Shown: positions 1-38,057 of the stretch, in pieces
Numbering within the stretch: position 1 is the stretch's first letter
Layout of the letters: every line of letters begins with the position of its first letter
From: Bacteroidia bacterium
GTDB lineage: Bacteria; Bacteroidota; Bacteroidia; Cytophagales; JAAEPT01
Length of the DNA stretch: 38,057 bases
Assembly: GCA_030431525.1 (NCBI GenBank)
Contig: JAUIJC010000037.1
Coordinates: 1 to 38,057 of the forward strand
Reading direction: 5' to 3'
Position numbers and translations under genes: made by a program
The notes under the pieces: model-generated
Seen by the model: only the letters and a program-made list of their open reading frames with translations
Database searches by the model: none
Told to the model about the DNA's origin: nothing

Positions 1-160
1 GGATGAGGAAGGCGCCTCCAATTAAGCTGAGAGGAATAGATACGCCAAGGTCTGCTGTTCCCCAGCCAATCGCTCCCGCCACTAATAGAGCTATACCTAT
101 AAAAGCATAACTTTTTAGTTTATCAGCCCCAGTAAGCTTTTCAAATCTCTCCACGATCAA
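1..160 (-). CDS. Partial membrane protein, N-terminal end only (possible O-antigen ligase/polymerase-like)
   Basis: The minus-strand frame stays open from the window edge to a stop upstream of position 200. It encodes a charged start followed by two hydrophobic stretches (KSYAFIGIALLVAGAIGWG, then VSIPLSLIGGAFLI). No ATG occurs in the frame: the candidate starts are TTG at 160 or GTG at 154, and the frame continues to read sensibly upstream as far as DRFLENHIEKSPIHFL. It is the last visible gene of the exopolysaccharide operon, just downstream of the flippase. A short soluble lead followed by closely spaced membrane helices would fit an O-antigen ligase or polymerase (Wzy/WaaL type), which the operon otherwise lacks. 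That identity is inferred from context and not proven by motifs. Confidence 0.45.
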   Translation of the reverse strand, partial: MIVERFEKLTGADKLKSYAFIGIALLVAGAIGWGTADLGVSIPLSLIGGAFLI

Positions 161-258
161 GTCTTTTGATAAAAAATGGATAGGGCTTTTTTCTATATGG
201 TTTTCAAGAAATCTATCCCTAACTATGGATTAATACGAGATTTATGGCCTAAGGATTT

Positions 259-1743
259 CTATTTGTCACCTTTCTTTTGTCTGATTCTCACGAGTTCAAG
301 TGCATGGGTTTGACATGTGTTCCAACCCGTTTTTACACTCGTTAGAATATTGATTTTTAATTCTTTGTTGAGGAACCAGTAACCAATGAACATTCCGACA
401 AAAATGGTGGCTATAGTGACGATGGCAACATAGAAGGTGTCATTAAACAATTTTAGTACGATGATGTCCCCTGCAATATTGGTGACTGTCATGAATACTA
501 CCTTGATGAAGTTATATTTTGGTTTGTTCATGGCATCTAATGAGATGCCAATAAAACGGTCTAGGGACATAAAGATTCCAACGATCATGAATACCCTAAA
601 TATATTGGCTGAACCAACATATTGAGCACCAGCGAATAGAGTAACAATTTCCTCAGAAAAGATTACTGCAATGATGAGGGGGATGATGAAAATTAGAGAA
701 GCAGTGCCACTGTAGTTATAGAATAATTGCCTCATTTCTTGTTTGTCCCCTCGGTTGTTAGCAGCGGACATTTTGGGCAAGGCATTGGCGACAAAGCTTC
801 TGATAGGCATATCGAGAAGTTCAATAAGTTTAAGGGGGGCGTAATAAAATGCTATCGCCGCTAATACTGTGGGAGTTGGGGCTACTAAAAAAGCTCTAAT
901 CAGTAAGGTGTCAGAACTGCTCAATAGATTGGTGCCGACGAAAGTTCCGATACTAAATTTCCCAAAGTTGAGTAGTGCCTTTCTATCATTCCTATTCTGT
1001 TTTTTTAGAAACTGAATTCCTGAAATACCACTGAACATACAGTAAATGGAAATGCCGGAATAGATGGCTAAATGGAGGAAGGCAATGGTGTGTATCGTGA
1101 TATTTGCTTCAGGCAACCATGTCTTTAGGGAATAAAGTAGCCTTAAATATGATGGTGATTCTGGTCCTTGCGGTTCAAAGGAATAGAGGAGAGTGATCCC
1201 AGAAACAATGACAAAGAGAAGTGAGAAGAAGAGGTTGAGTTTGAAAATTTTATCAAACCTGTTTTTTGCTTGTAAGATCCATTGTGCATAAGTGATTGGC
1301 AACATGGCCAAGCTTAGAAATGGGTAGAATGTGAAAAATAGTCCTCCTTTCAGACTATCAATGGATTGAAGGGCTTTGGCTAAGGTGTCTGGGAGCTTGC
1401 TTAAGTCAAATAGGTTGGGAAGGATATAGGTGAATCCGATAGTACTGATGATAATTCCGGTCAGAACAAGGTTGATTACCCAGCTTGATCCAATGAATTC
1501 TTGTTGCCTTTTTTCCTCCTGTCCTGAAATGTATTTGATCAGAGCTGTATGGCAAAGCCCTGCCTTGATCATTTCCATGAAGGAAAACAGGGTAAGGTAA
1601 ATAACCCATGCGCCAAACTCTTCCGGCTTAAAAGCCCTCATTAGAAACATGAAGCTGAGCATGCCAAACACCGCAGGCGTGGCATTGCTCAACAAGGAGA
1701 GGACATGACTGTTTCTAAGAATGTTTTTTAGCTTCGCAAGCAT
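259..1743 (-). CDS. Oligosaccharide flippase, Wzx-like (MOP superfamily)
   Basis: This 494-residue, very hydrophobic protein has about twelve predicted membrane helices spread over its whole length, the usual size and layout of polysaccharide flippases. The start LRNSHVLSLLSNATPAVFGM, with the pattern FLMRAFKPEEFGAWVIYLTL shortly after, is typical of the family, where an xxxPxxFGxWxxxxS/T-like motif ends the first helix pair. Such proteins move undecaprenyl-linked sugar repeat units across the inner membrane. It follows the chain-length protein on the same strand, separated by about 100 bases that hold a strong hairpin, so it may be expressed at a lower level than the upstream genes. The ATG start is clear. 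The family is confident; the transported substrate is unknown, although nearby ugd and uxs suggest a xylose- or uronate-containing unit. Confidence 0.85.
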   Translation of the reverse strand: MLAKLKNILRNSHVLSLLSNATPAVFGMLSFMFLMRAFKPEEFGAWVIYLTLFSFMEMIKAGLCHTALIKYISGQEEKRQQEFIGSSWVINLVLTGIIISTIGFTYILPNLFDLSKLPDTLAKALQSIDSLKGGLFFTFYPFLSLAMLPITYAQWILQAKNRFDKIFKLNLFFSLLFVIVSGITLLYSFEPQGPESPSYLRLLYSLKTWLPEANITIHTIAFLHLAIYSGISIYCMFSGISGIQFLKKQNRNDRKALLNFGKFSIGTFVGTNLLSSSDTLLIRAFLVAPTPTVLAAIAFYYAPLKLIELLDMPIRSFVANALPKMSAANNRGDKQEMRQLFYNYSGTASLIFIIPLIIAVIFSEEIVTLFAGAQYVGSANIFRVFMIVGIFMSLDRFIGISLDAMNKPKYNFIKVVFMTVTNIAGDIIVLKLFNDTFYVAIVTIATIFVGMFIGYWFLNKELKINILTSVKTGWNTCQTHALELVRIRQKKGDK

Positions 1744-1777
1744 CCAATTAGAAGAGTGAATGTGAGTTCAGTTTTTT

Positions 1778-1828
1778 AAACGCAAAGGAGCAGGTCTTGG
1801 TTGAAGACCTGCTCCTTTAAAAGCGTTT
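1778..1828 (-). terminator. Long hairpin between the chain-length and flippase genes
   Basis: A 15-base perfect inverted repeat (1784-1798 with 1804-1818) has a 5-base loop and is flanked by an outer AAACGC/GCGTTT pair (1778-1783 with 1823-1828). It lies between two genes of the same strand. The T-run expected after a factor-independent terminator is weak: on the minus strand the stem is followed by an A-run. It may act as a partial terminator or as an RNA-stabilising structure. Confidence 0.55.
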
Positions 1829-1846
1829 AGTATTTTAAGGTCCTTA

Positions 1847-4033
1847 TTATGTGACTTTTGATTTATTCAGTTTTTTCAAGGGGAGGCCTGAGGTAGGTGG
1901 AAGCTCGCCAATCGTTACTTCAAGGGTGTCAGTATTCACCCCGTTTAAGACCAACATAGGGGCATGTTTTACAATTCTTTCATAAAGGGACAAGGCATTT
2001 TTGTCTGCTTGAGCCCACGACCTATTTGCCCTAAGAACTAATAGACTTGTATCCATTTTTTGTAAAAGCTCAATGGGATGTTGGTGCTGAAGCAAGCCTG
2101 GAATTTCTACAAAAACATATTCAAATTCTTGGAGGTCTTTCCCAACGAATTGTGACAATTGATCCAAGTTCCTCAGCTGGGTGAAGTTCTTGTCAACGAT
2201 ATAGTTTTTATTGCCTTCTTTACCGTCTTGTGTTCCTTCTGAAAAATCATTTTTGGGGCTTAGGTACAATACCTTATTGTTGAGGTTTCGAAGGCGATCA
2301 GCTATTTGGGTACCAATGGTGGATTTACCTTCGCCATCTTGAGTGCTAATTACAGAAATGAGTTTAGGTTGCCCCTCAGGTTTTTGGATTTCAACTGCTC
2401 CAAGGAGAATGTTTTGAGTGATTTGGTCAACTGCCCTGTTTTCTAAAGCTTGATTTTTCCCCGAAGAAGAAAGTTTTCCATTCATTTTAGGGTAGGCTCC
2501 AATAAGTTCGAGTTGGGTCGCTGTTTCCGCTCGATGTGGGATTTTCACAGAGGTGTCCAATAATTCCAACAGAACAATGATGGCAAATGTGAGGATGAAT
2601 GCCCCGACAGCCCCAACAACCATAAGTAGTACTTTTGGGACATCTGGAGTTTCTTCTGGAAAGAAAGGTTTGTCAAGTACATGAAGTCGAGAGGACATTT
2701 CAATGTTCTGTTGCTTAAGACGTGCCTCATTTAAGCTGGCCAAAAGAGACAGGTACTCCTTCTCCGAGACATTAATTTCTCGCTCTAGACGTTTCATTTG
2801 GGCTCCCAATGGCGCCATTTGATTGAAGGAACTCTCTTGTTCGGATTTCCTTTTCTCAAGGACTTCAAGTTTAGCTTGGTTTTGTTCCATGGACACCATG
2901 TTTGTGATCCACTGGCTGGCCAAGTCTTTATTAGAAACTTCCTTACTACTAATGGAGCTTCGGCCCATAATGCTTGAAATCTCTGTTCCAATCTCAGACT
3001 TGATAGCATTTGCTTTTCTTTCCAGTATAGCAATCCGTTTTTTGGCTGATGGGCTAGGGTTGGCTTCCAACAACTCTATCTTGGACATTGTTTTGGAAAG
3101 GGCGTCTCTCAGTTCAATAATGTGCGTACTGTTGAGTGCCTTTTTTTGATTGGCACCCATTTTTTTAATCAAGGTGCTTTGAACATTCTTGTTCGCGATA
3201 AGGTCAGCTTCTACCTTATGAAGATCCTCGCGTAACTTTTTCTGTTCTTCCGTCGCATTGGTTGCTTGACTTTCAAAGTTTACGATGCCCTTTTCCTTAC
3301 GGAAATTCATTAGCACATCTTCAGCCTCATCAAGCCTAGAGAAAGCCTCGTCGGTCTTTTTTTGGAAGTAGGCTACTACTGAACTGGATTGTTCTTCCCG
3401 AAGCTGTCGGTATTTGATTGTAAATACGTCTGTGAGGATTTCCAGCATATTTTTACAAACTGCTGGATCGCTGGCTTCAAAGTCAATCCGAATAAGGTCA
3501 CTACTGCCCAAACGAGTGACCACTGCTTTTTGCATTCCCTTGATTGAGTAAAATGGATGTTCGGAAAGCAGAAGTCGATAGATAGTATTGGTGTCGTTTT
3601 GGGCTTTGTAGTTTTGGATTCTCTCAATTGTATTTTCCAGGGAGTTCGGATCAACCAATTCATTCTGAAGTTCTGGGGGAATGATGGTATGGAGCTCTTC
3701 AAACCCTTTTTCTCCTAAGGTTTGTCGTTTTGGGGCTTCCAGCATTAGGTGTTCTGCCAAAAGTCTGATAGCTGTTTCTTCTTTGGTATTCCTGGAGGAA
3801 ATAATGTTGATGAGGTTATCAAACTTGTTTTCCGTACCGAGGTATTCAGCCCTTTGTTCCCCTTCCAGTGTATAGCCAGATGCAAGTCCAGTATAAATCT
3901 GCGTATAGGAGCTATATTTTTTTGGACGCTCTTTAAGTGTTGCTAAAAAGACAGCGATTGCTACGGTCAATGAAACTGTGAATAGCAGTTTCAAGTGATC
4001 TCTGAGCAGCTTAAGAAATTGGGAAAAAGTCAT
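1847..4033 (-). CDS. Wzc/GumC-like polysaccharide chain-length protein with degenerate BY-kinase domain
   Basis: This 728-residue inner-membrane protein has a first helix at about 16-34, a long periplasmic region with coiled coil (about 210-450), and a second helix at about 467-491 preceded by a PFFPEETPDVPK motif typical of the Wzz/GNVR family. A cytoplasmic P-loop domain follows. Walker A is intact (STQDGEGKST, about 563-572). The Walker A-prime position, normally an LLxDxDxR pattern, reads VLYLSPKND, and the Walker B position reads YVFVEIPG with Glu in place of Asp. The C-terminus is Lys-rich without the Tyr cluster used for autophosphorylation. The protein probably sets polymer length and links export to synthesis, with a kinase domain that may bind nucleotide but not phosphorylate. 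It sits downstream of the TolC-like gene in the same operon. Confidence 0.88.
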   Translation of the reverse strand: MTFSQFLKLLRDHLKLLFTVSLTVAIAVFLATLKERPKKYSSYTQIYTGLASGYTLEGEQRAEYLGTENKFDNLINIISSRNTKEETAIRLLAEHLMLEAPKRQTLGEKGFEELHTIIPPELQNELVDPNSLENTIERIQNYKAQNDTNTIYRLLLSEHPFYSIKGMQKAVVTRLGSSDLIRIDFEASDPAVCKNMLEILTDVFTIKYRQLREEQSSSVVAYFQKKTDEAFSRLDEAEDVLMNFRKEKGIVNFESQATNATEEQKKLREDLHKVEADLIANKNVQSTLIKKMGANQKKALNSTHIIELRDALSKTMSKIELLEANPSPSAKKRIAILERKANAIKSEIGTEISSIMGRSSISSKEVSNKDLASQWITNMVSMEQNQAKLEVLEKRKSEQESSFNQMAPLGAQMKRLEREINVSEKEYLSLLASLNEARLKQQNIEMSSRLHVLDKPFFPEETPDVPKVLLMVVGAVGAFILTFAIIVLLELLDTSVKIPHRAETATQLELIGAYPKMNGKLSSSGKNQALENRAVDQITQNILLGAVEIQKPEGQPKLISVISTQDGEGKSTIGTQIADRLRNLNNKVLYLSPKNDFSEGTQDGKEGNKNYIVDKNFTQLRNLDQLSQFVGKDLQEFEYVFVEIPGLLQHQHPIELLQKMDTSLLVLRANRSWAQADKNALSLYERIVKHAPMLVLNGVNTDTLEVTIGELPPTSGLPLKKLNKSKVT

Positions 4034-4066
4034 AGTGATCAGACTAAAATAGTTGAAAAGGGAGGG

Positions 4067-4975
4067 TTAGTACTGGATTGATTTGAGGTTTGTACCCACA
4101 GTCATCTCAAGTATTTGATAGGCCATCAAATATTTTGTTCGGGAAGTTTCTAAGGCAATGAGGCTTGTTGTGTAATCGTCAGTTACCTGTGAATAGTCAC
4201 GAAGACTTAGTTCACCATTTTTGAATTGCGTTTCAGCGGTCTGCATCTTGATATAGGCTGACTCAAGTGTTGTTGTGTTTAGCTGAAAAAGTTTGTGAGC
4301 CAGGAGAAGCTCATGATATTGTCTGATGACTGTCAATGCTAGATTCTGTTTCTCAACATCGATGGTTTGTATGGCAGACTCATACTCCCATTGAGCCGTA
4401 TTGATTCTGTTTTTTCGACTACCAATGCCTGTTTGACTAAGGGGTAAAGCAAGGTTTAAACCTACAGAGACAAGGTTAGAGAATGCTTCTGGATCAAAAT
4501 CTCCCACAACTCCACCGCCAGCTATACCAACAGTATTAAGGTTACCATAATTGTAGGTGGCAGCAGGGACAATCGCACTCAACCATTCTTTCTTTTCAAT
4601 GGCTACTCTTTCCCGTTCTCTCTCAGCAGCGGCTTCTTGCCGCTTTATGGACGGGGAGTTTTTCATTGCATGGACCAACAAGCTGTCAAGTGGTGGGATT
4701 TCAGCAACTTCCAAGGAATCTATAGAGGTTTGGAATTCGTCATTTGACTCTTGTGTGCTAACATTTTTCTTCGGTTTCCCAGTTGTACTTGTAGCAGTTG
4801 AAGATTGCTGGCGCTGTGATTGCGAATTTGTATTATTTAGAGGAACAATCTTACCGTAATTATTGCCTTGCCCGAGGCAGTAAAACCCTGTTAGACTGAT
4901 AAGGGTGAGACAAAGAAAATGACGAAAAGCTCTCACAAGGGTATCATTTAAATGTTTAACTACTATTGAGGTCAT
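4067..4975 (-). CDS. Half-length TolC-family outer-membrane protein
   Basis: The 302-residue protein has an N-terminal hydrophobic segment (about 20-35) likely to be a signal peptide, then a Ser/Thr/Gln-rich linker (about 45-85). A single outer-membrane-efflux-like repeat follows: PPLDSLLVHAMKNSPSIKRQ, a long helix, an aromatic and glycine-rich strand segment around 140-180, and a second long helix pair to the end. Classical TolC-family proteins carry two such repeats in about 420-480 residues, so this one would need more copies per channel or may only resemble half of one. It lies between the sugar transferase and the chain-length protein, where other systems have a Wza-type export porin, so a role in polymer export is likely but inferred. 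Confidence 0.75.
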   Translation of the reverse strand: MTSIVVKHLNDTLVRAFRHFLCLTLISLTGFYCLGQGNNYGKIVPLNNTNSQSQRQQSSTATSTTGKPKKNVSTQESNDEFQTSIDSLEVAEIPPLDSLLVHAMKNSPSIKRQEAAAERERERVAIEKKEWLSAIVPAATYNYGNLNTVGIAGGGVVGDFDPEAFSNLVSVGLNLALPLSQTGIGSRKNRINTAQWEYESAIQTIDVEKQNLALTVIRQYHELLLAHKLFQLNTTTLESAYIKMQTAETQFKNGELSLRDYSQVTDDYTTSLIALETSRTKYLMAYQILEMTVGTNLKSIQY

Positions 4976-5032
4976 TTTTCAAATGTTGAAGAATGACCAG
5001 AAAAAGTTGGGGTGTATTAGTTCATGACATAT

Positions 5033-6178
5033 TCAAACATCTTCGCTTTGGAACAAGGCAGGAATTGTCTTGAGGAGAAGTTTGATGTCTCCCCATAGCG
5101 AATAGTCAACTGCATATTGGTTGTCCAAATGTTTTCTTTCCTCATCTGACATTTCGCCTTTGCCTCGTTTGCTCACTTGCCAAAGTCCCGTGATTCCAGC
5201 CGGAGCCAAGAAACGTAAACTCCATTCATCTGAAGTAATGGTCTCAGCTTCGTAAAGGGGTAAAGGACGATTTCCGACGATTGACATGTCTCCTTTTAAT
5301 ACGTTGAAGAGTTGAGGAAGTTCGTCTATGCTTGTGTTTCGAATGAATTTTCCCACTCTTGTAATTCGAGGGTCGTTCTTGAATTTGATGAATGAGGTTC
5401 CATTTGATTTTTGTTTTGTACGGTACAAGTTTTCACAAATGGCTTGGTCGTGCATGTAAAGGATGGATGAGCAGGGCTGCCCCAGCTCTTCGCATTTTGG
5501 ACAAGTTGCTTGTTCTGTGCTTCCCTCGTCTTCGTTTTTATATTGGTTCAGGTGTTCTAATTCTTTAAGTCTTTTATCTGCATCAGGGTACATACTTCTA
5601 AGCTTATAGAAGTTGAAGATCTTGTAGCCTGAGCCAACCCTTTTTGATGCATAAAAAATCGGTCCTTTGGATTCCAGCCTAATTAAAAGAGCAATAATTA
5701 ATAATACGGGTGAGGAAATAAGTAGGGCTGTAGACGCAACGATGATGTCAAAAGCCCTTTTTCCTGCCGGGACTTTATGATTTGGTTCATCCAAATGTTG
5801 ACTAGGAGTACTCTTGAAGGATTTTATCGCTTCAATTCGTCGATTTAAGCGGTGCACATCAAGCGGTGCACAAAAGATGTCACTTGCTTTCCCTTTCCAT
5901 GCTGTTCTTAGAATTTCTTGATTGAGGTTTTCTGTCACTAAAAAGAATGGAAGAGGGGATTCTAATTTTCCCCAGATTCTCTCAAAGGTGCTTACCGCTT
6001 TAGGGGTGAAAAATGAGAAATCACATAAGATTGCCTTAGGTGGTTGTTTTTCTTTTTTCAGCCACTGGTAGGCATTGATGATACTGGTATGGTGAACAAG
6101 TGGATGCTTCTCATTCGCCTTTAGTGTGCTAACCACTTCCAAGTTTTTCCCAATATAGAGTGTGCGGGAGGAGGTCAT
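5033..6178 (-). CDS. Polyprenyl-phosphate sugar-1-phosphate transferase with N-terminal pseudo-receiver
   Basis: This 381-residue protein has two parts. Residues about 1-120 resemble a CheY-like receiver: an aspartate at the phosphorylation position (AILCDFSFF, D53) and a receiver-like end (GKASDIFCAPLDVHRLNRRI). The acidic pair near the N-terminus and the conserved Lys are missing. Residues about 137-381 are a bacterial sugar transferase: a membrane helix (about 143-167), KRVG, FYKLRSM, DPRITRVGKFIRNTSIDELPQL, NVLKGDMSIVGNRP and GITGLWQVS, all family hallmarks. This enzyme starts the polymer by placing sugar-1-phosphate on undecaprenyl phosphate. An extra segment at about 200-265 holds CPKC (226-229) plus Cys236 and Cys248. 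The ATG overlaps the stop of the upstream receiver gene by four bases (ATGA), implying coupled translation. Confidence 0.9.
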   Translation of the reverse strand: MTSSRTLYIGKNLEVVSTLKANEKHPLVHHTSIINAYQWLKKEKQPPKAILCDFSFFTPKAVSTFERIWGKLESPLPFFLVTENLNQEILRTAWKGKASDIFCAPLDVHRLNRRIEAIKSFKSTPSQHLDEPNHKVPAGKRAFDIIVASTALLISSPVLLIIALLIRLESKGPIFYASKRVGSGYKIFNFYKLRSMYPDADKRLKELEHLNQYKNEDEGSTEQATCPKCEELGQPCSSILYMHDQAICENLYRTKQKSNGTSFIKFKNDPRITRVGKFIRNTSIDELPQLFNVLKGDMSIVGNRPLPLYEAETITSDEWSLRFLAPAGITGLWQVSKRGKGEMSDEERKHLDNQYAVDYSLWGDIKLLLKTIPALFQSEDV

Positions 6179-6564
6179 AGCTGAAATGGAATGCGTTTAA
6201 GAATGTTATGAATTCGCAACTCAAGTTCTTCGGGGTTGAAAGGTTTCACCACATAGTCTTCAGCCCCCTTTTTCAAGCAAGTGATTTTTTGACGGGTATC
6301 TTCTTCAGCAGACAGTGATACCACTGGTATCTGCTCAAAGAAACTACTGTCTTTGAGGTGGTCAATAAGTTCCATTCCATTCATTCCTGGCATCTGTAAG
6401 TCAGCAATGATTAGGTTTGGAAGATTGCCTTCGTGAAGCCAGTTCAGGGCTTGCACTCCATCATTTTTCGTTACAACCTCATAATGATGGTTTAGGAACT
6501 GCTGTAGTAGCAGACACATAGAAGGCTCGTCGTCAACGACTAGGATTTTTTTCTTGGGTTCCAT
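6175..6564 (-). CDS. Stand-alone response regulator receiver (CheY-like)
   Basis: This is a single receiver domain of 129 residues with all catalytic features: an acidic pair (LVVDDEP, D11 and D12), phospho-acceptor D55 (IIADLQMPGMNG), the Ser of VVSLSAEED and Lys in EDYVVKPFNPEEL. There is no output domain. I chose the ATG at 6564. A TTG at 6603 would add 13 residues ahead of the fold, and the ATG at 6597-6599 is out of frame. It is the first gene of the exopolysaccharide operon and overlaps the sugar transferase gene by four bases. Since the next protein carries a pseudo-receiver, the two may interact directly. No histidine kinase gene is visible in the window. Confidence 0.9.
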   Translation of the reverse strand: MEPKKKILVVDDEPSMCLLLQQFLNHHYEVVTKNDGVQALNWLHEGNLPNLIIADLQMPGMNGMELIDHLKDSSFFEQIPVVSLSAEEDTRQKITCLKKGAEDYVVKPFNPEELELRIHNILKRIPFQL

Positions 6565-6704
6565 TTTTCTTAACGCAAGAATGGGGTGTAAGGCGTCATT
6601 CAAGGTTTACGGACTTTCAATAAAGGAGTTGTAAAGATTTCCAGGTAAAGAAAAAGCTGTGCTAAGGCATAACTTTTTTCTCCGTAGTCAGTATAGCTTG
6701 GAAG

Positions 6705-6724
6705 GAGGGGGGAATTGCCCCCTC
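6705..6724. repeat. GC-rich hairpin in the ugd leader
   Basis: A 7-base perfect inverted repeat (GAGGGGG at 6705-6711, CCCCCTC at 6718-6724) with loop GAATTG lies between the divergent receiver and ugd genes, 37 bases ahead of the ugd ATG. It has no T-run behind it in either direction, so it is probably not a simple terminator. It may be a leader structure or a protein-binding palindrome. Confidence 0.5.
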
Positions 6725-6761
6725 ACTAAAAAAACGACCCTTATATCTTTTACGTGGCAAT

Positions 6762-8114
6762 ATGAATATTACAATAGTTGGAACTGGCTATGTTGGTTTG
6801 GTAACTGGAGCCTGTTTTTCGGAGGTTGGTATCAATACTACCTGTGTGGATATTAATCTTGAAAAAATTAATCGACTCAAAAGAGGTGAGATTCCTATTT
6901 ATGAGCCTGGACTGGAGGAAATTGTTCAGCGAAATTCAAACATGAAAAGGCTTTCCTTTTCTACTTCCTTGGCAAACGAGATTAAAGGAAGCCAGGCAAT
7001 TTTTATTGCTGTTGGTACTCCTCCAATGGAAGATGGAAGTGCGGATTTGAATTACGTGCTTGATGTGGCCCGTGAGATCGGTAAAAACATTACTGAGTAC
7101 GTAGTAGTTGTTACTAAAAGCACAGTTCCTGTGGGAACTGCAAGGAAGGTTAGGGAGGCGATTGAAGAGGAGTTGTCAAAAAGAGGATTGGAAATTCCAT
7201 TTGATGTGGCTTCCAATCCAGAGTTTTTAAAGGAAGGAGATGCAATTCGAGATTTCTTAAAACCTGACCGAATCGTTGTTGGGGTTGAGTCTGATCGGGC
7301 TGAAAAAGTCCTTCGATCATTGTATCAACCTTTCTTGTTGAATGGTCATCCCATCTTGTTTATGGATGTTCCTTCCGCCGAAATGACCAAATATGCGGCA
7401 AATGCAATGCTTGCGACAAAGATTAGTTTTATGAACGACGTGGCGAATCTTTGTGAGCGACTTGGGGCTGATGTCAATTTGGTAAGGAAGGGGATAGGAA
7501 GTGATCCCCGTATTGGGAATAAATTCATTTATCCAGGAATAGGTTACGGAGGATCTTGTTTTCCAAAGGATGTGAAGGCTTTAATTCGAACTGGTCGAGA
7601 ACAGGGATATGATTTACGTGTTCTGGAGGCTGTTGACAGGGTCAATGAGGATCAGAAGGTAACGATGTTCAGTAAGATGGAGCAATATTATGGTGGAGAT
7701 TTGAAGGGGAAAAAAGTGGCAATTTGGGGGCTTTCGTTTAAGCCCAAAACAGATGATATGAGGGAGGCTCCTTCACTTGTTCTAATAAAAAAGTTATTGG
7801 AAGCAGGTGCCCAGGTAACGGCTTACGACCCCGTAGCAATGGAGGAGGCCAAAAAGTATCTTCCAAAAGATTCAATTCGTTTTAGCAATGATCCATTTGA
7901 GGCACTAATTGATGCGGATGCCTTGATGTTGGTCACTGAATGGCCTGAGTTCCGATATCCAAATTTTGAAGTAGTTAGTCGCTTGATGAAGGGCAAGGCT
8001 ATTTTTGATGGAAGAAATATCTATCTGGAAGCAGGGCTTCCCCAAATGGGCTTTGATTATGTTTGTGTTGGGGTTGGAGCTCAACAGAGAAGCAAAGTCC
8101 TTGTGAAACGTTGA
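6762..8114 (+). CDS. ugd: UDP-glucose 6-dehydrogenase
   Basis: The 450-residue enzyme oxidises UDP-glucose to UDP-glucuronate in the cytosol with two NAD+. The Rossmann motif GTGYVGL is at 7-13. The sequence also has the conserved EPGL (48-51), GTPP (85-88), STVPVGT (120-126) and NPEFLKEGDAI (152-162) segments, and the catalytic loop GYGGSCFPKD with Cys266. The C-terminal domain (about 310-430) carries WGLSFKPKTDDMREAPS. The length and every signature fit the family. It is followed by a terminator and then by uxs, the next enzyme of the pathway, and diverges from the exopolysaccharide operon, which probably uses its product. Confidence 0.97.
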   Translation: MNITIVGTGYVGLVTGACFSEVGINTTCVDINLEKINRLKRGEIPIYEPGLEEIVQRNSNMKRLSFSTSLANEIKGSQAIFIAVGTPPMEDGSADLNYVLDVAREIGKNITEYVVVVTKSTVPVGTARKVREAIEEELSKRGLEIPFDVASNPEFLKEGDAIRDFLKPDRIVVGVESDRAEKVLRSLYQPFLLNGHPILFMDVPSAEMTKYAANAMLATKISFMNDVANLCERLGADVNLVRKGIGSDPRIGNKFIYPGIGYGGSCFPKDVKALIRTGREQGYDLRVLEAVDRVNEDQKVTMFSKMEQYYGGDLKGKKVAIWGLSFKPKTDDMREAPSLVLIKKLLEAGAQVTAYDPVAMEEAKKYLPKDSIRFSNDPFEALIDADALMLVTEWPEFRYPNFEVVSRLMKGKAIFDGRNIYLEAGLPQMGFDYVCVGVGAQQRSKVLVKR

Positions 8115-8130
8115 CATTCATTTAGAAAAG

Positions 8131-8156
8131 CGGGGGTGGTTTTCACTCCCGTTTTT
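8131..8156 (+). terminator. Intrinsic terminator after ugd
   Basis: An 8-base stem (CGGGGGTG 8131-8138 with CACTCCCG 8144-8151, one G-U pair), loop GTTTT and a five-T tail follow the ugd stop by 16 bases. The terminator separates ugd from uxs, so uxs may rely on readthrough or on its own promoter. Confidence 0.85.
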
Positions 8157-8188
8157 GACAAATATCAATTTTCTTTTCAATTACCAAC

Positions 8189-9163
8189 ATGAGAAAAAGA
8201 GTCTTGGTTACAGGAGGTGCGGGTTTTTTAGGATCACATCTTTGTGAGCGACTGCTAAAGGAGGGGCACGAGGTCATTTGTCTCGATAACTATTTTACCG
8301 GGAATAAGGAGAATATCCTTCACCTTTTGGATAACCCTTATTTTGAGTTAGTAAGACATGATGTGATCTCTCCTTATTATGCCGAAGTGGATCAGATTTA
8401 TAATCTGGCTTGTCCGGCATCTCCCATTCACTATCAATATAATCCCATTAAGACTGTAAAGACTTCCGTGATGGGCGCGATTAATATTTTGGGGTTAGCG
8501 AAGAGGGTTAAGGCAAGAGTCCTTCAGGCAAGTACCAGTGAAGTTTATGGTGATCCCTTGGTTCATCCCCAAAAGGAATCATACTGGGGGCATGTCAATC
8601 CTATAGGCCAAAGAGCCTGTTATGATGAGGGAAAGCGATGTGCTGAGACCTTGTTTTTAGGGTATCACACCCAAAATTCGGTAGAGGTGAAAATCATGCG
8701 GATTTTTAATACCTATGGACCGAGGATGCATCCAAATGATGGGCGAGTGGTCTCAAACTTTATAATGCAGGCTTTAAGGGGGAAAGATATTACGGTCTAC
8801 GGTGATGGAATGCAGACCAGAAGTTTCTGTTATGTAGATGATAATATTGAGGGCATGGTTCGTCTGATGAATTCAAGAGAAGGATTTATTGGTCCTGTCA
8901 ATATTGGTAATCCTCATGAAGTGACTATTCTGGATTTAGCAGAACGCATTATTGATCTTACGGGTAGCAAGTCCCAGATTGTGTGCAAGCCACAGCCTGC
9001 AGATGACCCGATGCAACGCCAACCGGATATTACAATGGCAAAAGGTGAATTGGGTTGGGAGCCGGTAGTTCCACTTGAAGTGGGCTTGATGAAAACTATT
9101 GAGTATTTTTCAGGCCTGTTGAAGACCAATCCTAAGATTTTACATCAGTTGGTCTACCGTTGA
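8189..9163 (+). CDS. uxs: UDP-glucuronate decarboxylase (UDP-xylose synthase)
   Basis: This 324-residue short-chain dehydrogenase/reductase converts UDP-glucuronate to UDP-xylose using bound NAD+. It has the Rossmann motif GGAGFLG (9-15), the UXS hallmark [13 protein letters not shown] (71-83), the TSEVYGDP segment, the catalytic Tyr145 and Lys149 in ACYDEGKR, and [22 protein letters not shown]. These features separate it from other epimerases such as GalE or RmlB. Length is normal for the soluble bacterial form, with no N-terminal membrane anchor. Directly downstream of ugd, it completes UDP-glucose to UDP-xylose, presumably for the sugar transferases encoded nearby. Confidence 0.95.
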
Positions 9164-9188
9164 AAAGGGCTTTAAATATTGATTGTCT

Positions 9189-9228
9189 AGAGGCTGTCTT
9201 AAAAGTCAAGATAGTCTCTTTTTTTTTT
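9189..9228 (+). terminator. Intrinsic terminator after uxs
   Basis: A 12-base stem (9189-9200 with 9208-9219, two G-U pairs), a 7-base loop and a run of nine T residues follow the uxs stop by 25 bases. The rest of the gap up to 9397 is AT-rich and holds only a small GAGGA-TAC-TCCTC palindrome at 9357-9369. Confidence 0.93.
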
Positions 9229-9397
9229 GCTCAAAATCGTAAATGATGGATGCTTAACTGGTTGGTAATAAGCTGAAAATAATAATGTTAATTAATGGGG
9301 TGGATTTTTTGATCTTTTCTTTTAAGGCCGTCCTTTTTACAATGGGAAAAAAATAGGAGGATACTCCTCAATACCCTATTTCATCGTAAAAGGAATT

Positions 9398-10222
9398 ATG
9401 AATAGTTCCTCTTTTCTTTTGTCTAAAGATGTCCACCCATTGTACACAAAGTTGAACCATGAGTTAACAACTCTATTAGCTAAGCTACATCCTGAAGATT
9501 GGAAAAGGAAAGTTCCTTCTTCAAACTCTACAGTCTTAGATCTGGTTCTTGGGTTGTTAGAGATGGATCTAAAAAAATTGACTGAGGAGAGGGATGGTGG
9601 ACGCTGGCTAATAAGTGAAAAGGAAGAAGTTCAGTTCCTTGATTTTTTAGTCTTCAAACAAAATAAGTGGATAAGGACGAATAGAACCATAAGCCCAAGA
9701 ATTCTCGTTGGTTGGATGAGATGGGCTGGGGAGCAGGTTATTGAGTTGGGTCGAATGCAATGCCTTAATGTCGGAGAGATGGGCCATCTTCCTTGGTTTG
9801 ATTCCAAAGTCTTATTGGTGTCCAGAACCTTTTTGATAGGTTGTGAATACGTTCGGAGGGCAATGCATCAGGAATGGCTTAGAATGGCTTTGAACAAACC
9901 TTCTTTGAAAAATAGCCCATTGTTTTTTCCAGTGTTTGACTTCCTGATAAGGGGAGTCACCCATTATTGGAAAGGTCCCTTTTCGGATACAGGGACTACA
10001 ATAAAATTGGTGATTGAAGGTATGGGTGGAGGAACATGGGTTTTAAGAAATGGGGAGGATGGTTGGAGTGTGCATTTAGATCAACCAATTGGCAAGGGTT
10101 CAAAAATTCCGAAGATTTCGCTCTCTCCAGAGCTTGCTTGGAAGCTTCTTCTCAGAAAGGATGGAGAAAAATTACTATCAAAGTTTCTTCAAACAAGGAC
10201 AAGTCAGCGAAAGGCCGCATGA
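9398..10222 (+). CDS. DinB/maleylpyruvate isomerase N-terminal-like protein
   Basis: The 274-residue soluble protein begins like the DinB/MDMPI_N fold: LYTKLNHELTTLLAKLHPEDWKRKV followed by TVLDLVLGLLEMDLKKLTEERD. In functional relatives this second helix carries a metal-binding His (pattern xxAHLxDx); here the position is Gly, and later metal His residues are not obvious. The C-terminal 80 residues (LVIEGMGGGTWVLRNGEDGW, then ISLSPELAWKLLLRK) resemble the SCP2-like tail of the same proteins. It may be a non-metal scaffold or a divergent transferase. It stands alone after the uxs terminator and overlaps the convergent gene at its 3-prime end by 19 bases. Confidence 0.6.
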   Translation: MNSSSFLLSKDVHPLYTKLNHELTTLLAKLHPEDWKRKVPSSNSTVLDLVLGLLEMDLKKLTEERDGGRWLISEKEEVQFLDFLVFKQNKWIRTNRTISPRILVGWMRWAGEQVIELGRMQCLNVGEMGHLPWFDSKVLLVSRTFLIGCEYVRRAMHQEWLRMALNKPSLKNSPLFFPVFDFLIRGVTHYWKGPFSDTGTTIKLVIEGMGGGTWVLRNGEDGWSVHLDQPIGKGSKIPKISLSPELAWKLLLRKDGEKLLSKFLQTRTSQRKAA

Positions 10223-10596
10223 ACAGAAGTTACAAGAATCGTGTCTGCTTCCAGAGGAGCGTTACGGGGATATGTTATTCTGTAAAGGGATGTTCTTAAG
10301 GAATTGATTTCTGCTTTTTGAATCAGTTGTTCCAGAAAGGGTGCGCTTTCATTTCTGTGGTAATGATTACGCGCCAAATAGTTGAATGTGCTGGGTTGAA
10401 TGTGAAGGTCACGGGGACGAAGTTGTCTTACTGCTCCGTCTTGTTCTAATGTGACAAAAAAGGTTTCAACCTGTTGTTTTAAACGAATTTTTTCAGAGAA
10501 CATACCCATTCGCATAAATGGGAAGAAATCTGTTAACAGGAAGAAGGGGAGGCTACTGAAAAATAGTAAGCCGATAATGAGTTGATTCTTGTACAC
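10204..10596 (-). CDS. Small membrane-anchored protein of unknown function
   Basis: The 130-residue protein has an N-terminal hydrophobic segment (about 5-27, rich in Leu and Phe) followed by FPFMRMGMFSEKIRLKQQ and a soluble tail. The best start is GTG at 10596, because the next in-frame ATG (residue 28) would remove the membrane segment. No known domain is recognised; the PFxRMGMF motif after a helix recalls small proteins encoded near DoxX/HTTM-type membrane proteins, but that is weak. It follows a TerB-like gene, from which it is separated by a strong terminator ending almost at its start codon, and overlaps the convergent gene downstream. Confidence 0.55.
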   Translation of the reverse strand: MYKNQLIIGLLFFSSLPFFLLTDFFPFMRMGMFSEKIRLKQQVETFFVTLEQDGAVRQLRPRDLHIQPSTFNYLARNHYHRNESAPFLEQLIQKAEINSLRTSLYRITYPRNAPLEADTILVTSVHAAFR

Positions 10597-10597
10597 A

Positions 10598-10627
10598 GAA
10601 AAAAACCTGCTGAAAAATCAGCAGGTT
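10598..10627 (-). terminator. Intrinsic terminator after the TerB-like gene
   Basis: A 10-base perfect stem (10604-10613 with 10618-10627), a 4-base loop and a T-run on the minus strand lie 13 bases after the stop of the TerB-like gene. The T-run ends two bases before the GTG start proposed for the next gene. Confidence 0.9.
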
Positions 10628-10639
10628 GTAGGTATAAGA

Positions 10640-11089
10640 TTAAAGTCGTTGAATTTCCGGCATTTCAGCAAGACCTTCCTTGAGGTCTGACAAGGAAACC
10701 TCAAGATCCTTTCTTGCACGGTTGATCCATTCAATTTCTTCAGAATCAATATTCTTTGAGCTGGTCTCCCAAATTTCCACATTGGATTCTTCCCCATTTA
10801 CGGAGGAAGAGGCAACTGCGGCAACTTGATACATCCATGCTACCGCTTTTACCCGTAGACGGGGCTTTTGGGTTTTCATGGTTGCAATGGCTAAACGATA
10901 AATTTTGTCATCATCGTTAATTCGTTCAGCCTTTTCATTAAAGGTCTCGATGGCCTTCTCCCTGATGCCCTCATGGGCAAACATCTGAACACAGGCGTCG
11001 ATTTCCTGGATTTGGTTTTCTCCGTCGGCCCAAGCAACAACAGAGGTCAAGGCGAGAAGTGCCTCATGGTGGTTAAATGTCTGTTTCAT
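10640..11089 (-). CDS. TerB-like protein
   Basis: This 149-residue, acidic, helical protein starts with HHEALLALTSVVAWADGENQIQEIDA, close to the TerB pattern in which an ALxxxVAxADGxxxxxE motif precedes repeated helices. TerB domains occur in tellurite-resistance and stress-linked proteins and bind metal through acidic residues. Only the first helix pair is well matched; the tail (VNGEESNVEIWETSSKNIDSEEIEWINRARKDL) is unlike standard TerB. It has no signal peptide or membrane segment, so it is probably cytosolic. No other ter genes are nearby, so a tellurite role is not supported here. Confidence 0.55.
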   Translation of the reverse strand: MKQTFNHHEALLALTSVVAWADGENQIQEIDACVQMFAHEGIREKAIETFNEKAERINDDDKIYRLAIATMKTQKPRLRVKAVAWMYQVAAVASSSVNGEESNVEIWETSSKNIDSEEIEWINRARKDLEVSLSDLKEGLAEMPEIQRL

Positions 11090-11220
11090 CTCTATCAGCT
11101 AATATCGAGAACCCATTGCAAAACAACGAATGGAGCTATTTGTCCATTTAAATTAAATATATCCAAAAAATGAAATTATTGGAAGCAACGGGTTCTGGAA
11201 TTTTTTGGAAATAGAGTCTT

Positions 11221-12399
11221 TTATCTACGTTTTGCTTTTTCCCAAAGGACGGTTTGTTGTCCCTTGATATATCTTCTAAACCCAAGAAAAACCGAAAGGT
11301 TCATCATGACGAAGTAATAAGGAACAAAAAGTGCTTTTATTCGAACCTGGTGGTTTTCCAGGTGCCATCCCAATAAGGCCATGAGATAAAATGTCCCTTG
11401 GGCGTAAAGGATTGTTCTATAGATGGAATGACTTTCTAAATCTATTGCTAACCATAGATTTACAGGGATGAGGAGCAGCATGGCAAGGGGGGCGATTGTC
11501 CAGCGCATGACCCTGTGAGAGATGTACTGCCAAGAAAGGATTCCGTGTTTAAACGGGTTTAATAGGGTGCTAAGTCGAACAATGGCTTGGTGTCCTCCAG
11601 CAGATATTCGAATTTTTCGTTTCAATTCCTCCTTGACACAAGCGGAAGCGGACTCAGAAGCCTTGGCGTTTGGTTCGTATACTACTCGATATCCTTGAGA
11701 AGCAATTCTAAGAGACATCACAAAGTCATCGAGAATGGTGTCCTTTTCAACATGTTCAAATAGGTCTGTACGGATGGCAAAAAGTTCTCCGGCTGCACCC
11801 ATGGCGCAATACAGCTCGGAATCTAATCTTTTTAGCGCTGACTCATATTTCCAGTATAGGCCTTCTCCAGCACCGCTGGCCGTTTCTGAAGATTTTTGTC
11901 GAATGTGCTTTTCCCCAGCCACACATCCTACACCATCATTTTGAAAGTGTTTTACAAGCTCCTTGATTGCTTCCCGATTTAGGTCTGTATTGGCATCTGT
12001 GAATACAACGATATCGGAATCGACAAATCCCATCCCACGATTCATGGCCATTATTTTTCCAGCACGTTGGGGGTGGTGCAAGACCTGAATGCCAAATTCC
12101 TGGTATTCCTGAAGTTTTTTGGGTGTTCCGTCGTCTGATCCATCAGTGACGAACATGATGTTAAGTTTGTCTTCTGGGTAATCCAGTGCTAAGCAGTTGG
12201 CAACCTTTTCATCCATATAGTCCACTTCATTGTAGGCAGCAATGAGCAGGGTGACTGTAGGGGCCTTGGCTTCATCAAATCCATTAACCTTTGTTTTGAA
12301 AAATAGACGTTTAACCTTGACCATTAGGTAAAGGATGATGCCATAGCCGAGATAGGCGTAAAAGACAATGAATATTAATGTCCAGAATAGAAAGGTCAT
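11221..12399 (-). CDS. Membrane glycosyltransferase, family 2
   Basis: This 392-residue processive-type GT2 has one N-terminal helix (about 3-27), a cytosolic catalytic domain and two to three C-terminal helices (about 300-320, 330-345, 355-375). The GT-A motifs are present: TLLIAAYNE (50-58), the nucleotide-binding VTDGSDDGT (84-92), FTDANTD with D135 as the metal ligand, and the acceptor-base region ILDDF (D224, D225). A QxxRW-like site is replaced by KRKIRISAGGHQ (261-270), close to what chitooligosaccharide or hyaluronan-like synthases carry. It starts nine bases after the acyltransferase stop, so the two genes are co-transcribed. The polymer or glycolipid product is unknown. Confidence 0.87.
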   Translation of the reverse strand: MTFLFWTLIFIVFYAYLGYGIILYLMVKVKRLFFKTKVNGFDEAKAPTVTLLIAAYNEVDYMDEKVANCLALDYPEDKLNIMFVTDGSDDGTPKKLQEYQEFGIQVLHHPQRAGKIMAMNRGMGFVDSDIVVFTDANTDLNREAIKELVKHFQNDGVGCVAGEKHIRQKSSETASGAGEGLYWKYESALKRLDSELYCAMGAAGELFAIRTDLFEHVEKDTILDDFVMSLRIASQGYRVVYEPNAKASESASACVKEELKRKIRISAGGHQAIVRLSTLLNPFKHGILSWQYISHRVMRWTIAPLAMLLLIPVNLWLAIDLESHSIYRTILYAQGTFYLMALLGWHLENHQVRIKALFVPYYFVMMNLSVFLGFRRYIKGQQTVLWEKAKRR

Positions 12400-12408
12400 G
12401 TGTCGTGT

Positions 12409-13413
12409 TTAAAGTTCATTTACTTGGACTCCAATAAGTGAAAGCCGTTTTGGGCTGAGCCTTGTCATAATCATGATGGCCAAAGAAATTAGGACTATGC
12501 ACAAGGCGCCTAAAAGAAGTTGTTTTCCTACCAAGTTTGGGAAGATGAAGGGCAGGTGACGTTGGAGCCCTTCAAGCAACGCATAGTGGTACAAGTAAAT
12601 TGGAATGGCCTGACGGTCACATAAATGAATGACCTGACGAGGAATCTTTATTTGCGTTAGCAAGGTGAATAAGAGATGGATAGGGATAATGCAGGCAATT
12701 ATCCGAAAGGGGACCTGTCCATATTCAGGAAGGGTAGCAGCCTTGTCCCAAAGTAGGGTGGTAAGGAAGACAGCCGAAAAAGAAACCCACAGTGTGGTTG
12801 GTTTAGTAAGCTGATGAAGTATTGCTGGCTGGTAGTTTCGGCAATAATAACTCAGGAAGAAGAAGAAGAAATGGCTTAGAATGCGCTCCTCCCCAATGGT
12901 GGTGAAAAGGAGGTTGTCTTCTTGCCAATGGTATTCAATTCCGGGAAGGGCAAAAAAGTAGATAGTGGTAGCCACTCCACTGCAAACTAAAACCATCCAA
13001 GCGGGAACCTTGAATTGCTCGAATGCCCAAAGCACAGCCATCATGGCCAACAAGGCAGGTATGAACCAAAGGTGTTCATAGATATCAAGGAAGTGAGTTT
13101 CATTGATGGTTCCACTTATTGGAAAGCGAATTAGGTCTTTCCAATAGAGCAAGACGCTGTGCAATAGGAATGCTCCAAGCCAAGGAAGCCCCAATTGGAG
13201 AATATACTTTCTGAATAGGTTTTTGGGGGTACTATGTTGGAGTGCTTGCTTTTTTAGAAGAAAGCCAGAAAGGAAGAAGAATAATGGCGGTGTTCCCATT
13301 TTTAGCAAGGAGAGCAAGGGATGAATCACCGTCATTTGGTCCAAGGCGTGGAAAAACACCACTTGGATCATCAAGAGAACTTTGAGAAGGGCCAAGCCGG
13401 AGAATCTCTTCAT
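12409..13413 (-). CDS. Membrane acyltransferase, family 3
   Basis: This 334-residue protein with about ten helices matches the acyltransferase-3 (OafA/NolL-like) family, which adds acetyl or other acyl groups to sugars. It has the N-terminal LKVLLMIQVVFFHALD with the conserved His of the first helix, PLFFFLSGFLLKKQ in the second, and EHLWFIPALL in the middle, all at expected places. The N-terminus has no SGNH extension. It lies between a GT4 and a GT2 gene on the same strand, nine bases from the latter, so it probably decorates the same surface glycan. Confidence 0.85.
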   Translation of the reverse strand: MKRFSGLALLKVLLMIQVVFFHALDQMTVIHPLLSLLKMGTPPLFFFLSGFLLKKQALQHSTPKNLFRKYILQLGLPWLGAFLLHSVLLYWKDLIRFPISGTINETHFLDIYEHLWFIPALLAMMAVLWAFEQFKVPAWMVLVCSGVATTIYFFALPGIEYHWQEDNLLFTTIGEERILSHFFFFFLSYYCRNYQPAILHQLTKPTTLWVSFSAVFLTTLLWDKAATLPEYGQVPFRIIACIIPIHLLFTLLTQIKIPRQVIHLCDRQAIPIYLYHYALLEGLQRHLPFIFPNLVGKQLLLGALCIVLISLAIMIMTRLSPKRLSLIGVQVNEL

Positions 13414-13545
13414 GGTTACTTGTAAAAGTTGAATGATAAATTTTCCAGCTAATAGCGGTTAGTTTTCCCTTATTGATAGCATCTGGCTTAGTAAAGCCTC
13501 CTTTTGGGAAGTGTCTGTTTTTCTACGGATATGGTTTCCAGTTGG

Positions 13546-14742
13546 TTATTTCACCGTTTGCAAGACGGTTTCCATGTGTTTGTAAATGGACTTCACACTG
13601 TTTTCCCAAGTATGTTTTCTGGCAAAACGCTTCCGTCTGTTTTTTGAAGAGGGGTCCTTATCCTTCAGCGCTTTATCGATAAGGGAAATGAATTCTTTGG
13701 TGTTTTTCGCTAGATAGGTGTGTCCTTCAAAAACTTCCATTGCTGTGGTTCTGGTGGCAACTGTTGGTTTTCCTAAGCTGAGATACTCATCAATTTTTCG
13801 GGGATAATTCCCGATAGTGAGGTCGTTGAGCACCTGTGGGTTGATACAGACATCAAAGTGCTGGACGTAGCTAGGTAATTCTTCCGGATTTTTGGGACCT
13901 AGGAAATGAGCGTTTTCAAGTTTGTGGAGCTGACTGTTTTGGAAGGTCTCATCTTCAGGGCCTACCAAGACTAGATTGATGTTCGGACGCTGTTTGGCGA
14001 TTTTTACTAAAAGTTGCACGTCCAAACGCATGGCGGTCAGGTAGCCCACATAGCCTACCACAGGTTTTCCCGTAGGAATATCATCAGGTCGCTTTTTGGT
14101 TTTACGTTGGTCAAAAGCGGTTAAATCACAACCTTGTCCCACGTAATGCGAGTTTGGGTTGTGCTTTTTTCCATAATCAGAAAGGAAAGTAGAGTTGGCG
14201 ACCACCACATCTGCTTTCTTGATGATTTTCGGTTCAATACGTGGACCGTGTTTTTGGAAATAGGGTTGGCAAATCAGGTAATCGCGGATGTAATAGACAA
14301 AGGTTTTGGGTTTCAGCATTTCTTTGAGGTGGAGCCCTCGAAACATCATGCTGTCATTGAACAGGATAAAGTCTTTGAAACCCAGTCGATGTATGGCGTC
14401 TTTAATGGCGTTAGCCAACCTTTTGTTATTGAACCTGTTCATCAGGTCGTAGGTGGTGGCATTGCCTATCCAGTTGATGGATTCTGCTATCATTTTGGGG
14501 TAAAGGGTCCAAAGGTTTTTTTGGACAGTTTGAAGGTCATCAACTTCCCCTTTGTTGATTTTTAGCCGTTTACGGACATTTTCCTTCCTTCGGTCTTTGA
14601 AACTTGTGATACGGTCAAGCGGGAAATTGACATAGAGCACCCTGTTTTCCTTGGCAAATTCCAAGGCAATGTTTTTACAGTTGCTTCCGATTTCAATGTC
14701 CCATGGCTGGTGCCCAACAATGATTATGTCTTGACCTTTCAT
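13546..14742 (-). CDS. Glycosyltransferase, family 4-like
   Basis: This 398-residue soluble GT-B protein has an N-terminal acceptor half (IIIVGHQPWDIEIGSNCKN, then long charged helices) and a donor-binding half. The donor half starts near GKPVVGYVGYLTAMRLDVQLLVKIA, contains NINLVLVGPED and HFLGPKNPEELPSYVQHFDVCINP, and ends with NYPRKIDEYLSLGKPTVATRTTAMEVF, the EXE-type nucleotide-sugar site of GT4. It resembles teichuronic or capsular glycosyltransferases found in Bacteroidota. It is first of three genes on the minus strand (then acyltransferase, GT2) with a 132-base gap to the second. Its leader carries two overlapping inverted repeats. Confidence 0.85.
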   Translation of the reverse strand: MKGQDIIIVGHQPWDIEIGSNCKNIALEFAKENRVLYVNFPLDRITSFKDRRKENVRKRLKINKGEVDDLQTVQKNLWTLYPKMIAESINWIGNATTYDLMNRFNNKRLANAIKDAIHRLGFKDFILFNDSMMFRGLHLKEMLKPKTFVYYIRDYLICQPYFQKHGPRIEPKIIKKADVVVANSTFLSDYGKKHNPNSHYVGQGCDLTAFDQRKTKKRPDDIPTGKPVVGYVGYLTAMRLDVQLLVKIAKQRPNINLVLVGPEDETFQNSQLHKLENAHFLGPKNPEELPSYVQHFDVCINPQVLNDLTIGNYPRKIDEYLSLGKPTVATRTTAMEVFEGHTYLAKNTKEFISLIDKALKDKDPSSKNRRKRFARKHTWENSVKSIYKHMETVLQTVK

Positions 14743-14770
14743 CAGTTCAAAAGTTTAGCGAAATAACGAA

Positions 14771-14801
14771 GACGGTTCTCCCGTCGAGAATATTTACGGG
14801 A
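14771..14801 (-). other. Overlapping, mutually exclusive leader hairpins
   Basis: CTCCCGT at 14777-14783 pairs with ACGGGAG at 14795-14801. A second inverted repeat, ACGG at 14771-14774 (extended to GACGG by G14770) with CCGTC at about 14780-14784, shares the same CCCGT bases. Only one can form at a time. They lie about 30-60 bases ahead of the GT4 start. No regulator or ligand can be named. Confidence 0.4.
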
Positions 14802-14833
14802 GGAGTGGGGGAAGGATCGTGCAGAAATGGGAA

Positions 14834-14862
14834 AAAATAAAAGCCACCCGATTGGGTGGCTT
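14834..14862 (-). terminator. Intrinsic terminator after uppP
   Basis: A 9-base perfect stem (14841-14849 with 14854-14862), a 4-base loop and a T-rich tail on the minus strand lie about 30 bases downstream of the uppP stop. It ends the ftsX - DUF3098 - uppP unit. Confidence 0.9.
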
Positions 14863-14890
14863 CAGAAACTTAAGAATATGCTTGCTTGGC

Positions 14891-15685
14891 TTACCAAGCC
14901 ATAAATACAGCAATTGCTCCGACAATGAAGCAATAGATCGCAAACCAGCTAAGTTTACTTTTCTTGACAATAGAGATCATCCATTGGCAGGCCAGTAGTC
15001 CAGTTAGGAATGCTGCAATGAAGCCCACAATGAGGGGAATGAGATTTACATCATCACTGGCAAAAGCACCGTCCATAATGTCCTTGGCCATTTTTCCGAG
15101 AATCAAAGGAACGACCATGAGGAAGGAAAAGCGGGCTGCTTTTTCTTTGTCGATGCCAAGAATCACCGCTGTGGCGATGGTAGAACCTGAGCGAGAAATG
15201 CCGGGAAGGATGGCGATGGCTTGAGCGATACCGATAATGATGGCGTGTACAAAACTGACGCTTTTATCGGTTTTGCGAGCACGTTCAGAGAGGAATAGCA
15301 AAAGCCCCGTAATCAACAGCATGGTACCGACAAGGGCAATTTTCCCAGTAAACAGCTCTTCCAATTCATCCTTGAAGGCTACACCTACCACCGCTGCTGG
15401 AATCATTGAAATAACGATTTTTAGCGAGAATATTTTTTCTGGTGATTTCAAGTCGGCGGTGAATAGCCCTTTGATAATCTCAGCGATGTCTTTTCGAAAA
15501 ATGACGATGGTACTCAAGGCTGTGGCTGCATGAAGAACCACAGTCATCATCATGCTTTCTTCACCTACTTTGTCTTCACCCAAGATGGCCTTGGCAAGTT
15601 CTAAATGGCCACTGCTGCTAACTGGCAAAAACTCCGTTAACCCTTGAACAATGCCCAAGAGAATACTATTTAAAATATCTTCCAT
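14891..15685 (-). CDS. uppP: Undecaprenyl-diphosphatase
   Basis: This 264-residue inner-membrane protein with about eight helices recycles the lipid carrier undecaprenyl diphosphate to the monophosphate used by peptidoglycan and surface polysaccharide synthesis. Both signature motifs are intact: GLTEFLPVSSSGHLEL (15-30, catalytic Glu18 and His27) and PGISRSGST (161-169, with the essential Arg). It is downstream of ftsX and a DUF3098 gene, a conserved order in Bacteroidota. A 63-base hairpin ends 15 bases before its ATG and could limit its expression. Its product also serves the nearby exopolysaccharide genes, which depend on the same carrier. Confidence 0.97.
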   Translation of the reverse strand: MEDILNSILLGIVQGLTEFLPVSSSGHLELAKAILGEDKVGEESMMMTVVLHAATALSTIVIFRKDIAEIIKGLFTADLKSPEKIFSLKIVISMIPAAVVGVAFKDELEELFTGKIALVGTMLLITGLLLFLSERARKTDKSVSFVHAIIIGIAQAIAILPGISRSGSTIATAVILGIDKEKAARFSFLMVVPLILGKMAKDIMDGAFASDDVNLIPLIVGFIAAFLTGLLACQWMISIVKKSKLSWFAIYCFIVGAIAVFMAW

Positions 15686-15700
15686 GCTGTTTATTTAGGC

Positions 15701-15763
15701 ATAAAAGGATACAGGTATCAAGAGCCAAGGTCAGCATGGCTTTGGATACCTGTATCCTTTTAT
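15701..15763 (-). repeat. Long near-perfect hairpin ahead of uppP
   Basis: A 19-base perfect inverted repeat (15701-15719 with 15745-15763) continues inward through an 8-base partly paired segment (GCCA 724-727 with TGGC 737-740) to a 9-base loop, giving a stem of about 27 pairs with two mismatches. It fills most of the space between the DUF3098 stop and the uppP start. The arms end in A/T runs, so transcripts of the minus strand would leave the stem on a T-run, like a terminator. It could be an attenuator or a small mobile palindrome. Confidence 0.75.
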
Positions 15764-15787
15764 AGAAATGTGTTCAATGGGTTTGAA

Positions 15788-16015
15788 TCAATCCAAATCT
15801 TCGCTGTTCAGGGATTGCTTCTTTTTTGGTTTGTAAAGAATGGCCACGAATTGTGTCAAAAAACCCAGCATCAATACAAGCGGACCTGTAGTTAGTCCTG
15901 CGGTTCCAAAACCGTAAGGCTCAGTGTCGGAGGACATGATGACAAAGCCGAGGAACAACAGGCCGATACCAGCCAACATGATGATGTAATTGATTTTTTC
16001 GAAAGGGAGTTTCAT
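15788..16015 (-). CDS. DUF3098 small membrane protein
   Basis: This 75-residue protein has two membrane helices (about 9-26 and 42-62) and a Lys-rich, acidic-ended tail. MKLPFEKINYIIMLAGIGLL and the following GFVIMSSDTEPYGFG are characteristic of DUF3098, a Bacteroidota-specific family lying between ftsX and uppP. I start it at the ATG at 16015: upstream codons in the frame belong to a repeat element and read as non-conserved charged residues. The conserved neighbourhood suggests a link to cell division or envelope growth, but no function is known. Confidence 0.88.
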   Translation of the reverse strand: MKLPFEKINYIIMLAGIGLLFLGFVIMSSDTEPYGFGTAGLTTGPLVLMLGFLTQFVAILYKPKKKQSLNSEDLD

Positions 16016-16044
16016 GATGTAGAATGTTTGGGCTTTTTTCTCTT

Positions 16045-16212
16045 TTAGCGAAAGAAAAACAATAAACTGAACAAGTCGGCTTGTTCTTTTGCCCACTGTC
16101 CGCATCAACTTGATTTGTGATAGCTATGGCTATCCCTTCATCAACTTGATACGAACAGCGAACAAAATAACTGCGCCTTAGTTGCTCAATATATTATTTC
16201 ACTTTCGCTTAG
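16045..16212. repeat. Intergenic inverted-repeat element, copy 1
   Basis: The left arm (AGCGAAAGAAAAACAATAAA begins at 16047) and the right arm (TATTATTTCACTTTCGCTTA near 16192-16211) are imperfect inverted repeats of about 23 bases. Shorter copies of both arms occur at 24303-24365 and 21666-21720. The interior is unique to this copy: a GAACAAG/CTTGTTC hairpin (16069-16086), two direct copies of CATCAACTTGAT (16103-16114, 16139-16150) and, between them, a GATAGC/GCTATC hairpin (16119-16134). It occupies most of the gap between ftsX and the DUF3098 gene. There is no open reading frame worth calling inside it. Confidence 0.75.
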
Positions 16213-16240
16213 AACACTTATCAAAAGTTGGGAGCAAAGC

Positions 16241-17146
16241 TTAGTACAATTCATCCAAGGTCATGGATAAGTAGCGGCCAACAGCCCAATTGGAGCTGAA
16301 AAAGGCCACCGCAGCCCCGACAAGTGGGAGCGCGCCCAAAAGTATGAAAATGTTTTGGGAAACGAGCACATCCTTGAGGTCGGGAATTTGACTATAGAGG
16401 GCTTGGATGGCAATAAATGTTAGGGTAGAGGCGACAAGTCCAGAAAGAAATCCCTGAATAAGTGCCCTTTTGAGGAATGGCCTACGGATGAAGGCTGGCG
16501 TAGCGCCAACCAATTGCATGCTTCTAATGAGGAAGCGTTGGGAATAGAGCGCCAAGCGAATGGTGTTGTTCATCAGGGCCAGAATGATTCCCAATGCCAA
16601 ACTGGCAAAAATGAGTAGGAAAAGGGTGATTTTCCCAATGTTATGTTGGATGGATTGGAGGTCCATTTCCATCTGTTCATTGAAGGCCACCTCCGAGATT
16701 TCAGGTAGCTTTTCAATCTCGCTTTTAACGCCTTTTAGCTTTTCTAAAGGTGTGTACTCTGGAGCAATGCCAATAACAAAGGAAGGTTTCAAGGGATTGA
16801 TGTCCTCCAAAATAGGGGCAAAATCCTCATGTCCTTGAGCAATGAACTCCTTGTAAGCTTTTTCCTTTGAAATATAGGTGAGCTGCGGTTTGCCGTCTTC
16901 TTGGCGCACGTAAGGCTGGTTGGTCAAAATGGTCTCCACTTTGAGACGCGCGCTTTCTGAAATGTTATGCCTGAGATAAACGTGCAACTCAACGTGCTCC
17001 TTCAAATAGGAGCTTAGTCGGCCTCCATGGATGAGTATGGCTCCCAACAAACCAATAATGCCCAATGCAAGTGTAAGGCTGACAGTAACCATGAGGGAAG
17101 AATAACTTCCATGGCGTTTCTTCTTTTTGGGAGCACTTTTGGGCAT
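16241..17146 (-). CDS. ftsX: Cell-division ABC-transporter-like permease FtsX
   Basis: This 301-residue inner-membrane protein has the FtsX layout: a Lys-rich cytosolic start, helix 1 (about 20-42), a periplasmic domain of about 120 residues (VELHVYLRHNISESARLKVE, QPYVRQ, LTYISKEKAYKEF, NPLKPSFVI), then three helices. The family motif LRSMQLVGATPAFIRRPF-like stretch (RSMQLVGATPAFIRRPF) follows helix 2. With FtsE it controls peptidoglycan hydrolases at the septum; ftsE is not in this window. I prefer the ATG at 17146 over the GTG two codons upstream. It is the first gene of the ftsX - DUF3098 - uppP unit. Confidence 0.95.
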   Translation of the reverse strand: MPKSAPKKKKRHGSYSSLMVTVSLTLALGIIGLLGAILIHGGRLSSYLKEHVELHVYLRHNISESARLKVETILTNQPYVRQEDGKPQLTYISKEKAYKEFIAQGHEDFAPILEDINPLKPSFVIGIAPEYTPLEKLKGVKSEIEKLPEISEVAFNEQMEMDLQSIQHNIGKITLFLLIFASLALGIILALMNNTIRLALYSQRFLIRSMQLVGATPAFIRRPFLKRALIQGFLSGLVASTLTFIAIQALYSQIPDLKDVLVSQNIFILLGALPLVGAAVAFFSSNWAVGRYLSMTLDELY

Positions 17147-17280
17147 GGGCACTAAATTATCATATAGAAAAAGCGTCTAAAAATAGGGTCTTCATGCGCA
17201 AGGAACAATAAAAAAGCAAGGCAATGGTCGTGAAAAAATGTAATGGGTCATTTCCTGAATGCTACGAAGGAGCGAGGCAC

Positions 17281-17310
17281 AAAAAACTCCCCCGAAATTC
17301 GGAGGAGTTT
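17281..17310 (-). terminator. Intrinsic terminator after the LURP-one-like gene
   Basis: A long stem (about 17284-17296 with 17298-17310, one mismatch, tight AAT loop) is followed on the minus strand by T residues, 28 bases after the stop of the LURP-one-like gene. Confidence 0.88.
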
Positions 17311-17338
17311 AGCGTCAATATAAGACTTGTCAAAACGA

Positions 17339-17980
17339 CTACTCTTTCAAAACCATGTCGATACACATTACGGCACCGATGATGAGCAAACGCAATGGGT
17401 GGTTTTCTGGAACTTGGTCGCTGATGGTCAATACGTAGTTGTCAGCGGTTGTGAACATCTCTTTGGCCAAGCCAGCCCACTCTTTGGAAACATGAGCAAA
17501 CTCTTCGTTGTCCTTGATGAACTTGAAGTCCCAGCCGCTCCATTTTCCTTTAAGCTTACAAAGCTCGTTTTCTTGTGGGTCAAGTACAGCAAAGGCGCCG
17601 CCGATGCTGAAGAATTTTTGCTTGAACATACCAACCACTTGGTCGTTCTCGTCCAATACCTCAACCTTGGAAAGGAACAAAGAAACACCACGACGAACGG
17701 TAAGCAATTTTTTGCCTTGAGCGTCGCTGATTACCACCTCAAATGGGGTCATACGCTTGTAGTCCGTGAAGCGGAGGAACTTGGTGAAAAAGCCCAAGTT
17801 TGGCTCACGGCAAGTCATCATTAACTCCTGTGATTTAGGGTCAAGGATGTCATAGCTGTTGGAGGCTTTGAAAGCGCCTACGTGCTCCTTAACAAAAAAG
17901 GAGTTGGCGTTGATAGGGCTGGATACAAGGGCTTGCTCTTCTTGTACCAAAGGTTGTTGGGTGGTAGTAGTTTCGCTCAT
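17339..17980 (-). CDS. LURP-one / phospholipid-scramblase-like protein
   Basis: This 213-residue soluble protein has the tubby-like barrel pattern of the LURP-one and scramblase-related families: FFVKEHVGAFKASNSYDILDPKSQELMMTCRE, then PFEVVISDAQGKKLLTVRRGVSLFLSKVEVLDENDQVVGMFKQKFFSIGGAFAVLDPQENELCKLKG, repeating the strand-turn rhythm DxxGxxL and ending in a hydrophobic helix (LRLLIIGAVMCIDMVL). That final helix matches the buried helix of the barrel. The bacterial role is not established; membrane binding or stress signalling has been proposed for relatives. It is monocistronic, with a terminator on each side. Confidence 0.8.
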   Translation of the reverse strand: MSETTTTQQPLVQEEQALVSSPINANSFFVKEHVGAFKASNSYDILDPKSQELMMTCREPNLGFFTKFLRFTDYKRMTPFEVVISDAQGKKLLTVRRGVSLFLSKVEVLDENDQVVGMFKQKFFSIGGAFAVLDPQENELCKLKGKWSGWDFKFIKDNEEFAHVSKEWAGLAKEMFTTADNYVLTISDQVPENHPLRLLIIGAVMCIDMVLKE

Positions 17981-18125
17981 AGTCGTAAAGTTTTGAAAAA
18001 CGCTTCGGTTGGTCCAAAAGTCAAAAGTTTGTTACCAAGACCAAAAACTAAATAAAGCTATAGTCTTTTATAAAAACAAAGTTTTAAGGGTGCTATTCCA
18101 TTGATTCCCTTGGTTTTTATCCATT

Positions 18126-18156
18126 AAAAAAAGCCATCCGCAGTGCAGATGGCTTT
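18126..18156 (-). terminator. Intrinsic terminator after the anti-sigma-like gene
   Basis: A 9-base perfect stem (AAAGCCATC 18130-18138 with GATGGCTTT 18148-18156) continues into a partly paired loop, and a T-run follows on the minus strand. Confidence 0.92.
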
Positions 18157-18184
18157 ATCAAATTATTGTCGGAAGCTTCCGAGC

Positions 18185-19045
18185 TTATTTCTGTTGTAAG
18201 GCTTTAATCACCTGAGGGTCATTAACCTTTACAAGTTTCGTCAGCTTGCCCGTATTGTGAATTTCGTAGAAGGCCTTATCGTAGTTCAAATACAAGACGT
18301 CCTTGTTATAGCTCAATTCATAAACCGTAGGCGTATCCTTGCTGAAATCTCCGACCAAGGTTAAGTGTTCGCCGTCGTATTTATAATGGAAGCGGTTGCG
18401 CTTTTTCTCAATGGTTGGAATGATGCCCGTTTGTTCCACTTGCTCTTTTGAGATGGTTGGGATTTCACTTTCCACGTTGTCATCAAAGGTTGGGAGCTCA
18501 TCACCATTTTCATCAGGAAGTGTCGGCATGACAGGAACCTTAGGCGTAACCACCTCATTTTTCGGTTCCGCTGCGGAAGCTGGTTCCTCAGTGACTACAG
18601 CCAAGGATTCAGCCAACTCATTGGTGTCTTCTGTTTCTGCGATTATAACCGTAGAAGATTCAGGAACTTCTTGGTTAGCGTTCGCATCCTCTTTCGGTGT
18701 GGTGTCTACCACTACAGACTCGTTAGAAACCTGCTCTGGAGTGTCTTGAAGATCGAGGCCAAAGAAAAGGGCCAAACCACCCAAGGCCAATCCACCTCCA
18801 ATCAAAGAAGGCATCAACCAATTTCCAGTCGATTTTGGAGGAGTAACCTTTACTTGTTTGAGGCGCTGTTTCAGCTCGGCGCGACGTTGCGCCTTCAGTC
18901 CCTCAATGATGTCCCTTTGCAGGTCCACTTCCTGTTTGAAGCCTGCGTCTTGGTTCATCAACTCTTCGATTTTTTTCACTTCCTCGTTGGAAAGATTCCC
19001 GCGAAAATAATCGTCAAGTTTTTCTATGTAGTCGTTATGTGCCAT
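18185..19045 (-). CDS. Putative anti-sigma factor, single-pass membrane protein
   Basis: This 286-residue protein has a cytosolic N-terminus (about 1-75: DYIEKLDDYFRGNLSNEEVKKIEELMNQDAGFKQEVDLQRDIIEGLKA) like the helical start of Bacteroidota anti-sigma proteins, one membrane helix (about 76-97, Gly/Leu-rich), an acidic Val/Pro/Glu/Thr-rich linker (about 100-215) and a C-terminal domain of about 70 residues (HYKYDGEHLTLVGDFSKDTPTVYEL onwards) that I do not recognise. Its stop lies before a strong terminator, and its start is 97 bases after the stop of an ECF sigma gene on the same strand. The pairing supports an anti-sigma role in the inner membrane, with the outer domain sensing envelope state; this is inferred. 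Confidence 0.68.
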   Translation of the reverse strand: MAHNDYIEKLDDYFRGNLSNEEVKKIEELMNQDAGFKQEVDLQRDIIEGLKAQRRAELKQRLKQVKVTPPKSTGNWLMPSLIGGGLALGGLALFFGLDLQDTPEQVSNESVVVDTTPKEDANANQEVPESSTVIIAETEDTNELAESLAVVTEEPASAAEPKNEVVTPKVPVMPTLPDENGDELPTFDDNVESEIPTISKEQVEQTGIIPTIEKKRNRFHYKYDGEHLTLVGDFSKDTPTVYELSYNKDVLYLNYDKAFYEIHNTGKLTKLVKVNDPQVIKALQQK

Positions 19046-19141
19046 AGGCAGTCGGAGTCAGATCGTATCGTAGGAAAGCAAGTATCCTACCTAAAAAGAT
19101 TATGAATGTAATCTCTACTATTTAGGTGTATATGATTGACG

Positions 19142-19687
19142 TTAGTCCATAAAGTCGCTGGCTTTGTAGGTCTCTAAAACCTTCTTGTCCAACGCCTTTT
19201 TGCATTTATACTTTTTTGTTTTTGCCGTGTCCGCATTAGAGAATCCCATGCGTTCGGCGATTTCTTTCATCGAAATGCCATCGAAATAGTAGAGGGTCAG
19301 CACTTTCTGACAAGTTTCGCCCAAAGCGGCGATGCATTGGCGCACGGCTTTGATTCGCTCTTGCTGATCAAAGTCCATTTCTTCGCCCCCTTCTTTGACA
19401 TATTCAGGGTTCGCAAATCGTTTTTTGCGATCCAGCTCTTTAAGCCACAGGTTTCTACAAATGCTGTAGATATAGGTGCTAATTTTTGAGGTCAGCTCCA
19501 GATTTTTAGAAGAAACCTTTTCCCAAAAAACAACCAATGCGTCTTGGTAAATGTCCTCGGCTTCTTCAATAGTTCCGTTGTTTTTAAGCACCATTTGAGT
19601 CATCATCCGATAGTACTTTTGGTACAGATAATCCAAGGCACTCTCGTCGCCTTGTTCGATTTTTTGGATGATTTCAGCGTCTTTCAT
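19142..19687 (-). CDS. ECF-type RNA polymerase sigma factor
   Basis: This 181-residue sigma-70 of the extracytoplasmic-function class has region 2 at about 20-90 (DYLYQKYYRMMTQMVLKNNG, AEDIYQDALVVFWEKV, ISTYIYSICRNLWLKELDRKK) and region 4 at about 115-165 (CIAALGETCQKVLTLYYFDGISMKEIAERMGFSNADTAKTKKYKCKKAL). It has the canonical DIYQDALVVFW core-binding segment and a helix-turn-helix near the C-terminus. The putative anti-sigma gene follows directly. The pair faces a divergent acyl-CoA carboxylase gene, and the 188-base gap between them should hold both promoters, though I could not place them. Targets are unknown. Confidence 0.93.
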   Translation of the reverse strand: MKDAEIIQKIEQGDESALDYLYQKYYRMMTQMVLKNNGTIEEAEDIYQDALVVFWEKVSSKNLELTSKISTYIYSICRNLWLKELDRKKRFANPEYVKEGGEEMDFDQQERIKAVRQCIAALGETCQKVLTLYYFDGISMKEIAERMGFSNADTAKTKKYKCKKALDKKVLETYKASDFMD

Positions 19688-19875
19688 GATGGCTCTAAAA
19701 ACCCGCAGCTCTGACAGTGTATCTGTGGCTAAAGCAAAAGGTAAACGGGGGCGGGAAAAATTATTTCGTGGAAGTTACATATTCATGCCCCTGACAACCA
19801 AATTTTGACCCGTTATCTGTTTTTGTTCGTATATGGGGGAATAGGAGGTTGAAGGGAAATTTTTACCAAACCAGT

Positions 19876-21510
19876 ATGGACGTGGAATTGGAATTCAACA
19901 TCAACGAAGATTACCATCGGGGACTTTGCGCCAATTTGAGGGAGAGGTTAAGGAAAGTGGAGCGTGGAGGAGGCGATAAAAAGATTGCCCGAGAGCATGA
20001 GCGCGGTAAGATGACGGCAAGGGAGCGGGTCAGTTTTTTGTTGGATAAGGGGTCTGATTACTATGAGATTGGAGCCTTTGCGGCCGACGGAATGTATGCG
20101 GAATATGGAGGTTGTCCATCAGCAGGTGTAGTGGTGGTTATCGGCAGGGTAAGTGGCAGGCAATGTGTGATTGTAGCGAATGATGCGACTGTGAAAGCTG
20201 GGGCATGGTTTCCAATGACGGCCAAGAAGAATTTGCGAGCGCAGGAAATTGCCATGGAAAATCGGATTCCGATCATCTATTTGGTGGACAGCGCTGGGGT
20301 TTTCCTCCCTTTGCAAGACGAGATTTTCCCTGACAAAGAACATTTCGGGCGAATTTTCAGGAACAATGCTAAAATGTCTGCAATGGGCATTGTGCAGGTC
20401 GCAGCCATTATGGGGAGCTGTGTGGCTGGCGGAGCCTATTTGCCCATTATGTCTGATGAGGCCATGATGGTGGAGAAAACAGGAACGGTGTTTTTGGCGG
20501 GTTCCTATTTGGTCAAGGCCGCCATTGGCGAAACGATTGACAATGAAACTTTGGGTGGAGCGCATACTCACAATGCCATTTCAGGCGTCGCGGATTATCA
20601 ATATGATTCTGATGAAGAATGCCTGAAGGGCATCCGTGATATTTTTTCTCGAATGGGTAAACAGGCAGGTGCAGGCTTCGATCGTATCAAGGCAAGGAAA
20701 CCTGTAAAATCCCCTCAGTCCCTTTTTGGAATATTGCCAAAGGATGGAGTGAAGCCTTATAATATGCGTTCTGTTTTGGAGCGGATTGTTGATGGTTCCG
20801 AATTACAGGAATACAAGGAGCAGTATGGGCAGACCTTGATTTGCGCCTATGCCAGAATTGATGGTTGGGCGGTAGGCATTGTGGCGAATCAACGCACTGT
20901 GGTCAAAAACGGGAAAAAGGAGATGCAGATGGGTGGGGTGATTTATGGTGATGCGGCTGACAAGGCAGCGAGGTTTGTCATGAATTGCAACCAGAAACGC
21001 ATTCCTCTGGTGTTTTTTCAGGATGTCTCAGGTTTTATGGTGGGGAGCAAGGCTGAGCATGGCGGTATCATTAAGGATGGAGCAAAACTGGTGAGTGCCA
21101 TGGCCAACTCTGTGGTTCCGAAGTTTACGGTGGTGGTGGGGAATTCCTTTGGGGCTGGAAACTATGCCATGTGTGGCAAGGCCTATGACCCAAGGCTGAT
21201 GTTGGCTTGGCCATCGGCAAAATTGGCCGTGATGAGTGGGGCTTCTGCGGCTAAGACTCTACTTCAAATCAAAAAGTCCACCTTAGAACGCCAAGGGAAA
21301 AAGTTGACCGCCAAAGAGGAGCAGCGGCTATTGGAGGATATTACAAGCCGTTATGAAGAGCAACTTTCGCCGTATTACGCGGCGGCTCGCTTGTGGATTG
21401 ACGCTATCATTTCCCCTTTGGATACGCGCAGGTGGCTGGCCAATGGCATTGAACTTGCGAATAATGCTCCATTGGAGAAAGCCTATAATGCAGGGATTTT
21501 ACAGACATAG
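19876..21510 (+). CDS. Acyl-CoA carboxylase carboxyltransferase (beta) subunit
   Basis: This 544-residue carboxyltransferase moves the carboxyl group from biotin to an acyl-CoA. ReERGKMTARERVSFLLDKGS, GVVVVIGRVSGRQCVIVANDATVKAGAW, and the CoA/oxyanion segments (MGSCVAGGAYLPIMSDEAMM, VVVGNSFGAGNYAMCGKAYDPR) are present. VDSAGVFLPLQDEIFPDKEHFGRIFRNNA is nearer to methylcrotonyl-CoA carboxylase than to the propionyl-CoA enzyme. I start at the ATG at 19876; a TTG at 19849 is possible but its Shine-Dalgarno spacing is too short. Biotin carboxylase and biotin carrier genes are absent on both sides, so its partner must be elsewhere. Confidence 0.9.
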   Translation: MDVELEFNINEDYHRGLCANLRERLRKVERGGGDKKIAREHERGKMTARERVSFLLDKGSDYYEIGAFAADGMYAEYGGCPSAGVVVVIGRVSGRQCVIVANDATVKAGAWFPMTAKKNLRAQEIAMENRIPIIYLVDSAGVFLPLQDEIFPDKEHFGRIFRNNAKMSAMGIVQVAAIMGSCVAGGAYLPIMSDEAMMVEKTGTVFLAGSYLVKAAIGETIDNETLGGAHTHNAISGVADYQYDSDEECLKGIRDIFSRMGKQAGAGFDRIKARKPVKSPQSLFGILPKDGVKPYNMRSVLERIVDGSELQEYKEQYGQTLICAYARIDGWAVGIVANQRTVVKNGKKEMQMGGVIYGDAADKAARFVMNCNQKRIPLVFFQDVSGFMVGSKAEHGGIIKDGAKLVSAMANSVVPKFTVVVGNSFGAGNYAMCGKAYDPRLMLAWPSAKLAVMSGASAAKTLLQIKKSTLERQGKKLTAKEEQRLLEDITSRYEEQLSPYYAAARLWIDAIISPLDTRRWLANGIELANNAPLEKAYNAGILQT

Positions 21511-21539
21511 GACTTTGTTTGGGACAAATACAAGACCTT

Positions 21540-21597
21540 AGACATTAGAGTTCAGCTCTCGTAATTGCTAAGTTCTAATGTCTCAACTCTAATGTCT
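21540..21597. repeat. 13-base inverted repeat with a third, direct copy
   Basis: AGACATTAGAGTT (21540-21552) is perfectly complementary to AACTCTAATGTCT (21585-21597). AGTTCTAATGTCT (21571-21583) repeats the right arm with one or two changes, so the left arm could pair with either. No T-run follows, so this is not a clear terminator. It lies 30 bases after the carboxylase stop. Confidence 0.6.
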
Positions 21598-21665
21598 GAC
21601 AAGCACAGCCCTAAACTAATTTTGAATTTACCGTGTTATGGAAACGGAATTGTTTGGCAAATTTG

Positions 21666-21720
21666 CCTAAGTAAAAGAAGAAACTGACTGGGACAGGTTA
21701 TTATTTTTCTTTTGCTAATG
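21666..21720. repeat. Intergenic inverted-repeat element, copy 3 (degenerate)
   Basis: The right arm at about 21694-21720 (GTTATTATTTTTCTTTTGCT core) matches the right arms of the copies at 16.2 and 24.3 kb in about 16 of 20 bases. The left arm (about 21666-21686, TAAGTAAAAGAAGAAACTG core) is shorter by a few bases. The two arms face each other across about seven bases. It sits just ahead of the SirB1-like gene. Confidence 0.5.
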
Positions 21721-21739
21721 AATATGTGAATACAGGTTT

Positions 21740-22573
21740 ATGGATGCAAAAGAGATAAAGGCGTTGATTTCCCTATTGGAGGATCCTGACCATGAGGTTT
21801 CCCGCATGGTGGAGGATAAGATTGTGTCAATGGGAGAGGACATCATTCCTTTTCTTGAAGAGGAATGGGAGGGAAGCCTTGATCCTTTTTTGCAAGAGCG
21901 CATCGAAAACTTGGTGCATAACATGCAATTCCAGTCGGTGAAAGACCGACTAAAAATGTGGGTGGATTGTGGAGCCGAGGATTTGTTGGAGGGTATGTGG
22001 ATTGTGGCGACCTACCAATATCCAGATTTGGATAAGGCTTCATTGGTGGAGGAAGTAGAACAGCTTTTCCATCAAGTGTGGTTGGAAATGCGTGAGGAGA
22101 TGACGCCTTTGGAGCAGATTAAGGCCTTGAATAACGCCTTGTTCAAAAATCTCCGCTTTTCGGCGAATACCAGAAATTTCCATTCCCCAGCCAACTCCAT
22201 GTTGAACCAAGTGTTGGAGTCGCGGAAGGGAAATCCCATCACCCTTTCGGTGATTTATATGTTGGTCGCAAGAAAGTTGGACATGCCGGTTTATGGGGTA
22301 AATCTGCCCAACCTTTTTGTAACACTCTATAAATCTCCACTGACAGACTATTATATCAATCCCTTCAATCGGGGACTGGTTTTTTCTCGAAAGGAAATCG
22401 ACAGTTATCTCCGGCAATTGAAGCTGGAACCCAAAGATTCCTTTTACGAGCCTTGTACGAATTATGATATCGTCCGGCGGACGCTCAAAAATCTCTCATA
22501 TGCCTACAGTAAGCTCAATGATGAGGAAAAGGTAGAGGAGGTCAATGAGTTAGTGCGCTTGATGGCTGAATAA
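21740..22573 (+). CDS. SirB1/transglutaminase-like family protein
   Basis: This 277-residue soluble protein has an N-terminal helical region (about 1-90, HEAT-like: LISLLEDPDHEVSRMVEDKI) and a SirB1 transglutaminase-like core: ALNNALFKNLRFSANTRNFHSPANSMLNQVLESRKGNPITLSVIYMLVARKLDMPVYGVNLPNLFVTLY. The SML-VLE-RKGNPITLS block is the signature. In bona fide transglutaminases a Cys starts the helix after the NP motif; here it is Ser, so catalysis is doubtful. A tetratricopeptide-like tail (YDIVRRTLKNLSYAYSKLNDEEK) ends it. Function is unknown in bacteria. Confidence 0.8.
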   Translation: MDAKEIKALISLLEDPDHEVSRMVEDKIVSMGEDIIPFLEEEWEGSLDPFLQERIENLVHNMQFQSVKDRLKMWVDCGAEDLLEGMWIVATYQYPDLDKASLVEEVEQLFHQVWLEMREEMTPLEQIKALNNALFKNLRFSANTRNFHSPANSMLNQVLESRKGNPITLSVIYMLVARKLDMPVYGVNLPNLFVTLYKSPLTDYYINPFNRGLVFSRKEIDSYLRQLKLEPKDSFYEPCTNYDIVRRTLKNLSYAYSKLNDEEKVEEVNELVRLMAE

Positions 22574-22577
22574 GTGA

Positions 22578-22625
22578 AACGGGGGACTGAGTTATGAATG
22601 AAAATTCGATACTTGGTTCCCCGTT
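22578..22625 (+). terminator. Possible terminator hairpin after the SirB1-like gene
   Basis: AACGGGGGAC (22578-22587) pairs with GTTCCCCGTT (22616-22625) with one G-U pair, across a 28-base loop, and is followed by GAATTTTATT. The loop is long and the T-run short, so termination is uncertain. Confidence 0.4.
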
Positions 22626-22750
22626 GAATTTTATTGCTGTGCATTCCCTATTTTTACCCATTGAAAAAATTCTGGAGTTAGTTTTTGAGCTCGAATGGAG
22701 TAGTTGGTAGGCGCAGGATTTTTCAGGAATTCCATAATTGACGAATAGAC

Positions 22751-23419
22751 ATGGCACTTACGGCGCGGGAAATTGAACGCAAAACTTTTGAGAAACGCTT
22801 GCGGGGTTTTGATCCTCAGGAGGTTGAGGCGTACATGAAGGTTATTGCAAAGGACTGGGAGCGTTTGGTAGAGCAGAACAAGGAGCAGAAGGCCCGATTG
22901 GAAAAAGCTGACAGGGAGTTGGCTCAACTCCGTGAGGTCGAGCAGTCCTTGTTCAAAACGCTGAAGACTGCCGAGGACACCAGCACTAACATGGTCGAGC
23001 AGGCCAATAAGGAGGCGGATTTGAAAATCAAAGAAGCCGAGGTAGAAGGGGAGTCCATTGTTCGTGAAGCACGTCAGCAAGCCAAGAAAATCATTGCGGA
23101 TGCAGAACAAATGGCCCGTGACACTGCTGGCAAAATGCGTGAGGATTTGAGAGAGTTGGAGATGGAATTCCGCACCGCGGAAAACTATCGCGACAATCTC
23201 TTGATGGAGTTGAAGAACCTTGCGAATGATGCGTTGACCCGTGTGGAGCGTATGAATGCCAATAAGGTGGTGTTGAAGCGTGAAAACTACCAGCCTGAAG
23301 AAAAGGAGGTGGAAGAAACACCAGATTTTGAGTTCAAGGTGAACACCAGCTTCGAGCCAGAGACTGAGGAATTGAAAAATGATGAAGGTGAAGAGGGTTC
23401 CTTCTTCGATGAGCTTTAA
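22751..23419 (+). CDS. DivIVA-domain coiled-coil protein
   Basis: This 222-residue protein starts with the DivIVA N-terminal motif (TAREIERKTFEKRLRGFDPQEVEAYMK, about 4-30), known to dimerise and bind membranes at curved or septal sites in other bacteria. A long coiled coil follows to about 175 (EQNKEQKARLEKADRELAQ, then ATP-synthase-b-like heptads KEADLKIKEAEVEGESIVREARQQAKK). The end is acidic and disordered, with repeats of Glu and Asp after a NANKVVLKRENYQPEEKE stretch. It is likely a scaffold at the cell envelope. A terminator separates it from folB. Confidence 0.88.
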   Translation: MALTAREIERKTFEKRLRGFDPQEVEAYMKVIAKDWERLVEQNKEQKARLEKADRELAQLREVEQSLFKTLKTAEDTSTNMVEQANKEADLKIKEAEVEGESIVREARQQAKKIIADAEQMARDTAGKMREDLRELEMEFRTAENYRDNLLMELKNLANDALTRVERMNANKVVLKRENYQPEEKEVEETPDFEFKVNTSFEPETEELKNDEGEEGSFFDEL

Positions 23420-23441
23420 TTGAAATAGAGATTGAAATTAG

Positions 23442-23485
23442 AAGGCACGAAACAGCCATTGGCTTTGTTTCGTGCCTTTTGATTT
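23442..23485 (+). terminator. Intrinsic terminator after the DivIVA gene
   Basis: A 13-base perfect stem (23442-23454 with 23466-23478) encloses a further GCC-ATT-GGC paired core and is followed by TTGATTTTT. It lies 23 bases after the stop and 18 bases before the folB start. Confidence 0.93.
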
Positions 23486-23503
23486 TTCTAAGGAACGATT
23501 CGT

Positions 23504-23881
23504 ATGCAAGGAGATTACGACTTAGTCGCGTTGGAAGGCTTGGAGTTTTTTGCGCTTCATGGATTCCATCCACAAGAAGGGAAAACGGGAAACCGCTTTG
23601 TTGTGGATGTGCAGGTTTACACGGATTTTGAGGCGGCAGGCAAGGCGGATGACTTATCCAAAACAGTGGATTATCAAGTCGTTTATCAAATCGTCAAAGA
23701 GGAGATGGCGATTCCTTCCAAATTGCTCGAAACGGTGTTGGCTCGCATCGTGGACCGCTTGCATTCCCAATGCCGTGAGGCCATAAAAAGTGTGGAGATT
23801 AGCATCTCAAAGATTTCTCCAGCTTTGGGAGGACCTTGTGGTTGCTCCAAGGTGGCGATGCGCCGGAGCTTTACGCGTTAA
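23504..23881 (+). CDS. folB: Dihydroneopterin aldolase
   Basis: This 125-residue enzyme of folate synthesis cleaves 7,8-dihydroneopterin to the hydroxymethyl pterin. The fold pattern is LEGLEFFALHGFHPQEGKTGNRFVVDVQV, with Glu25 at the active-site Glu position, Tyr57 in VDYQVVYQIVKEEM, Glu76 in KLLETVLARI (pterin-binding) and Lys103 in ISKISPALGG (catalytic). Length and order match the family. The C-terminus CGCSKVAMRRSFTR replaces the usual short end. Its stop overlaps that of the convergent HesB gene by eleven bases. Confidence 0.93.
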   Translation: MQGDYDLVALEGLEFFALHGFHPQEGKTGNRFVVDVQVYTDFEAAGKADDLSKTVDYQVVYQIVKEEMAIPSKLLETVLARIVDRLHSQCREAIKSVEISISKISPALGGPCGCSKVAMRRSFTR

Positions 23882-24155
23882 AGACGAAGCCTTGTTCGTC
23901 CTCATGCTCTACGAAGTCAACTTCAACCCCAATCAGGTGCATGAAATCCTTTTTTGAGATGAGGACCTCGATGCCGTCAATGTCGTATTTGTCATCATCA
24001 TCCTTTTGGGTATCAAACCCAAGGACGTAGGAAACGCCAGAACAACCACTTCCCCGAGCGCCAATGCGAACCGCATAGCCTTCGGGGATTTTCTTTTTGG
24101 AAAGGATGTCCAAAATTTCCCGTTTTGCCGACTCTGTGAGACTAACTGGTGTCAT
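23871..24155 (-). CDS. HesB/IscA-like protein lacking the C-terminal CxC motif
   Basis: This 94-residue A-type iron-sulfur carrier-like protein has SLTESAKREILDILSKKKIPEGYAVRIGARGSGCSGVSYVLGFDTQKDDDDKYDIDGIEVLISKKDFMHLIGVEVDFVEHEDEQGFVF, matching the HesB fold throughout. It keeps one Cys (GSGCSG). Canonical members end with a CGCGxSF segment supplying two more Cys ligands; this one stops at FNA. Similar short forms are known in Bacteroidota, so the loss is probably not an assembly error. I start it at the ATG at 24155, the point where homology begins. It is convergent with folB. Confidence 0.85.
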   Translation of the reverse strand: MTPVSLTESAKREILDILSKKKIPEGYAVRIGARGSGCSGVSYVLGFDTQKDDDDKYDIDGIEVLISKKDFMHLIGVEVDFVEHEDEQGFVFNA

Positions 24156-24302
24156 GTTCAGGAAGATAGGTTGGAGGGTGTTTGAGGAGAGGAGGAAAAA
24201 CCTAACCACGAACCCAAGATTGACTTAAGGGCGAATCTCGACATTCTTTGTTCTAAAGCCCTAATTCTTGGGCATAATTTCTAATTTTACCACGTTTTTA
24301 CA

Positions 24303-24365
24303 TTAAGCAAAAGAAAAACAATAAGCTGCCCCAGTTGGCCAGTTTATTATTTCACTTTCGCTAAG
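24303..24365. repeat. Intergenic inverted-repeat element, copy 2
   Basis: This is a compact copy of the element at 16.0-16.2 kb: left arm about 24303-24328 (AAAAGAAAAACAATAAGCTG core) and right arm about 24339-24365 (TTTATTATTTCACTTTCGCT core), separated by about 10 bases. The two arms agree at about 19 of 26 positions as inverted repeats. The right arm shares a perfect 18-base run with copy 1. It lies between the HesB gene and the divergent hypothetical gene at 24418. Confidence 0.75.
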
Positions 24366-24417
24366 CCCGAAATGGGTCATTCTTTTGTAGAACGGTAATT
24401 ATTGAGCATTTGTCGAT

Positions 24418-24939
24418 ATGGAGCAGATAACCATTATTCTGAGCATTGTTTTGCCAGCAGCAGCCGTACTGTTTGCCATGTATTTAGTGGTAAAGGCATT
24501 TTTGAACAAAGAGTTCCAGAAGCAGTTAATTGAAGTGAAAGGCAAGGCGCAAGAACAGGTGTTGCCAATCCGTTTGCAGGCCTATGAGCGCATCTGTTTG
24601 TTCTTGGAGCGCATCAGCTTGACGAACCTTTTGCTTCGCGCTAATTCCCCAGAATATAATGCGGCCACTTTGCAGCACCGCCTTTTCACTGAGGTGCGTG
24701 AGGAGTTTGGTCACAATATGTCTCAGCAGGTCTATATGAGTGACCAAGCTTGGATGATGGTGAAAACAGCCGTTCAGGATGTAAATAACATCATCAACGA
24801 AGCCGGTGAAACGGTTGCACCTGAAGCTCCGGGAATGGAACTGGCGCAGGCCATTTTGGCAAAAATGAAGGAGCGCCAAGAGGATAAGGTGGCCGTCAGC
24901 CTCGTATTTGTGAAGAACGAGATTAGGCAACTTTTCTAA
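24418..24939 (+). CDS. Conserved Bacteroidota membrane-anchored protein (DUF7935-like)
   Basis: This 173-residue protein has one N-terminal helix (about 7-27) followed by a cytosolic helical domain: NKEFQKQLIEVKGKAQEQVLPIRLQAYERICLFLERISLTNLLLRANSPEYNAATLQHRLFTEVREEFGHNMSQQVYMSDQAWMMVKTAVQDVNNIINEA. The LPIRLQAYERICLFLERI block is strongly conserved in Cytophagia/Flavobacteria homologues, to which the name DUF7935 fits; I cannot verify this. The adjacent gene encodes prephenate dehydratase, but there is no functional link to suggest. Function is unknown. Confidence 0.7.
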   Translation: MEQITIILSIVLPAAAVLFAMYLVVKAFLNKEFQKQLIEVKGKAQEQVLPIRLQAYERICLFLERISLTNLLLRANSPEYNAATLQHRLFTEVREEFGHNMSQQVYMSDQAWMMVKTAVQDVNNIINEAGETVAPEAPGMELAQAILAKMKERQEDKVAVSLVFVKNEIRQLF

Positions 24940-25035
24940 GGGCCTATGTTTGGAGTGTGATGGTGTTTAATCGTTGAGGTGCCATTGCCCCAAGGCCTGT
25001 ACAAGTACACCTCAATACCAAAACACTTCAACAGC

Positions 25036-25872
25036 ATGAAGGTAGCTATACAAGGAGGAAGGGCCTCGTTCCATGAAATCGCCTCACGAAAGTATTTCGA
25101 AGGTGAGCCGGTCGAGGTAGTGGAATGCAGAACGTTTGAAGATGTTTGCCGGCAGGTGGACACCGAGCAAGTTGAATATGGCATGATGGCCATTGAAAAC
25201 ACCATAGCAGGAAGCATATTGCTGAACTATGGGCTCATCCAAAAATACGATTTGCGCATCGTTGGGGAAATCAAGTTGCGCATTAAGCAAAACTTGATGG
25301 CTTTGCCGGGACAGAAGTTAGAGGACATCAAAAAGGTGATGTCTCATTACATGGCCCTCAACCAGTGCACTGAGTTTTTGGACCAGTATCCTGTTTGGGA
25401 AAGGGAAGAGTATTACGATACAGCAGATAGTGCCAAGGCCATCAAGGAGGAAGACTTGAATGGCGTGGCGGCTATTGCCGGAGATTTTGCTGCAGAGCTT
25501 TACGGGCTTGAGGTGTTAGCTCCAGAGATTGAAACCTTCAAGCAGAATTTCACACGTTTTTTGGTCTTGGTGCCAAAGAGCATCAACAATCCACGATTGG
25601 ATGGGCCAACCAACAAGGCGACTATTAGCTTTGAGTTGCCGGATCAGGTGGGAAGCTTGGCAAAGGCTTTAACCATTGTGGTGGACCACAAAATCAACTT
25701 GACTAAAATTCAGTCCCTCCCAATTTTAGGGAAACCTGACCAATACACCTTCTACATGGATTGTATGTGGGATGATTATCAGGATATGAGGGCCTGTCTA
25801 ATTGCCTTGAGGCACTTGGTGCCACGATTGAATGTGATGGGGGAATACCGAAATTCTCCTGTTGTAGTATAA
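25036..25872 (+). CDS. pheA: Prephenate dehydratase
   Basis: This 278-residue enzyme makes phenylpyruvate from prephenate in phenylalanine synthesis. The catalytic domain has VAIQGGRASFHEIASRKYF near its start, IENTIAGS (53-60) and the essential NFTRFLVL (171-178, T173 in the TRF motif). A C-terminal ACT regulatory domain (about 194-270: ATISFELPDQVGSLAKALTIVVDHKINLTKIQS) should bind phenylalanine for feedback control. I start at the ATG at 25036; a GTG at 24979 would add 19 non-conserved residues. An aminotransferase gene follows after a 63-base gap with a hairpin, a common arrangement. Confidence 0.94.
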   Translation: MKVAIQGGRASFHEIASRKYFEGEPVEVVECRTFEDVCRQVDTEQVEYGMMAIENTIAGSILLNYGLIQKYDLRIVGEIKLRIKQNLMALPGQKLEDIKKVMSHYMALNQCTEFLDQYPVWEREEYYDTADSAKAIKEEDLNGVAAIAGDFAAELYGLEVLAPEIETFKQNFTRFLVLVPKSINNPRLDGPTNKATISFELPDQVGSLAKALTIVVDHKINLTKIQSLPILGKPDQYTFYMDCMWDDYQDMRACLIALRHLVPRLNVMGEYRNSPVVV

Positions 25873-25883
25873 ATGAGATTTAC

Positions 25884-25917
25884 GAAGGGCGTTCAACGAT
25901 TTTTTTGAACGCTCTTC
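25884..25917 (+). other. Hairpin between pheA and the aminotransferase gene
   Basis: A 13-base stem (25884-25896 with 25905-25917, one G-U pair) with an 8-base loop fills the gap before the aminotransferase start, ending 18 bases upstream. The following bases (TTAAGG) are a poor T-run, so it may slow or stabilise the transcript or act as an attenuator; termination is uncertain. Confidence 0.5.
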
Positions 25918-25935
25918 TTAAGGAAATAAAGGATT

Positions 25936-27105
25936 ATGATTATTCCGTTGGCAGAGCGCCTTCAAGGAGTTAAGGCCTATTACTTCGTCAAGAAGCTCGA
26001 AGAGATTAGGCAATTGAAAAAGGAGGGGAAGGAAGTCATCAATTTTGGGATTGGAAGCCCAGATTTGCCTCCATCTGAGAATGCCGTTCAGGCATTGGTG
26101 AAAGCCGCTACCGCTGATGGTGCTCACGGCTACCAACCTTATCAGGGCATTGAGGAATTGCGCCAAGGCATCGCCTCTTGGTATAATGAGACTTACGGTG
26201 TGGGCTTGGATACTCATACGAACGTTTTGCCGTTGATGGGCTCCAAGGAGGGAATCCTTCATATCACCTTGGCTTATGTAAACCCAGGGGAGGAAGTCCT
26301 GGTTCCTAATCCTGGTTATCCAACCTATACTTCACTTTCCAAGCTTTTGGGGGCCAATGTCAAGCCTTATGACCTCAAGGAGGAAAATGACTGGTATCCT
26401 GATTTTGATGCGTTGGAGGCCATGGATCTTTCCAAGGTGCGCTTGATGTGGGTGAATTATCCACATATGCCTACTGGAACGCCAGCAAAAATTGAGGTTT
26501 TTGAAAAGTTGATTGCCTTCGGCAAGAAGCACAACATTTTGATCTGCCACGATAACCCTTACAGCTTGGTCCTGAACAAGGAGCAACCATTAAGTATCCT
26601 TAGTGTAGAAGGCGCTGAGGAGGTGGCTGTTGAGTTGAATTCATTCAGCAAATCTCACAACATGGCCGGATGGCGTGTAGGTATGATGGTGGGTGGAGAG
26701 GAATACATCAAGGCTGCTCTTCGTGTGAAAAGCAATATCGACTCAGGTATGTTCTTAGGGATTCAGCATGCAGCGGTAGAAGCCCTGAAAGAAGAGGTGG
26801 TCTGGCATACTGAGCGCAACGAAATCTACGCTAAGAGGCGCGATTGGGTGTGGAAGATTTTGGATTTGTTGGGCTTTGATTACGATAAAAAGCAGGAAGG
26901 GATGTTTGTGTGGGCAAAGCCAAAAAATACTTCAGGAATTACTGATATTCCCGCATTCATTGATAACTTGTTGCACAAGCACCACATCTTTTTCACCCCA
27001 GGAATGATTTTTGGTTCAAACGGCGAGGGTTTCTTGAGGCTTTCCCTTTGTGTGTCAGAAGACTTGATGGAAAAGGCATATGAGCGATTGAAGGCATTGA
27101 AGTAA
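25936..27105 (+). CDS. Class I/II pyridoxal-phosphate aminotransferase
   Basis: This 389-residue fold-type I aminotransferase has the segments INFGIGSPDLPPSENA, GYQPYQGIEELRQGIA, PNPGYPTYTS (124-133), VNYPHMPTGTPA (N174 contact), CHDNPYS (D206) and SFSKSHNMAGWRVG with PLP-binding Lys239. It sits behind pheA in the same direction, so it is likely to convert phenylpyruvate or prephenate. Its sequence style also resembles LL-diaminopimelate/alanine-type enzymes. Specificity cannot be fixed from motifs. A hairpin lies between the two genes. Confidence 0.88.
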   Translation: MIIPLAERLQGVKAYYFVKKLEEIRQLKKEGKEVINFGIGSPDLPPSENAVQALVKAATADGAHGYQPYQGIEELRQGIASWYNETYGVGLDTHTNVLPLMGSKEGILHITLAYVNPGEEVLVPNPGYPTYTSLSKLLGANVKPYDLKEENDWYPDFDALEAMDLSKVRLMWVNYPHMPTGTPAKIEVFEKLIAFGKKHNILICHDNPYSLVLNKEQPLSILSVEGAEEVAVELNSFSKSHNMAGWRVGMMVGGEEYIKAALRVKSNIDSGMFLGIQHAAVEALKEEVVWHTERNEIYAKRRDWVWKILDLLGFDYDKKQEGMFVWAKPKNTSGITDIPAFIDNLLHKHHIFFTPGMIFGSNGEGFLRLSLCVSEDLMEKAYERLKALK

Positions 27106-27178
27106 TTCAATGCGTTCTTCCGTGTCATTTTAAGGTGAACCCAAATAGAGGCAAATAAGGGTTTTAGTTTTTTCTTAA

Positions 27179-27574
27179 ATGGATACGATGGTAAATAAAG
27201 TGATGATTGTCGACGATAACGAAGTCGACAATTTTATCACTCAAAGAGTTTTGGAGCGGTCCAATGTCGCTAAGGAAGTCATTGTGGCAAACTCCGGACA
27301 AAAGGCATTGAACATGTTGAAGGAAATGGCACAAGGGAAGAAGGAGCTTCCCAGCTATATCTTTTTGGATGTGAACATGCCTGTAGTGGATGGCTTTGTT
27401 TTCCTCTATGATTTTGAGGAACTCCCGTTCGTGATTAGGGAGCAATGCAAAGTGTTCATCCTTTCCAGTATGATCGAGGAACAGGCGATTGAACGCCTAA
27501 AGGCGAATCCTTTTGTGCTGGATTTCCTGACAAAACCACTAACGCCTTTGGCCCTTCAAGAGGTCTTGGTGTAA
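27179..27574 (+). CDS. Single-domain response regulator (receiver only)
   Basis: This 131-residue receiver has an acidic pair (MIVDDNEVD), phospho-acceptor D64 in IFLDVNMPVVDGF, Ser in FILSSMIEE and Lys in FLTKPLTPLAL. There is no output domain. The VDNFITQRVLER style is shared with Bacteroidota receivers paired with hybrid kinases. No kinase gene is nearby. It ends two bases before the convergent 3D-domain gene. Confidence 0.9.
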   Translation: MDTMVNKVMIVDDNEVDNFITQRVLERSNVAKEVIVANSGQKALNMLKEMAQGKKELPSYIFLDVNMPVVDGFVFLYDFEELPFVIREQCKVFILSSMIEEQAIERLKANPFVLDFLTKPLTPLALQEVLV

Positions 27575-27576
27575 GA

Positions 27577-28278
27577 TTATAAATGCATTTGTTTTAGAGC
27601 TTCAATGATTTTTTGGTCAGAAACCACTTGAGCTTTAAACGTATGTTCTGGTGATGAGCCAATAAAATTAAAGGGCGAGCGTATTGATGTGCCAATGAAG
27701 ACATCAATGTGCTTGCCTTTTATTTTGCTTCCTGTGTCGCCGGCAAAGAAATATCCATCATGGATGCTGCCGTCTGGCAGTTTCACTCCTTTGGCTTTTG
27801 GGATGAACAAGACCGTTCCATAGGGAATCATTTTTTGATCAACGGCGATTGTCCTGTACGGGACAAGCTTGTAGTTTCTTACCCCCAAGCCAAAACCCGT
27901 AGATTTTGCCCACAAGACCTTTCCCGTTTTTTCATAGCCATTATAGTGGGCGTAACGCTTACATCGCCTACAATCGAACTGAAGGCTTTCTGAGCGGCCT
28001 GCAAAATTCAATAAAACGGTGTCGGTGGGCGTGATGACCTGCGCTGTTCCTTCAATGGCTGCCTTGCACCAATCTGTGGAGTCCAAGTTGATGCCAATTG
28101 GTTTTCCCTCCTTATCAAGAATGGCAATCCCTGTTTCTTGGCTTTTTAGTTGGGGAATGTGATACCACGTTGCCCACAGCTCAAGTGTTTTTGGCGGTTT
28201 AGTCCGCATGGAAAACATCCCAAACGTCATAATGGTGAGACCGAAGAGTAGGGCGGCGATGCCTTGTTTGGAGAACAT
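27577..28278 (-). CDS. 3D-domain envelope protein (MltA-type fold)
   Basis: This 233-residue protein has an N-terminal helix (about 5-25, GIAALLFGLTIMTFGMF) acting as membrane anchor or signal peptide. A middle domain has a CxxC pair (FDCRRCKRYAHY), and the C-terminal 3D domain carries the three aspartates in TIAVDQKMIPYGTVLFIP, FFAGDTGSKIKG and HIDVFIG. The fold is found in lytic transglycosylase MltA and cell-wall-binding proteins, so a role in peptidoglycan binding or cleavage is likely. I start at the ATG at 28278, because an upstream TTG would add 12 unneeded residues. It follows the isocitrate dehydrogenase terminator. Confidence 0.85.
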   Translation of the reverse strand: MFSKQGIAALLFGLTIMTFGMFSMRTKPPKTLELWATWYHIPQLKSQETGIAILDKEGKPIGINLDSTDWCKAAIEGTAQVITPTDTVLLNFAGRSESLQFDCRRCKRYAHYNGYEKTGKVLWAKSTGFGLGVRNYKLVPYRTIAVDQKMIPYGTVLFIPKAKGVKLPDGSIHDGYFFAGDTGSKIKGKHIDVFIGTSIRSPFNFIGSSPEHTFKAQVVSDQKIIEALKQMHL

Positions 28279-28295
28279 GCTATGAGGCTTTAAAA

Positions 28296-28331
28296 TGAAA
28301 AGAGGTTGCTCCAAAACGGAACAACCTCTTT
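28296..28331 (-). terminator. Intrinsic terminator after isocitrate dehydrogenase
   Basis: A 10-base perfect stem (28299-28308 with 28322-28331), a 13-base partly paired loop, and a minus-strand tail TTTTCATTTT follow 25 bases after the stop of the gene. Confidence 0.92.
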
Positions 28332-28355
28332 GTGCAATCTATGATGGGTTTCCAA

Positions 28356-30602
<2,247 letters not shown>

Positions 30603-30685
30603 TTAATGGTTTCAGAATAGAAAAACAGCGACAAATTAGGGGAAATCGGCGGGTACTGCAAGAAAATGAGCGAGGCAAGTAAAGA

Positions 30686-30712
30686 GACACGAACCCAAGA
30701 CGGATTCGTGTC
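30686..30712 (-). terminator. Hairpin after the OmpA-PD40 gene
   Basis: An 8-base perfect stem (GACACGAA 30686-30693 with TTCGTGTC 30705-30712) with an 11-base loop follows the stop. The minus-strand bases after it (CTCTTTACTT) are only moderately T-rich, and the strong T-run lies on its near side. Confidence 0.55.
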
Positions 30713-30729
30713 CAAAAAAAATGCTGGAA

Positions 30730-32958
30730 TTACCTTGAAATCAATGGCAGGAAGGGAGCGTCTGGGCTGAAGAAAAGCCAGTCGTAATTGGCTTGTTCAA
30801 CTTGAACGGCCTTTGAATTATAGTCGATGATGGTGATTTCAATGCGGTTGTTGACAAGGTGTTCTTCTTCGGAGCAGTCAATGCCATTGCCGCAGTGGTT
30901 CAATAACGCTTCCTCTCCAAAACCTCGCGCTTGAATCACTCTCCGTGACACACCTTCATGTTGGAGAAACTCCAAGGCCCTGCGGGCAATGGTTTGCGAA
31001 TTCCGCATGTTGAAGAAGCTGTTTCCCCGACTATCGGTATAGACGTTGACTTGGAGTTTGACCCCAGGGTGGTTTTTGGCAAAAATGGCCACCTTGTCCA
31101 GCAGCTCATACACATCCGCATTCAACTCGCTGTTTCCAGATTGCCAAACCCCCTTTTTTGCCAAAAGGATTTTCTGGGCGCTTATGCGCTCCAATGAAAG
31201 TTCCTGAATTGGCCGTTGTGTGGTCGTAGTGGCTTGCTCGGTTTCTATTCGGTAGTAGTTGTTGATGTATTTGGTTTTGCCCACCCGAATGTCATAAGGC
31301 ATGTTTGGTTTTAGCTGAGTAGTGATGATGCCTTGGTCGTCGGTGTAGAGCACAATCTCTTTTTCGGTCGAATCTCGGAAACTCACCTTCGCCATTTTTA
31401 CTGGGAGCCCAGAATCTTTGTCTTTGACGATGGTTTGGAAGGGGACTCCTGTTGGCAATGGTTTTTGTAGAACTAGTTCTGCGTGGTGATATCTATCCTC
31501 TGAATTCAGGTCCAGATTTTTGACCAGGGGGAGAAACCCTTGTTCTGTACACGCAAGGGAATACATACGACCACTTTCGAGTCGCATCGTGAAATCCCCC
31601 AAGTTGTCGGTAACCTTGGTGAGCATGGTATCCTTGCTATAATTATCAATCGCAACGACTTTGGTGTGGCGGACAGGAAAGCTGTTGCCATGCCCATCCA
31701 TAGTCATGATGCGACCTTGAACAATGGTTTTGTTGGGTTCGGTAAAAATGACCCCATATATGTCATCAAGCCCTTGGCCTCCTTCTCGATCAGAGGATAG
31801 GTAGCCTGTACGTCCATCGTGACTGAGGACTAATCCAAAATCATCGCGGTGGGTATTGATAGGATAACTCAATGGTTTTGGGGTGGCGAACTCTCCGTCT
31901 TTCCATTCACAGTAAAAGATGTCCAAACCACCCAATCCACCTTTGCCATCAGAGGCGAAATAAAGAGAGCCGTCTGTATGGATAAAGGGAAACATTTCCT
32001 GACCTGGCGAGTTAATTTCAGTTCCGAGGTTTTCAGGTGTGCTCCATCGGCCATTTTTGAAATGGCTGATATATAAATCGGCACCACCTTGTCCCATCCC
32101 AGTAACATCAGCTACAAAAACCAAGGTTTTGAAGTCAGCGCTAACGGCAGGGTGTCCCATGGATTTGGCTCTGAAATTCAGCCTCATTGGACGAATATTC
32201 GTCCATTTGTTGCCAATAAGTTTGGCCGTGTAAAGTTTTGGTTCCTTTTCGCTGCGCGTAAAAATGATGCGGTTCTCTTCATTATTAAAGCAGACGGGTC
32301 CCTCATGAAATTTCCCGTTGAGTTCATCTGCAAAAGTGTTCACGTCAATTTGTGAACCATTTTCACTGGTTTTTGAGAAATAGAGATCAAAGAAGCGCTC
32401 GTTGGTTTCCAAGCTTCTGCGGTCGCTGGTAGGGTTCCAGTCGCGATTGGAAACAAACACAATTCCTTCCTTGAAATAGGCAGGGGCAAAGTCTCGGTCA
32501 CGGCTGTTAATGTCCAGTTTTCGAATCTCAAAATGCAGGGAGTCTTTGTGGAATTCCTCTAAGTGTTCGATGGCATAGACTTGTTTGCGACTGCTTTTGT
32601 CATGAGGAACTTCTTGGCCGTAGCGCTCAAACCAAACCTTGGCTTCATCATACCGTCCGCATTGGAACAAGGCCTTTCCATATTGAAAGTGATGCCAAGG
32701 GTCAGCCTTATCAAATAGTTCCACTTGGGAGTACCAAAAGACGACTTTGTCGGGTTCATGAAGGTGGATATAGCATGTGGCGGCGCGCAGTTTGGCGTCG
32801 TCAGTTCCTTTTTTTCGAGCAAGTTTTTGGTAAAGGGGAAGGGCCTCCGTGTAGTCGTGTTTAAAGAAATAAGCTTCGGCTCGTTTCATCGTGGACCGAG
32901 ACGAACTACAGGCAAAAAGAAGAAAGGCCAATGGAAAATAGAATAGAGCTTTGCGCAT
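30730..32958 (-). CDS. OmpA-family lipoprotein with TPR and PD40 repeats (PorE/SprE-like)
   Basis: This 742-residue outer-membrane lipoprotein begins with a signal peptide and lipobox ending at Cys17 (FLLFACSSS). Tetratricopeptide-like helices (about 20-125) follow, then PD40/WD40-like beta repeats (about 160-385: NRIIFTRSEKEPKLY, GHPAVSADFKTLVFVAD, GSLYFASDGKGGLGGLDIFY, GTGYLSSDREGGQGLDDIYG-like blocks), a carboxypeptidase-regulatory-like domain (about 395-500), and a C-terminal OmpA domain with peptidoglycan-binding residues (VYTDSRGNSFFNMRNSQTIARRALEFL, NNRIEI). The layout matches PorE, which ties the type IX secretion system to peptidoglycan. It is the last of three co-directional genes with a PorP/SprF and a CHU_C gene. 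The ATG at 32958 is used; a TTG upstream breaks the signal peptide. Confidence 0.88.
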   Translation of the reverse strand: MRKALFYFPLAFLLFACSSSRSTMKRAEAYFFKHDYTEALPLYQKLARKKGTDDAKLRAATCYIHLHEPDKVVFWYSQVELFDKADPWHHFQYGKALFQCGRYDEAKVWFERYGQEVPHDKSSRKQVYAIEHLEEFHKDSLHFEIRKLDINSRDRDFAPAYFKEGIVFVSNRDWNPTSDRRSLETNERFFDLYFSKTSENGSQIDVNTFADELNGKFHEGPVCFNNEENRIIFTRSEKEPKLYTAKLIGNKWTNIRPMRLNFRAKSMGHPAVSADFKTLVFVADVTGMGQGGADLYISHFKNGRWSTPENLGTEINSPGQEMFPFIHTDGSLYFASDGKGGLGGLDIFYCEWKDGEFATPKPLSYPINTHRDDFGLVLSHDGRTGYLSSDREGGQGLDDIYGVIFTEPNKTIVQGRIMTMDGHGNSFPVRHTKVVAIDNYSKDTMLTKVTDNLGDFTMRLESGRMYSLACTEQGFLPLVKNLDLNSEDRYHHAELVLQKPLPTGVPFQTIVKDKDSGLPVKMAKVSFRDSTEKEIVLYTDDQGIITTQLKPNMPYDIRVGKTKYINNYYRIETEQATTTTQRPIQELSLERISAQKILLAKKGVWQSGNSELNADVYELLDKVAIFAKNHPGVKLQVNVYTDSRGNSFFNMRNSQTIARRALEFLQHEGVSRRVIQARGFGEEALLNHCGNGIDCSEEEHLVNNRIEITIIDYNSKAVQVEQANYDWLFFSPDAPFLPLISR

Positions 32959-33016
32959 AAAAAAAGAGGTCAAATTCAAAAAGCCTAAATATTGAGTTGT
33001 TGCTATTCAGAGTGTT

Positions 33017-33976
33017 CTAAAAGAATCGAGGGCTGGTGATATCTTCCTCGGTATATTTCATTCTAAAATTGAGTGAGAATTCATGGGAGCCATGATTTGT
33101 TGACCTAAAGTTTCCAATCCCCAAATCGTAGGAATATCCAAGTCTGAACTGTTCGGTGATTTGGAGAATCGCCAGAAAATCCACGGACTCTTTAAATCGG
33201 TAGGTGGCTCCAATCCAGTATTTGTCATGGAAAATGGCCATGGCGTTCAGTTCCCATGCAGGAGGACTTCCTTCCACCATTTTTAGCAAGCCTGATGGTC
33301 TGAGTTTAAAGTTTTGAGAGAGCTCGAAAACATATCCTGAAGTGATATAAAGTGGAATGGATTGCCTTGATCCAACCTGTCCATTTCCAGGGTCAAGCCT
33401 GCCATTCAAAAGTTGTGGGGAGGACACCCCGGCGTATAGTTTCTGGCTGTGGAAAAACAAACCTGCCCCAACCACAGGAAGAAATTCTGACCTGTTATCA
33501 TCAAACTTGCCGTCATCGGGGTTTTTTACATTGACATCAGTGAGGTCGGCTTTGTGATTTTGAAAACCACCTTGAAGCCCAAACCGAAGCTTGAACTTTT
33601 CGGATAGCTTTAGTTTGTAAGCAAAGACTCCATTGAGATAAATGTTGCGGTACACGGCAATTTTATCATGGGCAAAGCTTACCCCAACAGCGAATTTCCT
33701 TCCACGAAGTGGCGAATGCGCACTTGCCGTGATGGTTTGTGGAGCGCCTTCCAAGCCTCCCCATTGGTTTCGATAAACCCCAGTAGCGCTGAACATCTCA
33801 TGGACACCAGCATACGCTGGGTTGATCAGAAGCTCATTGAACATGTATTGGGTGTACATGGGGTTTTGTTGCGCTTTTAGGGGACTTCCAGTGAGAAGCC
33901 CAATGACAAGCACAAAGACAACCATGAACGGTCGGCTCCAAAAGTCACATGTTGTTATATATAGTCGTATGCTCAT
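33017..33976 (-). CDS. PorP/SprF family type IX secretion membrane protein
   Basis: This 319-residue outer-membrane beta-barrel protein has a signal peptide (hydrophobic segment about 18-33, cleavage near PLKAQQ) and then the family start QQNPMYTQYMFNELLINPAYAGVHEMFSATGVYRNQWGGLEGAPQTITASAHSPL, which is diagnostic. PorP/SprF proteins work with the type IX secretion machinery and are needed for surface display of CTD-carrying proteins, in particular type B substrates. It lies 33 bases after the CHU_C gene and 58 before the OmpA-PD40 gene, all on the minus strand, so the triad is probably one transcript. Confidence 0.95.
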   Translation of the reverse strand: MSIRLYITTCDFWSRPFMVVFVLVIGLLTGSPLKAQQNPMYTQYMFNELLINPAYAGVHEMFSATGVYRNQWGGLEGAPQTITASAHSPLRGRKFAVGVSFAHDKIAVYRNIYLNGVFAYKLKLSEKFKLRFGLQGGFQNHKADLTDVNVKNPDDGKFDDNRSEFLPVVGAGLFFHSQKLYAGVSSPQLLNGRLDPGNGQVGSRQSIPLYITSGYVFELSQNFKLRPSGLLKMVEGSPPAWELNAMAIFHDKYWIGATYRFKESVDFLAILQITEQFRLGYSYDLGIGNFRSTNHGSHEFSLNFRMKYTEEDITSPRFF

Positions 33977-34009
33977 GTATTTCCCCGATTGAGCTTGTCC
34001 TTTCTATGA

Positions 34010-35239
34010 TTAGCGCTCAAGGATGATAAAGCCATTTTTCTCACCCAATCCTTCCCCAAGATCAATGACATAGAAGTAGGTAGATGAGGCCGTGTTGTCA
34101 CTGTCTGCGAAGGCATTTTGGTTGGATGTTCCGTCCCAAACGCGTTCTTGGTTGTCGTAATTTTGGACTTCGTAAATAAGGACTCCCCAGCGGTTGTAGA
34201 TGCGTACGACATTCTCAGGGTATTGTTCGATGTTGTCGATAACCCAAGTGTCATTCATGCCATCGCCATTAGGTGAAATGCCTTCATAGGCGATAATCTC
34301 TGGGCGTTCGTCTTCAAAAGTCAGTAGGGTTAAGGCTGAAGTTTGGAATAAGCCATCATCGACGGTGACACGCACAGTTCGAGTGCCGTAGGAGGGGCGA
34401 AACTTATCGTTCCTGAATTGGATTTCGTCCAAGACCCATTTGTAGTCTTCGATGGTAGCGTATCCTGTGAGTTTTACAAGGTGGTTGGTTGCGAAGACTA
34501 CTTGTATGTTTCTTGCATTGGCCTCCTCTTCAAAATCAGGACTGATTGTCAGCCCTTCTTCGGTGCCATCAAAATTTTTGAGGACTTGGATGGTCATGGA
34601 GGTTAGGAGGGGGCTGTCTTGGTCTGTTAATATTTTTGCGGAGTCAGCGATTTGGGTGGAAGCCTCGCCGTGAATTAAGGTTTGGAAGTTTTGGTTGCTT
34701 GAATTTCCGCTTAAAGAAAGTTCAGGTGGAAAGGTTGGCGTATTTCTGATGTTGACGAATGAGTTAGCCGCAGCACCAATATTTTGGCCGTCTCCAAGAA
34801 TGATGGTAATGGTGCGTGTTGTCGTATCAGGATCCGTGTTTGGGTTTCGGTAAAAGATTCTTGAGATGATCTGTTCGTAGGTTTCAATATCTCCTTGGCC
34901 TGTGATGGTGATAACGTTTCCTTGGTTGTTCACCTTGAGCCCATTTTTTGACGCCCAATCAACAGCCAAAGAGGACAGGAAGATTTCTTCTCCTTGGTCC
35001 TTTGGATTGGTTAAACGGAGTAGTGTGCTTTCAATGTTTGGATTGTTCGGGTTAGTGATGCTAATCTCCCCCGTTTTACCAATAAACACAGGCAGGGTGT
35101 TAGCGGGTGTTTCTTGGGTATAATCCAACCCAGTTTCATCTCCATTCAGGTCAACCTGCGGAAATTGTCCCATGGCAAAATTTCCGAGGAGTAGGAACAG
35201 GCAAAAAAAGGCGCTGATATGACGAAAAATTATCAACAT
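34010..35239 (-). CDS. Secreted adhesin-like protein with gliding-motility CHU_C C-terminal domain
   Basis: This 409-residue protein has a signal peptide (cleavage near NFAMGQF). Two cadherin-like repeats of about 80 residues follow: each runs ITGxxxIExYxxxIxxIxYRNxxxxPxxxTRTIxIxxxDG, at about 130-195 and 255-320. The CHU_C domain at about 325-409 contains EGISPNGDGMNDTWVIDNIEQYP, RIYNRWGVLIYEVQNYDNQERVWDGTSN and a C-terminal Lys/Arg. CHU_C is the type B signal for type IX secretion. It is first of the triad with PorP/SprF and an OmpA-PD40 lipoprotein, the usual set for exporting and anchoring such a protein. The exact ligand is unknown. Confidence 0.9.
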   Translation of the reverse strand: MLIIFRHISAFFCLFLLLGNFAMGQFPQVDLNGDETGLDYTQETPANTLPVFIGKTGEISITNPNNPNIESTLLRLTNPKDQGEEIFLSSLAVDWASKNGLKVNNQGNVITITGQGDIETYEQIISRIFYRNPNTDPDTTTRTITIILGDGQNIGAAANSFVNIRNTPTFPPELSLSGNSSNQNFQTLIHGEASTQIADSAKILTDQDSPLLTSMTIQVLKNFDGTEEGLTISPDFEEEANARNIQVVFATNHLVKLTGYATIEDYKWVLDEIQFRNDKFRPSYGTRTVRVTVDDGLFQTSALTLLTFEDERPEIIAYEGISPNGDGMNDTWVIDNIEQYPENVVRIYNRWGVLIYEVQNYDNQERVWDGTSNQNAFADSDNTASSTYFYVIDLGEGLGEKNGFIILER

Positions 35240-35281
35240 CGTAAGGTTAAAAGATTGGTTCCAAAAAAAAGGTAGTTGGGT

Positions 35282-35325
35282 GAGTAAAAAGCAAAGCTGT
35301 GGTCGTACTTGCTTTGCCCTTACTC
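35282..35325 (-). terminator. Nested terminator hairpin after the LytTR gene
   Basis: An inner stem GCAAAGC/GCTTTGC (35291-35297 with 35311-35317) is enclosed by GAGTAA/TTACTC, followed on the minus strand by TTTTT. It separates the LytTR gene from the downstream type IX triad. Confidence 0.85.
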
Positions 35326-35358
35326 GTTCATTGGGTGAATGTCTGTTGTTCTCAAGGG

Positions 35359-36054
35359 CTAAAGGGTGTTTATTTTTTTCATCAAATCTCCTTTGTAGGT
35401 GTGGCTGATAGGGATGATTTTGTTGGAGATTTGAAGGTTAGCCACATTGATGCTCTTGATCTTGTCCATGCGGACAATGTAGGAGCGATGAACACGCATA
35501 AACTCCTTTTTAGGAAGCTTGTCCTCTACATTCTTCAGAGTAGAGTGGAAGGTGTAGGTTTTCTCCTCGGTGTGAATTTTTGCGTAGTCCCCGAAGGCTT
35601 CAATCCAGAGAATTTCGTTCAGGTTGAAGTTGACCAGAAGGGAGTCGATTTTGACGAAGATGTTGTCAATCTCCTTTTCAATGTTTTCCCTAAGATTTTT
35701 CTGGGCTCGCTGGACCGCTTGAAGGAATCTGTTGTAGTCTTCCAGTGGTTTCAAAAGGAAGTCGGTCACGCTCAGATCAAAAGCGTCCAAAGCATAATCC
35801 CGCTTTCCGCTGATAATGATGATTTCAGGTTTTTGACTCAGCGTTTTCACGAGTTCCAAGCCTGAGATGTCGGGCATTTCCACATCCAAAAAGAGGATGC
35901 AGTTGGGGTGTTCGGCAATGATGGAAGTGGCTTCCTTGGTGTCGGAGCCTGTATATATGAGTTCTAAGGAGTCCGTTTTCTCAACAAAATCGGCTACAAG
36001 ATTGATGGCAATTGGGTCGTCGTCGACGATGAGACAGTGTATTTTTTGTGTCAT
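35359..36054 (-). CDS. LytTR-family response regulator
   Basis: This 231-residue regulator has an N-terminal receiver (about 1-120: acidic residues D11-D13, phospho-acceptor D57 in ILFLDVEMPDISG, Lys in DFLLKPLEDY) and a C-terminal LytTR DNA-binding domain (about 135-230: DNIFVKIDSLLVNFNLNEILWIEAFGDYAKIHTEEKTYTFHSTLKNVEDKLPKKEFMRVHRSYIVRMDKI). These usually pair with a LytS-like 5TM or PAS histidine kinase; none is in the window. It lies next to the type IX triad but has its own terminator, so regulation of the triad is only possible, not shown. Confidence 0.94.
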   Translation of the reverse strand: MTQKIHCLIVDDDPIAINLVADFVEKTDSLELIYTGSDTKEATSIIAEHPNCILFLDVEMPDISGLELVKTLSQKPEIIIISGKRDYALDAFDLSVTDFLLKPLEDYNRFLQAVQRAQKNLRENIEKEIDNIFVKIDSLLVNFNLNEILWIEAFGDYAKIHTEEKTYTFHSTLKNVEDKLPKKEFMRVHRSYIVRMDKIKSINVANLQISNKIIPISHTYKGDLMKKINTL

Positions 36055-36152
36055 AACGCACCAGTAGGGTGAAGTGGTCCTTTTCAGCAGGATGTCCTGC
36101 TTGTATTTACCTACGGAATTTTATCGCGTCATGGCTGTATCATCTTGGGAAA

Positions 36153-36192
36153 ATAGAAAAAGCCCTCCCTGCACAAGGCAGAGAGGGCTTTT
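36153..36192 (-). terminator. Intrinsic terminator after the M16 peptidase fragment
   Basis: A 14-base stem with one mismatch (36159-36172 with 36178-36191), a 5-base loop and a T-rich tail on the minus strand lie about 20 bases after the stop. It is a normal gene end, so only the start of the gene is abnormal. Confidence 0.9.
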
Positions 36193-36210
36193 AAAGGCGT
36201 TTTAGGAAAC

Positions 36211-37620
36211 TTAATAACCGAAGATTTCTTCAAGGCTTAATTCCTTAACCGTTCCGTATTTGCTCAATGAACTTGGGCTAACCCTGTCCTTTGAAGCAAT
36301 AATTAGGAGCACCTGTGGCTTGTCACCCACATATTCTTTTCGGAACTGCTCGATGGCTGGCAAATCAATACCGTCGAGTTCTGTGTAGACATCCTTACGG
36401 ATATCGTGGTCCAGTCCCAATTTTTTGGCCTGTTCATAATTGAATAGGACACCTGTTTTAGTGATGCGTTGGGTTTCCATGGTGCTTTTGATGGACTGCT
36501 TGGCATTATCAAAAGCAAGTTGGGATTGTGGCATTTCATTCAACAGGGCAATCATACCATCCAACGCCTCAGGAAGCTTATCCGCCTGCGTTCCGATGTA
36601 AGCCACCGAATAGTTGTGGTCCTCTTTTTCCTTGGCAACGCTATAATAGGAGCGAACGGCATAGGCCAAAGCCTTTGACTCACGCATTTCTTGGAATACA
36701 ATGGAGCCCATGTTTCCACCGAAATACTCGTTGAACATGGTGCTTGTTGGAACAAGGCTTGGGTCGTACAAGACCGAGCGGTTCAGCATGATGACTTCAG
36801 CCTGAACCATGTCGTATTCCACGAAGTATACCAAAGGTTGGTCAGTAGCCAATTGTGGGAATTCCTTTTCCTCAGGAATTTCCATGCGCTCGTCTGGCAC
36901 CTTATGGAACTTGTTCAACTTCTTCTCCAAAGAAGCCAATTCTTCAGGACCATAATAGAGCACGCGGTGAGGGTAGCTCTCCAATTGGGAAATAATCTTT
37001 GTCAGCTCATTCGGGTCGGTAGCCTTTAGCTCTTCTTCCGAAATGATGTTAGTGAATGGCGATTCAGAACCGTATTTGGCGTAGCTGACCATAGCTGAAC
37101 GCAGGATAGTTCCCTTATTCAGTTTGGCATCTGCGCGTGATTTGAGGATACGTCCAACCAATTCTTGGTAGGCAACCGTGTCTGCCACTGGGGTTTTCAA
37201 GAACTCTTCGAAGAGCTGTGTGGCAGGGTCAAAGTTTTCTTGCAATCCACTTAGGGTCACATAGACTTGATCATCCGAAGAGAAAACATCGAAGCTACAT
37301 CCAAGCTTGTAGAATTCCTTTTTGAGGTCCTCAGCGGAATATTTTTCACTTCCGATATAGTTGAGGTAGCTGATTGCCAACCCAATTTTCGGGTCGTTGT
37401 TCGTTCCCATGTCAAAGACATAGTAAAGGTTGAACAACCCATTTTCCTTATTCTTGTTGTAGAATACAGGAGTTTCTGATTTCAGATTTCCCTTTTTGAT
37501 ATCCTTCTCGTAATCCAAGAACACAGGTTGGATAGGCTCCACTTCCTCACTCATGATTTTGTTGAAGAACGGGGAGTTGGTTTCCCTGTTCACCTGCACT
37601 GGGGTGATTTTTGGCTTAGG
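36211..37620 (-). CDS. M16 (insulinase-type) peptidase, C-terminal half only, 5-prime truncated
   Basis: The frame encodes about 470 residues that match the second half of a two-lobed M16 peptidase of about 950-980 residues: the linker (PKPKITPVQVNRETNSPFFNKIM), IQPVFLDYEKDIKK, VFYNKNKENGLFNLYYVFDMG, YLNYIGSEKYSAEDLKKEFYKLGCSFDVFSSDDQVYVTLSGL, YAKYGSESPFTNIISEEEL, EVIMLNRSVLY and EYFGGNMGSIVFQEMRESKALAYAVRSYYS (the last being the R/Y substrate region). The active-site HxxEH half is missing: near 37620 the sequence becomes unrelated, so no true start exists. A TTG at 37668 and an ATG at 37554 (internal) are the only starts. This half alone should be inactive. Natural truncation or a chimeric join is possible. 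Confidence 0.85.
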   Translation of the reverse strand, partial: PKPKITPVQVNRETNSPFFNKIMSEEVEPIQPVFLDYEKDIKKGNLKSETPVFYNKNKENGLFNLYYVFDMGTNNDPKIGLAISYLNYIGSEKYSAEDLKKEFYKLGCSFDVFSSDDQVYVTLSGLQENFDPATQLFEEFLKTPVADTVAYQELVGRILKSRADAKLNKGTILRSAMVSYAKYGSESPFTNIISEEELKATDPNELTKIISQLESYPHRVLYYGPEELASLEKKLNKFHKVPDERMEIPEEKEFPQLATDQPLVYFVEYDMVQAEVIMLNRSVLYDPSLVPTSTMFNEYFGGNMGSIVFQEMRESKALAYAVRSYYSVAKEKEDHNYSVAYIGTQADKLPEALDGMIALLNEMPQSQLAFDNAKQSIKSTMETQRITKTGVLFNYEQAKKLGLDHDIRKDVYTELDGIDLPAIEQFRKEYVGDKPQVLLIIASKDRVSPSSLSKYGTVKELSLEEIFGY

Positions 37621-38057
37621 TACCTTTAAGGCTGCTGCGCAAGATGTGCAGCTTTCGTTGAGGTACAATTTGGTTGAGGCTCGTTATGAGTTGTATGCCC
37701 GCCCTTCAGCCCCTAATCCGACATTTTTTTGGGGGCCTTCACAAATTTCGATTGTTGCACCAGAAAGCATGCCCGATGCGGCATTTGTAGTGACTAGTGT
37801 AGCTGCGGGGAGTTGGGCTGATAATTTCCGTATTTATGCCCCTGTTTCTGCACCTGGGTCTGATTTCCACGGGCTGGGGTCGCTTGGTGCTCCGGTAGAC
37901 TTCAGTACTGGAGGCGAAGTACTTATTTTGCACTTCACGCTGCCCGGAGGCGGCTGTATTGATGGGCTGCGCCTTTACTCGAATGGCATCGATCCTGGTT
38001 CTTCAGACCCTGGCATGGGGGGGAGCGATTTTACCAATACCATTTTCGGTGCTTCCC
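37553..38057 (+). CDS. Partial secreted protein of type IX substrate style, runs off the window
   Basis: One plus-strand frame is open from an ATG at 37553 to the window end. From about 37628 it reads as real protein: AAAQDVQLSLRYNLVEARYE (an AxAQ signal cleavage site followed by the mature start), YARPSAPNPTFFWGPSQISI, NFRIYAPVSAPGSDFHGLGS, GEVLILHFTLPGGGCIDGLR, LYSNGIDPGSSDPGMGGSDF. The pattern xARPxxPxxxFxWGPSQxSxVxPxSxPD recurs in Lewinella/Saprospira-type T9SS-sorted proteins as I recall them. The region is about 53% GC, against about 39% just before. The first 25 residues come from the antisense of the M16 gene, so the true signal peptide and start may be missing. Confidence 0.65.
   Translation, partial: MILLKNGELVSLFTCTGVIFGLGTFKAAAQDVQLSLRYNLVEARYELYARPSAPNPTFFWGPSQISIVAPESMPDAAFVVTSVAAGSWADNFRIYAPVSAPGSDFHGLGSLGAPVDFSTGGEVLILHFTLPGGGCIDGLRLYSNGIDPGSSDPGMGGSDFTNTIFGAS

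Follow-up and report, generated by a model that had tools for sequence, protein, structure and literature searches.

The window, the whole stretch of 38,057 nucleotides analysed here, was identified by a search of its own assembly as a complete contig, C63, of a draft genome of 4,236,503 bases in 75 contigs that is estimated to be 99.97% complete and 0.23% contaminated. Close to its right end two gene pieces meet, and the features there and at the start of a second contig, C8, are as follows.

36211–37629, minus strand: C-terminal half of an M16 (insulinase-like) peptidase, 472 aa, based on Pfam PF05193 and PF00675, on its relatives and on the N-terminal half found in the same genome.
37626–37640, no strand: very probable chimeric junction; homology to the peptidase reaches about 37628–37629 and that to the secreted protein sets in no more than about 25 bp away, the exact base not being fixed.
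37628–38057, plus strand: apparently misjoined tail, a piece of a secreted-protein gene seemingly cut at its leader and cut at the contig end, based on its single copy in the genome, its relatives in families f11 and f74, and its composition.
37553–38056, plus strand: presumably artificial ORF made by the join, with an ATG antisense to the peptidase and reading into the tail gene; codons 1–25 lie opposite the linker region of the peptidase, on the antisense strand.
C8 2–1603, minus strand: N-terminal half of the peptidase, 534 aa, with the motif HYLEH and a C-terminal ...ENYDDNYVLV at base 2.

The minus-strand ORF on C63 spans 36211–37668 and was assigned to the M16 peptidases by its Pfam domains, Peptidase_M16 and Peptidase_M16_C both scoring above the cut-off in this half as well as in the C8 half. 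The HXXEH zinc motif is absent from the C63 half, whose only strong match in its own genome is C63 itself, the other being one of 35 bits on C26. Some match to the peptidase was found in 25 of the 29 genomes searched, its own included, and the named relatives are all titled as Bacteroidetes or Bacteroidota groups, which suggests that the organism belongs there too. In the eleven strongest other genomes the matching frames have 968–1018 codons, and the alignment begins at residues 11–15 of the window protein, in one case at residue 2; in a second collection it begins at residues 13–15 in 20 of the 23 loci, while of the remaining three, two begin at residues 46 and 391, each at the start of its contig, and L042 begins at residue 1. 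The sequence common to the relatives begins, by alignment, at the LKVPKP codons, at about 37628. The abrupt stop of peptidase homology reported in the initial annotation is thus confirmed, but its position is not about 37620 as had been given there.

The same annotation held that the catalytic half was missing from C63, and indeed the half carrying the zinc motif sits on C8 (2–1603, minus). A profile made from the N-terminal halves of eight relatives and run against the own genome scored 798 bits at C8:2–1417 on the minus strand, running off the contig start, and its only other matches, of 63 and 35 bits, were on C21. This half contains HXXEH (GLAHYLEHILFKG) with a downstream Glu (LEAVYEEKN), residues which we take to have their usual roles in the zinc motif. 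The two halves were then used as tblastn queries in 42 relative loci, 35 of which match both, and the spacer separating the last residue of the C8 half from the first of the C63 half, extrapolated where an alignment ended a few residues early, is exactly 10 codons in 31 of these 35 loci; it is 9 codons in one, and 7, 24 and 25 codons in three distant paralogues. Across the 32 loci whose spacer measures 9 or 10 codons, identity is 44–64% in the N half and 31–54% in the C half. The earlier homology starts in L042 (residue 1) and L009 (residue 2) were interpreted as chance extensions, since these loci have the same 10-codon spacer. Orientation fits as well, the plus strand of C63 continuing into the plus strand of C8, so that either half is strongly matched at a single site, which has the expected position and direction, keeps the reading frame and agrees with the 10-codon spacing. 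Because this spacing recurs in 31 of 35 relative loci, the peptidase gene appears, as judged from sequence comparison, to be whole in this genome and split by about 29 unassembled nucleotides between C63 and C8. Together, the two halves would form an M16 metallopeptidase (PF00675 and PF05193) of the long two-part form of about 970–1020 codons, with HYLEH and the usual linker spacing, and they differ from that form in that the gene here is divided between two contigs with a gap of about 10 codons. One of the readings first offered, in which a rearrangement exchanged the front of the gene for other DNA, finds no support, since the genome still contains that front half. Synteny between C63 and C8 gained no support from the neighbouring ORFs (response regulator, YbaK-like and PhzF-like), for which tblastn yielded no hits in the 42 relative loci, many of which have short flanks. 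Further into C8, at 3666–12000, there is a very long ORF of repetitive sequence, of which 2777 aa fall in the part read, where it is still open, with repeats of about 80 residues and an end resembling what we take to be a gliding/type IX sorting C-terminus.

How the contigs end was examined by comparing both ends of all 75 contigs, 1500 bp each (150 ends). Exact overlaps of 127 bp occur at 8 pairs of contig ends, as would be expected of a de Bruijn-graph assembly; six exact 400-bp overlaps between the all-N ends of C37 and C42 were excluded from this set. The last bases are common to another end in 86 of the 150 ends and not in the other 64, which include the left end of C8, the right end of C63 and four all-N ends. 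Over their 1500 bp, C8 left and C63 right show no similarity to the remaining contig ends at E ≤ 0.001, and therefore neither looks like a repeat boundary; likewise, 37201–38057 has no second match anywhere in the own genome, and a repeat-mediated contig break was ruled out on these grounds. Elsewhere in the assembly, short dispersed repeat families (about 80–240 bp) occur at many ends, for example C6 right, C12 left, C41 left, C67 left, C71 left and C73 right.

On the other side of the break, the proposal of a secreted protein encoded on the plus strand from about 37628 was borne out by relatives, as the homology of the clear ones begins at residues 1–9 of the stretch 37628–38056, no more than about 25 bp from where the peptidase breaks off. 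Translation of the final 429 bp gives KAAAQDVQLSLRYN...; for the ORF holding this tail no Pfam family matched at E ≤ 1, and the tail is matched nowhere else in its own genome at E ≤ 10. Among 395 genomes of the phylum, 7 match it at E ≤ 0.01, namely its own, two of family f74 that match clearly and four that match weakly, and in family f74 itself it was matched in 3 of 299 genomes. Within its own order the tail is matched in 17 of 390 genomes at E ≤ 0.001, comprising its own, 15 of family f11 and a weak one of f13 with stops; the f11 relatives have 34–55% identity (best match per genome), and no near source was found among these 390 genomes, the best relative standing at 55% protein identity. 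Matches to the tail ORF in 22 of 295 genomes of the class (own included) at E ≤ 0.1, the best other at E 0.004, were set aside as noise. Plasmids, phages, viral contigs and E. coli gave no match to the tail (E. coli by megablast only), and an origin from any of these was rejected. The clear relatives of the tail thus lie in other families (f11 and f74). In four aligned f74 relatives and two f11 relatives a hydrophobic leader, recognized by eye, lies directly before the conserved start. Because this leader sits at the point where the tail is cut, the tail gene too appears to be cut at the join and to have lost its own leader. It would thus belong to a secreted-protein family without a Pfam match (f11 and a few f74 genomes, 34–55% identity), sharing their common mature-protein start and DP.SS..GM region, and it differs from the f11 and f74 proteins in having no leader of its own and in being cut off at the contig end, about 430 bp from the join.

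Composition changes at the same place. The GC rise from about 39% to about 53% noted at first was counted exactly (0.3875 at 37261–37500 and 0.527 at 37681–37980), but the lower value is a local low, as the rest of the contig in 429-bp windows has a mean GC of 44.1% with s.d. 3.2%. None of these 744 windows reaches the 52.7% of the tail, and GC of about 50% is also seen elsewhere in the contig, at 19.8–21.5 kb. The suggested k-mer comparison, made with trinucleotides, shows the tail as unusual for its contig, its distance being reached by 7 of 744 windows (0.94%), but when the 146 N-free ends are ranked by their trinucleotide distance from the pool of ends, C63 right comes only 30th, which is not extreme, and by GC jump it comes 4th of 146; the four all-N ends were left out of these rankings. 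At N-free contig ends, 98 of 1606 windows of 429 bp reach the GC of the tail, in a set that includes other suspect ends. By composition alone the tail is moderately odd, and this is no proof of foreign origin.

A GGTACC palindrome, presumably a KpnI site, had been pointed out at the break, and it does start at 37619. However, it marks nothing, because it lies within the native codons AAG-GTA-CCT (K-V-P) of the peptidase, and it occurs 4 times in the window. A cloning site as the cause of the join was rejected on the same evidence, and the idea that the two pieces were joined in cloning is not needed.

The ORF 37553–38056, which fuses the antisense strand of the peptidase to the tail, is regarded as a by-product of the join. 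Its stretch 37553–37627 on the plus strand, antisense to the peptidase linker, reads as a hydrophobic, signal-peptide-like leader, probably by chance.

Based on these findings, we propose, with high confidence and whatever the donor, that contig C63 ends in a false join, and that the feature is very probably not biological; of the readings first put forward, the joining of two unrelated pieces in assembly is the one that finds support, given the front half at the C8 start with its 10-codon gap and the fact that the tail is clearly related to proteins of other families. The false join would have arisen during library preparation or assembly. The true chromosome would run from C63 to about 37628, through about 29 unassembled nucleotides, to base 1 of C8, with the peptidase gene intact. 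We infer that at a coverage gap C63 was extended by about 430 bp by a chimeric read or fragment, probably with DNA of another bacterium, and two genes would appear broken at one point because of this extension. Chimeric contig ends and misassemblies are known from short-read draft genomes, and the case here resembles them in the abrupt change near the end, in the breakage of both genes at one point, in the true continuation lying on another contig, and in the presence of two more foreign-looking ends in the assembly, no difference from them being apparent in the assembled sequence.

These two ends are at the starts of C40 and C28. The first, C40 (L122), has at bases 1 to about 205 a GC content of 66% and an ArdA antirestriction match. 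Next to it lies a gene that lacks its front part and has relatives with frames of 250–655 codons; the front half of this gene was not found in a search whose best E value was 0.076, on C40 itself. In C28 (L252), bases 1 to about 2700 have 62% GC and carry a GH57 branching-enzyme-like gene and a front-truncated GH77 gene without the first half of its profile, after which an S9 peptidase starts at 47% GC, which is normal. By trinucleotides, C28 left and C40 left are the two most distant of the 146 N-free ends, and both starts are probable further chimeric contig ends. Since three contigs (C63, C28 and C40) have foreign-looking tails, false joins at contig ends are the simplest account.

As to the donor, the tail has one genome match, clear relatives in other families and a composition atypical for the contig, yet its rank among the contig ends is not extreme, and on balance a foreign bacterial source is likely. 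The alternative that best survives keeps the join false and takes the tail as native DNA from an unassembled stretch of the same genome; we regard this as unlikely, if still worth weighing. The relatives of the tail in its own order mean that it could in principle be native, and its GC is within the range of the contig-end windows of this genome. However, at an estimated completeness of 99.97% the tail still matches nowhere else in the genome. Of the 15 f11 genomes, 9 carry another copy no further than 2 kb away and a tenth genome carries one at about 3 kb, while the own genome has none, and no match to the tail occurs in G001 (84% complete), the only other genome of its own family.

Real strain variation, in which part of the population would have the peptidase broken at about 37628 and joined to the secreted-protein gene and part would have it intact, agrees with the presence of both continuations, C8 and the tail, in the assembly. 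With a branch between true haplotypes, however, C8 and C63 would normally be expected to overlap, as the 8 end pairs do by 127 bp, whereas the two do not overlap and lie about 29 nt apart; the tail, moreover, begins inside a gene and has its clear relatives in other families, and we consider this reading very improbable. Still more doubtful is an insert interrupting the peptidase gene, with C63, the tail as the left end of the insert, and then C8, for which C63 and C8 do flank the break in the right orientation, but in which C8, carrying the peptidase to base 2 and sharing nothing with other ends, would need to stop fortuitously no more than about 29 nt from the other edge of the insert. Rearrangement or insertion is therefore less likely, because both need C8 to end by chance about 29 nt from the break without overlapping C63. 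That a rearrangement in a subpopulation exchanged the lost leader of the secreted protein for the hydrophobic antisense-encoded one (MILLKNGELVSLFTCTGVIFGLGTFKAAA-Q, from 37553), which, if true, would be a signal peptide born from the antisense strand of a peptidase linker, is scarcely credible.

In conclusion, the proposed false join at the end of C63 is a warning and not a discovery, as it would be an ordinary assembly artefact. The ORFs 36211–37668, the cut peptidase, and 37553–38056, the fused secreted protein, are unfit to stand in databases as real genes, and the ends of C28 and C40 look foreign too despite the contamination estimate of 0.23%.
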